DNA of 64,000 nt, from contig NZ_JACHDS010000001.1 in NCBI RefSeq assembly GCF_014201195.1, forward strand, positions 2,976,001 through 3,040,000, given 5' to 3'. The translations under genes and the position numbers were made by a program. How positions within the stretch are numbered: the first letter of the stretch is position 1; every line of letters begins with the position of its first letter. Shown one piece after another: positions 1 through 64,000 of this stretch. A model generated the notes under the pieces. It was given only the letters and a program-made list of their open reading frames with translations. It had not been told where the DNA came from and searched no databases. Source of the DNA: Nocardiopsis mwathae (GTDB lineage: Bacteria > Actinomycetota > Actinomycetes > Streptosporangiales > Streptosporangiaceae).

Positions 1-33
1 CGCTACGAGGAGGCCGAGGTCTTCTTCGGGTAG
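1..33 (+). CDS. C-terminal fragment of an unidentified protein
   Basis: This is the last part of a gene that begins before the window. The frame reads RYEEAEVFFG and ends at TAG 31-33. Ten residues are too few to name a family. It lies on the same strand as thiI, which starts 137 bp further on after a possible -10 box (GATACT, 84-89). Confidence 0.45.
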   Translation, partial: RYEEAEVFFG

Positions 34-170
34 TCCGGCCGGAGCGGCCGGAGCGGCCGTACGGACCGGTCGTCGGAATGTTCGATACTGGAATGGGCGG
101 CCCCCGCACGGGAGGCCGCCGATTCCACCACTCGACCACCCGCCGTTCCACACACCTTGGAGACCACGTC

Positions 171-1445
171 ATGGCCGTTACGTCCGACTCCGCTGCGATC
201 GAGGCGCGAGGGGTCGTGGAGGCCGAGACCCCGGCCCGCTCCGAGGCGGGGGCCGGCGAGCTGTGCGTGCTGATGAAGCTCGGCGAGATCGTGCTCAAGG
301 GCAGCAACCGCCGGCTCTTCGAGCGACGGCTGCACAACAACATCCGCGCGGCCGCGCGCGGGCTCGGCGAACTCAAGGTGACCCAGCGCGGAGCGGGCGT
401 GATCGTCATCCGCATGCCCGGCGCCACCGACGAGCAGGTGGGCGCGCTGGCCGAGCGCATGAGCTGCGTCATGGGGATCGTCTGGGTGCACCTCGTGCGC
501 CGGGTCGCCAAGGACCTCGACACCGTGGCCGACCTCTCCGTTCGCTCCATGGCGGGGCGCACCGGCTCCTTCGCGGTCCGGGCGCGGCGCCGCGACAAGC
601 GCTTTCCGATGACGTCGGCCGAGCTGGCCGGGTACGTCGGCGGGAAGGTCAAGGCCGCCCACGGGCTCCCGGTCGACCTCAAGCGCCCCGACAACACCGT
701 CCACATCGAGGTCGACCGCGACGAGGTGTTCCTCTACACCGACGGCATCCCCGGCCAGGGCGGCCTGCCCGTCGGCATGAGCGGGCGCGGCCTGGTACTG
801 ATGTCCGGCGGCATCGACTCCCCGGTGGCGGCGCACCGGATGATGCGCCGCGGCCTGAAGGTCGACTTCCTGCACTTCTCCGGGATGCCGTTCACCGGCC
901 CGGAGTCCATCTACAAGGCCTACAGCCTGGTGCGCCGGCTCGACCGGTACCAGGTCGGCTCACGGCTGTTCGTCGTGCCCTTCGGCAAGGCCCAGCAGCA
1001 GCTCAAGACGTCGGGCATCGAGCGGCTGCAGATCGTGGCGCAGCGGCGGCTGATGCTCAAGACGGCCGAGGCGCTCGCCGACGACCTGGGCGCTCAGGCG
1101 CTGATCACCGGCGATGCCCTGGGCCAGGTCTCCAGTCAGACGATGACCAACCTCACCGCGCTCGACGACGCCGTCGACCTGCCGATCCTGCGCCCGCTGA
1201 TCGGCATGGACAAGACCGAGATCATGGACCAGGCCCGCCGCATCGGCACACTGGCCATCTCCGAGCTGCCGGACGAGGACTGCTGCACCCTGCTGACGCC
1301 GCGCCAGGTCGAGACCGCCGCGAAGATCGCCGACCTGCGCCAGATCGAGAAGCGGCTGGACGCCGAGGAACTGGCCGAGCACCTGGTGACCACCGCCCAG
1401 CTGCACCGCCCCAGCTTCCTCGGCGACGAACTGACCGAGCTGTAG
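171..1445 (+). CDS. thiI: tRNA 4-thiouridine synthase / sulfurtransferase ThiI, short form
   Basis: A 424-residue ThiI-type protein. The family adenylates U8 of tRNA and transfers sulfur to give 4-thiouridine, and in some bacteria also feeds sulfur to thiazole synthesis. Visible parts are a ferredoxin-like/THUMP region (about residues 20-175), the PP-loop ATP motif SGGIDSP near residue 212, and a cysteine pair in DEDCCTLLTPR near residues 371-372. There is no C-terminal rhodanese domain, as in other short ThiI proteins. I chose ATG 171, which has GGAG upstream; an open frame back to 78 contains no recognisable ThiI sequence. A perfect palindrome directly after the stop separates it from the convergent DAHP synthase gene. 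Confidence 0.93.
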   Translation: MAVTSDSAAIEARGVVEAETPARSEAGAGELCVLMKLGEIVLKGSNRRLFERRLHNNIRAAARGLGELKVTQRGAGVIVIRMPGATDEQVGALAERMSCVMGIVWVHLVRRVAKDLDTVADLSVRSMAGRTGSFAVRARRRDKRFPMTSAELAGYVGGKVKAAHGLPVDLKRPDNTVHIEVDRDEVFLYTDGIPGQGGLPVGMSGRGLVLMSGGIDSPVAAHRMMRRGLKVDFLHFSGMPFTGPESIYKAYSLVRRLDRYQVGSRLFVVPFGKAQQQLKTSGIERLQIVAQRRLMLKTAEALADDLGAQALITGDALGQVSSQTMTNLTALDDAVDLPILRPLIGMDKTEIMDQARRIGTLAISELPDEDCCTLLTPRQVETAAKIADLRQIEKRLDAEELAEHLVTTAQLHRPSFLGDELTEL

Positions 1446-1447
1446 CA

Positions 1448-1481
1448 GTGTGAGGGCCCGCGGCGCCGCGGGCCCTCACAC
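1448..1481. terminator. Bidirectional hairpin between thiI and the DAHP synthase gene
   Basis: A 34-bp perfect palindrome centred at 1464.5 with 17-bp arms. It begins 3 bp after the thiI stop codon and ends 8 bp before the convergent stop codon at 1489. It has no clear T-run, which is usual for actinobacterial hairpin terminators. Confidence 0.75.
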
Positions 1482-1488
1482 GCTCGGT

Positions 1489-2553
1489 TCAGACACCGAC
1501 CGTCTGCACCCCCGCCCCCGCCGGGATGTCCGGGGCGGTCGCCAGGGTACGGCCCAGCAGCCGCGACATGCTCGAAACGGCGTCGGCCAACTCCTGGATG
1601 TCGTCGCCGACCAGCGCCTGCGGGCCGTCGCACAGCGCGGTCTCCGGCGCGGGGTGGACATCGACGATGACGCCGTCGGCGCCGGCCGCGATCGCCGCGC
1701 GGGACAGCGGGAGCACCAGGTCCCGCTTGCCGCCGGAGTGCGAGGGGTCGACGATCACCGGCAGGTGGGAGAGCTTCTGCGCCACCGGCACCGCGGCGAT
1801 GTCCAGGGTGTTGCGGGTGGCCTTCTCGAAGGTGCGGATACCGCGCTCGCACAGCACGATGTCGAGGTTGCCGCGCTGGGCGATGTACTCGGCGGCCATC
1901 AGCCACTCCTCGATGGTGGCACTCATCCCACGCTTGAGCAGTACCGGCTTGCCCGCCTCGCCGGCGGCCTGCAGCAGCGCGAAGTTCTGCATGTTGCGGG
2001 TGCCGATCTGCAGCATGTCGGCGTAGGAGGCGACCAGCTCCACGTCCCCGGCGTCGACGACCTCGGTGACGATCGGCAGGCCGGTCTCGTCACGGACCTC
2101 GGCGAGGATCTTCAGCCCGGCCTCGCCCAACCCCTGGAAGGCGTAGGGCGAGGTGCGCGGCTTGTAGGCGCCGCCGCGCAGCAGGGCCGCCCCGGCCGCC
2201 TTGGCCATGAGCGCCGCGCCCAGGGTCTGCTCCGGGGTCTCGACGGCGCACGGGCCGGCGATGAGGGTCATGTGCTCACCGCCGATCGGCACGCCGCGGA
2301 CAGTCACCACGGAGCGGCGGTGGTGGTTCTCCCGACTGACGAGTTTGTAGGGCGCGGAGATCCGCAGCACGTCGCTCACTCCCGGCATCGCGCGAAGGTC
2401 AAGGGTCTCGAACCGCCGGACGTCGCCGACCAGGCCGATGATGGTGCGGCTGACGCCGCGGGTCACATAGGCCTCCCCGCCGGCCGAGTCGACCAGGTCG
2501 ACGAGGTGTTCGATATGGGAGGGCGTGGCGTCCGGTGCCATCACGATGACCAT
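1489..2553 (-). CDS. aroF: 3-deoxy-7-phosphoheptulonate synthase (DAHP synthase, type I-beta)
   Basis: Catalyses the first shikimate-pathway step, condensing phosphoenolpyruvate and erythrose 4-phosphate. The 354-residue protein has an N-terminal ferredoxin-like regulatory domain (about 1-70) followed by the TIM barrel. Recognised barrel motifs are AGPCAVE (99-105), LRGGAYKPRTSPYAFQG (125-141), IGTRNMQNF, LLKRGM, CERGIRTFE and VDPSHSGGKR. The N-terminal domain is known in relatives to mediate feedback control by aromatic amino acids. ATG 2553 is chosen because AAGGAA lies just upstream and the protein then begins MVIVMAPDAT; the longer frame to 2643 is low complexity. Transcription very probably passes through a leader peptide and attenuator (2645-2764). 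It converges with thiI. Confidence 0.95.
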   Translation of the reverse strand: MVIVMAPDATPSHIEHLVDLVDSAGGEAYVTRGVSRTIIGLVGDVRRFETLDLRAMPGVSDVLRISAPYKLVSRENHHRRSVVTVRGVPIGGEHMTLIAGPCAVETPEQTLGAALMAKAAGAALLRGGAYKPRTSPYAFQGLGEAGLKILAEVRDETGLPIVTEVVDAGDVELVASYADMLQIGTRNMQNFALLQAAGEAGKPVLLKRGMSATIEEWLMAAEYIAQRGNLDIVLCERGIRTFEKATRNTLDIAAVPVAQKLSHLPVIVDPSHSGGKRDLVLPLSRAAIAAGADGVIVDVHPAPETALCDGPQALVGDDIQELADAVSSMSRLLGRTLATAPDIPAGAGVQTVGV

Positions 2554-2644
2554 GAGCGTGGGTTCCTTCGACGGTTCGAGGGTCGTGCTTCGGGCGGGTG
2601 GAGCGGGTGCGGATCGGGCCGCGACCGCGGTCCCTGCATACAAA

Positions 2645-2674
2645 GAAGCCCCGGGCCGTGCGGCCCGGGGCTTC
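2645..2674 (-). terminator. Attenuator-like terminator ahead of aroF
   Basis: A perfect stem of 14 bp with a 2-nt loop. On the minus strand it is followed directly by TTTG, so it reads as an intrinsic terminator placed between the leader peptide stop (2690) and the aroF start (2553). Its 5-prime arm contains GGGCCG, which can pair with CGGCCC at codons 12-13 of the leader, a candidate antiterminator pairing. The hairpin is seen; the attenuation role is inferred. Confidence 0.8.
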
Positions 2675-2689
2675 GATACGTCGTCCGTG

Positions 2690-2764
2690 TCAGCGCAGCG
2701 CTAAACGGGCGACCGTCCTACCCAAGGGCCGGTAGCCATAAAAGCGCCAAAACTTCCGCTGCAT
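2690..2764 (-). CDS. Aromatic-rich leader peptide of aroF (24 aa)
   Basis: A 24-codon open frame starting MQRKFWRFYGYRPLGR and ending at TGA 2692-2690. Residues 5-11 hold two Phe, one Trp and two Tyr, the three end products of the pathway whose first enzyme is encoded downstream. This is the composition expected of a ribosome-stalling leader peptide. There is no ribosome binding site; the ATG lies 7 nt after a TATAGT box, so it would be the 5-prime end of a leaderless mRNA. Codon 21 is the rare leucine codon TTA. The terminator at 2645-2674 follows 15 nt after the stop codon. Control by charged aromatic tRNAs is inferred. Confidence 0.8.
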   Translation of the reverse strand: MQRKFWRFYGYRPLGRTVARLALR

Positions 2765-2771
2765 GGGAGCG

Positions 2772-2777
2772 ACTATA
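2772..2777 (-). promoter_or_regulatory. -10 box of the aroF leader transcript
   Basis: TATAGT on the minus strand ends 7 nt before the leader-peptide ATG (2764), placing the expected transcription start at the A of the start codon. A weak -35-like TTCGAC lies about 16 nt further upstream. Confidence 0.65.
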
Positions 2778-2873
2778 GCGCACGATCGCGGCGGTCGAAC
2801 CCACGAGGGGTTCACGCCACACCGCTCACCCGGGTTTGGCAGGATGGCGGGGACGGGACGTGAAGGAGATCGA

Positions 2874-3476
2874 TTGTCGGAGAATCGGCTGCCGCCCGGC
2901 CAGTACGTGCCCGGCCCCCGCGCGGCCCTGCACTACGGCCCGGTGCCGCGCTTTCGCCCGCAGCGCTGGGATCTCCGGGTGTACGGGGCCACCGAGTCGC
3001 TGGGCGAGTACCGGTGGTCGTGGGCGGAGTTCGACGACCTGCCGCGGACCGACACCGTCGCCGACTTCCACTGTGTGACGAGGTTCACGATCCCCGGCGT
3101 CCGCTGGCGCGGCGTGCGCGCGTCACTGCTGGTCGACCTGGCGCCCCCGCACCCCGAGGCCACCCACGTCATGGTGTGGGCGGAGTACGGCTACAGCGCC
3201 AACCTGCGCATGGCCGACTTCCTCGCCCGGGACGTCCTGCTGGCGACCCACCGCGACGGCGTCCGCCTCACCCCCGAGCACGGCTTCCCGGTCCGGCTGG
3301 TGGTCCCCCACCTGTACGGCTGGAAGAGCGTGAAGTGGGTGCGCGCCATCGAGTACATGACCCGCGACCGCCGCGGCTTCTGGGAGGAGCGCGGCTACCA
3401 CAACCTGGCCGACCCCTGGTCCGAGCAGCGCTACTCCTACCAGGAGGAACCCGGCCAGGGCCCACCGCTGGCCTGA
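2874..3476 (+). CDS. Sulfite-oxidase-like molybdopterin-dependent oxidoreductase
   Basis: A 200-residue protein of the small SUOX/MsrP-like molybdopterin fold. The conserved cysteine that would ligate molybdenum is in FHCVTRF (about Cys67), followed by the characteristic WRGV and the later VPHLYGWKSVKWV segment. It lacks an obvious signal peptide and a heme domain, so it is probably cytoplasmic; the substrate is unknown. The start is TTG 2874, preceded by AAGGAG at ideal spacing; a longer frame from 2763 overlaps the aroF promoter and looks non-coding. Confidence 0.85.
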   Translation: MSENRLPPGQYVPGPRAALHYGPVPRFRPQRWDLRVYGATESLGEYRWSWAEFDDLPRTDTVADFHCVTRFTIPGVRWRGVRASLLVDLAPPHPEATHVMVWAEYGYSANLRMADFLARDVLLATHRDGVRLTPEHGFPVRLVVPHLYGWKSVKWVRAIEYMTRDRRGFWEERGYHNLADPWSEQRYSYQEEPGQGPPLA

Positions 3477-3511
3477 CTTCCCGGCCCGGCCCCGCTCCTG
3501 AGGCGCGGACC

Positions 3512-4807
3512 TCAGAAGTACTCGTCGTACAGGTCGTGGTCGGGCCATGCCTCCACCCGGGCGGCCGCGTCCGGAAGCGCGGTCGCGATCGCCTCCTGGT
3601 AGGGCAGGCCCGACGGGTCGTCGCTCTGGTTGAACAGGGCTGCCCAGCTCAGGCCGTCGTGGGTGCGCGCCATGAAGGTGGCGGTGCCGGGGAGGCCGCC
3701 GCCGTGGGACGCGGTGAATCCGCCGCTCGTCCCGGCCGGGCTGACGAACCAGCCGTGGCCGTAATACCAGCCGTGCTCGTTGACGCCGGTCTCCGGCTCG
3801 GCGAAGGTCCGGCGGACCGCGTCGGGGCCGAGGATGTCGTGGGAGTCGTACAGCGACGCGAAGCGCACCATGTCGACCGCGGAGGAGAGCCAGCCGCCGA
3901 ACGCGGCCCGGTTCTCCATGCGGATCGTCCCGTAGGGGGCGGGGACCTGGGCACCGGAGTCGTCCATGACGGTGGTTCCGGTGTGCTGGGAGACGTAGTG
4001 GACCTCGGTGGGCGCGCGGTGTTCGGCGAGGGTGCGGGCGACCCGCATGCGGGTGATGCCCAGCGGTGCGAGGATGTCGTTCCGGACGAACGCGTCGTAG
4101 GGGCGGCCGGTGAGGTCGGCAACGATCTCACCGAGCAGCATGTAGCCGAAGTTGGAGTAGGCGTAGGTGGTACCGGGGGCGTGGGCCAGGGACTTGCCGG
4201 CGCCGTACCGGACCATCTGGCCGATGTCGACCGGCAGGGAGGCGCCGAGCGCCCGCGCCGCCTCGATGTCCTGCACGGTGAGGTCGCCTTGCGCGTTGTC
4301 CCAGCCGCCGAGGAGCTGGAGCGCGCGCTCCACCGTGACCAGCGGAAGCCGGGGGTCGAGCCGCTCCCCGTCCAGCGGGACCAGGTCGAGGTGGTCGGTG
4401 ATCGGGTCGCCCATGCCGATGCCGCCCCGCTGCGCGAGCAGGTTCACCGCGGCGCCCAGGATCGGCTTGGACATGCTCGCGATGCGGAACAGCGCCGTCG
4501 GCCCGAAACGCAGGTCGCCGTCGTCGGTCCAGGCATAGGACCGGGCCAGGACCAGGCGGCCCCCATCGGTCACGGCGAGCTGTCCGGCGGAGATACCGCG
4601 CCGCTGCATGAACTCCTTCATGGCCGCGTCGAAGGGCCGGAGGGAGGGGACGTCGATCCCGCCCACACGCCATTCACGCTCCGCTCCGGCCGCCGCGTGC
4701 ACCGGTCCGGCCCCGAGTCCTCCGGCCAGCCCAGAACCGATTCCGGCCGCGCCCATCATCGTGCCGAATTCGCGCCTGGTGACGGATTTCCCTGTGGATC
4801 CTGTCAT
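3512..4807 (-). CDS. Tat-exported class C beta-lactamase-related serine hydrolase
   Basis: A 431-residue serine hydrolase of the beta-lactamase class C / EstB / PBP4* superfamily. A twin-arginine signal (TRREFGTMMGAAG, residues 10-22) and an AxA-type cleavage region (about 33-40) indicate Tat export. Catalytic motifs are S111-M-S-K114 and Y217-S-N219, and a late SHGGGLPG corresponds to the third box. Such proteins can be esterases, D-amino-acid peptidases or beta-lactamases, so the substrate is not determined. ATG 4807 has AAGGGCGGAAG upstream; the longer frame to 4903 would bury the signal peptide. It converges with the molybdopterin gene and backs onto the insertion sequence. Confidence 0.88.
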   Translation of the reverse strand: MTGSTGKSVTRREFGTMMGAAGIGSGLAGGLGAGPVHAAAGAEREWRVGGIDVPSLRPFDAAMKEFMQRRGISAGQLAVTDGGRLVLARSYAWTDDGDLRFGPTALFRIASMSKPILGAAVNLLAQRGGIGMGDPITDHLDLVPLDGERLDPRLPLVTVERALQLLGGWDNAQGDLTVQDIEAARALGASLPVDIGQMVRYGAGKSLAHAPGTTYAYSNFGYMLLGEIVADLTGRPYDAFVRNDILAPLGITRMRVARTLAEHRAPTEVHYVSQHTGTTVMDDSGAQVPAPYGTIRMENRAAFGGWLSSAVDMVRFASLYDSHDILGPDAVRRTFAEPETGVNEHGWYYGHGWFVSPAGTSGGFTASHGGGLPGTATFMARTHDGLSWAALFNQSDDPSGLPYQEAIATALPDAAARVEAWPDHDLYDEYF

Positions 4808-4986
4808 TCTTCCGCCCTTTCGATGATCGCAAGGGAGCCGCCCCATGCGGACGTTCCGGACGGCACCTGCCCGGCGGACTCCTCCCCCAGTCGGCGCGAT
4901 CACCCCTCATTCGCGCTCGGGCACCCCTAACATTCCGCCTGGGCGGATGCGCCGGATGGTCGGGGCGCAATCGGGTACGGCCCTAG

Positions 4987-6819
4987 CTTGACTCTGTCGG
5001 GAATCTTGGGGTTTGCCGGTGCGGCAGCGTGATCAGAGGGCATGCTCGGAGCTGTTCCGAAACCCGATGCAGTCGTTGAGGTGTCCATTGTCGCTCCGTC
5101 CCCGTTCCGGTGAGCAAGTCCCGACCATGACCGCGCAGGTCGCGCGAGCGAGCAACCCGAACGGCACGACAGCGATGTGGGTCAGAGACCGGCTGGACGG
5201 ACTGTGGTGCGACGAGGACTTCGCCGGCTGGTACCCACGCGACGGGCGCCCCGGCCTCTCGCCCGCCCAGCTGGCCACAGTCTGCGTTTTGCAGTTCCTG
5301 CTCGGCCTGTCGGACCGGCAGGCCGCCGAGGCGGTCCGCTGCCGCATCGACTTCAAGTACGCCATGGCCCTGGAGCTCGACGACCCGGGCTTCCACCACA
5401 GTGTCCTGGCCGACTTCCGTGAGCGTCTCGCCGAGGACGACCGCGCCGACCACCTCTTCGACCTCGCGCTGGCGCGTCTCCAGGAGGCCGGGCTGGTGCG
5501 CGAACGGACCACGCAGCGCACCGATTCCACCCACGTCCTGGCCGCAGTGCGCGACCTGACCCGGCTGGAGCTGGTCACCGAGGCGGTGCGGGCCGCGTTG
5601 GAGGAAGTCGCCAGCACCGCCGGGCACCTGCTGGCCGACCTGGTCGATGAGGACTGGGGGCACCGCTACGGTCGTCCGGTCCGTCTGGGAAAGAATCCCA
5701 CCCGGCCCAAGACCAGGATCAACACCACCGGTGACGACGCCGCCCGACTCCTGGAACACCTCTACCGGCACGCGGCACCCCGCGTGTTCGGCCCCCGTGT
5801 CCAGTCCCTGCGGCAGATCATGGTGCAGAACTACTACCAGGACGCAGCGGGCCGTCTGCGCTGGCGCACCGAAGAGGACGGCGGGCTGCCGCCCTCGTCC
5901 CGGGCGATCGTCTCCCCCTACGACACCTCCGCCCGCTACGCGCGCCATGGACACATCATCAGCTGGACGGGATTCTCCGCTCATCTGACCGAGACCTGTG
6001 CCCCTGACGGCCCCAACGTGATCACAGACGTGGCCACCACCGCGGCCACCGCACACGACACCCGGGCGCTGCCCGGCATCCACACCCGCCTGCACCGGCG
6101 CGGCCTTCTGCCCGCCGAGCACCTGGTCGACAGCGGCTACACCTCCCTGGTCCACCTGGAGCAGGCCGCCCGCCGACACCAGGTCACCGTCTGCGGGCCA
6201 CTGCCGACCAACCCCACCCGCCAGCACCGCCGAGGCGAGGGCTTCGGCCGGGACGACTTCCGCATCGACTTCGACCGCCGGCAGGTCACCTGCCCCCAGG
6301 GCCAGGTCAGCAGCGGCTGGCACGGCCCCTACCCGACGTCCTCACCCACCGCGGCTCCACTGATCGTGGCCCGGTTCACCAAGGCCCAGTGCGGGCCCTG
6401 TCCGGTCCGTAGCCAGTGCACCGGCTCCCGCGAAGGCGCCCGTAACGTCGGCTTCCCACCCCGAGAACTCCGCGACCTGCAACTCCGCGCCCGTAGCGAG
6501 CAGCAGACAACCGAGTGGAAGACCCGCTACGCGGTGCGATCCGGAGTGGAGGGCACCGTCAACGAGTTCGCTCACGGCTATGGCATGCGGCGCTGCCGCT
6601 ACCGAGGCCAGCCGAAAGCCCACTTGCAGCACGTGTTCACGGCCATCGCCGTCAATATCGAACGCCTCAGCGGCATGCCGCCCACCGGAGAAGCACCCCC
6701 AGCCCGGCCCCCCACTGCCTTCCAGGACTACCTGGACCAACACGAGATCCACCGACCGAAGTCCTGGCGGACCGTCGGCAGCTGACCTCGACAGCTCCAA
6801 GATTCCCGACAGAGTCAAG
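4987..6819. mobile_element. IS1182-family insertion sequence with CTAG target duplication
   Basis: A complete element of about 1.83 kb. The ends are 23-bp perfect inverted repeats (4987-5009 and 6797-6819, CTTGACTCTGTCGGGAATC...). Both ends are flanked by CTAG (4983-4986 and 6820-6823), the apparent 4-bp target duplication; counting the flanks, the symmetry extends to 29 bp from 4981 and 6825. It carries one intact transposase gene. The right-hand CTAG is also the outer end of a MITE-like repeat, so the element inserted exactly at that repeat's border. Confidence 0.9.
5088..6785 (+). CDS. IS1182-family transposase
   Basis: A 565-residue DDE transposase with the IS1182 arrangement: an N-terminal DUF772-like region ([31 protein letters not shown]), then acidic residues in [14 protein letters not shown], the VDSGYTS motif, a C-x2-C cysteine pair ([11 protein letters not shown]) and GVEGTVNEF near the C-terminus. 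The reading frame is intact. I prefer TTG 5088 because GAGG lies 6 nt upstream and the protein then begins [12 protein letters not shown], like relatives; ATG 5067 and ATG 5127 are alternatives. The gene fills almost the whole insertion sequence. Confidence 0.93.
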
Positions 6820-6985
6820 CTAGGGCGTGTTCGGCGGATGCTTTCCGGTGAGCGAGCGGCCGTCCGGGGCGGCGCTCGCAAGCCGCTTCACGAAGTCAAT
6901 CCAGGTCGGCTTCACGAGTGGAGCGGCGCAGCGAGCGTCGTTCCGGTGGCCGCGAGCCGGGAATGATCCGTCAAACACGCCCTAG
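6820..6985. repeat. MITE-like repeat, long copy
   Basis: A 166-bp non-coding element. Its ends begin CTAGGGCGTGTT and finish AACACGCCCTAG, a 12-bp perfect inverted repeat that extends to 18 matches in 20. CTAG at each end may be a target duplication. The interior holds the 8-bp direct repeat TTCCGGTG at 6843-6850 and 6941-6948. A shorter relative lies at 14643-14705. No open frame inside is convincing. It lies between the insertion sequence and the AAA ATPase gene and ends 43 bp before that gene. Confidence 0.7.
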
Positions 6986-7028
6986 CGCACCGGCGCCCTC
7001 CGACAGGAATCCGGCAGGAAGGATGGTC

Positions 7029-9452
7029 GTGTCCGCAGGAAACCCGTTTCCGGTCTCCCCTGTCGCCAAGGTGAGCGACTACGTCCGTTCGAGCCCCGAC
7101 TGGGCGGTGATCGAGACCGACGCGTTCAGGAGCGCGATCTCGTGCGCCCGGGACTTCCGGACCCAGGTATCGGGGGTCGCGCGGGGCGCCGACGCGAGCC
7201 CGCTTCGGGCGAGCCGCGCGCTGGCCGTGGTCGGCGACTACGGGACGGGAAAGACCCGACTGGTGGTCGAGGCGCTCCGGTACCTGCACCACGAGCGCCT
7301 CGACTCGCACCGGATCATCGCGATGTCGGCGGCCGGGGCCGACTTCGTCGACCTGTACCGGCAGTTCCTGAAGCTGCTCGCGGGACCGGAGCATCGCGGT
7401 CAGCTCCGCCACCTGGTCACCGAGCATCTGCGGGACGTCGTCGTCGACCACCTGCGCGGCGGGACGCTGACCCGCCAGGTGGCCGAGCACCTCCAGGACA
7501 GCGATATCGACGTCGTCTCCGTCATCGAGAACCTGGGACTCCCGCTGGCCGCGCTGTTGGAGCGGCTCCGAGCCGAGCTGACCGACGTCGTCGGCGACCA
7601 CGAGATGGGGACGGTGTTGGCCGCGCTCATCGAGCCGACGGTGCGCGCCCAGGTGTGGCGGTGGCTGGACGGCGGCGACCCGTGCTCCGCGCTGCGCGAC
7701 AGGTCGGTCGGCGGCCCGATCGACACACCGGGCCGCGCCCTGGCCGCGATGACGGCGCTGGTCCGGCTCTACCGGAGCCGCGGATGGTCGCTCACCCTGG
7801 CGATCGACGAGATGCATCTCCTGCTCGACGATCACCGTGCACAGGGTCCCCCGGACCCGCCGGAGGCGGGCCCGGCACGCGCGGCCGACGCCCCCACCGG
7901 GGAGGCCTCCACCGGATACGTCCCGATGGACCACGGGATCCCCCGGCTCTTCAAGCGCTTCCTGGAGGACATGATCAGTCCGGGAACGGCACGGGGCGAG
8001 ACCTTCGTCATCATGAGCGGCCTGCCGGACCTTCTCCACCTGTTCCCCGCCGATGTCGCCGAGCGCATCTCCACGACGGTGACCATGGCCCCGTTCGACG
8101 AGCGGCGGACCCGGGACCTGATCCGGACGTTGCTGTCCCTGGAGCACCCGGCCGGTGAGCGGGACGACGGCATCGCCCCGTTCGAGGAGGCCACCCTCGC
8201 CGACATCGTCCGGTTCACCGGCGGGCAGGTCCGGCGCATCCTGCTGCTGTGCCGGTCCGCCTACCAGGCGGTGGACGAGGACGCGAGCGTCAGCCTGGAT
8301 GTGCTCCGGGACATGGCCCGCGAGCAGTTCAGCTACGTCGAGGTCAGGGACACGTTCACGACGGCATGGAGGCTGTTCGGCGAACAGGGATGGCGTGCGG
8401 AGGCCCGCGAGGGGGACCCCGCCGACCCGGACGGCAGCGCGGCGATCTGGCTCCCGCTTCCCGAGCGCGAGGAGACCGGTTGCCTGGTGATGTTCCAGGG
8501 ACCGGTCCTGGACGACGCCGATGTGTGTTCCGTCCAGGAGCGGATCGACCGCGCCCTGCCCTCACTCGGGACCGGCGCCCAGGACCGGGCGGCGGTCCGC
8601 GTCCTCCTCGTCGTCAACGGCTACGTCGCCCGTCCCCTGCAGAAGGCGCTGCAGGGCCGGGTCGACCTTGCCCTCCCCTACCGGCACCGGCGCTTCGCCG
8701 ACCACCTGGCACGGGCGACCCGGCACTTCCGCGAGGAGCTCGGCCGAAAGGCCGCCGTGGCGCCCACCGCCGGAGTCGTCGAGCGCCTGGCGGAGCTCTC
8801 CGCCCAGCAGCACCGGGCCCAGGAGCTGCTGAACGGGTTGACCACCGTGCTCGACCAGGTACGGACCGAGCAGCAGCGCACCGCCCAGCGGTCCCGCGCC
8901 GCCATCGAGTCCCGCGGTCAGGCCGACATCACGCTCCCCGCGGTCCGGGAGGCCCCGACGGGCTACAGCCGGATCGGGTACCTCATCGACCAGGTGCACG
9001 CGGAGCTCAGGGAGGTGGCCAAGCCGCAGCGCGTCCGGCTGCGCGAGGCGTTCCGCCACCAGGTCTATGCCCCCACGGGGACGGTGATGCCGCGGTGGCA
9101 CACGGACGAGGCCATCACCCAGGTCACCAGCGCCTCATGGCAGATGCGCACCGGGCTGCTGCTCGTGCTGGAGGAGACGCTGCTGGCCTTCGCCGAGAGC
9201 GTGTACACGGTCCTGCGGGCCGCCGACCAGGACGACATCGCCCCGCCACGCCGGGCGCTGCGTCAACTGTGCGATCAGTTCACCGAAGTCGTCGAGTGCC
9301 TGACCCGGGAACTTCCGCCCCCGGATCCGGCGTCGCCGGTGAGCACCACGTCGACGCCGGAGCCCCACGACGACTTCACCCTGCTCCTGCGACGCCTCGG
9401 AGACAACGTCTTCGACAAGATCTTCGAGGACGACTTCCGACGGCGCTGGTGA
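7029..9452 (+). CDS. Orphan AAA-type ATPase, function unknown
   Basis: An 807-residue ATP-binding protein with no recognisable partner beside it. The N-terminal half is an AAA/ORC-like P-loop module: Walker A GDYGTGKT (69-76), Walker B LAIDEMHLLL (about residue 255-265), a sensor-like FVIMSGLPDL and an FDERRTRDLI segment typical of ORC/STAND-type lids. After a helical region comes a poorly characterised C-terminal half with a coiled-coil-like Gln/Arg-rich stretch (HRAQELLNGLTTVLDQ). There is no signal peptide or membrane segment. I chose GTG 7029, with AGGAAGG 6 nt upstream; ATG 7023 abuts that site. The gene follows an insertion sequence and a MITE and precedes a large inverted repeat, so it may be acquired. 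A defence or plasmid-type role is possible but not shown. Confidence 0.8.
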   Translation: MSAGNPFPVSPVAKVSDYVRSSPDWAVIETDAFRSAISCARDFRTQVSGVARGADASPLRASRALAVVGDYGTGKTRLVVEALRYLHHERLDSHRIIAMSAAGADFVDLYRQFLKLLAGPEHRGQLRHLVTEHLRDVVVDHLRGGTLTRQVAEHLQDSDIDVVSVIENLGLPLAALLERLRAELTDVVGDHEMGTVLAALIEPTVRAQVWRWLDGGDPCSALRDRSVGGPIDTPGRALAAMTALVRLYRSRGWSLTLAIDEMHLLLDDHRAQGPPDPPEAGPARAADAPTGEASTGYVPMDHGIPRLFKRFLEDMISPGTARGETFVIMSGLPDLLHLFPADVAERISTTVTMAPFDERRTRDLIRTLLSLEHPAGERDDGIAPFEEATLADIVRFTGGQVRRILLLCRSAYQAVDEDASVSLDVLRDMAREQFSYVEVRDTFTTAWRLFGEQGWRAEAREGDPADPDGSAAIWLPLPEREETGCLVMFQGPVLDDADVCSVQERIDRALPSLGTGAQDRAAVRVLLVVNGYVARPLQKALQGRVDLALPYRHRRFADHLARATRHFREELGRKAAVAPTAGVVERLAELSAQQHRAQELLNGLTTVLDQVRTEQQRTAQRSRAAIESRGQADITLPAVREAPTGYSRIGYLIDQVHAELREVAKPQRVRLREAFRHQVYAPTGTVMPRWHTDEAITQVTSASWQMRTGLLLVLEETLLAFAESVYTVLRAADQDDIAPPRRALRQLCDQFTEVVECLTRELPPPDPASPVSTTSTPEPHDDFTLLLRRLGDNVFDKIFEDDFRRRW

Positions 9453-9472
9453 GCGGTCTTCACCCTCCTGTT

Positions 9473-9540
9473 TCCGTTGATCTCGGGACTATCGACCGAA
9501 TTCTCACTGACATTCGGTCGATAGTCCCGAGATCAACGGA
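9473..9540. repeat. Large perfect inverted repeat (29-bp arms, 10-nt loop)
   Basis: Arms at 9473-9501 and 9512-9540 are perfectly complementary (TCCGTTGATCTCGGGACTAT...), with loop TCTCACTGAC. It begins 20 bp after the stop of the AAA ATPase gene. The arms are richer in A+T than the local terminators and there is no T-run. It may be a terminator, a protein-binding site or a mobile-element remnant. Confidence 0.85.
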
Positions 9541-9673
9541 CAGCGGACGCACGTAAGGAATCTCCGACGCAATTCCCGACGCGAAGTCTCTGTCGTTGAC
9601 GGTCGTTGACTCCGGAAATTCCAGACTCTAGCCTCGGTGTGGAAAACCGCTCATCCCACCACCCGGAGCAGGC

Positions 9674-10129
9674 ATGGACCGCCATCCCATCGGCCCGAGA
9701 ACAGCGCCACGACCCGCGCTTTCGCCCAACCCCGCCCTCGCCGCGCTCGCGGGGGCCGTGCTGGTGGCCGGCGGATTCCTGTTCCGCATCGGATGGGATG
9801 CGCCCATTTCCGCTTTTTCCGCCGTCGACCCGCTCCAGCACAGAATATTTCTGACGGTGTGGGGCTTCGGAGTCGCACTCCTGGCATTCGGCATCTTTCG
9901 GTGGGCCATTCCCGCGGTCCCGACGATTTCCCGCCGATGGTATGTCGCCTATATGGGCCTGCTGACCGGTGTCGCCCTCGGCTCGCTGCCGTGGAGCAGC
10001 TACGACGCCGTTTTCCTCTACCAGGTCTGGTGGACCGGACCGCTGGCGGTGGGACTGGTCGCGCTGCACGACGGCGGGCTCATCGCGGCACGCGCATCTC
10101 GATTTCGGTCCCCTCCCCCGGCGCGGTGA
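9674..10129 (+). CDS. Small hypothetical membrane protein
   Basis: A 151-residue protein with about four hydrophobic segments (around residues 22-42, 60-80, 90-108 and 114-132) and an N-terminal Pro/Arg-rich tail. I do not recognise a family. ATG 9674 has GGAG upstream. Codon choice is a little less GC-extreme than in neighbouring genes. The last 50 bp overlap, tail to tail, the decayed sensor kinase on the other strand, and the C-terminal RASRFRSPPPAR looks like sequence borrowed from that gene, so the natural C-terminus may have been lost. Whether it is functional is uncertain. Confidence 0.55.
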   Translation: MDRHPIGPRTAPRPALSPNPALAALAGAVLVAGGFLFRIGWDAPISAFSAVDPLQHRIFLTVWGFGVALLAFGIFRWAIPAVPTISRRWYVAYMGLLTGVALGSLPWSSYDAVFLYQVWWTGPLAVGLVALHDGGLIAARASRFRSPPPAR

Positions 10130-10882
10130 CGATCACCGTGTCCCCGCCGAGGTCGCGGACACGGCCCCGGATGGACCGGGCGATGCCCAGGCGCCCATCC
10201 GACTCGGCCTCGGCGATCCGGCCCTCGGCCGTTCCCGGGCCGTCGTCGCGGACGGTCACGGTGGCGGCGTCCTCCTCGTCCTCGACCAGGAGCCACACGC
10301 GCGTCTCCGGCGGGCGGTGCCGGTCGACGTTGGCCAGCGCGGCGTGGACGGCGGCCTCGACCCCGTCCACCGCGCGCCGCGGCAGCACCACCGGCGTGGC
10401 GGGGTCCGACACGGTGATCCGGGACGAGGACAGGCAGCCGAGGCGGGCGCGCAGGTCGGCCCGGCCGTCCTCCCGCACCTGTGCGGGCTCCCCCGCCGGG
10501 GCCGCCCGGACCTCCTGCGCCTGCACGCCGACCAGCGCCGGCCGCCGATGACGGCGGCGGCCGGCGCCACCCCGCCGAACCAGGTCGCGGTCAGCGGCGG
10601 CGCCATGCGCAGGTACCCCGGGGAGACCGCGAACGCGGTGGCCGCCTGGCACCCGAAGGTGATCACGAGATCGGCGGTCAGCGGCCGCCAACGGCCGATC
10701 CCCGGACCGGGGTAGACGTGGCGGGCCAGGGCCGTCCACACCACCATGGTCGCGAACACCGTCCACGCCAGCCACGGCCGGGCGGGCAGCCCGTGGTGCT
10801 GCACGATGAGCGCGAGCGCGTCCACCAGGGAGGCGATCCGAAAGGCGCTGATCGCCCGCCAGATCGGCGTCTCGTAGCCCAC
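10080..10882 (-). pseudogene. Decayed MacS-family sensor histidine kinase
   Basis: Two parts of one kinase lie in different frames. From GTG 10882 the first frame encodes VGYETPIWRAISAFRIASLV and several membrane segments typical of MacS sensors, up to about 10545. A second frame then gives the C-terminal ATPase domain: the N-box region AALANVDRHRP, DDGPG, GRLGIARSIRGR and GEGTEIEMRVPR, ending at TGA 10080. The phosphoacceptor helix (an HDGVLQ-like His motif) normally found between these parts is absent, so an internal deletion has removed it and shifted the frame. No LuxR-type response regulator, the usual partner, is nearby. The protein cannot autophosphorylate as it stands. Confidence 0.8.
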
Positions 10883-10964
10883 GGCCGGATCCGGATCGGG
10901 CGGCCGGAGGGACAGCGGGGAGGCGAGGGCGGCACGGTGGGGGATACCTCGGCGTGGCGGAGGC

Positions 10965-11921
10965 TCAGACCACGGCGCCGTCGTCGGGCCCGTTGTCGCC
11001 GGAGGGGCGGTCGCCCATCCGCACGACGAGCACGACGAACCCCGCGATGAAGGCGGCGACGGCACAGAAGGCGAGCCAGCCCGGGAGCCGGACCCCGATC
11101 AGCATCGACCCGAGCAGGAGCAGCGGTCCGCCGAACAGCCCGCCCCAGGACAGGCGGCTCACCAGGTCGCCGCGCGGGAACGGCGGCGGGGGCGGGGGTA
11201 TGTAGTGGTCGGAGTCGTCGTCCCGGGCGGCCGCCCGCCCCCCGGCGCCGCCGTCGCGGCCGGGTTCGGCGGTGTCGGGGTCCGTCTCGGAGGAAGCGTC
11301 GGGGCCATCGCCGCCCTCGCTGCCCGAATCGGCGGCCGCGCGCCGCGGACCGCCCTGGGCACCGCCGTCGACACGCGGGTCGCGGGCGCTGAGGTTCTCC
11401 GCGTCGGGCCAGTGGACATCGGTCCGCGAGGGGCCCTCGCTGTCGTAGAAGCGCGCCACGAGGTCGGCCCAGACGGCTTCGTCGCCCTGTCGTGGAGACG
11501 CGGAGTCGGACCCCCCCGTATCGGGGCGCCCTGCGTCGGCCGGCGGCACGGGATCGGTGTCGGGGTCGTCCTTCCGGTCGGGGCCGGGTGTCTCCGGCGT
11601 ACGCGGCCGGGGCCCGGCCGCCCCGGTCGAGGTCCCCGGTTCGCCGATGCCCAGCGCGTGCTCGGCCAGGTCGGGGAGTTCGCGGCGGAGGATCGCGGCG
11701 GCGGTGTCGCGCGCCTCGGCGTCGACGAAGAGGTGGTCGGTGGGCAGGTCCGCCACGGACAGGGCGGCGGTGTCCGGCTCTTCGCCATCGAGGGGCAGGG
11801 CGTAGGCGGCGATGCCGGAGCGGCCGAGCACGTCGAGCATGCGGTCGGCCGTGGCCGGTGGGAGCAGGAGGAGCGGAACATAGGAGTCCGCGAGCAGGCC
11901 GTTCCCCCGGCGTTGCGTCAT
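10965..11921 (-). CDS. Hypothetical membrane-anchored protein with a disordered middle
   Basis: A 318-residue protein with three visible parts: an N-terminal globular segment (SYVPLLLLPPATADRMLDVL, about 1-100), a long Asp/Pro/Gly-rich low-complexity stretch (about 95-240, ending in PPPPPPFPRGD), and two C-terminal membrane helices (about 250-300). I do not recognise a function. Its ATG overlaps the stop of the upstream alpha/beta hydrolase gene by 4 bp (ATGA), so the two are translationally coupled. The acidic tail ends at 10965, 83 bp before the kinase pseudogene starts. Confidence 0.75.
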   Translation of the reverse strand: MTQRRGNGLLADSYVPLLLLPPATADRMLDVLGRSGIAAYALPLDGEEPDTAALSVADLPTDHLFVDAEARDTAAAILRRELPDLAEHALGIGEPGTSTGAAGPRPRTPETPGPDRKDDPDTDPVPPADAGRPDTGGSDSASPRQGDEAVWADLVARFYDSEGPSRTDVHWPDAENLSARDPRVDGGAQGGPRRAAADSGSEGGDGPDASSETDPDTAEPGRDGGAGGRAAARDDDSDHYIPPPPPPFPRGDLVSRLSWGGLFGGPLLLLGSMLIGVRLPGWLAFCAVAAFIAGFVVLVVRMGDRPSGDNGPDDGAVV

Positions 11922-12685
11922 CGGTCCATTCCTTCCCCGCTTCCGCAGTGTTCGCGCACGAACGCGAGGCTGCCCGCGAAGACGGTGTCGGCGTCGTTGT
12001 CCAGGGTCGCGACGTGGTAGCTGTCGTCCAGCGAGTGAACCGTCAGCCGCGCGTTCACCGCCTCACTCGTGAGGATACGCAGACTCCTCGGGCCGATGAC
12101 ATGGTCTTCGGGACTCCGGTAGGCGAGGATCGGCGCGGTGATCGAGGGCAGGCCGCGGCGCGTGTCCCGCCACAGCTTCGGCAGCGTCCCGGCCGCGGCC
12201 GTGGGGATCTCGTCGTAGCCGATCTCCACGGCACCGGGCTTCTTGATGTCGGAGGCGATGCCCGGGGTCACGGGCAGGATCCGCTGGACGTAGGGGGCGA
12301 AGAGCACCTTCCAGTCCTCCACGGCGAGGGAGGGGTTGACCACGACCACGCCGCTCACCCGGTCCGGGTGCATCCCGGCGAGGCGCAGCGCCAGGCAGCC
12401 GCCCATGGACATCCCCATGACGAACACCCGGTCGCACTCGGCATCGAGCTCGACCAGGGACTCCTCCACCGCGCCGAGCCAGTCGCCACTGGTGGTGGTC
12501 GCCATGTCCTGCCAGGTCGTGCCGTGTCCGGGCAGCCGGGGGAGGTCCACGGTCAGTCCGGCCTCGGCCAGGTACTCCGCCCACGGGCGCATCGACTGCG
12601 GGGTGCCGGTGAACCCGTGGCACAGCAGCACACCGACACCTCCGCCACCACGGTGGTACGGTTCGGCGCCGGGAAGCAGCGACAT
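11918..12685 (-). CDS. Alpha/beta hydrolase, carboxylesterase / monoacylglycerol lipase type
   Basis: A 255-residue single-domain hydrolase. HGFTG near residue 24 forms the oxyanion region, GMSMGG (about 90-95) holds the nucleophile serine, SPEDHVI supplies the aspartate and SYHVATLD the histidine. This pattern fits the short-chain carboxylesterase (Est30-like) group that hydrolyses esters or monoacylglycerols. GAGGAG lies upstream of ATG 12685. It is the first gene of a two-gene unit with the 318-residue membrane protein. It is divergent from the acyltransferase gene, which suggests but does not prove a lipid role. Confidence 0.88.
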   Translation of the reverse strand: MSLLPGAEPYHRGGGGVGVLLCHGFTGTPQSMRPWAEYLAEAGLTVDLPRLPGHGTTWQDMATTTSGDWLGAVEESLVELDAECDRVFVMGMSMGGCLALRLAGMHPDRVSGVVVVNPSLAVEDWKVLFAPYVQRILPVTPGIASDIKKPGAVEIGYDEIPTAAAGTLPKLWRDTRRGLPSITAPILAYRSPEDHVIGPRSLRILTSEAVNARLTVHSLDDSYHVATLDNDADTVFAGSLAFVREHCGSGEGMDR

Positions 12686-13006
12686 GGGGGTCTCCTCGAC
12701 TTTCCTCTCCTCGGGCGCGCCGGGTACAGCGCGTCCGCCGCGGCCTACGTGGTGTCAGGTCTACGAAACTAACCCAGGGGCACGGTGGCCGGAACCCCGC
12801 CGCCCCGGTCGGAGCGGTCCCCCCGGATGAGATGGTTGCATACCAGGGCAGAACGGGAGGTTTCTCTCCTACTGCCAGGTAACTTACTCCGACATTGGTA
12901 GTCGGTCCCAGCTGATGCGAAGATAACGGCGATTGTTCGTGAATGCGGGAAGGCGAACGTGACGAAGCAGGTCGGACGCTCCCCGCGGGTGCGGGGGTGA
13001 ATCTCG
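12686..13006. other. Divergent intergenic region
   Basis: A 321-bp gap between the hydrolase and acyltransferase genes, presumably holding both promoters. No small gene is evident. A short hairpin, CCCCGC-GGGT-GCGGGG (12981-12996), lies just before the acyltransferase start and includes its purine-rich ribosome binding site, so it could affect translation. Confidence 0.5.
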
Positions 13007-13864
13007 TTGTTCTACTGGATTGTCAAGGCGATCCTGGGTCCGGTGCTGGCCGTGCTGTGGCAGCCGCGCGCCGAAGGGGTGGAGAACGTACCCAGGTACG
13101 GCCCGGCGATCCTGGTCGGTAACCACCTGTCCTTCTCCGACCACTTCTTCGGCCCGCTGCCGCTGCCGCGCAAGATCACCTTCCTGGCCAAGGCCGAGTA
13201 CTTCACCGGGACCGGGCCCAAGGGCCTGCTCAGCCGCCTGTTCTTCACCGGCGTCGGGCAGATCCCCATCGACCGCTCCGGCGGCAAGGCCAGCGAGGCC
13301 GCACTGCGCACCGGCCTGCGGGTACTCAAGCAGGGCAGGCTGCTCGGCATCTACCCCGAGGGCACCCGTTCCCCCGACGGCAAGCTCTACCGCGGGCGCA
13401 CCGGCGTGGCCCGCCTGGTACTGGAGTCCAAGGCACCGGTCATCCCCATGGCGATGATCAACGTCGACAAGATCATGCCGCCCGGCCGCACCGTCCCGAA
13501 GCTGGGCATCCGCCCCAAGGTGAGGTTCGGCAAGCCGCTGGACTTCTCCCGCTACTACGGGATGGAGAAGGACCCGCGGGTACTGCGGGCCATCACCGAC
13601 GAGATCATGTACGCGCTGATGGAGCTCTCCGGCCAGGAGTACGTCGACCGCTACGCGCAATCGGTCAAGGCCGAGCTGGAGGCGGCCGCCAAGGAGGAAC
13701 GCAAGGAGCAGCACGCCTCCGAGCGCGAGCGCAGGAAAGCCGAACGCGCCGAGCGCAAGGCCGAGCGCGCCGAGCGCCGGGCTGCCAGAAAGGCCGAGAA
13801 GAAGGCGAAGAAGTCGGCGAAGGCCGAGGCCACCACCCCGCAGCCCCCCGGTACAGCCGCCTGA
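13007..13864 (+). CDS. 1-acyl-sn-glycerol-3-phosphate acyltransferase (PlsC family)
   Basis: A 285-residue acyltransferase of phospholipid synthesis, adding the second acyl chain to lysophosphatidate. The catalytic HX4D box is in VGNHLSFSDHF (about residue 43), and the glycerophosphate-binding box is YPEGTRSPDGKLYRGRTG (about 114-131). The C-terminal 60 residues are a charged Glu/Lys/Arg/Ala helix (from AELEAAAKEERKEQ), likely a coiled extension rather than catalytic. The start is TTG 13007, with GGGGGTGA upstream. It is transcribed away from the hydrolase. Confidence 0.9.
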   Translation: MFYWIVKAILGPVLAVLWQPRAEGVENVPRYGPAILVGNHLSFSDHFFGPLPLPRKITFLAKAEYFTGTGPKGLLSRLFFTGVGQIPIDRSGGKASEAALRTGLRVLKQGRLLGIYPEGTRSPDGKLYRGRTGVARLVLESKAPVIPMAMINVDKIMPPGRTVPKLGIRPKVRFGKPLDFSRYYGMEKDPRVLRAITDEIMYALMELSGQEYVDRYAQSVKAELEAAAKEERKEQHASERERRKAERAERKAERAERRAARKAEKKAKKSAKAEATTPQPPGTAA

Positions 13865-13911
13865 CCCGGCTCCCGCGTGGGGCACACGCCGGTCCCGGGT
13901 ACGTAGGGGCC

Positions 13912-14613
13912 ATGACGCTGCGGGTGCTGAGCTACAACGTGCGCGCGCTGCGCGACGACCCTGCGGCGGTCCGGCGGGTCATCGCGGCGTGCCGACCCGA
14001 TGTCGTCTGCCTGCAGGAGGCGCCGCGGTTCCTGGGCTGGCGTCGGCGGCGCCGCGCCCTGGCCCGCGGGTGCGGGCTGGTGCCGGCGGTGAACCGGCGG
14101 CCGGGCGGTCTGGCGGTGCTGCACCGCCCGGGCATCCGCGTGCTCCACGCCGAGCACCGGCTGCTGCGCCGCCACCCCCGGCTGCACCGCCGCGCGCTGT
14201 CCCTGGCCGTGCTCGATGTGGGCGGGCGGCCGCTGCTCGTCGGCTGCACCCACCTGGACCTGGACGACCGGGCCCGGCAGCAGCACGCGGCGGAGGTCCT
14301 GGCCCTCTTCACCGCGGCGGCCGCCCGCCACTCCGCCCCCGGTGTCCTGGCGGGAGACATCAACTGCACCCCGCAGGGCCCGGCCTGGCGGCTGCTGGCG
14401 GCCGAACTGTGCGACACCGGCGCGGCCCGCCCGCGCGGCGAACCGCTCACCTTCCCGGCACGGCACCCGCGCGCCCGCATCGACGGCGTCTTCGCCACCC
14501 GCGGGCTCACCGTCACCGGCGCCGGGGTCCCCGTCGGCCTCGTCCCGGCCGCCGACCTGGCCGCGGCCAGCGACCACCGCCCCGTTCTCGCCGAGATCGA
14601 CCCCCCACGATGA
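13912..14613 (+). CDS. Endonuclease/exonuclease/phosphatase family protein
   Basis: A 233-residue metal-dependent phosphoesterase of the EEP superfamily. Motifs in order are LSYNVRAL, CLQEAP (catalytic Glu), the THLDLD segment, AGDINCTP (Asp/Asn) and SDHRPVLAEI (final Asp-His). Substrates in the family range from nucleic acids to phosphodiester lipids; nothing here decides. It is unusually Arg/Ala-rich in residues 40-110. ATG 13912 lies 47 bp after the acyltransferase stop, so the two may be cotranscribed. Confidence 0.85.
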   Translation: MTLRVLSYNVRALRDDPAAVRRVIAACRPDVVCLQEAPRFLGWRRRRRALARGCGLVPAVNRRPGGLAVLHRPGIRVLHAEHRLLRRHPRLHRRALSLAVLDVGGRPLLVGCTHLDLDDRARQQHAAEVLALFTAAAARHSAPGVLAGDINCTPQGPAWRLLAAELCDTGAARPRGEPLTFPARHPRARIDGVFATRGLTVTGAGVPVGLVPAADLAAASDHRPVLAEIDPPR

Positions 14614-14642
14614 CCACGGCGCCGAGCAGCGGTTCCGGCCTC

Positions 14643-14705
14643 GGGCATGTCCGGAGGATGCTTTCCGGTGGCCGCGAGCCGGGAACGGTCCGCCGCACAC
14701 GCCCC
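14643..14705. repeat. MITE-like repeat, short copy
   Basis: A 63-bp relative of the 6820-6985 repeat. It shares the left half (GGATGCTTTCCGGTG) and the right half (GGCCGCGAGCCGGGAA), joined at a single TTCCGGTG instead of two, and ends CACACGCCCC. It fills the gap between the convergent EEP and glucokinase genes, ending 3 bp before the glucokinase stop. Its partial symmetry would let it act as a hairpin terminator. Confidence 0.65.
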
Positions 14706-14708
14706 AGG

Positions 14709-15686
14709 TCAGCGGGCGAGGTCGGCGGCTCCGACGATGCCGGCGGTGGAGCCGAGTTCGGCGACGCGGATGTCGGCGAGGCGGCGGGTGGCGCGGCCGG
14801 TGACGTGGCGGGCGAAGGACGACCGGGCCGGTTCGAGGAGGATGGCTCCGGCGTCCGAGACGCCGCCGCCGAGGACGAAGCACTCGGGGTCGAGGATGGC
14901 GGCGAGGTCGGCGAGACCGAGGCCGACCCACTCGCCGACGGCGCGGAAACACTCCAGCGCGCCTTCGTCGCCCTCCAGGGCGGCCTGGGTGATCTCCGGC
15001 CCCCGGATCCGGGAGATGTCCCCTTCGGCCAGCTTCAGCAGGTGGGCGGCGCGCACGGGGTCGGTCACGGCGAGGTCGCGGGCCTCGGCCACCAGGGCGC
15101 GACCGCTGGCGTACTGCTCCCAGCACCCGTCGTTGCCGCAGCCGCAGCGGCGGCCGTGTCGCACCATGCGGTAGTGGCCGACCTCGGCGGCGACGCCGTA
15201 GCGGCCCCGCTGCAGCCGACCGCCCATCACGATGCCGCCGCCCACACCGGTGCCCAGGGTGACGCAGACGACGTGGTCGCTCCCACGTCCGGCGCCGAAC
15301 CGCGCCTCGGCCCAGGCCGCGGCGTTGGCGTCGTTCTCGACGACGACCGGCAGGTCCACCCGGCGCCGGATCCGCTCGGTTATGGGATCGTCGGACAGGC
15401 CCATGTTGGCGGCGAGGACGATCCTGGCGCGGTCCTCGTCGACGAACCCGGCGATCCCCACGCCGACCGCGGTGATCTCGCCGTTCTCCTCGCCCTCCGT
15501 GCGCTCGTCCCCGGCGCGGCGGCCGCACAGCTCCGCCACGACCCGACCGATGACGTCGGCCAGCGCCTCGCCGTCACCCGTGGGGGTGGGGTGGCGCACG
15601 ACGTCTCCGAGGATCCGTCCGTCAGGGGCGACGACTCCGGCTGCGACCTTGGTACCGCCGATGTCCACACCGATCGTCAACCGCAT
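14709..15686 (-). CDS. glkA: ROK-family glucokinase
   Basis: A 325-residue ATP-dependent sugar kinase. The ATP phosphate motif is DIGGTK (residues 7-12), the catalytic region ENDANAAAWAE (about 120-130), and the ROK zinc signature is CGCGNDGCWEQYASG. In Streptomyces the related GlkA also has a role in carbon catabolite repression. ATG 15686 is chosen because GGAG lies 6 nt upstream; the in-frame ATG 15698 has poor spacing. The neighbouring DUF5304 gene and the acyl-CoA synthetase are an arrangement I associate with other actinomycetes. The MITE-like repeat lies directly after its stop. Confidence 0.92.
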   Translation of the reverse strand: MRLTIGVDIGGTKVAAGVVAPDGRILGDVVRHPTPTGDGEALADVIGRVVAELCGRRAGDERTEGEENGEITAVGVGIAGFVDEDRARIVLAANMGLSDDPITERIRRRVDLPVVVENDANAAAWAEARFGAGRGSDHVVCVTLGTGVGGGIVMGGRLQRGRYGVAAEVGHYRMVRHGRRCGCGNDGCWEQYASGRALVAEARDLAVTDPVRAAHLLKLAEGDISRIRGPEITQAALEGDEGALECFRAVGEWVGLGLADLAAILDPECFVLGGGVSDAGAILLEPARSSFARHVTGRATRRLADIRVAELGSTAGIVGAADLAR

Positions 15687-15804
15687 GGACGGCTCCATTC
15701 TCCGGTTTCACTCACATCTGCGTCGCGGGCGGGCGCACCGCGGGGGCGGGGTGTCGCTCCGCGTGCGCTGTGACCACATTCTCACACTGGTCTGGACCAC
15801 TCGA

Positions 15805-16314
15805 TCAATTCCGCCCGCTGGAGGGGCCGTCCGGCTCGCCGTCGGGGAGTTCGCGTGGGACGTCGGGGGTGCGGCCGGGCTCGGCCGCGCCCGCCTCGCC
15901 CTCGGGGGCGGCGGCTCCCCCGTCCCCGAGGTCCGCCCCCCGCGGTCCGGCGCCCTCCCGCTCCCGGTGCTCGCGCTCCATCCGCTGCTTCTCCAGTGAC
16001 CGCTCGACCACGTCCCAGGTCTCGCCCAAGGCGCCGAACAGCGCCGCCCCGGCCTTGCCGAGGTGCCCGACGACCTCCGGCGCCGCGGTGCGCACGATGC
16101 CGGCCAGCCGGTCGAGCGGCTCCTGTTCCGGCTGCGGCTGCTCCAGCCGGACGGCTTCCCCCCACACGTCGTCCTTCGCGGGTGGCGGAGCGGTCACGCT
16201 CGACACGCCGCGGCGCACGCCCGCGATGATGAGCTTGCGCTGCAGGGCGTCGACGAGCCGCAGTGCGTCGTCGATGATGTCCTGTGAACCCGTGTCGCGG
16301 TTCGGCTCAGCCAT
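15805..16314 (-). CDS. DUF5304-type hypothetical protein
   Basis: A 169-residue acidic protein. Residues 1-110 form a helical core (DIIDDALRLVDALQRKLIIAGVRRG and RLAGIVRTAAPEVVGHLGKAGAALFGAL) that could lie against a membrane, followed by a low-complexity Glu/Gly/Pro tail. I assign it to the uncharacterised DUF5304-like proteins mainly from its position beside glkA. ATG 16314 begins MAEPNRDTGSQDI; the frame extends further upstream, but that part looks non-coding. It is transcribed in the same direction as glkA and may be cotranscribed. Confidence 0.7.
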   Translation of the reverse strand: MAEPNRDTGSQDIIDDALRLVDALQRKLIIAGVRRGVSSVTAPPPAKDDVWGEAVRLEQPQPEQEPLDRLAGIVRTAAPEVVGHLGKAGAALFGALGETWDVVERSLEKQRMEREHREREGAGPRGADLGDGGAAAPEGEAGAAEPGRTPDVPRELPDGEPDGPSSGRN

Positions 16315-16758
16315 GGTCGTCCAACCCCTGTTCTGCCGTCGTGAACGCCACGTTATCCGCGCCCGCGGGGTGGCGGCCTGCCGCCGCGGTCGAATCGGGG
16401 GAAACCCCGACACGGTTCAGGGACGGCCCGGCGCACCGCCTGACCCATCGCCCTGCGTGCCCACGACACGCCGTATGGTCACGATTCCGCTGAGCCGCCT
16501 GGCCTGTGCCCACGAATCCGCTGCGGATTCGGTGTTCAGGACTGCCCTCGGAGCAAGATCAACGCTAGGGTCGAACTACGGGCGCCGACGCGGCGCGGCG
16601 GTTCGCCCCCGGTGCGCATCGCCGCAGGACATGGGACCGATTTCATCAACATCACGTCTCGTTCGGATACCGAACGAGAACACGTTCTACCGACTAGTAG
16701 CTTAAGTTGTTACCGTCGTCACGTCCCCTAGAGGCCTTGTACGACCAGGAGCGATAAC
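16315..16758. other. Divergent promoter region of the acyl-CoA synthetase gene
   Basis: A 444-bp gap between the DUF5304 and fadD genes. The right part (16640-16750) is A+T-richer and holds the palindrome listed at 16657-16679. No small gene is convincing. Confidence 0.5.
16657..16679. promoter_or_regulatory. Operator-like palindrome upstream of fadD
   Basis: TCTCGTTCGG-ATA-CCGAACGAGA, a 23-bp site with perfect 10-bp arms, centred 91 bp before the acyl-CoA synthetase start. The size and symmetry fit a TetR- or GntR-type dimer site. The regulator is not in this window. Confidence 0.6.
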
Positions 16759-18555
16759 GTGCGCGAATTCAGCCGTCCTGTGAAGGTCGAGATCTCATCG
16801 CAGGCGCGCCTGCCCGATACGGTCTTCGCCCGCGCCGCCGAGGAGCCCACCGCCGTCGCGCTCCGGGTTCAGGAAGCCGGCCAGTGGCGGGACGTCACCT
16901 GCCGGGAGTTCCGCGACGACGTCGTGGCGATCGCCAAGGCGCTGATCGCCGCCGGCATCGAGCACGGCGACCGCGTCGGCCTGATGTCGCGGACCCGCTA
17001 CGAGTGGACCACCATCGACTACGCGGTCTGGTCGGTCGGCGCCGTGACCGTGCCGATCTATGAGACCTCCTCCGCCGAACAGGTCGAGTGGATCCTCGGA
17101 GACTCGGAGGCCAAGGCGGTCTTCGTCGAGGGCGAGGCCCACGCCGAACGCGTCAGGTCGGTGCTGCCCGGCCTCCCCGGGCTCGCCCACACGTGGAAGA
17201 TCGAGGACGGCGGCCTGGCCGCCTTCGTCGAGACGGGCTCCGGCGTCGACGGCTCCGTCGTGGAGGAGCGGCGGACCGCGGGCGACGTCGACGAGCTCGC
17301 CACGCTGATCTACACCTCCGGCACCACCGGGCGCCCCAAGGGCTGCGAGCTGACCCACCGCAACCTGCTCTTCACCATCATGAACGTGATCGAGGGCCCG
17401 CTGCAGGAGGTCTTCACCCTGCAGGGCCGCTCGACCCTCCTCTTCCTCCCGCTGGCCCACTCGTTCGCCCGGGTCATCCAGATCGGCTGCATCGAGTCCA
17501 GGACGATCCTCGGCCACTTCCCGACGACCGGCCCGGAACTCATCGACCAGTTCGGCGTCTTCAAGCCGACCTTCCTGCTGGCCGTGCCGCGCGTCTTCGA
17601 GAAGGTGTTCAACAAGGCCGAGCAGAAGGCCACCGCCGAGGGCAAGGGCAGGATCTTCGCCGCCGCGGCGGCCACCGCCATCGACTACAGCAAGGCCCTG
17701 GACAGCGGGCGCGTCCCGCTGGGCCTGAAGCTCAAGCACGCCGTGTTCGCCAAGCTCGTCTACGGCAAGCTTCTGGACCGCCTGGGCGGCGAGGCCCGGT
17801 ACGCGGTGTCCGGCGGCTCCGCGCTGGGCGAGCGGCTGGGCCACTTCTTCCGCGGCGTGGGGCTCACCATCATCGAGGGCTACGGGCTCACCGAGACCTC
17901 CGCCCCCACCTCGGTCAACACGCCCGCCAAGAACAAGATCGGCACCGTCGGCCCGCCGCTCCCCGGCGCCACCATCAAGATCGACGACGACGGCGAGGTG
18001 CTGTGCAAGGGCGACCACATCATGCGCGGCTACTGGCGCAACGAGCGGGCCACCGCCGACGCGTTCGACGCGGACGGCTTCTACCGCACCGGTGACCTGG
18101 GCGCCCTGGACGAGGAGGGGTACCTGCGCATCACCGGCCGGAAGAAGGAGATCATCGTGACGGCCGGCGGCAAGAACGTCGCCCCGGCGGTGATCGAGGA
18201 CCGCATCCGAGGGCACGCCATCATCAGCCAGTGCCTGGTGGTCGGGGACAACCGCAACTTCGTCTCCGCGCTGGTCACCATCGACCCGGAGGCCTTCGAG
18301 TTCTGGAAGCAGCAGAACGACCGCACCGGCGAGATCGCGGACCTGGTCGACGACCCGGGCCTCATCGCCGCGGTGCAGGAGGCCGTGGACGACGCCAACA
18401 AGGCCGTGTCCAAGGCGGAGTCGGTGCGCAAGTTCAGGATCCTGCCCGAGGACTTCTCCGAGGAGGGCGGCCAGATGACGGCGTCGCTGAAGGTGAAGCG
18501 GCACGTCGTCACCAAGCAGTACGAGCACGAGATCGAGCGGATCTACACGGGCTGA
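16759..18555 (+). CDS. Long-chain acyl-CoA synthetase (FadD15-like)
   Basis: A 598-residue AMP-forming ligase that activates fatty acids to acyl-CoA. The phosphate-binding P-loop is LIYTSGTTGRPKGCELTH (about residues 185-202), the adenylate motif is GYGLTETSAPTS (about 374-385), and the hinge and C-terminal catalytic region are FYRTGDLGALDEEGYLRITGRKKEIIVT. The start is GTG 16759, with AGGAG 9 nt upstream. It stands alone, convergent with an NlpC/P60 gene and ended by a strong hairpin. A palindrome at 16657-16679 suggests dedicated control. Confidence 0.93.
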   Translation: MREFSRPVKVEISSQARLPDTVFARAAEEPTAVALRVQEAGQWRDVTCREFRDDVVAIAKALIAAGIEHGDRVGLMSRTRYEWTTIDYAVWSVGAVTVPIYETSSAEQVEWILGDSEAKAVFVEGEAHAERVRSVLPGLPGLAHTWKIEDGGLAAFVETGSGVDGSVVEERRTAGDVDELATLIYTSGTTGRPKGCELTHRNLLFTIMNVIEGPLQEVFTLQGRSTLLFLPLAHSFARVIQIGCIESRTILGHFPTTGPELIDQFGVFKPTFLLAVPRVFEKVFNKAEQKATAEGKGRIFAAAAATAIDYSKALDSGRVPLGLKLKHAVFAKLVYGKLLDRLGGEARYAVSGGSALGERLGHFFRGVGLTIIEGYGLTETSAPTSVNTPAKNKIGTVGPPLPGATIKIDDDGEVLCKGDHIMRGYWRNERATADAFDADGFYRTGDLGALDEEGYLRITGRKKEIIVTAGGKNVAPAVIEDRIRGHAIISQCLVVGDNRNFVSALVTIDPEAFEFWKQQNDRTGEIADLVDDPGLIAAVQEAVDDANKAVSKAESVRKFRILPEDFSEEGGQMTASLKVKRHVVTKQYEHEIERIYTG

Positions 18556-18616
18556 CCCCCGGCTCCGGTGGTCCGCCGGCGGCCGCACCCGCCGCGACCG
18601 CGCCCCGAACGTGCCG

Positions 18617-18650
18617 CCGCCCGCCCGATGGACGTCCATCGGGCGGGCGG
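18617..18650. terminator. Bidirectional hairpin after fadD
   Basis: A perfect palindrome with two 17-bp arms and no spacer, centred between 18633 and 18634. It lies between the convergent fadD (stop 18555) and NlpC/P60 (stop 18676) genes. Confidence 0.75.
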
Positions 18651-18675
18651 TGTGCTGTGCGGGTGCGCCGCCGGC

Positions 18676-19728
18676 TCAGGGCCGCACGGCGGCGGTGAAG
18701 TTGTTCCGGTAGTAGCTGTTGAGGGTGACCTCGGCGACCGGCTTGGACGGGTTGGAGGCGTGCACCATCTTGCCGTCGCCGACGTACATGCCGACGTGGC
18801 TGGGGCCGCCGTAGAAGAAGATCAGGTCGCCCGGCCGCATGTTGTCCCAGGAGACCCGCTTGCCGGCGTTGACCTGGTCGAAGGTGGTGCGCGGCAGGCT
18901 CACTCCGGCCTGCCTCCAGGCGGCCTGGACCAGGCTGGAGCAGTCCCACACGTCCGGGCCGTTGGCGCCCAGCCGGTAGGCGTCGCCGATCTGAGCGTAG
19001 ACGAAGTCCAGGGCCACCCGGGCGTTGCCGGAGGCCGAGCCGTTGTAGGACGCGCCCCCGCCGGAGGAGGACGAGGAGGATCCGGATCCCGAGGACCGCC
19101 CGCCGTCGACACCGGCGGTGGCCTGGGCCTGCTCCTCCTCGGTCAGCCCGTCGAGGATCTCCTGCTGCTTGTCGATCTTCTCCTGCGCCTCGTCCTTGGC
19201 GTCCTCGGCGTCGTCGAGCTTCTCCTTGGCCTTCTTCTCCGTGGACTCGGCCTCGGACTCCAGGTCGTCGAGCTCGGACTTCTGCTCCAGGTACTTCCGC
19301 AGGCCCGCCTTCTGGCTCTCGGAGAGGTAGTCGAGGTCGGCCGACTGCTGCAGGGCGTCGTCGGGGCCGTCCGCGGTCATCAGGTAGGCGGGTGAGGAGT
19401 AGTCGACCCCCAGGTAGGCCGACGTCGCCAGTCGGCGTACCCCGTTCTCCAGGCCGTCGAGCTTCTCCTGAGCGTCGTCGCGCTTGGACTCCAGGTCGTC
19501 GAGCTTCTTACGCGCGGCGTCGTGGTCCTCCTTGGCCTGGTTGTAGGCGTCGGCGAGCTCCGCGTACTCCTTTTCGAGCTTCTCGATCCTGTCCCGGACC
19601 TCATCGGCGGTGGGGTCGGCGAAGGCGACTCCGGTGGAGGTGAGCAGAGCCCCCGCGGCGACGAAGCCGACGATCGCGAGGTGACGGCGGAAGGAGCGGC
19701 GCCCCTGGGGTTCCTGGCGTTCGTCCAC
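18676..19728 (-). CDS. Secreted NlpC/P60 peptidoglycan endopeptidase with coiled coil
   Basis: A 350-residue secreted protein. An N-terminal signal sequence (RRHLAIVGFVAAGALLTSTGVAFA) is followed by a long coiled coil (about 40-210), a Gly/Ser linker and a C-terminal NlpC/P60 domain (about 230-350) of the RipA/RipC type that cleaves stem peptides. The catalytic cysteine is in WDCSSLVQAAW, where most relatives have DCSG; the histidine is in PSHVGMYVG. I chose GTG 19728 because the signal peptide then starts near residue 12; longer frames add a Pro/Arg-rich stretch without family resemblance. A paralogue lies directly upstream on the same strand. Confidence 0.88.
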   Translation of the reverse strand: MDERQEPQGRRSFRRHLAIVGFVAAGALLTSTGVAFADPTADEVRDRIEKLEKEYAELADAYNQAKEDHDAARKKLDDLESKRDDAQEKLDGLENGVRRLATSAYLGVDYSSPAYLMTADGPDDALQQSADLDYLSESQKAGLRKYLEQKSELDDLESEAESTEKKAKEKLDDAEDAKDEAQEKIDKQQEILDGLTEEEQAQATAGVDGGRSSGSGSSSSSSGGGASYNGSASGNARVALDFVYAQIGDAYRLGANGPDVWDCSSLVQAAWRQAGVSLPRTTFDQVNAGKRVSWDNMRPGDLIFFYGGPSHVGMYVGDGKMVHASNPSKPVAEVTLNSYYRNNFTAAVRP

Positions 19729-20112
19729 GCTGGTGGCACACCTTTCTGCAAACCGCCCACCGGTGTGTCGTGGCGGGTCCTCGGGCAGGGAGGTGCCCGT
19801 CGGCGCCGGCAGTGGACGGCCGGACCGGGGTGAACCCTGGGCTCCCGCCGGCGGCGCGTCGGGGGCTCGCGTCGGGCCGGGGCCCTCCGGTCTCCGCGTC
19901 CCGGGGGTCAGGCGGTGTGAATCACGCGGAGTGGGGCGGAAGCCGGTCGCCGCCATCCGGATGATGGCGTGGTCTACGACCTCGCTCGGCGCGCAACAGT
20001 AGTGCATCGACGCGCCCGTCTCAACCGTTTCGTTACCCAAGAGCCCGGATTGCGGTTATCCGCATATGTCGTATAAGCCACTGCCGATATGGAAGCACTC
20101 GCGGCACGCACG
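19729..20112. other. Leader region between the two NlpC/P60 genes
   Basis: About 380 bp upstream of the downstream hydrolase gene. It presumably contains that gene's promoter and a long untranslated leader. I looked for the c-di-AMP (ydaO-type) riboswitch often found before such genes in actinobacteria and could not confirm its conserved blocks on the minus strand. Confidence 0.4.
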
Positions 20113-20150
20113 AAAAAGCCCTGGTCACCGCGGGAGCGGTGACCAGGGCT
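20113..20150 (-). terminator. Intrinsic terminator of the upstream NlpC/P60 gene
   Basis: Stem AGCCCTGGTCACCGC with loop of 4 nt and perfect 15-bp arms (20117-20131 and 20136-20150), followed on the minus strand by TTTTCG. It lies 75 bp after the stop at 20225. Confidence 0.88.
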
Positions 20151-20224
20151 GCGGCCCTCTCGGTTCCCGTCGAGCGTGATGATCTCCACCGGGGACCGAA
20201 CCGGGCGAACGGGCGTCGGACGGA

Positions 20225-21229
20225 CTACGGGCGGACGCCGAACATGAACTGACCGTCCCAGTACCCGGCCAGCGGCACCTCTTCGAGGTTCTTGCCGGTG
20301 CGCGGCGCGTGGACCATCTTGCCGTTGCCGGCGTACAGGCCGTTGTGGCCGAGGCTGCTGAAGAACAGGATGTCGCCCGGCTGCAGCTGGTCGCGGGAGA
20401 CGCGCTGTCCCACCTCGGCCTGGCTGTAGGTGGTACGCGGCAGGTTCACGCCGCCGGCGGCCCAGGAACGCATGACCAGGCCGGAGCAGTCGTAGCCGTT
20501 GGGCCCGGCCGAGCCGAAGATGTAGGGCTTGCCCAGCTGGGAGTAGGCGAAGTCCAGGGCGGCGCGGGCGTTGCCGGTGGCGCTGCCCGTGTAGCCGCCG
20601 GCGGCGTCGGAGCCGCCCTGGGATCCGGCCTCCTCGGCGTCGGGGAACTCGGCGAGCAGGTCCTTCTGCTCCTTGATCTTCGCCTCGACCTCGTCCTTCT
20701 TCTTCTTGGCCTCCTCGCGGGCCTTCTTCGCGTCCTTGAGGGCGTCGCCGGCCTCGTCCTTCAGCTTGAAGAGACGCTCGGAGGAGTCGCCGAACTCGTC
20801 CAGCTTGGACTGCTGGGCGTCGGAGAGGTAGTCGAGGTCGTCGCTCTGCTCAAGGAGCTTCTCGGGGTTCTCGGCGGCGAGGATGGTGGTGGTGGCGTCG
20901 AGGTCGTTGGACTTGTAGACGGCACTGGCGAAGTTGGCGACCTCGTCGCGCAGCTCGTTGTACCGGTCCTCCTCGTCACCGACCTGCTCTTCGAGCTCGT
21001 CGGCCTTCTTCTTCGCGGCCTTGTAGTCGTCGTTGGCCTCGTTGTAGTCCTGAACGATCTTGCCGGCCTCTTTGTTGAGGTCGTCGAGAGTCTTCTCGAC
21101 GTCCTCCCGGGTCGGCTCGGGATCGGCATACGCGACACCAGTGGGCGCGATCAGGCCACCGGCGACGACCACGCCCAGACCGGTCGCGATCCGGCGGGCC
21201 GTCTGCCGACCACCATCTTTGTTCGCCAT
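20225..21229 (-). CDS. Secreted NlpC/P60 peptidoglycan endopeptidase with coiled coil
   Basis: A 334-residue paralogue of the neighbouring hydrolase with the same plan: signal peptide (RRIATGLGVVVAGGLIAPTGVAYA), Lys/Glu-rich coiled coil (about 40-200) and a C-terminal NlpC/P60 domain with catalytic YDCSGLVMRSW and SLGHNGLYAG. Proteins of this plan cut peptidoglycan stem peptides during growth and division, the coiled coil serving in control or in binding FtsX-like partners. ATG 21229 (MANKDGG) is preferred because AAGGAG lies 10 nt upstream; ATG 21238 is only 1 nt from it. A -35/-10 pair at 21491-21519 would give a leader of about 255 nt. Confidence 0.88.
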   Translation of the reverse strand: MANKDGGRQTARRIATGLGVVVAGGLIAPTGVAYADPEPTREDVEKTLDDLNKEAGKIVQDYNEANDDYKAAKKKADELEEQVGDEEDRYNELRDEVANFASAVYKSNDLDATTTILAAENPEKLLEQSDDLDYLSDAQQSKLDEFGDSSERLFKLKDEAGDALKDAKKAREEAKKKKDEVEAKIKEQKDLLAEFPDAEEAGSQGGSDAAGGYTGSATGNARAALDFAYSQLGKPYIFGSAGPNGYDCSGLVMRSWAAGGVNLPRTTYSQAEVGQRVSRDQLQPGDILFFSSLGHNGLYAGNGKMVHAPRTGKNLEEVPLAGYWDGQFMFGVRP

Positions 21230-21490
21230 GGCGGTCATGCTCCTTTTAGTTCAAGTCCGCGGTAGGGGACGGGGGCGGAGGGCCGGCGTGCGCGTGCGAT
21301 GCCGCCGGGACCGGGGGATCGGGGACCACGATCACCGGGCGTCGCGGGCGCGGGTAGGACGGGGCCGACGCTCTCCCCACGGCTCGGGAGCCTCCCGCGT
21401 CGCGGCCGGGGGAAGCCGCCGCCGGACGTGCCCGGGGCACCCGGGCACAGCCCTGGCCTCATAGCGGGAAGCCGGTCATGCTCCGGGTAG

Positions 21491-21519
21491 AAACTAGCGG
21501 ACCTCCGGTCTCACCTCAA
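21491..21519 (-). promoter_or_regulatory. Sigma-70-type promoter of the NlpC/P60 gene
   Basis: On the minus strand, -35 TTGAGG (21519-21514) and -10 TAGTTT (21496-21491) are separated by 17 nt. The predicted transcript would carry a GC-rich untranslated leader of about 255 nt, long enough for RNA-level control; the rest of the 348-bp gap shows no gene. Confidence 0.55.
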
Positions 21520-21577
21520 CCACAACTACGACAAGTAACAGCCTGCACCCCGATGTCAGCGATGTCGGACGTGCCCC

Positions 21578-22936
21578 TCAGGCCTCCAGGCGCCGCAGGA
21601 GCAGCGCGGAGGCCACGGTGCGCGCCCCCTCGCGCCGGACCGCGGTGATGATCTCCTTGTCGGACGTCACCACGGCGAGCGGCCGCCCCTCGGGCTCGGC
21701 CCGGACCAGCCGGATGATGAGCTCGTCGGCGGTCTCTCCCGGGTCGCTGAACAGCAGCCGGACACGGCGCGTGGCGGAGAGGGCCGGCGGCGCCTCCACA
21801 TCGGCGCCGTCGAAGACGCAGGTGATCTCGGCCTTGGTCCGCGTCGCCAGCCCCTCCAGGGAGGCCAGCAGCCTGCCGCGCTGATCGGCCAGCGGAAGCG
21901 TGCCGTACCCCGTCTTGGTGACGTTATAGCCGTCCACGAGGAAGTGGATGCGCGGCAGCGTGAGCAGCTGGTCGACCAGACCGGGGTCGTCATCGGGCAG
22001 CCCCTGGCCGGGGACGACGGTCCCGCGGGCCTGCCGCTCCCCCGCGACCAGATCGCCCGGGCTCTCGATGGAGGTGGGCAGCGCCAGTTCCCGGCGCAGC
22101 CCGTGCGCGGCGTCCAGCAGCACGTCGAGCAGTACGCGCAGCCGCGCCTCGTCGGCGCTGCGTCCGGCGCGGGCGGCCCGGCGGGCGTTCTCCACCTGCG
22201 CTTCGGCCGCGGCGAGGCGGTTGCGCAACCGGCGGTTCTCCGCTTCCACGACGTTGACCTGGTTGGTCGTCGTGGAGCTGAGTTCCGCCGCCTCCGCGAT
22301 CGCCTGCTCGGCCCCCGTGACGGCCTCCTTCGCCCGCTGGCGCTCGGTGTGGATCTTGCGGCGCAGGTCGGCGATGGTGGTGCGCTGCTCGCGCAGCCGC
22401 GCGCGCAGGCGGGCCAGTTCTTCGCGCTGCTCGGATCTGCTGTCCTCCAGCTGGCGGCGCAGGTCGGCGATGGTCTCCGCGGCCTCGTCGGCCTCCTTGG
22501 CCGTCTCCTGGCGCTCCAGCTCGCCGTGGATGCGCTCGACGATCTCCGACCAGCCCTCCGGCCGGACCAGGTAGGCGGCGGCCGCGACGGCGACCGGGTC
22601 GGCCGCAGGGGGAACGACGCCCTTGCGCAGCTCCTCGGCGAGCTCCGGCCACACCTGCTCCACCCGAGCGGCGACCTGCGACCGGAACTCGGCGTCGCCC
22701 TCCAGCTGGGCGGCGATCTGCGGCCCGGCCAGGCGCGCGCGGCGGCGCGGCTCGAACTTCGCCACGCGGCGAAGGGGCGGCGGCAGCTGGGACATCCTCA
22801 TCCCGCCCAGGACGTCGGAGCCGTACTCGATGACCCGGGAGCGGACACTCTCCGGTAGCGGGCGGCGCAGGGCCTCCTCGTGGGCGCTCCCCTCCGGATG
22901 GGCACCACTCCGCGGGGCCGTACCGTCAGAGGTCAT
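21578..22936 (-). CDS. NYN-domain putative RNA-binding/nuclease protein
   Basis: A 452-residue protein. The N-terminal part (about 1-150) is helical, followed by a long coiled coil (about 150-280) rich in Arg/Glu. The C-terminal 170 residues are an NYN/PIN-like domain of the YacP type: FLVDGYNVTKTGY, CVFDGADVEAPP and VVTSDKEI carry the expected acidic residues. Relatives act on RNA, but the target is unknown. ATG 22936 lies inside the last codons of the upstream zinc-ribbon gene (11-bp overlap), so the two are coupled. Confidence 0.85.
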   Translation of the reverse strand: MTSDGTAPRSGAHPEGSAHEEALRRPLPESVRSRVIEYGSDVLGGMRMSQLPPPLRRVAKFEPRRRARLAGPQIAAQLEGDAEFRSQVAARVEQVWPELAEELRKGVVPPAADPVAVAAAAYLVRPEGWSEIVERIHGELERQETAKEADEAAETIADLRRQLEDSRSEQREELARLRARLREQRTTIADLRRKIHTERQRAKEAVTGAEQAIAEAAELSSTTTNQVNVVEAENRRLRNRLAAAEAQVENARRAARAGRSADEARLRVLLDVLLDAAHGLRRELALPTSIESPGDLVAGERQARGTVVPGQGLPDDDPGLVDQLLTLPRIHFLVDGYNVTKTGYGTLPLADQRGRLLASLEGLATRTKAEITCVFDGADVEAPPALSATRRVRLLFSDPGETADELIIRLVRAEPEGRPLAVVTSDKEIITAVRREGARTVASALLLRRLEA

Positions 22937-23207
22937 TCCGCTGCGCACCGTTCTCGGCGGTGGTCCCCGCCTCCTCGCCCGCGGGGCGGTCCACGATCTC
23001 GACCGAGTCCAGTGCGTTGCACCAGCGGCAGCGCACCTGATCGACGGTCTCGGCGAGCACCTCGCTCTCCTCGACGTCGTAGGCGCCGGACAGGTCGAAG
23101 TGCAGGTAGTCGCGCGACCGCACGCTCCGCGTCACGTCGAACCGGGTCAGGTTCCCGCACTGGGCGCACCGCCAGCGCTGGCTTTCGGACGGGACAGAAA
23201 TACTCAA
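22926..23207 (-). CDS. Small zinc-ribbon protein
   Basis: A 93-residue protein with two cysteine knuckles, WRCAQCGNLTRFD and VRCRWCNALD, which together form a C-x2-C/C-x2-C zinc ribbon. The acidic linker and C-terminus lack other motifs. It overlaps the NYN-domain gene and is probably cotranscribed; a zinc ribbon next to a nuclease-like protein suggests nucleic-acid or protein binding, but this is inference. I chose TTG 23207, 8 nt after AAGGAGG; GTG 23213 and an upstream GTG 23234 are alternatives. Confidence 0.8.
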   Translation of the reverse strand: MSISVPSESQRWRCAQCGNLTRFDVTRSVRSRDYLHFDLSGAYDVEESEVLAETVDQVRCRWCNALDSVEIVDRPAGEEAGTTAENGAQRNDL

Positions 23208-23473
23208 GGCCACTTCCTCCTTCTGCATCCTCACCGCACGACCCTAGGCCCTGCGCGCCGGGAAACGGCCCGGTGACACCGCAGCACGCCGCGCCGCGCC
23301 CGCGCCGACCGGACGCACCATCGCTCCCCCCGCCCCTGGCCTGCACCATCTTTCCACGTAGGTGAGGTCCTGATCTTGACGGATCCGCATCGATCCCGGT
23401 GCGGAGCGGACACGATCGGTCACACCGGGACGAACCCGCGTACCGCGCCCGCCCGTCCGTCACCGCGGCCGCT

Positions 23474-23479
23474 TAGGCT
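23474..23479 (+). promoter_or_regulatory. -10 box of the DEDD/GIY-YIG gene
   Basis: TAGGCT followed after 6 nt by GTG 23486, which lacks a ribosome binding site. This fits a leaderless transcript. Confidence 0.5.
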
Positions 23480-23485
23480 GGCCGG

Positions 23486-25237
23486 GTGGCAGACCAGCGG
23501 CTTTCCCCACCCGGAGCACTCGTCCAAGGCACCCTCGACGAGCTGGGTACCCCCCTCACGCACACGACGTTCGTGGTCGTCGACCTGGAGACCACCGGAT
23601 CGCGCTCCGACGGCGCCGGGATCACCGAGATCGGCGCCGTCAAGGTGCGCGGCGGCGAGGTCCTCGGCGAGTTCGGCACCCTCGTCGACCCCCGCATGCC
23701 CATCCCGCCGCACATCACCCTGCTGACCGGCATCACCCAGGCCATGGTCGCCACCGCCCCCGGTCTGGATGCGGCCCTGCCCGCCTTCCTGGAGTTCGCC
23801 GGGCTGCACGCCGAGGGCCCGGCCGAGCAGGACGAGGGTCCCGTGCTGGTCGCCCACAACGCCCCCTTCGACATCGGGTTCCTGAAGGCCGCGTGTGCCC
23901 GGCACGGCCACACCTGGCCCGCCCCCACCGTCGTCGACACCCTGCCCATCGCCCGCCGCCTGGTCACCCGCGACGAGGTGCGCAACCACAAGCTCGGCAC
24001 GCTGGCCGGGTTCTTCGGGGTCCCCGACCTGCCGACCCACCGCGCCCTCGACGACGCCCGCGCCACCGTCGGCGTCCTGCACGGGCTGCTGGAACGCCTC
24101 GGCTCACACGGCGTCGACACCCTGGAAGAGCTGAGGAGCTTCCGCACCCCGCGCACCGGCGCCCAGCGCCGCAAGCGCCACCTCGCCGACGACGTCCCCG
24201 AGGCCCCCGGTGTCTACGTCTTCACCGACGCCAAGGGCGACACCCTGTATGTCGGCAAGAGCTCGAACCTGCGGCGGCGCGTCCGCTCCTACTTCACCGC
24301 CGCCGAGACGCGCGGGCGTATCCGGGACATGATCGCCCTCGTCGAAGGGGTCATCCCGATCGTCTGCGGTACCGCGCTGGAGGCGGAGGTCCGCGAGCTG
24401 CGGCTCATCGCCGAGCGCAAGCCGCCCTACAACCGCCGCTCCCGCAACCCCGGACGCGCCGCCTGGCTGAAGCTGACCCGGGAGGCCTACCCGCGGCTGT
24501 CGGTCGTCCGCACGGTCCGCGACGACGACGCGCCCTACATCGGCCCCTTCCGCTCCTCCCGCGAGGCCGAACTGGCCCGCGAGGCGCTGCACCAGGCCAT
24601 CCCGCTGCGCCAGTGCACCCACCGCTTCTCCCCCGCCCGCCCCATCAGCGCCTGTGTTCTGGCCCAGCTGGGCCGGTGCGGCGCGCCCTGCGACGGCAGC
24701 GAGTCCCCCGCGCGCTACGCGGAGCACGCGGCGGCCGCCGAGGCGGCCATGACCACCGACGCCACCCCCGTCGTCGAGGCGCTGAGCGGTCACATCACCC
24801 GGCTCTCCGTCGAACTGCGCTATGAGGAGGCCGCGCTCCACCGCGACCGGCGGGCCGCGTTCGTGGCCGGCGCCGCGCGCGCCCAGCGCCTCGCCGCCCT
24901 GGCCGCGGTGCCCCAGCTGGTCGCCGCGCAGCCGACCCGGCCGGGGTGGGAGGTGCACGTCATCCGGTACGGGCGGCTCGCCGGGAGCGGCACGATGCGG
25001 CCCGGAAGCGATCCCCACGCCTACGTCGAGGCGCTCGTCGCGGCCGCCGAGACCGTGTTCCCCGGCCCCGGCCCCAGTCCGCGGGCGACCCCCGGGGAGA
25101 TGGAGTGCGTGCTGCGCTGGCTGGGCTCGCCCGGCATCCGGCTGATCGACACCGCGGCCCCGTGGACATGCCCGGTCAATGGTGCCGAGAAGCACCGAGA
25201 GCTGACAGACTGGCAGCGCGACAGCGCCTACGACTGA
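23486..25237 (+). CDS. DEDD exonuclease fused to UvrC/Cho-like GIY-YIG nuclease
   Basis: A 583-residue fusion. Residues 25-200 are a DnaQ-type 3-5 exonuclease: VVVDLETTG, HNAPFDIGFL and HRALDDARAT carry the DEDDh residues. Residues 225-310 form a GIY-YIG domain (APGVYVFTDAKGDTLYVGKSSNLRRR) like UvrC and Cho, followed by a UvrC-type cysteine-containing region (QCTHRFSPARPISACVLAQLGRCGAPC). The protein is likely a DNA repair or mismatch-processing nuclease; the fusion is common in actinobacteria. The start is GTG 23486, with a TAGGCT box 6 nt before it. Confidence 0.92.
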   Translation: MADQRLSPPGALVQGTLDELGTPLTHTTFVVVDLETTGSRSDGAGITEIGAVKVRGGEVLGEFGTLVDPRMPIPPHITLLTGITQAMVATAPGLDAALPAFLEFAGLHAEGPAEQDEGPVLVAHNAPFDIGFLKAACARHGHTWPAPTVVDTLPIARRLVTRDEVRNHKLGTLAGFFGVPDLPTHRALDDARATVGVLHGLLERLGSHGVDTLEELRSFRTPRTGAQRRKRHLADDVPEAPGVYVFTDAKGDTLYVGKSSNLRRRVRSYFTAAETRGRIRDMIALVEGVIPIVCGTALEAEVRELRLIAERKPPYNRRSRNPGRAAWLKLTREAYPRLSVVRTVRDDDAPYIGPFRSSREAELAREALHQAIPLRQCTHRFSPARPISACVLAQLGRCGAPCDGSESPARYAEHAAAAEAAMTTDATPVVEALSGHITRLSVELRYEEAALHRDRRAAFVAGAARAQRLAALAAVPQLVAAQPTRPGWEVHVIRYGRLAGSGTMRPGSDPHAYVEALVAAAETVFPGPGPSPRATPGEMECVLRWLGSPGIRLIDTAAPWTCPVNGAEKHRELTDWQRDSAYD

Positions 25238-25338
25238 CCATCCGCAGGCCCGCGCCGACGTCCGCCGTCGATCCCGGCGCCCGGGGGCGGAGGCCGGCAT
25301 CACGCGGCACAGCCCAGCGACATCGTGGACGGAGATCG

Positions 25339-26109
25339 ATGGCAGGCATCCCGCTCAGCGACGACTACCGGGGCCGCCGGGTACCCGTCGTCACCTACCT
25401 GCTGATCGCCGCCTGTGTCAGCGTCTATCTGCTGTCGCCCATGTCGATGCTGGCGTTCTGGTACGGCGACTCCCTGGTGTCCCGCGTGTGCCCGGTGGAC
25501 GTGTACGTCTGGCGCTGGGGCGCCATCCCGGTCGAGCTCCTGAGCGGCGATCAGCTCCCCTACTCCGGCGGCTGCTCCGGCGGGGAGTTCACCAAGGTCC
25601 CCTGGGTCTCGGCGTTCACCGCGATGTTCCTGCACGGCGACGCCGTCCACCTGATGAGCAACATGGTGTTCCTGTTCGTGTTCGGCCCCGTGGTCGAGGA
25701 CCGGCTGGGCCGCCTGCGCTACCTGGGCCTGTACACGGCCACCGGGCTCATCGCGACCTACGCCTACGCACTGGGGACGCCCGACGCCGACATGCCGCTG
25801 GTCGGCGCCTCAGGGGCGGTCTCCGGCGTGCTGGGCGCCTACCTGCTGGTGCAGCGCCGCAGCCGGATCATCTTCCTCGCGCTGTTCGTGCTGCCGATCC
25901 GGCTCCCGGGGTGGGTGATGGTCGGCACCTACTTCGTCCTTCAGTATTTTCTCTACGTCAGCGTGTCGCTGTTCCCCAGCGCCGACGGGGACAGCGGCAA
26001 CATCGCCTATGCCGCGCACGTCTACGGTTTCATCGGCGGGGTGATCGGTGGGCTGCTGATCCACCGCATACGCTGGCGTGCGGGCACGCGCCTGTCGGAC
26101 GTGTACTGA
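25339..26109 (+). CDS. Rhomboid-family intramembrane serine protease
   Basis: A 256-residue protein with about six membrane helices. Rhomboid hallmarks are the FLHGDAVHLMSNMVFLFVFG helix, the catalytic serine in GASGAVSGVLGAY and the catalytic histidine in HVYGFIGGVIGG. It cleaves membrane proteins within the bilayer; substrates cannot be inferred. ATG 25339 has GGAG upstream. The region before the first helix is short, and a cysteine-containing extracellular loop follows helix 1 (SRVCPVDVYV, SGGCSGG). Confidence 0.9.
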   Translation: MAGIPLSDDYRGRRVPVVTYLLIAACVSVYLLSPMSMLAFWYGDSLVSRVCPVDVYVWRWGAIPVELLSGDQLPYSGGCSGGEFTKVPWVSAFTAMFLHGDAVHLMSNMVFLFVFGPVVEDRLGRLRYLGLYTATGLIATYAYALGTPDADMPLVGASGAVSGVLGAYLLVQRRSRIIFLALFVLPIRLPGWVMVGTYFVLQYFLYVSVSLFPSADGDSGNIAYAAHVYGFIGGVIGGLLIHRIRWRAGTRLSDVY

Positions 26110-26179
26110 TCGGGCCCGGAGCGCGGATCCCCGACGTCGGCGGCCGTCTTTTCCACCCACTCTGCCAGGAGGAGAGCCA

Positions 26180-26455
26180 GTGATCACCGCGATCGTCATG
26201 ATCAAGGCCGACGTGGACCGCATCCCGGAGGTCGCCGAGGCGATCGCCGAAATCGACGGCGTCAGCGAGGTGTACTCCGTCACCGGTGGCATCGATCTGA
26301 TCGCGTTGGTCCGCGTGCGGCGGCACGAGGAGCTCGCCGACGTCATCCCGGGCCGGGTGAACAGGATCCCCGGTATCCGATCGTCCGACACCCACATCGC
26401 CTTCAACGCCTATTCCCGGCACGACCTGCAGGCCGCGTTCTCCCTCGGCCTCTGA
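26180..26455 (+). CDS. Stand-alone Lrp/AsnC ligand-binding (RAM) domain protein
   Basis: A 91-residue protein consisting only of the alpha-beta effector domain of Lrp/AsnC regulators (ITAIVMIKADVDRIPEVAEAI, VYSVTGGIDLIALVRV). It has no helix-turn-helix, so it cannot bind DNA by itself; such proteins assemble into decamers and may bind amino acids. The start is GTG 26180, with AGGAGGAG just upstream. It lies 70 bp after the rhomboid gene and ends in a strong hairpin shared with the convergent trpD. Confidence 0.88.
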   Translation: MITAIVMIKADVDRIPEVAEAIAEIDGVSEVYSVTGGIDLIALVRVRRHEELADVIPGRVNRIPGIRSSDTHIAFNAYSRHDLQAAFSLGL

Positions 26456-26468
26456 CCGGCACCGACGG

Positions 26469-26508
26469 GCGGCGGCCCGCGACCACGTCGGTGGTCGCGG
26501 GCCGCCGC
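26469..26508. terminator. Bidirectional hairpin between the Lrp-domain gene and trpD
   Basis: Perfect 18-bp arms (26469-26486 and 26491-26508) with loop GTCG, 13 bp after the stop of the Lrp-domain gene and 35 bp before the trpD stop. Confidence 0.82.
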
Positions 26509-26543
26509 TGCAGGGGCACTCGTACGGGGAGCCGGAGAAGGGC

Positions 26544-27596
26544 CTAGACGCGCTTGCCGTGGGACTGGCTGACCTCGACCCAGCGGTCGAGCACCCGAAC
26601 CGCGGCGCCGCTGTCGACGGCCTCGGCGGCCCGCTCGTAGCCGGACCGCAGAGCGTCCACCAGGGGACCGGTGAGGCCGTCGACGGCCGTGATCGCCGCG
26701 GCCGCGTTCAGCAGCACGGCATCGCGGATCGGACCGTGGCGCCCGGCGATGGTCTCGCGCACCACCCGGGCGTTGAACTCGACGTCACCGCCGCGCAGAG
26801 CCTCGGGGTCCGCCCGGTCGATGCCGAGGTCCACCGGGTCCAGGGTCTCCCGGTGCACCTCGCCGTCGCGGACCGTCCACACCCCCGAGGTCGTCGTGGT
26901 GGTCAGTTCGTCCAGGCCGTCGTCCCCTCGGAAGACCAGTGCGCTGACCCCGCGGCGGGCGAACACCCCGGCCACGGTGGCGCACATGCTCTCGTCGAAG
27001 ACGCCGATGGCGCCCGCCCCGGGGCGGGCCGGGTTGGTCAGCGGTCCGAGGAAGTTGAACACCGTCGGCACGGCGAGCTCGCGGCGGGGCTTGGCGGCGT
27101 AGCGCAGCGACGGGTGGAACAGCGGCGCGAAGCAGAAGGTGATCCCCGCCTCGTCGGCCACTCGCGCGGTCGCCTCCGGCGGAAGGTCGATGACCACGCC
27201 GAGCCGCTCCAGCACGTCGGCGGTGCCGCAGGAGGACGAGGCCGCGCGGTTGCCGTGCTTGACGACCTTGGCTCCGGCCGCGGCCGCGACGATGGCGGCC
27301 ATCGTCGAGACGTTGACGGTGTGTGCGAGGTCACCGCCGGTGCCGACGATGTCGACGGTCCGGCCGGGAACCGAGATCTGCACGGCGTTGTCCAGCATTC
27401 CGCTGGCCAGACCGGTGACCTCCTCCACGCTGGCGCCCTTGGCCCGCAGCGCGATGGCGAATCCGGCGATCTGGGCGTCGGTCGCGGATCCCGACATGAT
27501 CTCGTTCATCGCCCACTCCGTCTCCTCGGCGGAGAGGGAATCGCCCTCCAGCAGGGCGGTGATCAGGTCGGACCAGGTTCGCTCACGTGTACGCAA
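26544..27596 (-). CDS. trpD: Anthranilate phosphoribosyltransferase
   Basis: The second step of tryptophan synthesis, joining anthranilate and phosphoribosyl pyrophosphate. A 350-residue protein, the normal length. Motifs are the PRPP loop VDIVGTGGD, the [18 protein letters not shown] segment, and [26 protein letters not shown]... around the anthranilate site. The start is TTG 27596, with GGAGG 8 nt upstream; the longer frame to 27893 has no TrpD resemblance. It is isolated from other trp genes, as in several actinomycetes. It converges with the Lrp-domain gene. Confidence 0.93.
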
Positions 27597-27902
27597 CAGA
27601 CGTCCTCCAGGTTCTCGGTCACGGGGTCGGCGACATCGATCGGCCGCGTCCCAGGGCGACGCGGGCGGATGGGATGGGTCGGCTGTGCCATCGCCATCGC
27701 GCGATGTCGGCTCCGTGATGCGCAGCACCAAGGAAGGAGAGGCGGTGCCGGGCACCGCCGGCGGATCGGCGTGAGGCGCCGCCGTTGGCGTGAACGACGG
27801 CGACGGAGTACACCATCGAAGCGGCTTTCCGTGCGTGGACCGACGGGTCGTGGGACCGACCGGAGGCCGGTGGCGGCCCCCGGGGTGGACCACCCAGCCT
27901 AT
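27597..27902. other. Leader region upstream of trpD
   Basis: A 306-bp gap on the trpD side. I searched it for a tryptophan leader peptide. The only clustered Trp codons (ARWRWHSRP) have no start codon close upstream in frame, so no attenuator is claimed. Confidence 0.4.
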
Positions 27903-28340
27903 CTAGCTCGCGGCCGGCCGCGCGGCGCGCGTCCGCATCAGTTCGGCCAGCGCCTCGGCCAGCGCCACCGGGTCGATCGGGTGGCTGACGGCCTTGTCGG
28001 CGCGCGACCACGCCGCCAGCCAGCCGTCGTCGCGGCGGCCGATGAGCACCAGCACCGGCGGCGACTGGTAGATCTCGTCCTTGATCTGGCGGCACAGCCC
28101 CATCCCGCCGACCGGGGCGGCCTCGCCGTCGAGAACGGCGACGTCGATGCCGCTGTCCTCCAGGTGCTTGAGCGCGACCGGGGACGTGGCGCACTCGATG
28201 ATCTCGACCTTGGGGACGTCGGCGGCCGGACGGCGGCCGATCGCGAGCCGCACCTGCTCGCGTACCGCGGCGTCGCTGCTGTAGACGAGGATCCGCATCT
28301 TCGGGCCGTGCTGCGCGGAGTCGCGGTCGTTGTTCGCCAT
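27903..28340 (-). CDS. Degenerate response-regulator receiver-like protein
   Basis: A 145-residue protein with a receiver-domain fold (MRILVYSSDAAVREQVRLAIG, then IDVAVLDGEAAPVGGMGLC with the candidate phospho-Asp, and ADKAVSHPIDPVALAEAL) and no output domain. The acidic pair after strand 1 is reduced to SSD and the Thr/Ser switch is not obvious, so phosphorylation is doubtful. Its conserved-looking place divergent from the cytochrome oxidase genes suggests a role in respiration, but this is inference. ATG 28340 is used; ATG 28298 (MRILVYSS) is possible. Confidence 0.75.
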   Translation of the reverse strand: MANNDRDSAQHGPKMRILVYSSDAAVREQVRLAIGRRPAADVPKVEIIECATSPVALKHLEDSGIDVAVLDGEAAPVGGMGLCRQIKDEIYQSPPVLVLIGRRDDGWLAAWSRADKAVSHPIDPVALAEALAELMRTRAARPAAS

Positions 28341-28739
28341 GCTCAACCGTCCCTACTCAAATCCATGTGGGGGAGAACGCCACCACTGCCGAGCCTACGT
28401 TCCTTGAGACCTTCGACACGACAGGATGCCACCCAGGCCACCCCGCCAGCCATGGCCGCCCCCCGCCGGTACGACGGCCCGATACCGATTCGATACCTTC
28501 CCGCGCACGCGGCCCGACTGCGAACGCCCAGCTCACCCCCGTGAATCCCGGCCGCTGCGGGGCAAGCGGCACCCCGGACGCCCGCCCACGCGCACTCCCT
28601 CGGCTGCGAGCGCCGGATAACGGGAAGGTCGCGAAGCGACAACGTCCCCCGTCACAGGCCGGTAGCGTTGTCGGCGCCGATCACACGGGTTCCGGGGGGT
28701 CGTGCACCACCTCGCGCGAGATGCCGTAATAATGCTGAC
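28341..28739. other. Divergent intergenic region before ctaE
   Basis: A 399-bp gap with promoters for the receiver-like gene and ctaE. The right end holds TAATAA (28727-28732), 7 nt before GTG 28740, a probable -10 box for a leaderless ctaE transcript. No small gene was identified. Confidence 0.5.
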
Positions 28740-29363
28740 GTGGCGACAGCAACCGCGAACCAAACAACAGGACCGACACCAGTGCATGGTGCGGCTAAGC
28801 GACCTGACCTGGTGAGCGTTGGCACCATCGTGTGGTTGGCCAACGAGCTCATGTTCTTCGCAGCGCTGTTCGCGATGTACTTCACCATCCGATCGGTGAC
28901 CGTGGGCAACCCCGACCTGGGGCCCTGGCCGGAGGTCGAGCCCGACGTCGGCTACGCCCTCGTGTTCACCATCATTCTGGTGGCCTCCAGCTTCACCGCG
29001 CAGGCCGGCGTCTGGGCCGCCGAGCGCGGTGACGTGCGGAAGCTCCGTATGTGGTTCTTCATCTCGTTCCTCATGGGCCTGGTCTTCGTACTCGGCCAGG
29101 CGAACGAATACCGAGAGCTCGTCCACGAGGGACTGACCCTGCAGTCCAGCGCCTACGGCTCGATGTTCTACCTCACCACGGGTTTCCACGGTCTCCACGT
29201 GATCGGTGGGCTGATCGCGTTCCTGCTCCTGCTGGGACGCACGTACGCCGCGAAGCGCTTCACCCACCAGCAGGCCACGAGCGCGATCGTTGTGTCCTAC
29301 TACTGGCACTTCGTCGATGTGGTCTGGGTCGCTTTGTTCGCAACCATCTACTTCATTCAGTAA
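28740..29363 (+). CDS. ctaE: Cytochrome c oxidase subunit III
   Basis: A 207-residue membrane subunit of the aa3 oxidase with five helices, the short actinobacterial form. Typical segments are [36 protein letters not shown] and [20 protein letters not shown]. It lies directly before qcrCAB, as in mycobacteria, where the two complexes form one bcc-aa3 supercomplex. GTG 28740 has no ribosome binding site but follows a TAATAA box by 7 nt. Confidence 0.95.
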
Positions 29364-29380
29364 CCCGAATCGGGGAAACC

Positions 29381-30292
29381 GTGAAATGGATTACCGCGCG
29401 GCGACGGCATCCCCTTGCGGGGTATGTCGTCGTCATACTCGCGCTTGGCCTCTTCGGTCTGGGCTACGCCTTCGTGGCGCCCACCGGGACCGACAGGGCC
29501 GAGGCGCAGACACTTGCCGCCGAAAAGGTCGACGACCGTCAGCCTGACGCTCAGCGGGGCAAGGACATCTTCAACAAGACCTGTGCGAGCTGCCACGGTC
29601 TGACCGGCGGAGGCTCCGCCAACGGCCCGGACATCACCGGTTCCGGTGAGGCCGCGGTCAACTTCCAGGTGAGCACCGGGCGTATGCCGTCCATGGACCC
29701 GGACACGCAGATGCCGCGGAAGCCGCAGGCCATCACCGATGAGGAGCTCGACGACCTCATCGCGTACTACAACGCCGAGATCGGCGACGGCCCGAAGATC
29801 CCCTACGACGTCCCGGGCAACGCTCCGCAGCGAGGCGACTTCGACGACGAGGAGTCCTTCGAGTCCGCCAAGGCGGAGTACGACGACGCCTACGAGAAGT
29901 ACCTCGCAGGGGCCCAGGACACCGAGGCGGGCATGAAGCTGTACCTGACCAACTGTGCGCACTGCCACAGCTGGTCCGGTGCCGGCGGCGCGCTCACCGG
30001 CGGCAAGTACGCGCCCGAGATCCACGACGCCACACCGCGTCAGATCTATGAGGCCATGCTCACCGGGCCCGGGCAGATGCCCGTGTTCAACGACACCACC
30101 GTCACGCCGACGGAGAAGCAGGAACTGATCTCGTACGTGAAGACCCTGCAGTACGAGCCGAACGCGGGCGGAATCTTCGACCTGAACCGCATCGGCCAGG
30201 TCGCCGAAGGCTTCATCGGCTGGACCGTCGGTCTCACCCTGATCGTGGCCTGCGCGATCTGGATCACCGCGAAGCAGCGAGCCCATGACTGA
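29381..30292 (+). CDS. qcrC: Diheme cytochrome c subunit of the bc1-type complex
   Basis: A 303-residue cytochrome cc anchored by an N-terminal helix (about 12-32) and a C-terminal helix (about 275-295). Two heme motifs are present, CASCH and CAHCH, each followed by a distal Met in a later GRMP or GQMP segment. In actinobacteria it replaces soluble cytochrome c by passing electrons straight to CtaC. The start is GTG 29381, 17 bp after ctaE; it overlaps qcrA by 8 bp. Confidence 0.95.
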   Translation: MKWITARRRHPLAGYVVVILALGLFGLGYAFVAPTGTDRAEAQTLAAEKVDDRQPDAQRGKDIFNKTCASCHGLTGGGSANGPDITGSGEAAVNFQVSTGRMPSMDPDTQMPRKPQAITDEELDDLIAYYNAEIGDGPKIPYDVPGNAPQRGDFDDEESFESAKAEYDDAYEKYLAGAQDTEAGMKLYLTNCAHCHSWSGAGGALTGGKYAPEIHDATPRQIYEAMLTGPGQMPVFNDTTVTPTEKQELISYVKTLQYEPNAGGIFDLNRIGQVAEGFIGWTVGLTLIVACAIWITAKQRAHD

Positions 30293-31403
30293 AAACAACA
30301 CCAACCCCGATAACGAGGCGGGTGCCGACGACCGCGTCATCGGCACCCCTTCGGACGCCTCCGGCGACACGATCGTCGCCGGTTCGGCGGAACCGCACCG
30401 TGAGCACGCCGGGCCGTATCCGGCCGAGGAGACGCACACGCGCTCCGAGGAGGAGCAGCGCAAGGGCGAGAAGATCGCCTCCGCGTGGTTCATCATCGCG
30501 TTCCTCGCCGGCATCGGCTTCTTCGTGGCCTACTTCGCGTGGCCGCCGAACGCCGCGGACGAGCCGGCGATCGCCGACCCGCAGATCGGCCAGTACTCGA
30601 ACATGGCGCTGGGCGGCACGCTCGCCCTCGCCCTGTTCGCGATCGGCGCCGGCATGACGGTGTGGGCGCGCCGCGTGATGCCGCACTACGAGGTGTCCTC
30701 GCCCTACGACGAGCTCCCCTCCCCGCCGGAGGAGAAGAAGTCGTTCAGCGAGTTCTTCATGAAGAGCGCGGACGAGAGCGGGTTCCTCAAGCGCCCGCTG
30801 ATGCGCCGCACCCTGCTGCTGGCGATGGCGCCGATGGGGCTCGCCCCCATCGTCATGCTGCGCGACACCGGGCCGCTCCCCGGCGACAAGCTGCACAACA
30901 CCCTTTGGGAAAAGGGCATGCACATCGCCGTCGAGGGCACGCACCGCAAGATCAAGGTCTCGGACCTCGACGAGGTCGGCGGCATGATCTCGGCACTGCC
31001 CTACGTCGAGCCCAGCGAGGAGAACCCCCACGGGGCCGTCAGCCTCAACGACCAGGCCAAGGCCGTCATCCTGCTCATCAAGATGCCGGAGGACGCCTGG
31101 GGCCCGGAAATGACCGAGCAGAAGCTCAACTGGACGCAGGACGGGATCATCGCGTACTCCAAGATCTGCACGCACGTCGGCTGCCCGGCGGCGCTGTACG
31201 AGCGGGAGACGCACCGCATCCTGTGCCCGTGCCACCAGTCGACGTTCGACGCCGCCGATGCCGCCAAGGTCGTCTTCGGCCCCGCGCACCGGCCCCTGCC
31301 CCAGCTGCCGCTCTCGGTGGACGACGAGGGCTACCTGGTGGCGGACGGGGACTTCTCCCAAGCGGTCGGCCCGACGTTCTGGGACGCGGAGAAGGAGGCC
31401 TAG
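30285..31403 (+). CDS. qcrA: Rieske iron-sulfur subunit of the bc1-type complex
   Basis: A 372-residue subunit. After an acidic N-terminal tail (1-60) there are three membrane helices (about 66-85, 105-125, 178-195), as usual for actinobacterial QcrA. The Rieske cluster ligands are in CTHVGC (295-300) and CPCHQS (about 313-318). It oxidises menaquinol and passes electrons to QcrC. The ATG lies inside the end of qcrC, so they are translationally coupled; qcrB follows after 3 bp. Confidence 0.96.
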   Translation: MTENNTNPDNEAGADDRVIGTPSDASGDTIVAGSAEPHREHAGPYPAEETHTRSEEEQRKGEKIASAWFIIAFLAGIGFFVAYFAWPPNAADEPAIADPQIGQYSNMALGGTLALALFAIGAGMTVWARRVMPHYEVSSPYDELPSPPEEKKSFSEFFMKSADESGFLKRPLMRRTLLLAMAPMGLAPIVMLRDTGPLPGDKLHNTLWEKGMHIAVEGTHRKIKVSDLDEVGGMISALPYVEPSEENPHGAVSLNDQAKAVILLIKMPEDAWGPEMTEQKLNWTQDGIIAYSKICTHVGCPAALYERETHRILCPCHQSTFDAADAAKVVFGPAHRPLPQLPLSVDDEGYLVADGDFSQAVGPTFWDAEKEA

Positions 31404-31406
31404 TCG

Positions 31407-33062
31407 ATGAGTACGACCCCAGAGGCGCCCAAGGCGCTGCGGAACATCGGCAACTACATCGATGACCGCTTCCACCTGTCGAAGACCGGTGAGAAGAACC
31501 TGCGCAAGGTCTTCCCGAACCACTGGTCCTTCATGCTGGGCGAGATCGCCCTGTACTCGTTCATCATCCTCATCATCACCGGAATCTTCCTGACGTTCTG
31601 GTTCATTCCGAGCATGGCCGAGGTCACCTACGACGGCTCCTATGAGCGCCTCAACGGTGTCGAGATGAGCGAGGCCTACGCGTCCACGCTGTACATCGAC
31701 TTCGATGTGCGCGGCGGGTTCCTGGTCCGGCAGATCCACCACTGGGCGGCGCTGATCTTCGTCGCCTCGCTGGTGGTGCACATGCTTCGGGTGTTCTTCA
31801 CCGGAGCGTTCCGCAAGCCGCGCGAGATCAACTGGCTGATCGGTGTCGCGATCTTCGCCCTGGCGATGGTCGAGGGCCTCTTCGGCTACTCGCTGCCGGA
31901 CGACCTGCCCTCGGGCATGGGTGTCCGCATCCTGCAGGGTGTGATCATCGCGCTGCCGCTGGTCGGCACGTATCTCAGCATGTTCCTCTTCGGCGGGGAG
32001 TTCCCCGGCGACGAGATCATCACGCGGCTGTACATGCTGCACATCCTGCTGATCCCCGGGATCCTGCTGGCGCTGATCGTGGCGCACTTCATGATCCTGT
32101 GGCACCAGAAGCACACGCAGTACCCCGGGAAGGGGAAGACCGAGAAGAAGGTCGTCGGTACGCCGATGTTCCCCGGGTTCGCCGTCAAGGCGGGCGGGTT
32201 CTTCTTCTTCGTCTTCGCGATCATGGCCGGGCTCAGCGCGTTCGTGCAGATCAACCCGATCCACCTGTTCGGCCCGTTCAGCCCGACATCCATCACCTCG
32301 GGTCTGCAGCCCGACTGGTACATGGGCTTCATGGAGGGGTCGCTGCGGGTCTTCCCGAACTGGTTCGACTTCCAGATCTTCGGCTACGCCGTTCCGACCG
32401 GCGTGCTGGTCCCGGGCCTGGTGATTCCGGGACTGATCTTCGGTGGTCTGGCGGCCTGGCCGTTCCTGGAGCAGTGGATCACCGGCGACAAGCGCCACCA
32501 CAACGTGGCCGACCGCCCGCGCAACGCGCCGGTCCGCACCGGCCTGGGTGTCGCCGGCATGACCTTCTACGGTCTGCTCTGGATGGCCGGGTCGAACGAC
32601 GTCCTGTCGGAGACCTTCTCGATCAGCCTGTACGCGACGACGTATTTCTTCCGGATCTTCCTGATCGCCGGACCGATCATCGCGTTCATCATCACCAAGC
32701 GCATCTGCCTGGGCCTGCAGCGCCGGGACCGGGAGACGCTGGAGCACGGCTACGAGAGCGGCACCATCCAGCAGCTGCCCAGCGGTGAGTTCGTCGAGGT
32801 CCACAAGGAGTCCTCGGACGACACCGTGCACGTGCTGCAGGCCAAGCAGCCGGTCGAGCGGATCGACGTCGATGCCGTCGACGAGCACGGTGTCGAGGCC
32901 CCGGAGGCCCGTGGCGTCATGGGGCGGATGCGCGCCGCCCTGGCCCACTGGTACACGAAGGACAACATCTCCTTCGAGGGCGTCGAGCCGCACAGCGGCC
33001 ACCACCTCCACCACGGCGCGCACGGTGCCGAGGAGGAGACCAAGGCCGGCTCGTCCTCCTGA
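31407..33062 (+). CDS. qcrB: Cytochrome b subunit of the bc1-type complex
   Basis: A 551-residue cytochrome b with about nine membrane helices. Heme-ligand histidines lie in VRQIHHWAALIFVASLVVHMLRVFF and in IPGILLALIVAHFMILWHQKH, and the quinol-site region includes the PDWYMGFMEGSLRVFPNW segment. The C-terminal 110 residues form a hydrophilic tail, as in other actinobacteria. It ends the ctaE-qcrCAB unit and is followed by a strong hairpin. Confidence 0.96.
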   Translation: MSTTPEAPKALRNIGNYIDDRFHLSKTGEKNLRKVFPNHWSFMLGEIALYSFIILIITGIFLTFWFIPSMAEVTYDGSYERLNGVEMSEAYASTLYIDFDVRGGFLVRQIHHWAALIFVASLVVHMLRVFFTGAFRKPREINWLIGVAIFALAMVEGLFGYSLPDDLPSGMGVRILQGVIIALPLVGTYLSMFLFGGEFPGDEIITRLYMLHILLIPGILLALIVAHFMILWHQKHTQYPGKGKTEKKVVGTPMFPGFAVKAGGFFFFVFAIMAGLSAFVQINPIHLFGPFSPTSITSGLQPDWYMGFMEGSLRVFPNWFDFQIFGYAVPTGVLVPGLVIPGLIFGGLAAWPFLEQWITGDKRHHNVADRPRNAPVRTGLGVAGMTFYGLLWMAGSNDVLSETFSISLYATTYFFRIFLIAGPIIAFIITKRICLGLQRRDRETLEHGYESGTIQQLPSGEFVEVHKESSDDTVHVLQAKQPVERIDVDAVDEHGVEAPEARGVMGRMRAALAHWYTKDNISFEGVEPHSGHHLHHGAHGAEEETKAGSSS

Positions 33063-33087
33063 GGCGAACCCCAACGGCCGAAACACC

Positions 33088-33119
33088 AGGCCCGGCCCCC
33101 GAAAGCGGGGGCCGGGCCT
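33088..33119 (+). terminator. Terminator of the ctaE-qcrCAB unit
   Basis: 13-bp arms (33088-33100 and 33107-33119) with a short A-containing loop, 26 bp after the qcrB stop, followed by TCGTCG. Confidence 0.78.
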
Positions 33120-33453
33120 TCGTCGTCCTGTGCGAGCTCTGAGCGTCCTGTGCGGCCTGACGACGACGGCGGCGGGGAAGACGAGGGAGACGGTGTCAGG
33201 GGCGGCCGTCCGCCGGCGGGGCGTGGCCGGGTCGGCCGCAGTCCCCTCCGTCGCGGACCGACCCGGTGATAGCGCCATCCCACCCCCGAGAACAGCGGAG
33301 GCAGGGGGCTCGGGGGACGGCGGGACGGGGAAGGGCGCCCGCCCCCGCCCCTCCCCCTCACGTCGTCACGGCCGCTCGTCTCCCCAGGACACCGAGCAGG
33401 CGACCACCGGCAGGACCGCACAGCGGTCCTGCCATCGCCCACCCCGCACAGCA
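33120..33453. other. Convergent intergenic region after qcrB
   Basis: A 334-bp stretch between the qcrB terminator and the hairpin of the convergent L,D-transpeptidase gene. It contains one extra hairpin (GGCAGGACCGC-ACA-GCGGTCCTGCC, 33409-33433) and no convincing gene. Confidence 0.5.
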
Positions 33454-33496
33454 CGGAGGGCCGCTGGGAGCGCGGTGCGCTCCCAGCGGCCCTCCG
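33454..33496. terminator. Terminator of the L,D-transpeptidase gene
   Basis: Perfect 20-bp arms (33454-33473 and 33477-33496) with loop GGT, 22 bp after the stop at 33519 on the minus strand. Confidence 0.8.
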
Positions 33497-33518
33497 GCGA
33501 TTCGCCCAGGTGCGGGGG

Positions 33519-34865
33519 TCAGACGGCCTCGCCGTGGACGTCGCCCGGGGTGCCGTTGCCGTCGGTGGTGTCGGCCTCGCCCGTCTCGCTGTGCTCCAGC
33601 CACTCGTCCCACGAGCGCTGCCAGTAGCCCCAGCCGTTGTCCACCTCCAGCTGGCGGTCGGTGCCGTTGATCACCAGCACGTCGCCCATGAGCGCGTTCT
33701 CGAAGTACCACTTGGCGTCGGCCACGCTCATGTTGGTGCAGCCGTGGCTCAGGTTGGCCTGGCCGAGCCGGTTGTTCCACGGCGCCGCGTGGGTGAACTC
33801 ACCGCTGTTGGAGAACCGGACCGCGTAGTTGACGTCCAGCTTGTAGCCGTCGGGGCTGTCCACCGGGACGCCCACCGTGGAGGAGTCCATGACCAGGTGC
33901 TCGTACTTCTCCATCAGCAGGTGGGTGCCGCTGGTGGTGGTGTAGGCCCGGGTGCTGCCGTCGCCGTTGCTGATCGGGAAGGACTTGATCTGCTTCCCGT
34001 CCCGCTCGACGACCATCGTGTACTCGTCGTTCTCGATGGTGCTGATCTGCTCGCGGCTGACGCGGAAGTCGATGCGGTAGTTCTTCACCCCGTAGACACC
34101 GTCGGAGGCCTCGGTGCCGGCCAGGTGCAGGTCGACGCTGACGTCCTGGTTCGGCTGCCAGTACTCCTTGGGGCGGAACACCGCCATCTTGTCGCCGAAC
34201 CAGTTCCAGGCGCCCTCGACCGTCTCCTCGGAGGTCACCTCCATGGAGTTCTCGACCTGCGCCTTGTTCTCCACCGGCATGTCGAAGTTGACGATGACCG
34301 GCATCCCCACACCGACCTCCTGGCCACTGGTGGGGAAGTTGGACTGGAGCTCCAGCCGCTGGCCGGGGGCGGCCTCCAGTGTGCTGAACTCGCTGATGAC
34401 CTCCGTCTCCTCACCGGCCTCGTTCTCGGCGAGGGCGGTCACGGTGATGTCGGAGCCCGGGATGAGGTTCCAGTCACTGACCCACTCGGTCTTGTCCTCG
34501 TTGAGGGTTCCGGTGACCTCGTCGACGTCGGGCGTGTCCTCGCCGTCCTCGGCCTCGCCCGCCTCGGTGCCCTCACCGTCTGCGGGGTTCTGCGCGTCGG
34601 CCTCGGTGTTCTGCGACTGCTCGATCGTGACATCGGTGATGGTGCCGCCGTCCGCGGTCACGGTCACGGGCAGGTTCGGGCGCACCTTCGTGGTGCCGTC
34701 CTCCGGACTGATCGCGATCTTGACCTCGTCACCGGCGGCCTCGGCCCCGGCGGTGCTGGTATCGGCACCGTCCGGACCCGTACATGCCGCGGTGAGGGCG
34801 AGGGTCAGACCGGCCATTCCGGCGCCGAGCCGGCGGTACGCCGTCGGGACTGTGCTGCCCTTCAC
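33519..34865 (-). CDS. Lipoprotein L,D-transpeptidase (YkuD domain, Ig-like repeats)
   Basis: A 448-residue cell-wall enzyme that forms 3-3 peptidoglycan cross-links. It has a lipoprotein signal with lipobox LTAAC (Cys about 28), an acidic Glu/Asp-rich linker (about 85-115), two Ig-like domains as in mycobacterial LdtMt2, and a C-terminal YkuD domain with the catalytic motif HAAPWNN...SHGCTNMS. A short C-terminal acidic tail follows. ATG 34865 is followed directly by the signal sequence. It lies between the two blocks of respiratory genes and is transcribed toward qcrB. Confidence 0.93.
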   Translation of the reverse strand: MKGSTVPTAYRRLGAGMAGLTLALTAACTGPDGADTSTAGAEAAGDEVKIAISPEDGTTKVRPNLPVTVTADGGTITDVTIEQSQNTEADAQNPADGEGTEAGEAEDGEDTPDVDEVTGTLNEDKTEWVSDWNLIPGSDITVTALAENEAGEETEVISEFSTLEAAPGQRLELQSNFPTSGQEVGVGMPVIVNFDMPVENKAQVENSMEVTSEETVEGAWNWFGDKMAVFRPKEYWQPNQDVSVDLHLAGTEASDGVYGVKNYRIDFRVSREQISTIENDEYTMVVERDGKQIKSFPISNGDGSTRAYTTTSGTHLLMEKYEHLVMDSSTVGVPVDSPDGYKLDVNYAVRFSNSGEFTHAAPWNNRLGQANLSHGCTNMSVADAKWYFENALMGDVLVINGTDRQLEVDNGWGYWQRSWDEWLEHSETGEADTTDGNGTPGDVHGEAV

Positions 34866-35015
34866 GCGAGCGACCTCCTGCGTTCTGCTCTACCTACTGC
34901 GAAGCTCCGTCATCGGCATTGGACGCGGCGGCGAGCAGGAAAGTTCCAGATCGTTGACAACGCGGCCAAAGCGGGGAGATACCGATGATCAGGTACGGGC
35001 CGCCCCAAAAGAATA

Positions 35016-35061
35016 CCCCGGTCGGTCTGTGGACTCATCGGAACCCACCGACCGACCGGGG
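35016..35061 (-). terminator. Terminator of the ctaC-ctaD-ctaF unit
   Basis: 11-bp arms (CCCCGGTCGGT, 35016-35026, and its complement 35051-35061) around a 24-nt loop. On the minus strand it is followed by TATTCTTTT, a clear U-tract. It lies 48 bp after the ctaF stop. Confidence 0.72.
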
Positions 35062-35109
35062 ATATCAGGCCCGGTCTCGCCTCCGGGACGCACTCGGCGG
35101 CGTGCGAAC

Positions 35110-35535
35110 TCAGTGCTGGAACTCTCCGCGGTAGTACTCGAAGACCCAGCCGATGGAGGTCATGATCACGGCGAACCCGCCGATGAGGACCATCCACCAG
35201 CCGATCGCCACACCCACCGCGGTGAACGCGACCGCCATGGCCACGAACAGCGGCCACCAGCTGTGCGGGCTGAAGAACCCGTACTCGCCGGCGCCTTCGA
35301 CGATCTCGCCGTCGAGGCGCTCCTCCGGCGGCAGCCCGTGCCAGGCCTCGCTACGACGGGCGGCCTGCCACAACCAGAAGCCGACCATCCAGCCGAACCC
35401 GATCGCGACGACCAGGGCGGTCGTGCCGGTCCACTCGATCTGGCCCTCGGCCACCCAGGCCCAATAGGCGTACAGCGCCGCACACAGGCCGAAGAAGGTG
35501 GAGACGCCCATGAACAGGTATGCCTGCATCTTCAT
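35110..35535 (-). CDS. ctaF: Cytochrome c oxidase subunit IV (actinobacterial)
   Basis: A 141-residue membrane protein with four hydrophobic helices (about 7-26, 38-60, 90-110, 112-130), the small CtaF subunit specific to actinobacterial aa3 oxidases. GGAGGG lies 10 nt before ATG 35535. It follows ctaD by 15 bp in the same unit and ends at the U-tract terminator. Confidence 0.93.
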   Translation of the reverse strand: MKMQAYLFMGVSTFFGLCAALYAYWAWVAEGQIEWTGTTALVVAIGFGWMVGFWLWQAARRSEAWHGLPPEERLDGEIVEGAGEYGFFSPHSWWPLFVAMAVAFTAVGVAIGWWMVLIGGFAVIMTSIGWVFEYYRGEFQH

Positions 35536-35550
35536 GATGAACGCACCCTC

Positions 35551-37224
35551 CTACTTCGTGTTCGCCGGTTCCGGGTGTGCGCCCGGAGCGGCAGCGTGCG
35601 GGTGGTGGAGGTCGAACGCCGGGCGCTCGGACCGGATGCGCGGCAGCGACGTGAAGTTGTGCCGCGGCGGCGGGCAGGAGGTGGCCCACTCCAGGGAGCA
35701 GCCGTACTCCCACGGGTCGTCGACCTCGACCTTCTTCGGGTTCTTGTGGGTGATCCACATGTTCCAGAAGAAGATGAGCGTCGAGGCGCCGAGGATGAAC
35801 GAGCTGACCGACGAGATCTGGTTCAGCAGGGTGAACCCGTCGGTCGGCAGGTAGTCGGCGTAACGGCGCGGGAAGCCCGCGGCGCCCAGCCAGTGCTGCA
35901 CCAGGAAGGTGCCGTGGAAGCCGAAGAACAGCACCCAGAAGTGCGCCTTGGCGAGCTTCTCGTCCAGCATCTTCCCGGTGAACTTCGGCCACCAGAAGTA
36001 GAAGCCGGCGAACATCGCGAAGACCACGGTGCCGAAGACCACGTAGTGGAAGTGGGCCACCACGAAGTAGCTGTCGGTGACGTGGAAGTCGATCGGCGGG
36101 GAGGCCAGGAGCACACCGGTGAGGCCACCGAAGAGGAACGTCACCAGGAACCCGATGACGAACAGCATCGGGCTGGCCATGACGATCTGCCCGCGCCACA
36201 TGGTGCCGATCCAGTTGAAGAACTTCACACCGGTCGGGACCGCGATCAGGAAGGTCATGAACGAGAAGAACGGCAGCAGCACCGCGCCGGTCGGGAACAT
36301 GTGGTGCGCCCAGACCGTGACGGACAGGCCCGCGATCGCGATGGTCGCGCCGACGAGGCTCTTGTAGCCGAAGATCGGCTTGCGGCTGAACACCGGCAGG
36401 ATCTCGGTCGCGATACCGAAGAACGGCAGCGCGATGATGTACACCTCGGGGTGGCCGAAGAACCAGAACAGGTGCTGCCACAGGATGGCGCCGCCGTGCT
36501 CGGCGTTGTACACGTTCGTGCCGATCATGCGGTCGGCGCCGAGCGCGATCAGGGCCGCGGTGAGGACCGGGAACGCGATCAGCACCAGAACGCTGGTCAG
36601 CATGGCGTTCCAGGAGAAGATCGACATCCGGAACATCGTCATGCCCGGAGCGCGCATGCACAGGCCGGTGGTGATGAAGTTGACCGCCGCCAGGATGGTG
36701 CCCAGACCGCTGACGATCAGGCCCAGGATCCACAGGTCACCGCCGAGGCCCGGCGAGCGGACCGCGTCGGAGAGCGGCGTGTAGGCGAACCACCCGAAGC
36801 TCGCCGCACCGCCGGGGGTGAGGAACCCGCCGATGGCGATGAGGCTGCCGAAGAGGAACAGGTAGTACCCGAAGATGTTCATCCTCGGGAACGCCACGTC
36901 GGGGGCGCCGATCTGCAGCGGCATGATGATGTTGGCGAACCCGACGAACAACGGGGTCGCGAACATCAGCAGCATGATCGTGCCGTGCATGGTGAAGAGC
37001 TGGTTGAACTCTTCCTTCGTCACGACCTGCATGCCCGGCAGGAACAGCTCGGCGCGGATGATCAGCGCCAGCACTCCGCCGAACAGGAAGAACGCGAACG
37101 AAGTGATCAGGTACATGTACCCGATCGTCTTGTGGTCGGTCGACGTCATCCAGTTGACGATGATCGACCCCTTGCGCGTCGGCCGGGGGCCGGCCGCCAC
37201 ACTCGTCTCGGTTGCCGTCGTCAT
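35551..37224 (-). CDS. ctaD: Cytochrome c oxidase subunit I
   Basis: A 557-residue catalytic subunit with 12 helices. It holds the heme a ligand in [16 protein letters not shown], the CuB histidine and its cross-linked tyrosine in [14 protein letters not shown], the HHMF pair, and the heme a/a3 histidines in [18 protein letters not shown] 37224 has GAGGAGGCAGG upstream and overlaps the stop of ctaC (TAATG), so they are coupled. It receives electrons from CtaC and reduces oxygen while pumping protons. Confidence 0.96.
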
Positions 37225-38225
37225 TACTGGCCTGCCTCCTCGGCCGCGGCGTCGGCCGTGTCCTGCTCGTCGGCGCCGTCGGCCGACTCGGCCGTGCCGG
37301 CCTGCTCGGCGTCGTCGGCGTCGGCATTCTCGTCGCGGGCATCGGCGGTGTCGGCCGCACGCTCGGCGGCCCGCTCCGCGATCTGCTCGCTCCTCTGGTC
37401 GTGGGCCTGCTTCTGCTCGGCGGCCCAGGCCTCGTAGTCGTCGGGCTCCATCACTTCGAGGTTGAAGAGCATCCCGGCGTGCTCGACACCGCACAGCTCG
37501 GCGCAGCGGCCGGCGTAGGTGCCCGCGGTGCCCTCCTTGACCTTGACCTGGAACGCGTTGTCCCGGCCCGGGACGACGTCCAGCTTGAAGGCGAACGCGG
37601 GGACCCAGAAGGAGTGGATGACGTCGGGCGAGTAGAGGTCGAAGTGGACGACCGCACCCTCGGGGACGACCAGCGTGGGGACGTCCTGCGGGGTACCCAC
37701 GACCGAGAACTCGGTGTTCGGCTCGGCCTTGGGGTCGTCGGCCGCCTCGCGGACCTCGGCCTTCGACTCGTCGAGGTAGTTGAACTGCCAGCTCCACTGG
37801 AAGGCGACGACCTCGACGTTGACGTCGGCGGGTTCGTCGGTCTCCAGCAGGTAGGCCTGGTCGCGCGCGGTGAAGTAGAAGAGGACCGCGATGACGACGA
37901 TCGGCAGAACGGTGTAGAGCGCCTCGATGGGCATGTTGTAGCGCACCTGCGGCGGCAGCTGCTCGGAGCGCTTGCGGTGGAAGATGACCGACCAGATGAT
38001 CAGTCCCCACACGAGAATGCCGACCGCGAACGCCGCCACCCACGAGCCCTGCCAGAGCGCGAGAACGGTCTCGGCCTGCTCGGTGATCGGCTCCGGCACA
38101 CCCAAACGAGTGAACTCGTTCGACGCGCAGCCGGTCGCGGCAATACCCAGCGCGGCGAGCGCGGCGCCACGTGGTGCCCATCGGCGCAACGCGGAGCGCC
38201 GATTCCTATGGCGGGTCGGACTCAC
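37224..38225 (-). CDS. ctaC: Cytochrome c oxidase subunit II
   Basis: A 333-residue subunit with a lipoprotein-type N-terminus (IAATGCAS, about Cys33), two membrane helices (about 60-82 and 100-120) and a cupredoxin CuA domain. CuA ligands are visible in DVIHSFW and [12 protein letters not shown]. The last 65 residues are a low-complexity Ala/Asp/Glu tail that goes beyond the usual CtaC domain. The start is GTG 38225. It opens the ctaC-ctaD-ctaF unit and is divergent from tusA. Confidence 0.95.
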
Positions 38226-38641
38226 GGATTGCCTTCCCAGCGGTGAATGCCCGCACGGCGTGCACGGGCGTAGTTATATCCGAAGCTTGTCAAGGGGCAA
38301 CATTATCGCGAACCGCCTGGTGATCCGCTCGTGGGCGAACCGAGCCAGCGTGTTGCTGCACACCCTCGCGGCGGGGGCGGTGACGGACGCTCTCTAGCGT
38401 CCGCGACCCGCCGTCGCGTGGATCCGCGGCGCCGAGCCCGGGGTCCCGGTGGTTCGCGTCCATCGCCCTACCCGGCTTCCGGGGCTGCTCGGGGACGCCG
38501 TGACGGTGTCCGCGAAACCTCCCCGAAGTGCGGGCTAAGGCGAGGGTATCGCTGCATTTACGACGCCCTTAACCGGGTGCCGCTTAACGCTCCACATGGG
38601 TCAAGATTGGGATACGAACCTGCTACGCGAGGAGTACATCG
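38226..38641. other. Divergent intergenic region between ctaC and tusA
   Basis: A 416-bp gap expected to hold the ctaCDF promoter and the tusA promoter. It has local A+T-rich patches (around 38280 and 38560) but no confident regulatory box or small gene. Confidence 0.5.
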
Positions 38642-38878
38642 GTGTCGGACCAGCCCTTGGTCACCGTCGAAGCGACCGGCCGCAAATGCCCGATTCCGAT
38701 CATCATGCTCGCGGGGCGTATCCGCGAGGTGCCGATCGGTACTGTCATAGCCGTCACAGCCGACGACCCGGCCGCGAGGACGGACATCCCGGCGTGGTGC
38801 CGGCTGAAGATGCACGAGTTCGTGGCAGAGGTCCCACTGGAGCGCGGTAGCGCGTTCCACATCCGCCGGATGTACTGA
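38642..38878 (+). CDS. TusA-family sulfur carrier protein
   Basis: A 78-residue sulfur carrier. The persulfide-bearing cysteine is in the family motif RKCPIPI (Cys16). A second part, DDPAARTDIPAWCRLKMHEF, matches the family core. TusA-like proteins relay sulfur for tRNA thiolation, molybdenum cofactor and other pathways; its partner here is unknown. The start is GTG 38642, with GAGGAG upstream. It stands alone, divergent from ctaC, and its neighbour rpsD is convergent. Confidence 0.88.
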   Translation: MSDQPLVTVEATGRKCPIPIIMLAGRIREVPIGTVIAVTADDPAARTDIPAWCRLKMHEFVAEVPLERGSAFHIRRMY

Positions 38879-38938
38879 CGCGCGCCCTCACGAAGAGCGT
38901 GAGAAGAGCGGCGGCCCGGGGGCCGGGCGCGTCACGCA

Positions 38939-38977
38939 GCAGGGCCGCGCGGCCGGGAGTCGGCTGCGCGGCCCTGC
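38939..38977. terminator. Bidirectional hairpin between tusA and rpsD
   Basis: 12-bp perfect outer arms (38939-38950 and 38966-38977), GCAGGGCCGCGC and its complement, 14 bp before the rpsD stop. Confidence 0.72.
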
Positions 38978-38990
38978 TCACACCAGAGGC

Positions 38991-39602
38991 CTAGCGGGCG
39001 TAGTACTCGACGACGAGCTGCTCGTCGAAGGGCACCGGGGCCTGCTCGCGCTTGGGGCGGTCGACGACCGCGATGCGCAGGTCCTTGTGGCTGACGGCGA
39101 GGAAGCCGGCGATCTTGTCGTCGGCGTGGATCCCCTCGGCGGCCTCGATGAAGGGCACCATGTTGCGGGACTTCTCCCGAACGCCGATGACCTGACCGGG
39201 CTTGACCTGGTACGACGGGATGTCGACCTTCTTGCCGTCCACGGTGATGTGGCCGTGGTTGATGTACTGCCGCGCGGCGTAGATCGACGACGCGAAGCCG
39301 GCCCGCAGCAGCACCGTCATGAGGCGGAGCTCCAGCTCGGAGACCATCTCCTCACCGGTACGGCCGGGGCGCTTCTTGGCGGCTTCGTAGACGCGCAGGA
39401 GCTGCTTCTCCGACAGGTCGTAGTACCAGCGCATCTTCTGCTTCTCCGCCTGGCGGACGGCGAAGTCGCTGGTGTTGCGACGAACGCGGCGGCCGTGCTC
39501 ACCCGGGGGGTACGGCCGCTTCTCGAAGTAGCTGACCGCCTTACGGGTCAGCGGGGTGCCCGCGCGCCGGGACAACCGCACCTTCGGTCCGGTGTAGCGC
39601 AT
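38991..39602 (-). CDS. rpsD: 30S ribosomal protein S4, zinc-free type
   Basis: A 203-residue S4, which nucleates 30S assembly. The N-terminal region (MRYTGPKVRLSRRAGTPLTRKAV) has no cysteines, so it is the C-minus (zinc-independent) form. RPYPPGEHGRR, the S4 RNA-binding domain (LELRLMTVLLRAGFASSIYAARQYINHGHI) and the typical C-terminal DEQLVVEYYAR follow. GGAGGACC lies before ATG 39602. It stands alone rather than in an rpsM-rpsK-rpoA operon, as I recall for Streptomyces. Its promoter overlaps the iron box at 39645-39663. Confidence 0.95.
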   Translation of the reverse strand: MRYTGPKVRLSRRAGTPLTRKAVSYFEKRPYPPGEHGRRVRRNTSDFAVRQAEKQKMRWYYDLSEKQLLRVYEAAKKRPGRTGEEMVSELELRLMTVLLRAGFASSIYAARQYINHGHITVDGKKVDIPSYQVKPGQVIGVREKSRNMVPFIEAAEGIHADDKIAGFLAVSHKDLRIAVVDRPKREQAPVPFDEQLVVEYYAR

Positions 39603-39644
39603 TGAGGTCCTCCGTTGTTTGAGTCACTTGCAAAAACGGGAATC

Positions 39645-39663
39645 CTAGGTAAGGCTTGCCTAA
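39645..39663. promoter_or_regulatory. DtxR/IdeR-type iron box
   Basis: CTAGGTAAGGCTTGCCTAA matches the consensus TTAGGTTAGSCTAACCTAA at 15 of 19 positions, or 17 of 19 if A and T are allowed at the two W positions. It ends 14 bp before the DUF2470 gene start, immediately ahead of its AGGAGGT site, and 42 bp upstream of rpsD, overlapping a possible rpsD -10 box (TAGGAT). Confidence 0.78.
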
Positions 39664-39677
39664 GTCTAGGAGGTGTC

Positions 39678-40457
39678 ATGCGACAGCCCTGCCCGTCCGC
39701 GATCGAACGGGTCCGTTCCCTCGCCGCCACGGCGACCCCCACCACGGCGGTGTTGGCAGACGATCCCGGCACGCGTTTCAGCGTGCGCGGGGCGGTAGAC
39801 GATGCCGGTCGCACGGTGCTGTGGGCCGAGTCCGGCCACCCGCTGCACGAGGCACTGCGGGCGGCGGGACGGACGAACGCCGATCTCCCGATCGGCGTCG
39901 GCCTTTCCGCGCTGCGGCACGTGGGTCGCACACCTACTGTACGCGCTCGGCTGTGGTGCGACGGCCGCGTATCGGCCGTCCCCGCAGGCGAACGCCGCGA
40001 CGCCGCCCTCGCCGTGTGGGACGTGTGCCCCGACGAGGAGCTGCTCGCCGCAGTCGACCATGATCCCATGCCGGACGCGCCGTTGCTCGCGCGCGTGGAG
40101 CCCGCGACGGTGATGTACCACACATACGACGCCTCGGGCGTCATCGACGGCCCCGCGTTCCGGGCCGCCGCGCCCGACCCGATCACCGGCGCGGCCGAGC
40201 GCATCCTGCGACACGTCAACGACTGCCACCGCGACGAGCTGAGCGCCGCCCTGCGCCACCTGCCCGACACCCCCGACGGGGCGGCCTGGCTCTGGGAGCT
40301 GGACGCCCACGGTGTGACCCTGTGGGTCAACCCGCTGCACGGCGGCGATCCGGCGCTGATCCGGGTGCCGTGGAGCGATCGCGTCACCCGCCCCTGCCAG
40401 CTGGAGCGCGCCCTGTTCGACCTGATGTCCCGGCACGGCCACGCGGCCCGGCCCTGA
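39678..40457 (+). CDS. DUF2470-domain protein, probably iron or heme related
   Basis: A 259-residue protein. The C-terminal part (about 170-255, AAERILRHVNDCHRDELSAAL) is a DUF2470 domain, which in other proteins is fused to HugZ-like heme-binding split-barrel domains. The N-terminal 160 residues resemble a degenerate split barrel (TRFSVRGAVDDAGRTVLW) without clear heme ligands. ATG 39678 follows AGGAGGT. The iron box just upstream suggests repression when iron is plentiful, consistent with a role in heme-iron use; the exact activity is unknown. Confidence 0.82.
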   Translation: MRQPCPSAIERVRSLAATATPTTAVLADDPGTRFSVRGAVDDAGRTVLWAESGHPLHEALRAAGRTNADLPIGVGLSALRHVGRTPTVRARLWCDGRVSAVPAGERRDAALAVWDVCPDEELLAAVDHDPMPDAPLLARVEPATVMYHTYDASGVIDGPAFRAAAPDPITGAAERILRHVNDCHRDELSAALRHLPDTPDGAAWLWELDAHGVTLWVNPLHGGDPALIRVPWSDRVTRPCQLERALFDLMSRHGHAARP

Positions 40458-40462
40458 CACGC

Positions 40463-40499
40463 CACCGCCTCCGCGGCCGCCGGGGCCGCGGAGGCGGTG
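40463..40499. terminator. Bidirectional hairpin between the DUF2470 and PfkB genes
   Basis: 16-bp arms CACCGCCTCCGCGGCC (40463-40478) and its complement (40484-40499), loop GCCGG, directly after the DUF2470 stop. Confidence 0.8.
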
Positions 40500-40532
40500 C
40501 CGGTGACGTAGCCCTGACCTGGGACGGCCCTC

Positions 40533-41504
40533 CTAGATGAAGGGCTCCACCTCGGCCGCGCTGTCGTCGCCGTAGCTGGCCGCCAGGCGCTCCAGCAGGG
40601 TCCGGCGGGTCAGCTGGTACTCCTGCGGCCCGCTCACCTCCAGCGAGTGCACGGCGGTGGCGTTGCCGACCTGGGCGGCGCGCTCCGGCGGCAGCCCCCA
40701 GGAGACGCCGGCGAGGAAGCCGGCGCGGAACGCGTCGCCGACACCCGTGGGGTCGGCCTTCTCGCTGACGACCGCCGCGGGCACGTGCAGCGGGGGCTCT
40801 CCCTTGCGCTCGATCCGGACGCCCTTGGCGCCGAGCGTGGTGACCCGGGTGCCGACCAGGGCGAGGATCTCCTCGTCGCTCCACGCGGTCTTCTGCTCGG
40901 CGAGCGCCTTCTCGTACTCGTTGGTGAACAGGTAGGCGGCGCCCTCGATGAGTCGGCGCACCTCGGGGCCCTCCATACGGGCGAGCTGCTGGGAGGGGTC
41001 GGCGGCGAACGCCAGGCCGCGGTCGCGGCACTCGTCGCTGTGCCGGAGCATGGCCTGGGGGTCGTTGGCACCGATCAGGACCAGGTCCAGACCGCCGTCA
41101 CGGGCGGCGAGCGGCCCCAGCTCGATGTTGCGCGCGTCGGCCATGGCGCCCGCGTAGAAGGACGCGATCTGGTTCTGGTCGCGGTCCGTGGTGCAGACGA
41201 ACCGCGCGGTGTGCCGCACCTCGGAGATGTGCACGCCGGAGGTGTCCACCCCGTGGCGTTCCAGCCATGACCGGTACTCCTCGAAGTCGGCGCCCGCCGC
41301 GCCGACCAGCACGGGGCGCAGCCCCAGGCGCCCCAGGCCGAAGCAGATGTTGGGGGCGACGCCGCCGCGGCGTACTTCCAGCTCTTCGACCAGGAACGAG
41401 AGCGACACCTGTTCCAGTTGGTCGGCGATCAGCTGCTCGGCGAAGCGTCCCTCGAAGGTCATCAGGTGATCGGTGGCGATGGATCCGGTAACCGCGATGC
41501 GCAC
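40533..41504 (-). CDS. cbhK: PfkB-family kinase, adenosine-kinase type
   Basis: A 323-residue ribokinase-fold kinase. It carries the N-terminal GGVAPNICFGLGRLG motif and the C-terminal signature DPTGVGDAFRAGFLAG with the catalytic Asp. The closest group I recognise is the actinobacterial CbhK/adenosine kinase clade, sometimes called carbohydrate kinase, so adenosine is likely but not certain as substrate. The start is GTG 41504, with AAGGAG upstream. It lies downstream of an erpA-like gene on the same strand. Confidence 0.85.
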   Translation of the reverse strand: MRIAVTGSIATDHLMTFEGRFAEQLIADQLEQVSLSFLVEELEVRRGGVAPNICFGLGRLGLRPVLVGAAGADFEEYRSWLERHGVDTSGVHISEVRHTARFVCTTDRDQNQIASFYAGAMADARNIELGPLAARDGGLDLVLIGANDPQAMLRHSDECRDRGLAFAADPSQQLARMEGPEVRRLIEGAAYLFTNEYEKALAEQKTAWSDEEILALVGTRVTTLGAKGVRIERKGEPPLHVPAAVVSEKADPTGVGDAFRAGFLAGVSWGLPPERAAQVGNATAVHSLEVSGPQEYQLTRRTLLERLAASYGDDSAAEVEPFI

Positions 41505-41667
41505 GGCGGAGGGCTCCTTGGGTCGGGAGATCGGGACCTAGCAAGAGTACCCATCACGACCCGTGACACAGAAGGCCTCATATCCCCGATATCCGTTACG
41601 TCGCCGTGGATGAGTCGCCGCGGCGGGGCTGGACGCGGCACTCGGCACACGGCGCGCGAAGCGCAAC

Positions 41668-41695
41668 GGCCCGTGCGGAGGAGTCCGCACGGGCC
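41668..41695 (-). terminator. Terminator of the iron-sulfur insertion gene
   Basis: 12-bp arms GGCCCGTGCGGA and its complement (41668-41679, 41684-41695) with loop GGAG, 61 bp after the stop at 41756. It lies in a 251-bp gap that otherwise shows nothing. Confidence 0.75.
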
Positions 41696-41755
41696 GGGTC
41701 CGGCGCCGCCGGTGCCCGCGGCGTGATCGCCGCGTCGGCAGGACCGGGAAAGCGC

Positions 41756-42106
41756 CTAGTTGAAGGAGTCGCCGCAGGCGCAGGAGCCGGTGGCGTTCGG
41801 GTTGTCGATGGTGAAGCCCTGCTTCTCGATGGTGTCGACGAAGTCGATGGTGGCGCCCATGAGGTAGGGGGCGCTCATGCGGTCGGTGACGACCTCGACA
41901 CTGCCGAACTCGGCCACCACGTCGCCGTCGAGCTCACGCTCGTCGAAGAACAGCTGGTAGCGCAGCCCCGAGCAGCCCCCCGGCTGAACGGCGACACGCA
42001 GCCGCAGGTCGTCACGGCCTTCCTGGTCGAGGAGCGCCTTGACCTTGCCCGACGCCTCATCGGTCAGGATGATCCCCTGCGCGGTGGCCTCGCTCTGAAC
42101 CGTCAT
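41756..42106 (-). CDS. erpA: Iron-sulfur cluster insertion protein (HesB/IscA/ErpA)
   Basis: A 116-residue A-type carrier that passes Fe-S clusters to client enzymes such as LipA. The three conserved cysteines are in GGCSGLRY and SCACGDSF. An N-terminal tail of about 10 residues is typical of the actinobacterial ErpA group. ATG 42106 has GAGGAG 9 nt upstream; a frame from 42124 adds six residues without a site. It is a single-gene unit ended by the hairpin at 41668-41695. Confidence 0.92.
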   Translation of the reverse strand: MTVQSEATAQGIILTDEASGKVKALLDQEGRDDLRLRVAVQPGGCSGLRYQLFFDERELDGDVVAEFGSVEVVTDRMSAPYLMGATIDFVDTIEKQGFTIDNPNATGSCACGDSFN

Positions 42107-42352
42107 ATCTGCTAGCTCCTCCAAAAGGCGTGGCGGCCGCCACTGCGACCTGAGTTTTCCTCGGAGGTGTCAACGCCGAGGTTTCGCTGTGCATTCCAGC
42201 CCGTGGCGGGGACACGCGATGCGTACTGGTGCTGCACCCCCAGGTTAGGTCGTCCGGGCGGCCTCCGCCATTCCGCGGGGAGGTGATCGGCGGCTCCCCC
42301 GCTTCGTTCCGGGCGGCGAGCGGGGCTCGGCCGGGCGCGTCGGGCAGGCGCC

Positions 42353-43474
42353 TCAGGGCCGCCAGTGCCGGGCGATGTCGCCGGCCAGACGCCGCAGCTC
42401 CTCGGCGGACCTGCTCAGCGCGGCCTCGGTCGACCCCGCCGACTCCACCAGGGAGTAGGTCGCGGTGATCCCCGCGGCAGCGGCCTCCGCCCGGTCCACC
42501 GCCACCACACCGGCGGCCACCACGCACGGCACGGCGTGTGCCGCAGCGGTCAGCGCCACTCCGTGCGGGAGCTTGCCGCGCAGCGACTGCGAGTCGAAGG
42601 ACCCCTCCCCTGTGATCACCAGGTCGGCCGCTGCCACCTGTTCGGCGAGGTCCACGGCGGCCAGGACCCGCGCCACGCCCGACTCGACGGTGCCGCCGAG
42701 CAGCAACAGGCCGTAGCCCAGCCCGCCCGCGGCACCGGCGCCCGGGAGGGCGCGAGGGTCGCACTGCGCCCCGGGCGCGGCGGAGGCGGCGTCGGCGAAC
42801 AGGGCCAGTGCGCGGTCCAGGCGCCGCACCTGGCTGGCGTCGGCGCCCTTCTGCGGGCCGAAGACCGCGCTCGCGCCCTGTGCGCCGAGCAGGGGGTTGT
42901 CGACGTCGGTGGCGGCGACGAGCCGGACCCCGGCGGTGCCGCGGCGGGCGGGGCCGAGGTCGAGGGGGCCGGGCAGGTCGGCGAGGGCCAGACCGCCGGA
43001 GCCCAGGGCCTCATCGGGGGTCGCGCCGAGGGCGGCGAGCATGCCGGCCCCGGCGTCGTTGGTGGCGCTGCCGCCGAGGCCGACGACGACGGTGCGGGCG
43101 CCGCGGCCGATGGCGTGGGCGATGAGTTCGCCGACGCCGCGGCTGGTGGTGCGCCCGGGGTCGCGCCGGTCGGGGTCGACCAGGTGCAGTCCGCAGGCCT
43201 GGGCGCTCTCGATGTAGGCGGTGCCACCGTCACCGTCGAGTAGGTACTCGGCGGTCACCGGTGTACCGAGCGGGCCGGTGACGTCCACCCGGAGGGTCGT
43301 GCCGCCCAGGGCGGTGTGCAGGACCTCGACGAAGCCGGGGCCGCCGTCGGAGAGCGGGAGGAGCTCGGTCGCGGCGTCGGGGTCGACGTCGTGCCAGCCG
43401 TCGGCGACGGCCTGGGCGGCCTCGGTCGCTGTGAGGGTACCGGCGAACTTGTCTGGGGCTATGACGATGCGCAC
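42353..43474 (-). CDS. glxK: Glycerate kinase (GlxK type)
   Basis: A 373-residue kinase of the GckA/GlxK class that phosphorylates glycerate. Family markers are VIAPDKFAGTLTATEAAQAVADG at the start, LSDGGPGFVEVL, the GLGGSATNDAGAGMLAALG substrate loop and GEGSFDSQSLRGKLPHGVA near the end. The start is GTG 43474; the frame continues upstream but that part is non-conserved. It is followed by about 250 bp without a gene before erpA on the same strand. Confidence 0.92.
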   Translation of the reverse strand: MRIVIAPDKFAGTLTATEAAQAVADGWHDVDPDAATELLPLSDGGPGFVEVLHTALGGTTLRVDVTGPLGTPVTAEYLLDGDGGTAYIESAQACGLHLVDPDRRDPGRTTSRGVGELIAHAIGRGARTVVVGLGGSATNDAGAGMLAALGATPDEALGSGGLALADLPGPLDLGPARRGTAGVRLVAATDVDNPLLGAQGASAVFGPQKGADASQVRRLDRALALFADAASAAPGAQCDPRALPGAGAAGGLGYGLLLLGGTVESGVARVLAAVDLAEQVAAADLVITGEGSFDSQSLRGKLPHGVALTAAAHAVPCVVAAGVVAVDRAEAAAAGITATYSLVESAGSTEAALSRSAEELRRLAGDIARHWRP

Positions 43475-43595
43475 CGGACCAGTGTGCCCGGCGCCACCCG
43501 TTCGGGACCAGACCCGAGAACAGATTTTATCCACTTTGCGATAAACATATTCCGGAATCCGGAATCCCGCCGTGGTGTCGCCGGCACCGCCGGGG

Positions 43596-44174
43596 TCACA
43601 GACCCGGCGCCCCATAGACCGGGAACCAGCGCGACTTGTCCTTCTCCACCGCGATGTCGTTCCCGACGGCGGCCTCGATCTGCAGCTCCAGCGCGTTGTC
43701 CCGGCTCTGCCCGCCGGTCGGCGCGAACGGATAGAAGGTGCCGCGCTTGTACAGGTACACCAGTGCGACCGTGCGACCGCGGTCGTCGGCGAAGGTCACC
43801 AGTGAGCACAGCAGCGACGGCCCGAACCCGGCGTTCTCCAGTGATGAGTTGACCGCGTGGATGTCGGTGACCAGCCCGCCGATGTCGCCTGACGCACCCG
43901 TGTCGACACGCACCACCAGCCAGGTGTAGCCGTAGTCGTCGGCGATCGGCTCCACCGCCGGGCCGCCGTCGGCGTTGAGCAGGTCGGTGACGTCGCGCTC
44001 CAGGTCGGCGAACGCCTGGCCCTCGGCCGCTCGGAACGCCACCGAGCCGCTGCCGGTGGGTCGGAACCCTGCTGCGGCCTGCAGGGTGACGGCCGCCGAC
44101 GGCAGACCGAAGAGCTGGTCGAGGTCGGGTTGGACCGGCTTGGATCGGCCCAGTAGGGCCCTTAGGAAGCTCAC
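43596..44174 (-). CDS. pspAB: PspA-associated protein PspAB
   Basis: A 192-residue soluble protein matching the actinobacterial PspAB family (MSFLRALLGRSKPVQPDLDQLFGLPSAAVTL; later YLYKRGTFYPFAPTGGQSRDN). Its function is unknown, but it occurs with HtpX, PspAA and PspA in a membrane-stress module, as here. The start is GTG 44174, with GAGGGA upstream. It ends the htpX-pspAB pair, 99 bp after htpX. Confidence 0.85.
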   Translation of the reverse strand: MSFLRALLGRSKPVQPDLDQLFGLPSAAVTLQAAAGFRPTGSGSVAFRAAEGQAFADLERDVTDLLNADGGPAVEPIADDYGYTWLVVRVDTGASGDIGGLVTDIHAVNSSLENAGFGPSLLCSLVTFADDRGRTVALVYLYKRGTFYPFAPTGGQSRDNALELQIEAAVGNDIAVEKDKSRWFPVYGAPGL

Positions 44175-44273
44175 GGCGGCGATCCCTCACTCATCGGTGT
44201 CGCATCGGTGTCACACGGTCGCGGTCGGGTGGCCCGCTGTCGTCCCCGCCACCGGGGCGGCGGTGCGAGCAGC

Positions 44274-45194
44274 CTACGCGCCCCGCCCCAGCTGCCGCGA
44301 GATGTCGGCGAGCTGCTCCAGGCGCCGCTCCACCGGCGGGTGTGTGGCGACCAGCTGGCTCATGCTGAACCCGCTCTTGGAGAAGGCGGGGGTGAAGAAG
44401 AAGGCGTTGAACGGCTCGACCTGGCGCAGGTCCCGGCTGGGGATGCGGGCCATGTCCCCGGTGATCTTGGTGAGCGCACTGCCCAGCGCCGAGGGGCGGC
44501 CGGTCAGGTAGGCGGCCGCGCGGTCCGCCGACAGCTCCCGGTAGCGCGACAGCACCCGCGTCAGCAGGAAGCTCAGCGCCCACACCACCGCGCTGATCAC
44601 CACCACGCCCAGGGCGATCACCGCCGGGGCCGGGCCGTTGTTGTTCCCGCGTCCGCCGCCGCCGAACGCGGCGAAGCGCAGCCCCATCTGGGTGAGGAAC
44701 CCGGCGACGATGCCGAGGAACCCCGCGATGGTCATGACCATGACGTCGCGGTGCGCGACGTGGGAGAGCTCGTGGGCCAGCACCGCCTCCAGCTCCACCG
44801 GCTCCAGGCGGCGCAGGATCCCCGTCGTGACGCACACGACCGCGTTCTTCTCGTTGTGCCCGGTCGCGAAAGCGTTGGGCACGTCGGTGTCGGCGATGGC
44901 GACCTTGGGCTTGGGCATGTCGGCCATGGCACAGAGCCGGTCGACCACGGCGTGCAGCTCGGGTGCCTGCTGCGGGGTCACCTCACGCGCGCCCATGGAG
45001 TACACGGCGATCTTGTCCGAGGTGAAGTACTGGACCGCCGCGAAGCCGCCGATGATCACGACCACCAGGAGCCAGGGGACACCGATGAGGATGAGCAGGA
45101 TGACGAAGGCCACGTACACGATGCCCAGCAGGGACATCGTCAGGACCATGCGGGTCGTCAGTCCGCGGTCGGGGATGAATTTGGAGCCTGCCAC
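44274..45194 (-). CDS. htpX: HtpX-type M48 membrane metalloprotease
   Basis: A 306-residue membrane protease. Two N-terminal helices (about 15-55) precede the zinc motif LAHELSHVAHRDV (HExxH), and two more helices follow near residues 155-205. HtpX removes damaged membrane proteins under envelope stress. The start is GTG 45194 with GAAAGG upstream. It lies in a module with pspA, pspAA and pspAB, all on the minus strand, separated from pspAA by a strong terminator, so it probably has its own promoter. Confidence 0.92.
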   Translation of the reverse strand: MAGSKFIPDRGLTTRMVLTMSLLGIVYVAFVILLILIGVPWLLVVVIIGGFAAVQYFTSDKIAVYSMGAREVTPQQAPELHAVVDRLCAMADMPKPKVAIADTDVPNAFATGHNEKNAVVCVTTGILRRLEPVELEAVLAHELSHVAHRDVMVMTIAGFLGIVAGFLTQMGLRFAAFGGGGRGNNNGPAPAVIALGVVVISAVVWALSFLLTRVLSRYRELSADRAAAYLTGRPSALGSALTKITGDMARIPSRDLRQVEPFNAFFFTPAFSKSGFSMSQLVATHPPVERRLEQLADISRQLGRGA

Positions 45195-45331
45195 GGGGTC
45201 GCGCCTTTCGCCGGGTCGTCCTCACACAGGGCACACGTGCAACCGGGGGATGTCTCGCAGTCTAATCCGGACGGGTTGGAATTCCTTGGGAGGAACGTGT
45301 GAGTCCGGTGGCACGGGAGGTGGGTCGAGCG

Positions 45332-45371
45332 CGGCGGCCGCCGCTTCCCCGCGGGGAAGCGGCGGCCGCCG
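45332..45371. terminator. Terminator of pspA-pspAA
   Basis: Perfect 19-bp arms (45332-45350 and 45353-45371) with a 2-nt loop, 45 bp after the pspAA stop on the minus strand. Confidence 0.8.
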
Positions 45372-45415
45372 TCACGACGAGAGCCGGGGATGGCCCGAAG
45401 CCCACCGAAGGGGGC

Positions 45416-45700
45416 TCAGCGCACGTCGGGGATGAGCCCCTCGTCGCCGAGCATGGCACGCACCTCGTCCATGGTGGCGTCGGCGTGCGGCAGGATGAAC
45501 TGCGAGGGCTCCAGGGAGTCGGGGGGCAGCGGCTTGCTGTCCTTGCGCACCCGGTCGAGCAGGTCGTGCAGAGCCCGCCGGAAGGTCGCCTCGTCGTTCT
45601 TCTCGATCGCGTCCTCGATCTTGCCGTCGAAGTCGTTCAGCAACTCCAGGTCGGCATCGGTGAGGTCGAGCTGCCCCTCACCCATGATGCGGACGATCAT
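45416..45700 (-). CDS. pspAA: PspA-associated protein PspAA
   Basis: A 94-residue acidic protein of the actinobacterial PspAA family (MIVRIMGEGQLDLTDADLELLNDFD, then ATMDEVRAMLGDEGLIPD). It presumably partners PspA. Its ATG overlaps the stop of pspA by 4 bp, so the two are translationally coupled. Confidence 0.85.
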   Translation of the reverse strand: MIVRIMGEGQLDLTDADLELLNDFDGKIEDAIEKNDEATFRRALHDLLDRVRKDSKPLPPDSLEPSQFILPHADATMDEVRAMLGDEGLIPDVR

Positions 45701-46470
45701 GCACCCTCCCCCTGGCCCTGGCGGGTGGAGTTGCCGCCCTCGATCTGCTGCGGGGCGGACGAGCCGCCGCCCGGCTCCAGCTCGCGCTTCATCTTCTCCA
45801 GCTCCGCCTCGACACCGGTGGTGCTGGCCATGCGGTCGAGCTCGGCCTGGATGTCGTCCTTGGCCGTGCCCGTGACGTCGTCGAGGGCACCGGAGGCGAG
45901 GAGTTCGTCGACGGCGCCGGCGCGGGCCTGCATCTCCGACGTCTTGTCCTCGGCGCGCTGCACCGCCATGCCGACATCGCCCATCTCCTCGGAGATGCCG
46001 GAGAACGCCTCGCTGATCTGGGTCTGCGCCTGGGCCGCGGTGTAGGTGGCCTTGATGGTCTCCTTCTTGGTCCGGAAGGCGTCCACTTTGGCCTGCAGGC
46101 GCTGCGCGGCGAGCGTGAGCTTCTGCTCCTCCTGCTGCAGCGACTCGTGCTGCTGCTTGAGGCCGTCGATCTGGGAGGCAAGACCGGAGCGGCGGGTGAG
46201 GGCCTCCCGCGCCAGGTCCTCGCGCCCCTGCTGGAGGGCCGCGCGGCCCTGGTTCTCCAGTTTGCCGGACTGCTGCTCAAGCTGCTGGATCTGCAGTTCG
46301 ACCCGCTTGCGGGAGGTAGCTACATCGGCCACTCCGCGCCGGACCTTCTGCAGGAGTTCCAGCTGCTTCTGATACGAGTAGTCGAGGGTTTCACGTGGGT
46401 CCTCGACGGCGTCCAGGGCCTTGTTGGCCTTGGACTTGAAAACCATGGAAAGTCGCTGAAACACGCTCAT
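45697..46470 (-). CDS. pspA: PspA/IM30 (ESCRT-III-like) envelope stress protein
   Basis: A 257-residue, almost fully helical protein. The N-terminal amphipathic helix (MSVFQRLSMVFKSKANKALD) binds damaged membranes, and the core DPRETLDYSYQKQLELLQKVRRG is the family signature. A Gly/Ser/Gln tail closes it. PspA assembles rods on membranes to limit proton leak. ATG 46470 is chosen because homologues start with this helix. It is divergent from the DUF3043 gene and coupled to pspAA. Confidence 0.93.
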   Translation of the reverse strand: MSVFQRLSMVFKSKANKALDAVEDPRETLDYSYQKQLELLQKVRRGVADVATSRKRVELQIQQLEQQSGKLENQGRAALQQGREDLAREALTRRSGLASQIDGLKQQHESLQQEEQKLTLAAQRLQAKVDAFRTKKETIKATYTAAQAQTQISEAFSGISEEMGDVGMAVQRAEDKTSEMQARAGAVDELLASGALDDVTGTAKDDIQAELDRMASTTGVEAELEKMKRELEPGGGSSAPQQIEGGNSTRQGQGEGA

Positions 46471-46575
46471 CGGCGTGGCCGTCCCCTTCTCGGTCCGTAC
46501 ATCGGCTGTTCCCGGCGGGCGCTGCATCCAACCCTACGCGGTATCGCGTGCGGTCGCCATGAAGCCCGGACCGGC

Positions 46576-46581
46576 TACCCT
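46576..46581 (+). promoter_or_regulatory. -10 box of the DUF3043 gene
   Basis: TACCCT, exactly 7 nt before GTG 46589, fits a leaderless transcript; a GAGGGAT in the spacer is too close to act as a normal ribosome binding site. Confidence 0.5.
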
Positions 46582-46588
46582 GAGGGAT

Positions 46589-47233
46589 GTGTTCCGACGT
46601 CGTTCCGCATCTTCCGCATCCACAGAGCCGTCCGTGACCGGCTCCGCCAGTACTGAGGCTACTGAGGCCCCCCAACCTAAGGGATACACCCCGAAAAAGG
46701 GCGCACCCACCCCTAAGCGCAGGGAGACCGACAAGACCCTGCGCCGCCCGGTGCAGGCTCCGCAGAGCCGCAAGGAGGCCTACCGCCTCTACAAGGAGCG
46801 GCGGGCCCGCCAGACCCAACCCGCCCCGGTGCGCTCCGGCGTTCCCCAGGGCGAGGAGCGCTACTACCGCCCCCAGGACTACGGCAAGGTGCGGGCCTAC
46901 GCCCGCGACTTCGTCGACTCCCGGCGCAGCGTCAGCGAGTTCTTCCTGTATTTCTCGCTGCTGATCATCGTGCTGCTGTTCCTTCCGCTCCGCGAGATCC
47001 AGATCGCCGTCACCTACATCATCTGGCCGGTGATGATGGTCAGCCTCGTGGCCGAGGGCATCTACGTCAGCAACCGGATCAAGAAGAACGTCGCCGATCT
47101 CTTCCCGAACGAGACGGAGGGCGTGCGCGGCGTCGGCTGGTACGCGGCCATGCGCCAGCTGCAGATCCGCCGCCTGCGCCTGCCCAAGCCTCGGGTGAAG
47201 GTGGGCGAGGCCATCAAGGCGGGCCGCGCCTGA
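46589..47233 (+). CDS. DUF3043 membrane protein
   Basis: A 214-residue protein with an N-terminal Lys/Pro/Thr-rich cytoplasmic tail (1-75), a conserved core (AYRLYKERRARQTQP; YYRPQDYGKVRAYARDFVDSRRSVSE) and two membrane helices (about 125-145 and 148-168), followed by an Arg/Leu-rich tail. The DUF3043 family is restricted to actinobacteria and has no known function; its place next to pspA is conserved in relatives as I recall. The start is GTG 46589, giving the usual VFRRRS beginning. Confidence 0.85.
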   Translation: MFRRRSASSASTEPSVTGSASTEATEAPQPKGYTPKKGAPTPKRRETDKTLRRPVQAPQSRKEAYRLYKERRARQTQPAPVRSGVPQGEERYYRPQDYGKVRAYARDFVDSRRSVSEFFLYFSLLIIVLLFLPLREIQIAVTYIIWPVMMVSLVAEGIYVSNRIKKNVADLFPNETEGVRGVGWYAAMRQLQIRRLRLPKPRVKVGEAIKAGRA

Positions 47234-47302
47234 GGGTGCGTGCCCACCCCGCCCCCGACGATGTGCGGCCGCCGATAGGAGACAGCGCCCGGTCCCCGGG
47301 AC

Positions 47303-47308
47303 TAGGGT
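47303..47308 (+). promoter_or_regulatory. -10 box of the aldo/keto reductase gene
   Basis: TAGGGT, 7 nt before ATG 47316 with no ribosome binding site, fits a leaderless transcript. Confidence 0.55.
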
Positions 47309-47315
47309 GCCGGGC

Positions 47316-48326
47316 ATGGAATTCCGTCATCTTGGCAGCAGCGGCCTCGTCGTCAGCGAGATCTCCTACGGCAACTGGATCACGCACGGCTCCCAGGTGG
47401 AGGAGGACGCCGCCGTCGGGTGTGTGCGCGCCGCGCTCGACGAGGGCATCACGACCTTCGACACCGCCGACGTCTACGCACAGGGCCGCGCCGAGGAGGT
47501 CCTGGGCCGCGCCTTGAAGGGCGAACGGCGCGACGGCCTGGAGATCTTCTCCAAGGTGTTCTGGCCGATGGGACCGGGCAGGAACGACCGTGGCCTGTCC
47601 CGCAAGCACATCGTGCGGGCGGCCGAGGACTCCCTGCGCCGGTTGGGCACCGACTACCTCGACCTCTACCAGGCGCACCGGTTCGACTACGCGACACCGC
47701 TGGAGGAGACCCTCCGCGCCTTCGACGACCTGGTCCGCCAGGGCAAGGTCTGCTACATCGGCGTCTCGGAGTGGCGCGCCGAGGAGATCGAGCGGGCACT
47801 GAAGCTCGCCGACGAGATGGGGCTCGACCGGATCGTGTCCAACCAGCCGCAGTACAACATGCTGTGGCGGGTGATCGAGGCCGAGGTCGTCCCGGCGTGC
47901 GAGCGCGGGGGCGTCGGCCAGATCGTCTGGTCGCCGATCGCCCAGGGCCTGCTCACCGGCAAGTACCGGCCCGGCCAGGCCCCTCCGGCCGGCTCGCGGG
48001 CCACCGATGAGAAGGGCGGCGGCGCGGACTTCATGGCCTCCCGCGGGCTGGAGGACCAGGAGCTCCTGGGCCGGATCCAGTCGCTGCGTCCACTGGCCGA
48101 GGAGGCCGGCCTGAGCCTGGCCCAGCTCGCGGTCGCGTGGGTGCTGCAGAACCCCAACGTGTCCTCGGCCATCATCGGCGCCTCCCGGCCGCAGCAGGTC
48201 AAGGAGAACACCTCGGCCGCGGGCGTCCGCCTCGACGCCGACCTGATGCGCCGCATCGACGACATCCTCGGCGACCGCATCGAGCGCGACCCGTCCCACA
48301 CGGTCAGCCCGCCTCAGCGCCCTTAG
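47316..48326 (+). CDS. Aldo/keto reductase, voltage-gated K-channel beta-subunit type
   Basis: A 336-residue NADPH-dependent oxidoreductase. The TIM-barrel family pattern includes TTFDTADVYAQGRAEEVLG with the catalytic Asp and Tyr, EIFSKVFWPMG with the catalytic Lys, and DLYQAHRFD with the active-site His region. The cofactor-binding end is AIIGASRPQQVKEN. Sequence style matches the KvBeta-like YghZ group; substrates are small aldehydes. ATG 47316 follows a TAGGGT box; an in-frame GTG at 47307 is unlikely because it lies inside the spacer. Confidence 0.9.
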   Translation: MEFRHLGSSGLVVSEISYGNWITHGSQVEEDAAVGCVRAALDEGITTFDTADVYAQGRAEEVLGRALKGERRDGLEIFSKVFWPMGPGRNDRGLSRKHIVRAAEDSLRRLGTDYLDLYQAHRFDYATPLEETLRAFDDLVRQGKVCYIGVSEWRAEEIERALKLADEMGLDRIVSNQPQYNMLWRVIEAEVVPACERGGVGQIVWSPIAQGLLTGKYRPGQAPPAGSRATDEKGGGADFMASRGLEDQELLGRIQSLRPLAEEAGLSLAQLAVAWVLQNPNVSSAIIGASRPQQVKENTSAAGVRLDADLMRRIDDILGDRIERDPSHTVSPPQRP

Positions 48327-48350
48327 GGCGTGTCCGGCCGAGCGCCGCCT

Positions 48351-48380
48351 CCGGACCCGAGCCCCGCGGCTCGGGTCCGG
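48351..48380 (+). terminator. Terminator of the aldo/keto reductase gene
   Basis: CCGGACCCGAGCC and its complement (48351-48363, 48368-48380) with loop CCGC, 25 bp after the stop. The spacer before it, TAGGGCGTGTCCGG (48324-48337), matches one end of the MITE-like repeats only. Confidence 0.75.
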
Positions 48381-48405
48381 TGGTTCCGGGGCCCGCGGGG
48401 GTGCC

Positions 48406-48612
48406 CTACTCGGGCTCCTCCAGGCTCATGGTGTAGACGGTCCGGTCATCCTCCAGGAGCGTGACCTGTGCGGCTCCGGCCTCGGCCAGGTCCTGCCAGT
48501 TCTCGCCGAGCCAGGTCTCCGCGTCGCCGCGGGAGGTGAACAGCTCGCCGGGCATTTCCTCGTCGTCCAGCGGCTTGCCGTTGCCCGTCTCGTAGCGCCA
48601 GCTCCACGCCAT
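48406..48612 (-). CDS. Conserved small hypothetical protein
   Basis: A 68-residue acidic protein (MAWSWRYETGNGKPLDDEEMPGELF..., later WLGENWQDLAEAGAAQVTLLED). No known domain. Its balanced composition, a clean ATG and good codon use make it a real gene; I recall similar small proteins in actinomycetes but cannot name a function. It is convergent with the aldo/keto reductase gene. Confidence 0.75.
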   Translation of the reverse strand: MAWSWRYETGNGKPLDDEEMPGELFTSRGDAETWLGENWQDLAEAGAAQVTLLEDDRTVYTMSLEEPE

Positions 48613-48693
48613 GGAATCCGCCTCTCTCGCGCCGACGTCGGTCGTGCCGAGCCTAACGGCAGCCGGCCGACGCGATGCGGTTAACTATCGGTC

Positions 48694-49767
48694 GTGCGAA
48701 TCCGACTTTCCGGCACCTCCGGTTCTGCCGGCTGGCCGGCGCCCAACTGCCGTTGCGCCTCGTGCAACCGTGCCGTGGAGAACCGGCGGCAGCCGGTGCG
48801 CATCACCGTCGACGACGCGTTCACCCTCCGCGACCCCGGCGCGGGCACGGCGACACCGCCGCCGCACGGGTACACCGTCGCGGCTACGGCCTACGGGACC
48901 CGCGTCGAAGGGCCCGACGGCGGTCGGCTGCTGTACGCGTCCACCGACGCCCCGGCCGACCCGCCCGGCGGCGGAGATCCCGCCGACCACCAGGTCGACA
49001 CGGCGATCGTCGACGTCGTGGAGTCCCCGCGGACGGTCGGGGCGCTGCGCCGCGCCGGGATCGTCGGCCCGACGACCACGGTGCTCGCGGTCGGCGGCGA
49101 TCACCGCGTCCACTCCCCCGCCGAGTTCGAACGCCGCACGCGGCTGTGGGCGGCGGCCGCCCCCTCCGACGGCCAGGAGCTGCTGTGCCCCACGGCCGCA
49201 TGGCCGCCCACGCGCGTCCGGGGGCCGCACCGGGTCCTCATCACCGGTGGCGCCCGCTCCGGCAAGTCCACCGAGGCCGAGCTGCGCCTGCTCGGCGAGC
49301 CCGAGGTCACCTACCTCGCCAGCGGCCCCGCCCCGGAGGGCGACGAGGCCGACACCGCCTGGGCGCGGCGCGTGGAGCACCACCGGCGGCGGCGCCCGCC
49401 GTGGTGGACCACGGAGGAGACGCTCGACGCCGCCGCCGTCCTGGAGCGGGCGACGGGCGCGGTGCTCTTCGACTGCGTGGGCACCTGGCTGGCCGGGATG
49501 ATGGAGCACTGCGGGATGTGGCGGGACATTCCGCCGCCCGATGCCGACGCAGCCCTGGAGGCGCGCATCGATGAGCTCATCGGCGCATGGCGCCGCTGTC
49601 CGGCCCGCATCGCGGCGGTGACCAACGAGGTGGGCTCGGGTGTCGTCCCGGCCACGGTCAGCGGGGGGCTCTTCCGCGACCGCCTGGGCCTCCTCAACCA
49701 GCGCCTCGCCGCCGAGTCGGAGCAGGTGGTCCTCGTCACCGCGGGCCGCGTCCAGGAGCTGCCGTGA
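48694..49767 (+). CDS. cobU: Adenosylcobinamide kinase / adenosylcobinamide-phosphate guanylyltransferase
   Basis: A 357-residue bifunctional late cobalamin enzyme. Residues about 180-357 are CobU: P-loop ITGGARSGKS, the YLASGPAPEGDEAD segment, the histidine in EHHRRRRPPWW and VTNEVGSGVVP. The N-terminal 170 residues begin like the metallo-beta-lactamase-related domain fused to CobU in other actinomycetes (RIRLSGTSGSAGWPAPNCRCASC) but lack the HxHxDH metal motif and are shorter. It phosphorylates adenosylcobinamide and attaches GMP. The start is GTG 48694; TTAACT lies 7 nt before it. cobS follows. Confidence 0.88.
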   Translation: MRIRLSGTSGSAGWPAPNCRCASCNRAVENRRQPVRITVDDAFTLRDPGAGTATPPPHGYTVAATAYGTRVEGPDGGRLLYASTDAPADPPGGGDPADHQVDTAIVDVVESPRTVGALRRAGIVGPTTTVLAVGGDHRVHSPAEFERRTRLWAAAAPSDGQELLCPTAAWPPTRVRGPHRVLITGGARSGKSTEAELRLLGEPEVTYLASGPAPEGDEADTAWARRVEHHRRRRPPWWTTEETLDAAAVLERATGAVLFDCVGTWLAGMMEHCGMWRDIPPPDADAALEARIDELIGAWRRCPARIAAVTNEVGSGVVPATVSGGLFRDRLGLLNQRLAAESEQVVLVTAGRVQELP

Positions 49768-49825
49768 GGCGGGGTGCGCGGTGGTCCTCCGCGCCCCAGG
49801 GCGCCGCCGCCGGAGCGGGGGAACG

Positions 49826-50632
49826 GTGACCGGACGCCCGCGAGCGGCCGCCGACGCCGCGGCCGGGGCGCGGATGGCGGTGGGAACGCTCACCGTCGTC
49901 CCGGTGCGGGTGGAGCGGGTCGACCGCGTCGTCGCCGGGTGGGCGATGGCGCTGGCCCCGGGCGTCGGGGTGCTGCTGGGGGCGGCCGCGGCGGTGCCGC
50001 TGCTGCTCGCCGACGCGGCGGGGCTCTCCCCTCTGCTGTGCGCGTCTCTGGCCGTGGGGCTGTCGGCGGTGCTCAGCCGGGCGCTGCACCTGGACGGACT
50101 CGCCGACCTGGCCGACGGCCTCGGCAGCGGCAGACCCGCCGACGGCGCGCTCGACGTCATGAAGCGCTCCGACATCGGCCCGTTCGGGGTGATCACGCTG
50201 GTGCTGGTGCTGCTCCTGCAGGTACTGGCGCTGGCGCAGCTCACCGAGGCCGACCCGGCGGCAGGCGCGGCCGGGCTGGTCACGGCATCGGCCACCGGGC
50301 GGCTTGCCGTGGCCTGGGCCTGCACGCCCCGTGTCCCGGCAGCCCGGTCGGAGGGGCTGGGCGCGCTCGTGGCCGGAAGCGTGCCCTGGTGGGCGGCGGC
50401 ACTGGGCACCGTGGTCGTGCCGGCGGTCGCGCTCGCCGGCCTCCCCGCGGGAGGCGTGTTCGCCCTCGGCTGTGCGCTGGCGGTCCCGGTCGGGCTGGCC
50501 GCGGCCGTCGGGCTGCGCCGCCACGCGCTGCGCCGCCTGGGCGGCATCACCGGCGACGTGCTGGGCGCGCTCGTCGAGACCGGGGCCACGGCGGCGCTGC
50601 TCACCGCCGCACTCGCCGTCGCCGCACGCTGA
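49826..50632 (+). CDS. cobS: Adenosylcobinamide-GDP ribazoletransferase
   Basis: A 268-residue membrane enzyme that joins alpha-ribazole to adenosylcobinamide-GDP, the last assembly step of cobalamin. Six or seven hydrophobic helices are visible. Family motifs are LHLDGLADLADGLGSG (about 94-109) and MKRSDIGPFGV (about 118-128). GTG 49826 has GGAGCGGGGGAA upstream. It lies 58 bp after cobU and is probably cotranscribed. cobT is not in this window. Confidence 0.92.
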   Translation: MTGRPRAAADAAAGARMAVGTLTVVPVRVERVDRVVAGWAMALAPGVGVLLGAAAAVPLLLADAAGLSPLLCASLAVGLSAVLSRALHLDGLADLADGLGSGRPADGALDVMKRSDIGPFGVITLVLVLLLQVLALAQLTEADPAAGAAGLVTASATGRLAVAWACTPRVPAARSEGLGALVAGSVPWWAAALGTVVVPAVALAGLPAGGVFALGCALAVPVGLAAAVGLRRHALRRLGGITGDVLGALVETGATAALLTAALAVAAR

Positions 50633-51015
50633 GGGGCGCGCCGGGCCCCGCGCCCTTCGGGGACACCGCCGTCGACGTGGGTGGCGGCCTGTCGCCATCA
50701 TCACATTTCTTCACACGGCCCGGCCGTGGCCGGTGGCACCGGGACGGGCCGGCGGCGGGGCCGGGGCGGTGGCGGGCAGCGGGCGGCACGCGCCGCACCA
50801 CCGGACCGCGTGTCCGACGCACGGTCGCGGCAGCCCCGGTGGCAGGGAGGACGCACAGCGCCGGGAAGCCGCCCGGGCGGCTCCAGAAGCCCGCAGCGCA
50901 AGCCGGATCCGCGGAAAAGAACCGCCGAACTTTCCGATCCGCGCAAGTCCGCGGCCGATTGACCCGTCGTCCCGGCATACCGGGTGCGGCGTGCCCGTCG
51001 GCGCGCCACAAGGAC
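50633..51015. other. Intergenic region between cobS and pepA
   Basis: About 380 bp without a convincing gene or strong hairpin. The right end provides the pepA -10 box. Short direct repeats of ATCCGCG near 50910-50950 may be fortuitous. Confidence 0.45.
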
Positions 51016-51021
51016 TAGCAT
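51016..51021 (+). promoter_or_regulatory. -10 box of pepA
   Basis: TAGCAT, exactly 7 nt before GTG 51029, with no ribosome binding site near the start codon; fits a leaderless transcript. Confidence 0.55.
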
Positions 51022-51028
51022 CGAGTCC

Positions 51029-52540
51029 GTGAGCACGTCGCTGTCAGTCATAACGGAGTCCCCCAGTTCGCTCGACGCCGACGCTGTAGTCGTCGGATAC
51101 CACTCCGGCCCCGAGGGGCCGGAGCCCGCGTCGGGCGCTCACGGCCTCGACGCCGCCCTCCCCGGCGGCCTCGCCAAGACACTGTCGCTGCTGGGCGCCG
51201 GCGGCAAGCCCGAGGAGGTGCACACCTTCCCCTCCCAGGGAGCCGCCAAGGCCCCGGTCGTGATCGCGGTCGGACTGGGAGACGCCCCCGCCGACGGCAC
51301 GGCGATCGACCCCGATCTCCTCGCGCGCGCCGCCGGTGCCGCGCTGCGCGAGCGCGGGAAGCGGATCCGCGTCGGACTCGCGCTTCCCGCCGACACCGCC
51401 GAGCAGGCCGGTGCCGTCACGATCGGCGCCCTGCTCGGCGCCTACTCCTTCACCCGGTACCGCACGGGCGCACAGGACGCTCCGGTCCCGCTGGAGCTGT
51501 CCGTCGTCAGCGCCGCCGAAGGCGCGCCCGAGGCCGTCGTACGCGCCGAGATCCTCGCCGCGTCCACGAACCTCGCCCGCGACCTCGTCAACGCCGCCCC
51601 CGCCGACCTGGTCCCCGAGGACCTCGCCGGCGCGGCCGAGGAGGTCGCCCGCGAAACCGGCCTCAAGGTCGAGACGCTCGATGAGCGCGCCCTGGCCGAG
51701 GGCGGCTACGGCGGTCTGGTCGGCGTCGGCCAGGGGTCGAGCAACCCGCCGCGGCTGGTGCGCCTCTCCTACGGCCACCCCGAGGCGAGTCGGACGCTCG
51801 CCTTCGTCGGCAAGGGCATCACGTTCGACAGCGGCGGCCTGTCGCTGAAGCCGGCCGCGTCCATGGACTGGATGAAGTCCGACATGGGCGGGGCGGCGGC
51901 GGTGCTCGCCGCCATGCGCGGCATCGCGCTGCTCAAGCCGGCCGTGAACGTCATCGGCTACCTGGCGATCGCCGAGAACATGGTGAGCGGGAACGCGCAG
52001 CGCCCCTCCGATGTGATCTCGATCTACGGCGGCAAGACGGTCGAGGTGCTCAACACCGACGCCGAGGGGCGCCTGGTGATGGCCGACGCCCTGGTCCGGG
52101 CGCACGAGGACGAGCCGGACCTGATCGTCGACGTCGCCACCCTGACCGGAGCGCAGCTCGTCGCGCTGGGCACCCGCCTCTTCGCCGTGATGGCCAACGA
52201 CGACGCGGTGCGCGACGACATCGTCGCGCAGGCCGCGGCCGCCGGCGAGGCCTCCTGGCCGATGCCGCTCCCGGACCACCTGCGCAAGGGCCTGGACTCC
52301 ACCGTCGCCGACATCGCCAACGTGGCGGGCGAACGCTGGGGCGGCATGCTCAGCGCGGGCGTGTTCCTCAAGGAGTTCATCGCCGAGGGCCAGCGGTGGG
52401 CCCACATCGACATCGCCGGCCCGTCCTTCAACCAGGGCTCGCCCTTCGGGTACACCCCCAAGGGCGGCACCGGTTCGGCCACGCGCACCCTGGTGCGGCT
52501 CGCCGAATCGCTGGCAACCGACACGAACCGATCCGAATAG
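51029..52540 (+). CDS. pepA: Leucyl aminopeptidase (M17 family)
   Basis: A 503-residue cytosolic two-zinc aminopeptidase. The N-terminal macro-like domain (1-180) is followed by the catalytic domain with GKGITFDSGGLSLKP (metal-binding Asp and catalytic Lys), the MKSDMGGAAAVL helix, and the M17 signature NTDAEGRLVMADAL. ATP-independent peptide turnover is the usual role, and some members also bind DNA. GTG 51029 is preferred to the upstream GTG because the conserved part begins there and a TAGCAT box precedes it. Confidence 0.94.
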   Translation: MSTSLSVITESPSSLDADAVVVGYHSGPEGPEPASGAHGLDAALPGGLAKTLSLLGAGGKPEEVHTFPSQGAAKAPVVIAVGLGDAPADGTAIDPDLLARAAGAALRERGKRIRVGLALPADTAEQAGAVTIGALLGAYSFTRYRTGAQDAPVPLELSVVSAAEGAPEAVVRAEILAASTNLARDLVNAAPADLVPEDLAGAAEEVARETGLKVETLDERALAEGGYGGLVGVGQGSSNPPRLVRLSYGHPEASRTLAFVGKGITFDSGGLSLKPAASMDWMKSDMGGAAAVLAAMRGIALLKPAVNVIGYLAIAENMVSGNAQRPSDVISIYGGKTVEVLNTDAEGRLVMADALVRAHEDEPDLIVDVATLTGAQLVALGTRLFAVMANDDAVRDDIVAQAAAAGEASWPMPLPDHLRKGLDSTVADIANVAGERWGGMLSAGVFLKEFIAEGQRWAHIDIAGPSFNQGSPFGYTPKGGTGSATRTLVRLAESLATDTNRSE

Positions 52541-52552
52541 TTGAACAGTGCG

Positions 52553-52572
52553 GTCCCCGCGGACGCGGGGAC
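52553..52572 (+). terminator. Short hairpin after pepA
   Basis: GTCCCCGC-GGAC-GCGGGGAC, 8-bp arms, 13 bp after the pepA stop. It resembles a type I-E CRISPR repeat core, but it is single, so a terminator is more likely. Confidence 0.55.
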
Positions 52573-52722
52573 GACCCGGAAAAAGCGCGCGCGGCCGGAT
52601 GGGACACGCGTTCGGCCGCGTTGTGATGTCAGAAACTCGCAAAACCCAGATAGGACGTGCTCCCCGCTACCGCGGGGCCGAATCCGCGTCCATCGAAACC
52701 TGTAACAAGGAGTGTCCTTCCC

Positions 52723-54099
52723 GTGAGTGAGAGCGGCGGCACCTTCGACCTCGTCGTCCTGGGCGGCGGCAGCGGCGGATACGCGGCGGCGCTGCGCGCG
52801 GCCGAACTCGACATGAGCGTCGTCCTGATCGAGAAAGACAAGCTCGGCGGTACCTGCCTGCACAAGGGCTGCATCCCCACCAAGGCGCTGCTGCACTCCG
52901 CCGAGGTCGCGGACTCCGCCAAGGAGAGCGAGAAGTTCGGGGTCAAGGCGAGCTTCGACGGCGTCGACATGGCGGCCGTCCACAAGTACAAGGACAAGGT
53001 GGTCGGCGGCCTGCACAAGGGCCTGTCCGGGCTGGTCAAGGCCCGCAAGATCACCGTCGTCGAGGGTGAGGGCAAGCTCACCGGCGCCGACGAGGTCACC
53101 GTCGACGGCACGGTCTACAAGGGCCGCAACATCCTGCTCGCCACCGGTTCGCAGCCCAAGACCCTGGGGCTGGACATCGACGGCGAGAAGGTCATCACCA
53201 GCGACCAGGCACTGAAGTTCGAGCGCGTTCCCAAGTCCGTGGTCGTGCTCGGCGGCGGCGTCATCGGTGTGGAGTTCGCCAGCGTGTGGCGTTCCTTCGG
53301 CGCCGAGGTGACCATCGTCGAGGCCCTGCCGCACCTGGTCCCGGTCGAGGAGGAGTCCAGCTCCAAGCTGCTGGAGCGCGCGTTCCGCAAGCGGGGCATC
53401 TCCTATGAGCTGAACACCCCCTTCGAGAGCGTGAAGACCACCGACGCCGGTGTCGTCGTCACCCTCAAGGGCGGCAAGACGGTCGAGGCCGAGGTGCTGC
53501 TCGTCGCCATCGGCCGCGGCCCGGTCTCCGAGGGCCTGGGCTACGAGGAGGTCGGTGTCCGGCTGGAGCGCGGCTTCGTCCAGGTCGACGAGAACCTGCA
53601 CACCGGTGTCGGGCACATCTACGCGGTCGGCGACCTCATCCCGACCCTGCAGCTCGCCCACGTCGGCTTCGCCGAGGGCATCTTCGTCGCCGAGCACATC
53701 GCCGGGCTCAACCCGCCGGCCATCGACTACGACGGCGTTCCGCGGGTCACCTACTGCGAGCCGGAGGTCGCCTCGGTGGGCCTGACCTCGAAGGCCGCCG
53801 AGGAGCGCGGCTACGACATCGTCGAGATGAACTACAACCTCGGCGGCAACGGCAAGAGCCAGATCCTGCAGACGCAGGGTGCGATCAAGGTCATCGCCGA
53901 GAAGGACGGGCCGGTCCTGGGCGTGCACATGGTGGGCAGCCGCGTCGGCGAGCTCATCGCCGAGGGGCAGCTCATCTACAACTGGGAGGCGCTGCCCTCG
54001 GAGGTCGCGCAGCTCATCCACCCGCACCCGAGCCAGTCGGAAGCGCTGGGCGAGGCGCACCTCGCGCTCGCCGGCAAGCCGCTGCACGTCCACGACTGA
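52723..54099 (+). CDS. lpdA: Dihydrolipoyl dehydrogenase (E3)
   Basis: A 458-residue flavoprotein that reoxidises lipoyl groups of 2-oxoacid dehydrogenase complexes with NAD. The FAD motif is LGGGSGGYAAALRAAELD, the redox disulfide GGTCLHKGCIP, the NAD motif VLGGGVIGVEFASVW, and the C-terminal HPHPSQSEALGEA provides the active-site His-Glu pair of the partner subunit. The start is GTG 52723, with AAGGAG upstream. It directly precedes the E2 gene, separated by a hairpin. Confidence 0.96.
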   Translation: MSESGGTFDLVVLGGGSGGYAAALRAAELDMSVVLIEKDKLGGTCLHKGCIPTKALLHSAEVADSAKESEKFGVKASFDGVDMAAVHKYKDKVVGGLHKGLSGLVKARKITVVEGEGKLTGADEVTVDGTVYKGRNILLATGSQPKTLGLDIDGEKVITSDQALKFERVPKSVVVLGGGVIGVEFASVWRSFGAEVTIVEALPHLVPVEEESSSKLLERAFRKRGISYELNTPFESVKTTDAGVVVTLKGGKTVEAEVLLVAIGRGPVSEGLGYEEVGVRLERGFVQVDENLHTGVGHIYAVGDLIPTLQLAHVGFAEGIFVAEHIAGLNPPAIDYDGVPRVTYCEPEVASVGLTSKAAEERGYDIVEMNYNLGGNGKSQILQTQGAIKVIAEKDGPVLGVHMVGSRVGELIAEGQLIYNWEALPSEVAQLIHPHPSQSEALGEAHLALAGKPLHVHD

Positions 54100-54106
54100 C
54101 GCGGCG

Positions 54107-54136
54107 ACGGGGTGGGTCGGCCGCGACCCACCCCGT
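54107..54136 (+). terminator. Hairpin between lpdA and sucB
   Basis: Arms ACGGGGTGGGTCG (54107-54119) and its complement (54124-54136), loop GCCG, then TTTCTCG. It would reduce or end read-through from lpdA into the E2 gene, so the latter may have its own promoter or be partly attenuated. Confidence 0.7.
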
Positions 54137-54177
54137 TTCTCGCGTGTATCAACGCACGTCACTTCCAAGAGGAACCC

Positions 54178-55596
54178 ATGCCGACTTCCGTAACAGTGCC
54201 CGAGCTGGGCGAAAGCGTCACCGAGGCCACCGTCACCCAGTGGCTGAAGAAGGAGGGCGAAGCCGTCGAGGTCGACGAGCCGCTCCTTGAGGTCTCCACC
54301 GACAAGGTCGACACCGAGATCCCGTCGCCCGTGTCGGGTGTGCTGACCAGGATCGTCGTCGCCGAGGACGAGACCGTGGACATCGGCGCCGAGATCGCGA
54401 TCATCGGCGAGGCCGGTGACGTCCCGGCCGAGGGGGGCGCGCCTGAGGCCGAGAAGGCGGAGCCCGAGCCGACGCCCGAGCCCGCTCCGGAGCCCGAGTC
54501 GGCCCCGGTTCCCGCCGCCCCGGCGGCCCCCGCCGCCGAGGCTCCGGCGGCACCGGCCGCGCCCGCCGCGCCGCGTGCCAGCCGTGAGGACGCCACCCCG
54601 CCGGTCGACGTCGAGACCATCAGCGGCACCGGCCAGGTGTCGGGCACCGACGCGGTCACCGAGGCCTACGTGACCCCGCTGGTCCGCAAGCTCGCCGCCG
54701 AGCAGGGTGTGGACCTCAGCCGGGTGCAGGGCACCGGTGTGGGCGGCCGCATCCGCAAGCAGGACGTCCAGGAGGCGGCCCGTCGGCAGAAGGAGGCCGC
54801 ATCCGCGCCGGCCGCCGCTCCGGCTCCGGCCGCCGCCGCACCGAAGCGCACGGTCACCGTCGACACGACGCTGCGCGGCCGCACCGAGCAGATGTCCCGC
54901 CTGCGCCAGGGCATCGCCGAGCAGATGGCCGACTCGCTGCGTGTCTCCGCCGAGACCACCCAGGTGGTCGAGGTCGACGTCACCAACATCGCCCGGCTGC
55001 GCGGCGTGGCCGCCGAGCAGTTCGAGGCGCGCGAGGGCGTGGAGCTGGACTTCTTCCCGTTCTTCGCGCTGGCGGCCGTCGAGGCGCTGAAGTCGCACCC
55101 GAAACTCAACGCGGTCATCGACAGCTCGAACTACGAGGTCACCTACCACGCGATCGAGAACCTGGGCGTCTCCGTCGACACCGAGCGGGGCCTGCTCGCT
55201 CCGGTGATCAAGGACGCCGGGGACCTCAACCTGGGCGGTCTCGCCCGCAAGATCGCCGACCTCAGCGAGCGGGCGCACACCGGCCTGCTCAACCCGGACG
55301 AACTCAGCGGCGGGACGTTCACGCTGGCCGACACCAGCGGCTCCGGGGTGCTGTTCAACACCCCGATCATCAACCAGCCGCAGGTCGCCATCCTCGCTAC
55401 CGGTGAGGTCGTCAAGCGGCCGGTCGTGGTCGAGGACCCGGAGCTGGGCGAGGTCATCGCGGTGCGGTCGACGGTCTACTTCGCGCTGACGCACGACCAC
55501 CGCCTGATCGACACCGGCGACGCCGGCCGGTTCCTGCAGACCGTCAAGGAGCGCCTGGAAGAGGGCGCCTTCGAGGCGGAGCTGGGCCTGGCCTGA
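54178..55596 (+). CDS. sucB: 2-oxoacid dehydrogenase E2 (dihydrolipoamide acyltransferase)
   Basis: A 472-residue E2 enzyme. One lipoyl domain (1-78) carries the lipoylated lysine in VSTDKVDTE; an Ala/Pro/Glu-rich linker, a peripheral-subunit binding domain (about 160-200, VTPLVRKLAAEQGVDLSRVQGTG) and the catalytic domain (about 240-472, ending in ALTHDHRLIDTGDAGRFL with the active-site His) follow. The single lipoyl domain and succinyl-type core fit 2-oxoglutarate dehydrogenase; a broader acyl role cannot be excluded. ATG 54178 has AAGAGGAA upstream. LipB and LipA, encoded next, supply its cofactor. Confidence 0.9.
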   Translation: MPTSVTVPELGESVTEATVTQWLKKEGEAVEVDEPLLEVSTDKVDTEIPSPVSGVLTRIVVAEDETVDIGAEIAIIGEAGDVPAEGGAPEAEKAEPEPTPEPAPEPESAPVPAAPAAPAAEAPAAPAAPAAPRASREDATPPVDVETISGTGQVSGTDAVTEAYVTPLVRKLAAEQGVDLSRVQGTGVGGRIRKQDVQEAARRQKEAASAPAAAPAPAAAAPKRTVTVDTTLRGRTEQMSRLRQGIAEQMADSLRVSAETTQVVEVDVTNIARLRGVAAEQFEAREGVELDFFPFFALAAVEALKSHPKLNAVIDSSNYEVTYHAIENLGVSVDTERGLLAPVIKDAGDLNLGGLARKIADLSERAHTGLLNPDELSGGTFTLADTSGSGVLFNTPIINQPQVAILATGEVVKRPVVVEDPELGEVIAVRSTVYFALTHDHRLIDTGDAGRFLQTVKERLEEGAFEAELGLA

Positions 55597-55682
55597 GCCG
55601 CGGCCGCACCGTCCCGGCCCCGTCCGCAGCGCGCGCTGCGGGGCGGCGGCAGGGGCGGGCACGCGGACGCCCGCCACGGGCA

Positions 55683-55714
55683 GTGGGGCGGTACCCGATC
55701 GGGTACCGCCCCAC
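55683..55714 (+). terminator. Intrinsic terminator after sucB
   Basis: A perfect palindrome with 16-bp arms meeting at 55698/55699, followed by CTTTTA. It lies in the 338-bp gap between sucB and the next gene. The remainder of that gap has a small palindrome, TGGTGAT-CCCC-ATCACCA (55742-55759), and no gene. Confidence 0.85.
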
Positions 55715-55934
55715 CTTTTACCCCACCATTCACCATCCCCCTGGTGATCCCCATCACCAAAGGTCTCTCGGGCAGTGGCCCGGCCGCGGCTCGCGACACC
55801 CCGGTCGGCCCGACCCCCCGTTCGTCGCAGGGAGTCCCTTGCCCTGTACCCAAAGTAAGGCTCCGTGCGGTCGCGCGCAGGCGTTCGGCAGAACTCGGCA
55901 ATGATTTTTCGCCGCTCCGGGTACGTACAGTTGC

Positions 55935-56834
55935 ATGCGAATCGCGATCACAGGGGCGTCTGGCCTGGTCGGGACGGCCTTACGCCGTTCACTTGAGGTC
56001 GACGGGCATTCGGTGGTCCGTCTGGTCCGGCACACGTCGGCTTCCCCGCCGGGCCTTGTCGAGGCCCACTGGGATCCCGCCCGGGGCGAGGTCGAGACCG
56101 GCCCGCTGCGCGGCGTCGACGCGGTGGTCCACCTGGCCGGCGCGCCGATCGGCCCGGCCCGCTGGACACCGGAGTACAAGCAGCTGATCCAGGACAGCCG
56201 GGTACTGGGTACCCGCACCCTGTGCGCGGCGCTGGCCGATATGGACAAGCCACCGTCGCGGCTGCTGTCGGCCTCGGCCATCGGCTACTACGGCGCCACC
56301 GGGGATACGGCCGTCGACGAGGACGCCCCGCACGGGGAGGGTTTCCTCGCCGAGGTCACGACGGCCTGGGAGGCCGCCGCCACCCCGGCCGAGGAGAGCG
56401 GGATCTCCGTCGCCTACCTGCGCAGCGGCGTGGTGCTGTCGGTCGAGGGCGGGCTGCTGGGCAAGATCCTCCCGCTCTTCCGGATGGGGCTGGGCGGCCG
56501 CCTCGGCGACGGCCACCAGTACATGAGCTGGATGTCCATCGCCGACGAGGTGGCGGCGATCCGGTTCCTGCTGGAGCGCCCGGAGATCACCGGCCCGGTC
56601 AACCTGTGCGCGCCCGAGCCGGTCACCAACGCCGAGTTCACCGCGGCCCTGGGCCGTGCGCTGCACCGCCCGGCGGTCCTGCCGGTCCCCGAGTTCGCGA
56701 TGAGGTGGGCGATGGGCGAGTTCGCCGATGAGGCCGCGCTGATCGACCAGCGCGTGCTCCCTCGGCGCCTGCTGGAGGCCGAGTACCCGTTCCGGCACGC
56801 CGACCTCGACACTGCGCTGGCCGACATCCTGTGA
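55935..56834 (+). CDS. TIGR01777-family NAD-dependent epimerase-like protein
   Basis: A 299-residue short-chain dehydrogenase-like protein of the YfcH/SULA-related group. The nucleotide motif is ITGASGLVGTALRRSL (residues 4-19), and SASAIGYYGATGD holds the family YYG motif. The C-terminal DUF1731 region includes FAMRWAMGEFADEAALIDQRVLPRRL. The biochemical role is unknown; it is often linked to cell division or light-related genes in other bacteria. ATG 55935 lies 7 nt after TACGTA, a near-consensus leaderless arrangement. Confidence 0.85.
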   Translation: MRIAITGASGLVGTALRRSLEVDGHSVVRLVRHTSASPPGLVEAHWDPARGEVETGPLRGVDAVVHLAGAPIGPARWTPEYKQLIQDSRVLGTRTLCAALADMDKPPSRLLSASAIGYYGATGDTAVDEDAPHGEGFLAEVTTAWEAAATPAEESGISVAYLRSGVVLSVEGGLLGKILPLFRMGLGGRLGDGHQYMSWMSIADEVAAIRFLLERPEITGPVNLCAPEPVTNAEFTAALGRALHRPAVLPVPEFAMRWAMGEFADEAALIDQRVLPRRLLEAEYPFRHADLDTALADIL

Positions 56835-56983
56835 GCCGACCGGCGGATGCCGACCGGAGTCGGCCGAGGGATCGTGTGGCCGCGGCGAACACGCCGCGGA
56901 GCGGTGTTATTCCGTTGATCCTGCGGTGGAACGGTGTCCGGGACGTGCCCTATCCGACATCGCCCGCACGGCCCTGCGGGACA

Positions 56984-56989
56984 TAAGGT
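56984..56989 (+). promoter_or_regulatory. -10 box of lipB
   Basis: TAAGGT, exactly 7 nt before ATG 56997, with no ribosome binding site; fits a leaderless transcript. Confidence 0.55.
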
Positions 56990-56996
56990 GGGATGT

Positions 56997-57719
56997 ATGA
57001 GTGAGCTCGTCTTCGCCCGGCTCGGTGACGCCCCGGTCCCCTACCACCGGGGGTGGGACCTGCAGAAGCGGATCCACGAGAGCCGGGTGGCCGACCGGAT
57101 CGGCGACACCGTCCTGATGCTGGAGCACGAGCCCGTGTACACGGCCGGAAAGCGCACCGGAAAGTGGGAGCGGCCGTCGGCCGACCCCGGAGCCCCCGTC
57201 GTCGACATCGACCGCGGAGGAAAGATCACCTGGCACGGCCCCGGGCAGCTCACCGTCTACCCGATCGTGAAGCTCGCGGACCCCATCGACGTGATCGCCT
57301 ACGTGCGCATGCTGGAGGAGGCGATCATCCGCACCATCGCGGAGTTCGGGCTCGTCGGCGAGCGCGTCGAGGGACGCACGGGGGTGTGGCTCGACGCCGA
57401 CCCCGAGCGGGGCCTGGCCGAGCGCAAGATCGCGGCCATCGGGTGCCGGATCGCCCGCGGCGTGGGGATGCACGGGTTCGCCCTCAACTGCGATAATGAC
57501 TTGTCCTGGTTCGACCGGATCGTCCCGTGCGGGATCTCCGATGCCGGAGTCACGTCGATCTCCCGCGAGCTGGGGCGGGACGTACGAGTGGCCGACGTGC
57601 TGACGATCACCGAGCGGCACCTGGCCGCGGTTCTCGATGCTCCGACCTACAGCCACCACGACGGCGTCCCCGGACTCGCCGAGCCGGAGTCGGCAGAGCC
57701 CGCCGCGGCCGCCGTCTGA
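56997..57719 (+). CDS. lipB: Octanoyl-[acyl carrier protein]:protein N-octanoyltransferase
   Basis: A 240-residue transferase that moves octanoate from acyl carrier protein to lipoyl domains. The family signature is GGKITWHGPGQLTVYP (about residues 74-89), the catalytic cysteine lies in IVPCGISDAGVTS (about 174-186), and a conserved lysine is in ERKIAAIGCRI. A 20-residue Ala/Glu tail ends it. A TAAGGT box precedes ATG 56997. lipA follows after 58 bp, giving the usual lipB-lipA unit. Confidence 0.95.
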   Translation: MSELVFARLGDAPVPYHRGWDLQKRIHESRVADRIGDTVLMLEHEPVYTAGKRTGKWERPSADPGAPVVDIDRGGKITWHGPGQLTVYPIVKLADPIDVIAYVRMLEEAIIRTIAEFGLVGERVEGRTGVWLDADPERGLAERKIAAIGCRIARGVGMHGFALNCDNDLSWFDRIVPCGISDAGVTSISRELGRDVRVADVLTITERHLAAVLDAPTYSHHDGVPGLAEPESAEPAAAAV

Positions 57720-57777
57720 CCCCGCACGAGCATCACAACGACCTCCCCAGTGTGGATGAGGAAAGGAAGGGCCCGCG

Positions 57778-58734
57778 TTGACCGTCGCTCCTGAGGGCCG
57801 CAAGCTGCTGCGCATCGAGGCGCGCAACAGCGAGACCCCCATTGAGAAGAAGCCGCCGTGGATCAAGATCAAGGCGAAGATGGGGCCGGAGTACTCCGAG
57901 CTGCACTCGCTGGTGAAGCGCGAAGGCCTGCACACGGTCTGCCAGGAGGCGGGCTGCCCGAACATCTATGAGTGCTGGGAGGACCGCGAGGCGACCTTCC
58001 TCATCGGCGGCGACCAGTGCACGCGGCGCTGCGACTTCTGCCAGATCGCCACGGGCAAGCCGACCGCGCTGGACCGCCGTGAGCCGCTGAAGGTCGCCGA
58101 GTCGGTCCGCACCATGGAGCTGAAGTACGCCACGGTCACCGGCGTCGCCCGCGACGACCTCGACGACGGCGGTGCGTGGCTGTACGCCGAGACGGTCCGC
58201 AAGATCCACGAGCTCAACCCCGGCACCGGTGTCGAGCTGCTGATCCCGGACTTCAACGCCGACCCCGACCAGCTGGCCGAGGTGTTCGGGTCGCGCCCGG
58301 AGGTGCTGGCGCACAACATCGAGACGGTGCCGCGGATCTTCAAGCGGATCCGCCCCGGCTTCCGCTATGAGCGCTCACTGGACGTCATCACCCGGGCCCG
58401 CGCCGACGGGCTGGTGACCAAGTCCAACCTGATCCTGGGCATGGGCGAGGAGCGCGAGGAGATCTCCCAGGCGATGCGCGACCTCCATGAGGCCGGGTGC
58501 GACCTGCTGACGATCACCCAGTACCTGCGCCCGTCCAAGCTGCACCACCCGATCGACCGGTGGGTCAAGCCGCAGGAGTTCGTGGAGCTGGGGAAGGAGG
58601 CCGAGGAGATCGGCTTCGCCGGTGTCATGTCGGGCCCGCTGGTGCGCTCCTCCTACCGCGCCGGCCGGCTGTACCGGCAGGCCGTCGAGAAGCGCGAGCA
58701 GGAAGCGGTCTCGGGCGCCACCGTGCACGCCTAG
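57778..58734 (+). CDS. lipA: Lipoyl synthase (radical SAM)
   Basis: A 318-residue radical SAM enzyme that inserts two sulfur atoms into octanoyl groups. The auxiliary cluster cysteines are in [15 protein letters not shown], the radical SAM cluster in [13 protein letters not shown], and the conserved RSSYRAG near the C-terminus binds the auxiliary cluster. The start is TTG 57778, preceded by GGAAGGG. It works with LipB to lipoylate the E2 subunit encoded upstream and depends on Fe-S carriers such as ErpA. Confidence 0.96.
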
Positions 58735-58779
58735 GACCGGCCGTCCGATCCATCCGATCCGGACACAACGTGACCAAGC

Positions 58780-58808
58780 TGAAACGGCGGCCCTCGGCCG
58801 CCGTTTCA
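58780..58808 (+). terminator. Terminator of lipA
   Basis: 13-bp arms (TGAAACGGCGGCC, 58780-58792, and its complement 58796-58808) with a 3-nt loop, 46 bp after the stop. Confidence 0.75.
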
Positions 58809-58829
58809 CGTTCGCTCTCCCACGACACA

Positions 58830-58835
58830 TATCCT
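58830..58835 (+). promoter_or_regulatory. -10 box of the DUF4191 gene
   Basis: TATCCT, exactly 7 nt before ATG 58843, with no ribosome binding site; fits a leaderless transcript starting downstream of the lipA terminator. Confidence 0.55.
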
Positions 58836-58842
58836 GGACACC

Positions 58843-59574
58843 ATGGCGAAGAAGCCCAAGGACAACAACACATCCCCGGCCACCGATGCCAAGGGCAAGG
58901 GCGGGGCGGAGAAGCCGCCCGGCAGGTTCAAGCAGATCGGCATGGTCGCCAAGGTCGTGCACCGGCAGAGCCCGAAGAGCATCCCGATCGCCGTCGGGAT
59001 CTTCGTCGGTGTACTGGCGCTCTGCGTCCTGGGGGGCTACCTCACCGGGGGATGGCTGTACTGGATCACCCTGGGCCTGCCCGTCGGCTTCCTCGCCGGG
59101 TTCATCTTCTTCACCCGCTCCGCCCAGCGGATCCAGTACCAGCTGCTCGACGGCCGCCTGGGCGCCGGGATGGCCGTGCTGGACAACATGCGCGGCGACT
59201 GGACGGTCGAGCCGGGTGTCGCCGCCAACCGGCAGATGGACATCGTGCACCGCGCGGTGGGCCGCCCGGGCATCGTGCTCGTGGGTGAGGGCGACCCGGC
59301 ACGGCTGCGCGGCCTGATCGCCGGCGAGAAGAAGCGGGTCGCGCGCGTCGCCTACAACACCCCGATCTACGACCTCACGGTCGGCAACGGCGACGACCAG
59401 GTGCCCGTCTCGAAGCTGCAGCGGCACGTCATGAAGCTGCCGCGCAACCTCGACAAGGCCGAGGTCGCCGAGCTGCGCTACCGGCTGCGGGCCCTTCCCG
59501 CCGCCGTGCAGATGCCCAAGGGGCCGATGCCCAAGGGTCTGAAGATGCCCAAGGGCCCCAAGGCCCAGGGCTGA
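58843..59574 (+). CDS. DUF4191 membrane protein
   Basis: A 243-residue protein found beside lipA in many actinobacteria. A Lys-rich N-terminal tail (1-35) precedes two membrane helices (about 48-68 and 72-92), then a soluble C-terminal domain (LLDGRLGAGMAVLDNMRGDWTV...) and a basic Met/Pro/Lys tail with repeated MPKGP. No function is known; the constant linkage to lipA suggests, but does not prove, a role near lipoate metabolism. Confidence 0.85.
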   Translation: MAKKPKDNNTSPATDAKGKGGAEKPPGRFKQIGMVAKVVHRQSPKSIPIAVGIFVGVLALCVLGGYLTGGWLYWITLGLPVGFLAGFIFFTRSAQRIQYQLLDGRLGAGMAVLDNMRGDWTVEPGVAANRQMDIVHRAVGRPGIVLVGEGDPARLRGLIAGEKKRVARVAYNTPIYDLTVGNGDDQVPVSKLQRHVMKLPRNLDKAEVAELRYRLRALPAAVQMPKGPMPKGLKMPKGPKAQG

Positions 59575-59591
59575 GCTCCCGCATATCGGCG

Positions 59592-59640
59592 GACGTGTGG
59601 GGCCCGCCGGTCGGTGACCGACCGGCGGGCCCCACACGTC
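59592..59640. terminator. Bidirectional hairpin between the DUF4191 and RDD genes
   Basis: Perfect 24-bp arms (59592-59615 and 59617-59640) around a single central base, 17 bp after the DUF4191 stop and 62 bp before the convergent RDD stop. Confidence 0.85.
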
Positions 59641-59702
59641 TCTGTGTCTCGGGTGTGTCGGCCGCGTGTCGTGTTCCCACGCGGCGACGCGGGCCGAGCG
59701 GT

Positions 59703-60149
59703 TCAGTAGCGCCGGCTCACGGTTCCTGCGGCGCGGTCGTGCAGGCCGCGCATGTCGCGGTCATGGACGACGGCGGGGACCACCAGGCACAGCAGCGCGG
59801 TGCGCACCACCATCGCGACGGGCCAGGGCAGGTCGCGCTCGCCGGTCGACGCGATGCCCACGCCCACGACGCGCTTGCCCACGGTGGTGCCGATGAGGGT
59901 GAGCAGGACGATGTTGTAAACGGCGAAGACGGCGAGCGCGAGGCCGGCGACGCTGTTGGCGGCCTCGGGGTCGGCCGGGGACACCCCGGTGGCCATGGAC
60001 ACCACGCCCAGGCACAGCATCCAGTCCAGGAACACCCCCACCAGCCGCCGCCCGATGCCGGGCACCGAGCCCGGCCCTTCCTCCGGCATGCCCAGCCGGT
60101 TACCCCGGTAGCGGAACTCCACCTCGTCCGCGCCGCCCATGTTTCCCAT
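59703..60149 (-). CDS. RDD-family membrane protein
   Basis: A 148-residue protein with three hydrophobic helices. The RDD signature appears as IGRRLVGVFLDWMLCLGVV (Arg-Arg, then Asp) and the later IGTTVGKRVVGVGI and GLHDRAAGT. The family may act in transport; the role is unknown. ATG 60149 lies 7 nt after a TAACGT box, and the frame upstream of it is low complexity. It is convergent with the DUF4191 gene and divergent from glnA. Confidence 0.88.
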   Translation of the reverse strand: MGNMGGADEVEFRYRGNRLGMPEEGPGSVPGIGRRLVGVFLDWMLCLGVVSMATGVSPADPEAANSVAGLALAVFAVYNIVLLTLIGTTVGKRVVGVGIASTGERDLPWPVAMVVRTALLCLVVPAVVHDRDMRGLHDRAAGTVSRRY

Positions 60150-60156
60150 GGTGACA

Positions 60157-60162
60157 ACGTTA
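60157..60162 (-). promoter_or_regulatory. -10 box of the RDD gene
   Basis: TAACGT on the minus strand, exactly 7 nt before ATG 60149, with no ribosome binding site; fits a leaderless transcript. Confidence 0.55.
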
Positions 60163-60331
60163 TCGGCGCCCGCACCCCGCTCGCGTCCGGCCGGGGGTCC
60201 GGGCCGGGGTGTCGCCCCGCCGGGCGCCGGGTTTCGGGCGTCCGGTTGCGGCCGCGGCGGCCGTTCCGGGATCGCCGTTTCCGCCCTGTACACGCGTTTA
60301 CATGCCTTGGTCAGGGAAAACGTCCGGGCCC

Positions 60332-60369
60332 GTAACATGCAGGAAACAGGGGAGACATGGTCAGGAAAC
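60332..60369 (+). promoter_or_regulatory. GlnR-type binding site upstream of glnA
   Basis: GTAAC-n6-GAAAC-n6-GACAT-n6-GAAAC, with half-sites at 60332-60336, 60343-60347, 60354-60358 and 60365-60369. This agrees in sequence and spacing with the actinobacterial GlnR consensus gTnAC-n6-GaAAc repeated twice. The site is centred about 130 bp before the glnA start codon. The rest of the 332-bp gap between the RDD gene and glnA holds no gene. Confidence 0.82.
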
Positions 60370-60481
60370 GGCCTCCTCCTAGCGTCGGGGACGTAGCCGG
60401 GAGGCGGCGAGGTTCGGACATGCCCGCGATGGTGCGGAAGTTCTCACCGCGCGGCCTCTTACACCTGCACGGAGGTACGTT

Positions 60482-61906
60482 TTGTTCAGCAGCGCCGAAG
60501 AGCTTCTGGCCTTCACCCGGACCGAGGACATCAAGTTCCTCGACGTCCGGTTCACGGACCTGTTCGGGTCCACGCACCACTTCACGCTCCCGATCGAGAA
60601 CGTCGACGCGGGCACCTTCGAAGAGGGCCTGATGTTCGATGGCTCCTCCATTCGGGGCTTCCAGGCCATTCACGAATCGGACATGCTGCTCCTCCCGGAC
60701 TTCAGCACGGCCGTCGTGGACCCCTTCCGTCAGCACAAGACGCTGAACCTCACGTTCTTCGTGCACGACCCCTTCACCCGTGAGTCCTACAGCCGCGACC
60801 CGCGCAACGTCGCCCGCAAGGCGGAGGCCTACCTCAAGGGCACCGGCATCGCCGACACCGTGTTCTTCGGCCCCGAGGCCGAGTTCTACATCTTCGACGA
60901 TGTGCGCTTCGAGACCCGGGAGAACGCGAGCTTCTACTTCATCGACTCGATCGAGGGTGCCTGGAACCGCGGCACCGAGAACGGCGAGTCCAACCTCGGC
61001 TACCGCCCGCGTTTCAAGGGCGGCTACTTCCCCGTCGAGCCGGTCGACCACTACAGCGACCTGCGCTCCACCATGGTGCGCAACCTGATCGACGCCGGCA
61101 TCAAGGTGGAGATCCAGCACCACGAGGTCGGCACGGCCGGCCAGGCGGAGATCGACTTCCGCTTCGACACCATGCTGAAGTCCGCCGACACGGTGCAGCT
61201 GTACAAGTACATCGTGAAGAACACGGCCTACCAGCAGGGCAAGTCGGTCACCTTCATGCCCAAGCCGGTCTTCGGCGACAACGGCTCGGGTATGCACTGC
61301 CACCAGAGCCTCTGGAAGAACGGTGAGCCGCTGTTCTTCGACGAGACCGGGTACGCGCAGCTGTCCGACATGGCGCGCTACTACATCGGCGGCCTGCTCA
61401 AGCACGCCCCGGCGCTGCTCGCGCTGACCAACCCGACGGTGAACTCCTACCACCGCCTGGTGCCGGGCTTCGAGGCCCCGGTCAACCTGGTGTACTCGCA
61501 GCGCAACCGCTCCGCGTGCATCCGCATCCCGCTCACCGGCTCCAACCCCAAGGCCAAGCGCCTGGAGTTCCGCGTGCCGGACCCGTCGGCCAACCCCTAC
61601 CTCGCGTTCTCCGCGATGCTGATGGCCGGCATCGACGGCATCAAGAACAAGATCGAGCCGCCGGAGCCGGTCGACAAGGACCTCTACGAGCTCCCGCCCG
61701 CCGAGGCCGACGCCATCAGCAAGGTCCCCGGTTCCCTGGAGGCGGCCCTGGACGCCCTGGAGACCGACCACGAGTTCCTGCTTGAGGGCGGCGTCTTCAC
61801 CCCCGACCTCATCGAGACCTACGTGGACTACAAGCGCACCGAGGAGATCGACTCCCTCCGCCTGCGCCCCCACCCGCGCGAGTTCGAGCTCTACTACGAC
61901 ATCTAA
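60482..61906 (+). CDS. glnA: Glutamine synthetase type I
   Basis: A 474-residue GSI-beta-type enzyme that makes glutamine from glutamate, ammonia and ATP. Motifs are [26 protein letters not shown], the [14 protein letters not shown] metal region, the ATP loop [34 protein letters not shown] and the adenylylation-site region KDLYELPP. This tyrosine predicts control by an adenylyltransferase. The start is TTG 60482, with GGAGG upstream, giving MFSSAEELL as in other actinobacterial GlnA1. GlnR sites lie upstream and a strong hairpin follows. Confidence 0.96.
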
Positions 61907-61951
61907 GAGCCCGACCCGACCCGCGGTCCCCCACCGCGGTGAGGAAACGTC

Positions 61952-61996
61952 CAAGGGCCGCTGTCCCCGCTCCGAGAGTGGGGACAGCGGCCCTTG
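61952..61996 (+). terminator. Terminator of glnA
   Basis: Perfect 17-bp arms (61952-61968 and 61980-61996) with an 11-nt loop, 45 bp after the glnA stop. Confidence 0.82.
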
Positions 61997-62016
61997 CTCG
62001 CTGTCATATCCTGGAT

Positions 62017-62034
62017 TTCAGAACGTATTCTGAA
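62017..62034. promoter_or_regulatory. Operator-like palindrome of the toxin-antitoxin pair
   Basis: TTCAGAA-CGTA-TTCTGAA, perfect 7-bp arms. It lies directly upstream of, and abuts, the -10 box TAGACT (62035-62040), which is 7 nt before the antitoxin ATG 62048. A dimer bound here would block the promoter, as expected for antitoxin autoregulation. Confidence 0.65.
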
Positions 62035-62047
62035 TAGACTCTGTTTC

Positions 62048-62518
62048 ATGAGCGCAAGCTGCACCGACACCGTCAGCTTCTCTGACCTGTCCCGAAACCC
62101 ACGGAGCGTGGCCGAGCGCGCCAGAAGCCTCGGCCGTGTCCGTGTCACCCACCGTGACGCACCTGACTTCTATCTGATCGCCGCCGACCGAGAGGACCTG
62201 CGGGACCAGACACTCACCACGGCATCCCGGATCTTTCTCGCCATAGCGAAGCAGGATCCCGGATCACACTCTCTGGAGCTTGCTATCCGCGAGGTCTTCC
62301 CGTGGGTCCGTCATCTGCCGGAGGAGGAGGTCCACGAGTTCTCCGAAGAACTCGTCGCCGCATTGTCCGACGCAGCCGAACTGGACACGGATACAAGTGT
62401 CCAAGAAGTCATCGCCGGATGGCGTGCGACCGCGCGGATCAAGGCCGACCCTGAGCAGCACCGGCGTGCCTTGGAGCCGATGACGGGGGACTTCGGACCG
62501 GTGGACGTTATCGCATGA
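62048..62518 (+). CDS. Phd-like antitoxin
   Basis: A 156-residue protein. The N-terminal 55 residues (DTVSFSDLSRNPRSVAERARSLGRVRVTHRDAPDFYLIAADREDL) resemble Phd/YefM DNA-binding antitoxin domains; the rest is helical and acidic, suited to toxin binding. ATG 62048 has no ribosome binding site but follows a TAGACT box by 7 nt. Its TGA overlaps the ATG of the toxin frame (ATGA, 62515-62518). A palindrome at 62017-62034 is the likely operator. Lower GC than neighbours and isolated position suggest lateral gain. Confidence 0.8.
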   Translation: MSASCTDTVSFSDLSRNPRSVAERARSLGRVRVTHRDAPDFYLIAADREDLRDQTLTTASRIFLAIAKQDPGSHSLELAIREVFPWVRHLPEEEVHEFSEELVAALSDAAELDTDTSVQEVIAGWRATARIKADPEQHRRALEPMTGDFGPVDVIA

Positions 62519-62872
62519 GCCCAAAACGCGGGGACAGGGTGACTGTCCCACCCCCCCAATGATGAATGGGACATGCGATTCGGCACGACCGACGCGATAC
62601 GAGGTTGGGAAGAACTATGCCGTCTGGCCGTGGCCAACGCACGCCGCTGCTTCGAGACGGTGCGAGCTGAACCACGATCTAAAGCACAGCCTCACCGCCA
62701 ACATCGCCTACGCGGGAGTCTCGGAACGGCGCCGTGGAACGGCCGCGACCTAGAGCAGTGGGAGTATGAAGTCACGAGCGGTGGACGCGTGCGATATCTG
62801 ATCGACGACCGGACGCGCACGATCTGGCTCGTTTACGCCTCTCCTCGGCACCCCAAGGACACCGAACGGTGA
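62515..62872 (+). pseudogene. Frameshifted partner toxin of the Phd-like antitoxin
   Basis: The toxin should start at ATG 62515, overlapping the antitoxin stop, and reads MSPKRGDRVTVPPPQ before a TGA at 62560. One base later in frame the sequence continues NDEWDMRFGTTDAIRGWEEL... to 62872, a RelE-like cytotoxin with the C-terminal LEQWEYEVTSGGRVRYLIDD and IWLVYASPRHPKDTER. The break lies in a run of seven C (62551-62557); a run of six would join the two parts. The downstream part can still start at ATG 62573 (99 residues). It is a mutation, a variable tract or a sequence error. Confidence 0.72.
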
Positions 62873-62917
62873 GCCGGTGGTGGGGGCGGGCCCGCCTCCA
62901 CCACCGGTCGGTCGGAA

Positions 62918-63457
62918 TCAGTGGCCCTCGTGGTCCATGTCCTCGTGGTCGCCCCCGGCCTTGTCCCCCATCGGGTCCTCGACGACCGCCTCGGTCTCGA
63001 TGTCGCCGGACTTCTCGAAGGTCAGGGTGAGGGTGATGTGGTCGCCCGCTTCGAGGGTGCCCGGTTGCATGAGCATCAGGTGCAGGCCCCCGCTGGCGAA
63101 CTCGACCGTGGAGCCGGCCGCGACGGGGACGGTGTCCTGCTGCTCCATCTTCATCTCGCCGTCCTCGTCCACCATGTCGTGCATCTGCACCTCCTCGGCG
63201 GCGTCGGTGCCGACCCCGGTCAGGACGTCGTCGGCATCACCGGTGTTCTCGATGGTGAGGTAGCCGGCGGTGACGTCCGGGTTGGCCGGGACGCGGACCG
63301 TGGCGTCGTCCACGGTGATGGCGGGCGCCGCGGAGGCGCCGTCGGCGGCGTCCTCCTTGGTGGCGCCGTCGGCGCCCGGGCCGCCGCACGCGCTCAGCGC
63401 GCCGAGGGCGGCCAGGGCGGCGGACAGCAGGACGGTGTTCTTCAGGGTGGCGGTCAT
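62918..63457 (-). CDS. PCu(A)C-type copper chaperone lipoprotein
   Basis: A 179-residue secreted copper protein. A lipoprotein signal ends in ALSACGG (Cys about 24). The copper motif is spread over MHDMVDEDGEMKM and later GGLHLMLMQP, the H(M)-x10-M-x21-H-x-M pattern of the PCu(A)C family, and the tail DHEDMDHEGH adds metal ligands. It delivers Cu(I) to the CuA centre of cytochrome oxidase. Its ATG overlaps the SCO gene stop by 4 bp, so the two are coupled. Confidence 0.92.
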   Translation of the reverse strand: MTATLKNTVLLSAALAALGALSACGGPGADGATKEDAADGASAAPAITVDDATVRVPANPDVTAGYLTIENTGDADDVLTGVGTDAAEEVQMHDMVDEDGEMKMEQQDTVPVAAGSTVEFASGGLHLMLMQPGTLEAGDHITLTLTFEKSGDIETEAVVEDPMGDKAGGDHEDMDHEGH

Positions 63458-64000
63458 CGGGCGTCGTCTTCTTTCAGGAGCAGTTTCAGGTCGGCGGCGA
63501 TGTCGTCGGGCTCGGTCCCGTAGTTCCACATGAGCTCGGATTCGCCCTCGGGCGAGAACACCAGGGTCTGGCTGCCGTGCCCGACCTGGTAGTCGCCGTC
63601 GCGGTCGTCGGGGCGTGACACGGAGATTCCGAGGTCGGCGGCTGCCGCATCGGTGTCCTCCAGCGTCCCGCTCAGACCGGTGAAGTCCGGGTCGAAACTG
63701 CTCAACCACATGTCCATCAACTCGGGGTCGTCGCGGTCGGGGTCGGCGGTGACGAACACCACCTTGAACCGCTCCTGTTCGGCCGGATCGAGCATGTCGA
63801 CGGCCTGGGCCATGTCGGCCATGGTCGTGGGGCAGATGTCCGGGCAGTTGGTGAAGCCGAAGAAGACGGCCGTGGTGGCGCCCGCGGAGTCGGCCCTGAG
63901 GTCGTACTCCTCGCCCTTGTTATCGGTGAAGGTGAGGGACGGCAGGGTGAACGCGCCGTCGATCTCGGTGCCGTTGTACGGCGAATCGTCGCCCGGCCGG
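63454..64000 (-). CDS. SCO1/SenC-family copper assembly protein, 5-prime end outside the window
   Basis: The C-terminal 181 residues of a thioredoxin-fold SCO protein. The copper and redox site FTNCPDICPTT (about residues 50-60 of the visible part) and the later histidine in YQVGHGSQTLVF are present. SCO proteins work with PCu(A)C proteins to metallate cytochrome oxidase, and the next gene encodes such a chaperone. The N-terminal signal or anchor must lie beyond 64000. Confidence 0.92.
   Translation of the reverse strand, partial: RPGDDSPYNGTEIDGAFTLPSLTFTDNKGEEYDLRADSAGATTAVFFGFTNCPDICPTTMADMAQAVDMLDPAEQERFKVVFVTADPDRDDPELMDMWLSSFDPDFTGLSGTLEDTDAAAADLGISVSRPDDRDGDYQVGHGSQTLVFSPEGESELMWNYGTEPDDIAADLKLLLKEDDAR

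Follow-up and report, generated by a model that had tools for sequence, protein, structure and literature searches.

What does a very short ORF crowded with aromatic codons do upstream of a DAHP synthase gene? The question arises in Nocardiopsis mwathae, in a stretch of 64,000 nucleotides that we analyzed as a whole (here, the window) and in which the features described lie on the minus strand unless stated otherwise. The ORF (MQRKFWRFYGYRPLGRTVARLALR) runs from an ATG at 2764 to a TGA at 2690 and has, as the original prediction described it, 24 codons (plus TGA) with F, W, F, Y, and Y in seven residues; these are F5 W6 R7 F8 Y9 G10 Y11 (TTT TGG CGC TTT TAT GGC TAC; 2752-2732). It alone reaches five aromatic residues in seven among the 854 short ORFs (10 to 40 aa, ATG or GTG) of the 64-kb window. 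Beyond it lies an intrinsic terminator, GAAGCCCCGGGCC-GCAC-GGCCCGGGGCTTC (2674-2645; folding energy of -30.3 kcal/mol), followed by TTTG. This hairpin had been read as a perfect 14-bp stem; the stem and the TTTG are present, but the stem has 13 pairs and a 4-nt GCAC loop, because a 14th pair would leave a loop of only 2 nt. The gene that follows (2553-1489; 354 aa) is aroF, as had been proposed, and Pfam matches place its product among the type I-beta DAHP synthases (DAHP_synth_1, E = 9.7e-81; DAHP_snth_FXD, a ferredoxin-like regulatory domain, E = 1.8e-19), with the start at 2553 (MVIVM) conserved in relatives. On the plus strand, an ORF resembling by eye a ThiI-type tRNA thiolation enzyme (78-1445) converges on aroF, and another (5013-6785) resembles, also by eye, an IS transposase.

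The leader appears to lack an untranslated 5' region. A -10 box, TATAGT (2777-2772), is separated from the leader ATG by exactly the 7 nt that had been claimed and, since it ends at that distance 5' of the ATG, transcription would start at or beside the start codon. The same geometry recurs among 79 nonredundant leaders from related loci: in 77 of them, a TAnnnT box precedes the start by 6 to 8 nt (exactly 7 nt in 56), a Shine-Dalgarno-like motif was seen in one, and the start codons are ATG in 52 and GTG in 27. With this spacing and no Shine-Dalgarno sequence, the ORF falls in with the leaderless leader peptides that are common in Actinobacteria (PMC8079986). A TTA near the leader end had been singled out as of added interest; it is there, as codon 21, but the 79 leaders together have just two TTA codons, for which reason we dropped the idea of a link to bldA and suggest no role for it.

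The original prediction had staked itself on conservation of the peptide upstream of orthologous aroF genes, and a search of 162 upstream regions of aroF homologs, taken from whole genomes and named contigs, found that conservation. An ORF with at least four F, W, or Y residues in eight, within 300 nt of the gene, is present in 92 of the 162 regions (1.1% in Markov shuffles), and one with at least three in eight is present in 115 (6.5% in shuffles). The leader takes the form MQRxFWRFYGYRP in Nocardiopsis-like species, MRTAFxFWYGDGP in Nonomuraea-like species, and MRNVVYFFWYGQPG in Actinomadura-like species. Peptide, leaderless geometry, terminator, and pairing are conserved across Streptosporangiales, with a diverged form beyond (e.g., MASTYFFGHLPG in Nocardioides and MRDHYGFFWFGDG in Nitriliruptoraceae); no aromatic leader was found in the ten most distant loci (L105 to L114), which belong to other phyla or distant actinobacterial classes. 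The aromatic fraction is 0.213 in the leaders versus 0.034 in aroF. Codon choice differs as well: the leaders use TTT 58 and TTC 38 times and TAT 44 and TAC 32 times, against 0 TTT to 264 TTC and 8 TAT to 229 TAC in the aroF genes, a preference that could stem from slow decoding or from keeping the 5' end open.

A first alternative rests on the peptide itself. TnaC is a nascent peptide that arrests the ribosome with tryptophan, and a comparable arrest, in which the nascent leader peptide senses a free aromatic compound and so sets termination, would account for the well-conserved GYRP or GDGP segment past the aromatic codons. That segment, however, coincides with an RNA element (region 1, below) whose base changes match those of the terminator arm; elsewhere the peptides diverge strongly (e.g., VTRWFGYFTGSGRMLDRVE) while the aromatic codons stay, and induction by excess product would run opposite to what a biosynthetic gene needs. 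We therefore consider peptide arrest improbable.

Region 1 (CGGCCC; 2731-2726) has two possible partners: region 2 (GUCGCCCGU; 2713-2705), giving a 1:2 hairpin, and the 5' arm of the terminator (region 4), giving a 1:4 helix. Region 3 (ACGGACGAC; 2688-2680), right after the stop codon, joins region 2 in the fold of the window sequence. The proposed antiterminator, CGGCCC with GGGCCG (2666-2661) in the terminator arm, held up, and its pairing is conserved and compensated; a second helix nested inside it had been missed. Together, the nested 1:4 and 2:3 helices of the window sequence make one long antiterminator, which has the stop codon toward its top and, by using the terminator 5' arm, excludes the terminator. 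The minimum-free-energy fold of the whole window leader contains the 1:2 self-fold together with the terminator.

These pairings were counted in an alignment (A1) of 58 sequences. Region 1 and the terminator 5' arm read CGGCCC/GGGCCG here and GGACCC/GGGUCC in another clade. The 1:4 helix is paired in 93.5% of alignment cells (at most 60% in slid versions), with 32 double-change cells versus 15.2 ± 2.4 in shuffles, and the 1:2 helix is paired in 90.2%, with a C:G to G:C switch; such counts overstate the number of events, because the clade-defining 1:4 and 1:2 switches each occurred about once on the main tree. Sign tests on independent pairs across the tree met too few events to have power and were set aside. 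The 2:3 helix scores 16.7 with its own partners versus 14.4 ± 0.29 with swapped and 13.1 with shuffled ones, and across the 79 leaders the complementarity between leader and terminator is 20.3 for own pairs versus 17.9 ± 0.3 for swapped pairs and 15.1 for shuffled leaders. In a separate lineage (L152, L153, and L158), both sides changed together, the terminator core to CTCGGAGCC and the leader segment to GGCTCCGAG. For the 18 leaders that do not belong to the main alignment type, complementarity of own pairs is again clearly higher than that of shuffled ones (20.9 versus 14.5) but only weakly higher than that of swapped ones (55 of 500 swaps were as high). The antiterminator folds at lower energy than its shuffled versions, whether these are synonymous (mean z score of -1.4), by codon order (-1.8), or of the linker (-1.3), with negative values in about 90% of the 79 leaders; for the window leader alone, with the stall placed at Tyr9, the values are weak (-0.5, -0.1, and -1.7).

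One further segment, CTGCGCTGA at the leader end (2690-2701), is almost invariant. Much of it is kept out of frame in one locus (L026) and past the stop codon in another (L044), which indicates that it works as RNA or DNA; it makes up the top of the 2:3 helix in the window sequence, though its whole role is perhaps wider.

The leader ribosome might also govern the start of aroF translation, or the access of Rho, rather than intrinsic termination. The U-tracts are broken behind several of the terminators (e.g., TCGTCGTTT), as such a role would allow, but a strong GC hairpin separates leader from gene in almost all of 109 cases and the complementarity is aimed at its 5' arm, so that we give this possibility little credence.

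We infer the behavior of the ribosome and the regulation from the established mechanism of attenuation. On the strength of the conserved leader, the terminator, and the competing pairings, which support the attenuation originally proposed, the locus is very probably a ribosome-mediated transcription attenuator of aroF that responds jointly to charged tRNAs for all of Phe, Trp, and Tyr. The transcript would start with the leader ATG, and its bare 5' end would receive the first ribosome. With all three amino acids plentiful, the ribosome at the stop codon would cover region 3, the terminator would form, and aroF would be off. With any one of them short, the ribosome would stall within codons 5 to 11, and 2:3 and 1:4 would pair before the 3' arm of the terminator is made, giving the nested two-layer antiterminator and turning aroF on. 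Without a ribosome, the 1:2 leader hairpin would be able to coexist with the terminator.

In a folding simulation with a masking ribosome run on 103 leaders, the antiterminator reached about 0.75 to 0.76 with the ribosome at the aromatic codons versus 0.10 at the stop. Codon shuffling and synonymous recoding reached 0.66 to 0.67, the aromatic-codon occupancy being barely above recoding because the GC-rich arm pairs with much, and we do not rely on this simulation. A ribosome at Tyr11 is predicted to give little antitermination (0.24), and Tyr9 would therefore be the main Tyr sensor.

Whether the codons set what is sensed can be judged against a second enzyme. DAHP synthase feeds the synthesis of Phe, Tyr, and Trp alike, chorismate mutase only that of Phe and Tyr. 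A covariance model built from A1 recovered, in this genome, only the aroF site, at 117 bits, with the next independent site at 21 bits; the best of these weak matches elsewhere (21 bits or less) was a terminator without such a leader, and they were discarded. A class-wide scan with the model added matches over its full length in a large genus that we take to be Streptomyces; these sit upstream of chorismate mutase and encode leaderless peptides such as MLTHPTFLFTYGDRPTGCHGRAA. Class-wide matches confined to model positions of about 69 to 122 appeared to be similar terminators and were left out of the count. A search of chorismate mutase genes in N. mwathae itself turned up another such case ahead of a monofunctional enzyme: a leaderless leader, MTHRYFAFSTPAPDRPAAAT, and a terminator belonging to it (L292/L286; G000:C1, about 2851267-2851490, minus strand, outside the window), for which five relatives have counterparts. 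The chorismate mutase leaders use Phe and Tyr, and Trp occurs in 2 of 28 of them versus 73 of 79 DAHP synthase leaders (Fisher P = 6e-17, with relatedness ignored). Judged from these sequences, the residue content of the leader tracks the downstream enzyme. That a single leader senses all three aromatic amino acids, as the original prediction held, is supported by the presence of F, W, and Y together in 72 of the 79 nonredundant leaders and by the chorismate mutase leaders being mostly without Trp.

The same contrast bears on a third explanation, in which the product of the ORF is a small peptide with a function in trans and the terminator does no more than separate transcripts. The peptide core is conserved, and peTrpL offers the precedent of a leader peptide that acts in trans (PMC7298713). 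Yet a trans-acting peptide would need neither residues matched to the downstream enzyme nor conserved RNA pairings between ORF and terminator, and the leaders have both; we regard this explanation as the least probable of the three. An anthranilate-synthase-like gene in this genome is preceded by a GC hairpin and, ahead of that, by a candidate leaderless leader with WW, MRSGLTRHQWWRRP, which is a likely Trp leader (L291; G000:C1, about 2548300, minus strand, outside the window). We lean toward the view that Actinobacteria have a set of leaderless attenuators that name the products of each branch, Phe, Trp, and Tyr at DAHP synthase, Phe and Tyr at chorismate mutase, and Trp at anthranilate synthase, all three being present in this genome. 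Two further DAHP synthases of this genome, encoded elsewhere, are of type II, and neither they nor 11 type II loci in ten other genomes showed a clear aromatic cluster upstream.

In Escherichia coli, the ilvGMEDA and thr attenuators each use one leader to read more than one end product of a branched pathway, as proposed here; they differ in belonging to another pathway, in enteric bacteria, and in having an ordinary 5' region with a ribosome-binding site. The nearest described case is aroR-aroF of Corynebacterium glutamicum, for which an aromatic leader (Phe-Tyr-Phe) and ribosome-mediated attenuation have been reported (Neshat et al. 2014; PMC11802643, PMC4046766, PMC7356990). Both are actinobacterial systems with an aromatic leader peptide immediately before a DAHP synthase gene; for aroR, the residues reported are Phe-Tyr-Phe, and Trp is not mentioned, whereas the present leader combines Phe, Trp, and Tyr ahead of a type I-beta enzyme. 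In Streptomyces lividans, leaderless leader peptides (trpL1, trpL2, leuL, ilvL, thrL, and metL; PMC8079986) likewise have a start codon at the transcript start, a short ORF rich in the amino acid concerned, and a hairpin before the gene, but none of the eight listed in Table 4 of that study stands before a gene for DAHP synthase or for chorismate mutase, and the main text says nothing of chorismate. A 2005 survey of actinobacterial attenuators gave structures for Trp, Cys, and Leu/Ile genes only (Seliverstov et al. 2005; PMC1262725); its trp attenuators share with the present element GGCC-type segments common to antiterminator and terminator but carry Trp codons only and precede trp genes. Rfam gave no gathering-level match in the window, only chance-level ones at E values up to 10. 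In the open-licence literature, we found no regulator of this kind at DAHP synthase entry described for this group, although an earlier description elsewhere is possible.

In a large group of bacteria that make antibiotics, the element is a likely regulator of entry into aromatic synthesis. A single RNA apparently integrates all three end products, and its sister element at the Phe/Tyr branch point mostly lacks Trp, so that the DAHP synthase and chorismate mutase leaders offer a natural comparison of how codon choice sets what is sensed. The leader would also be a simple target for raising flux into aromatic metabolites.
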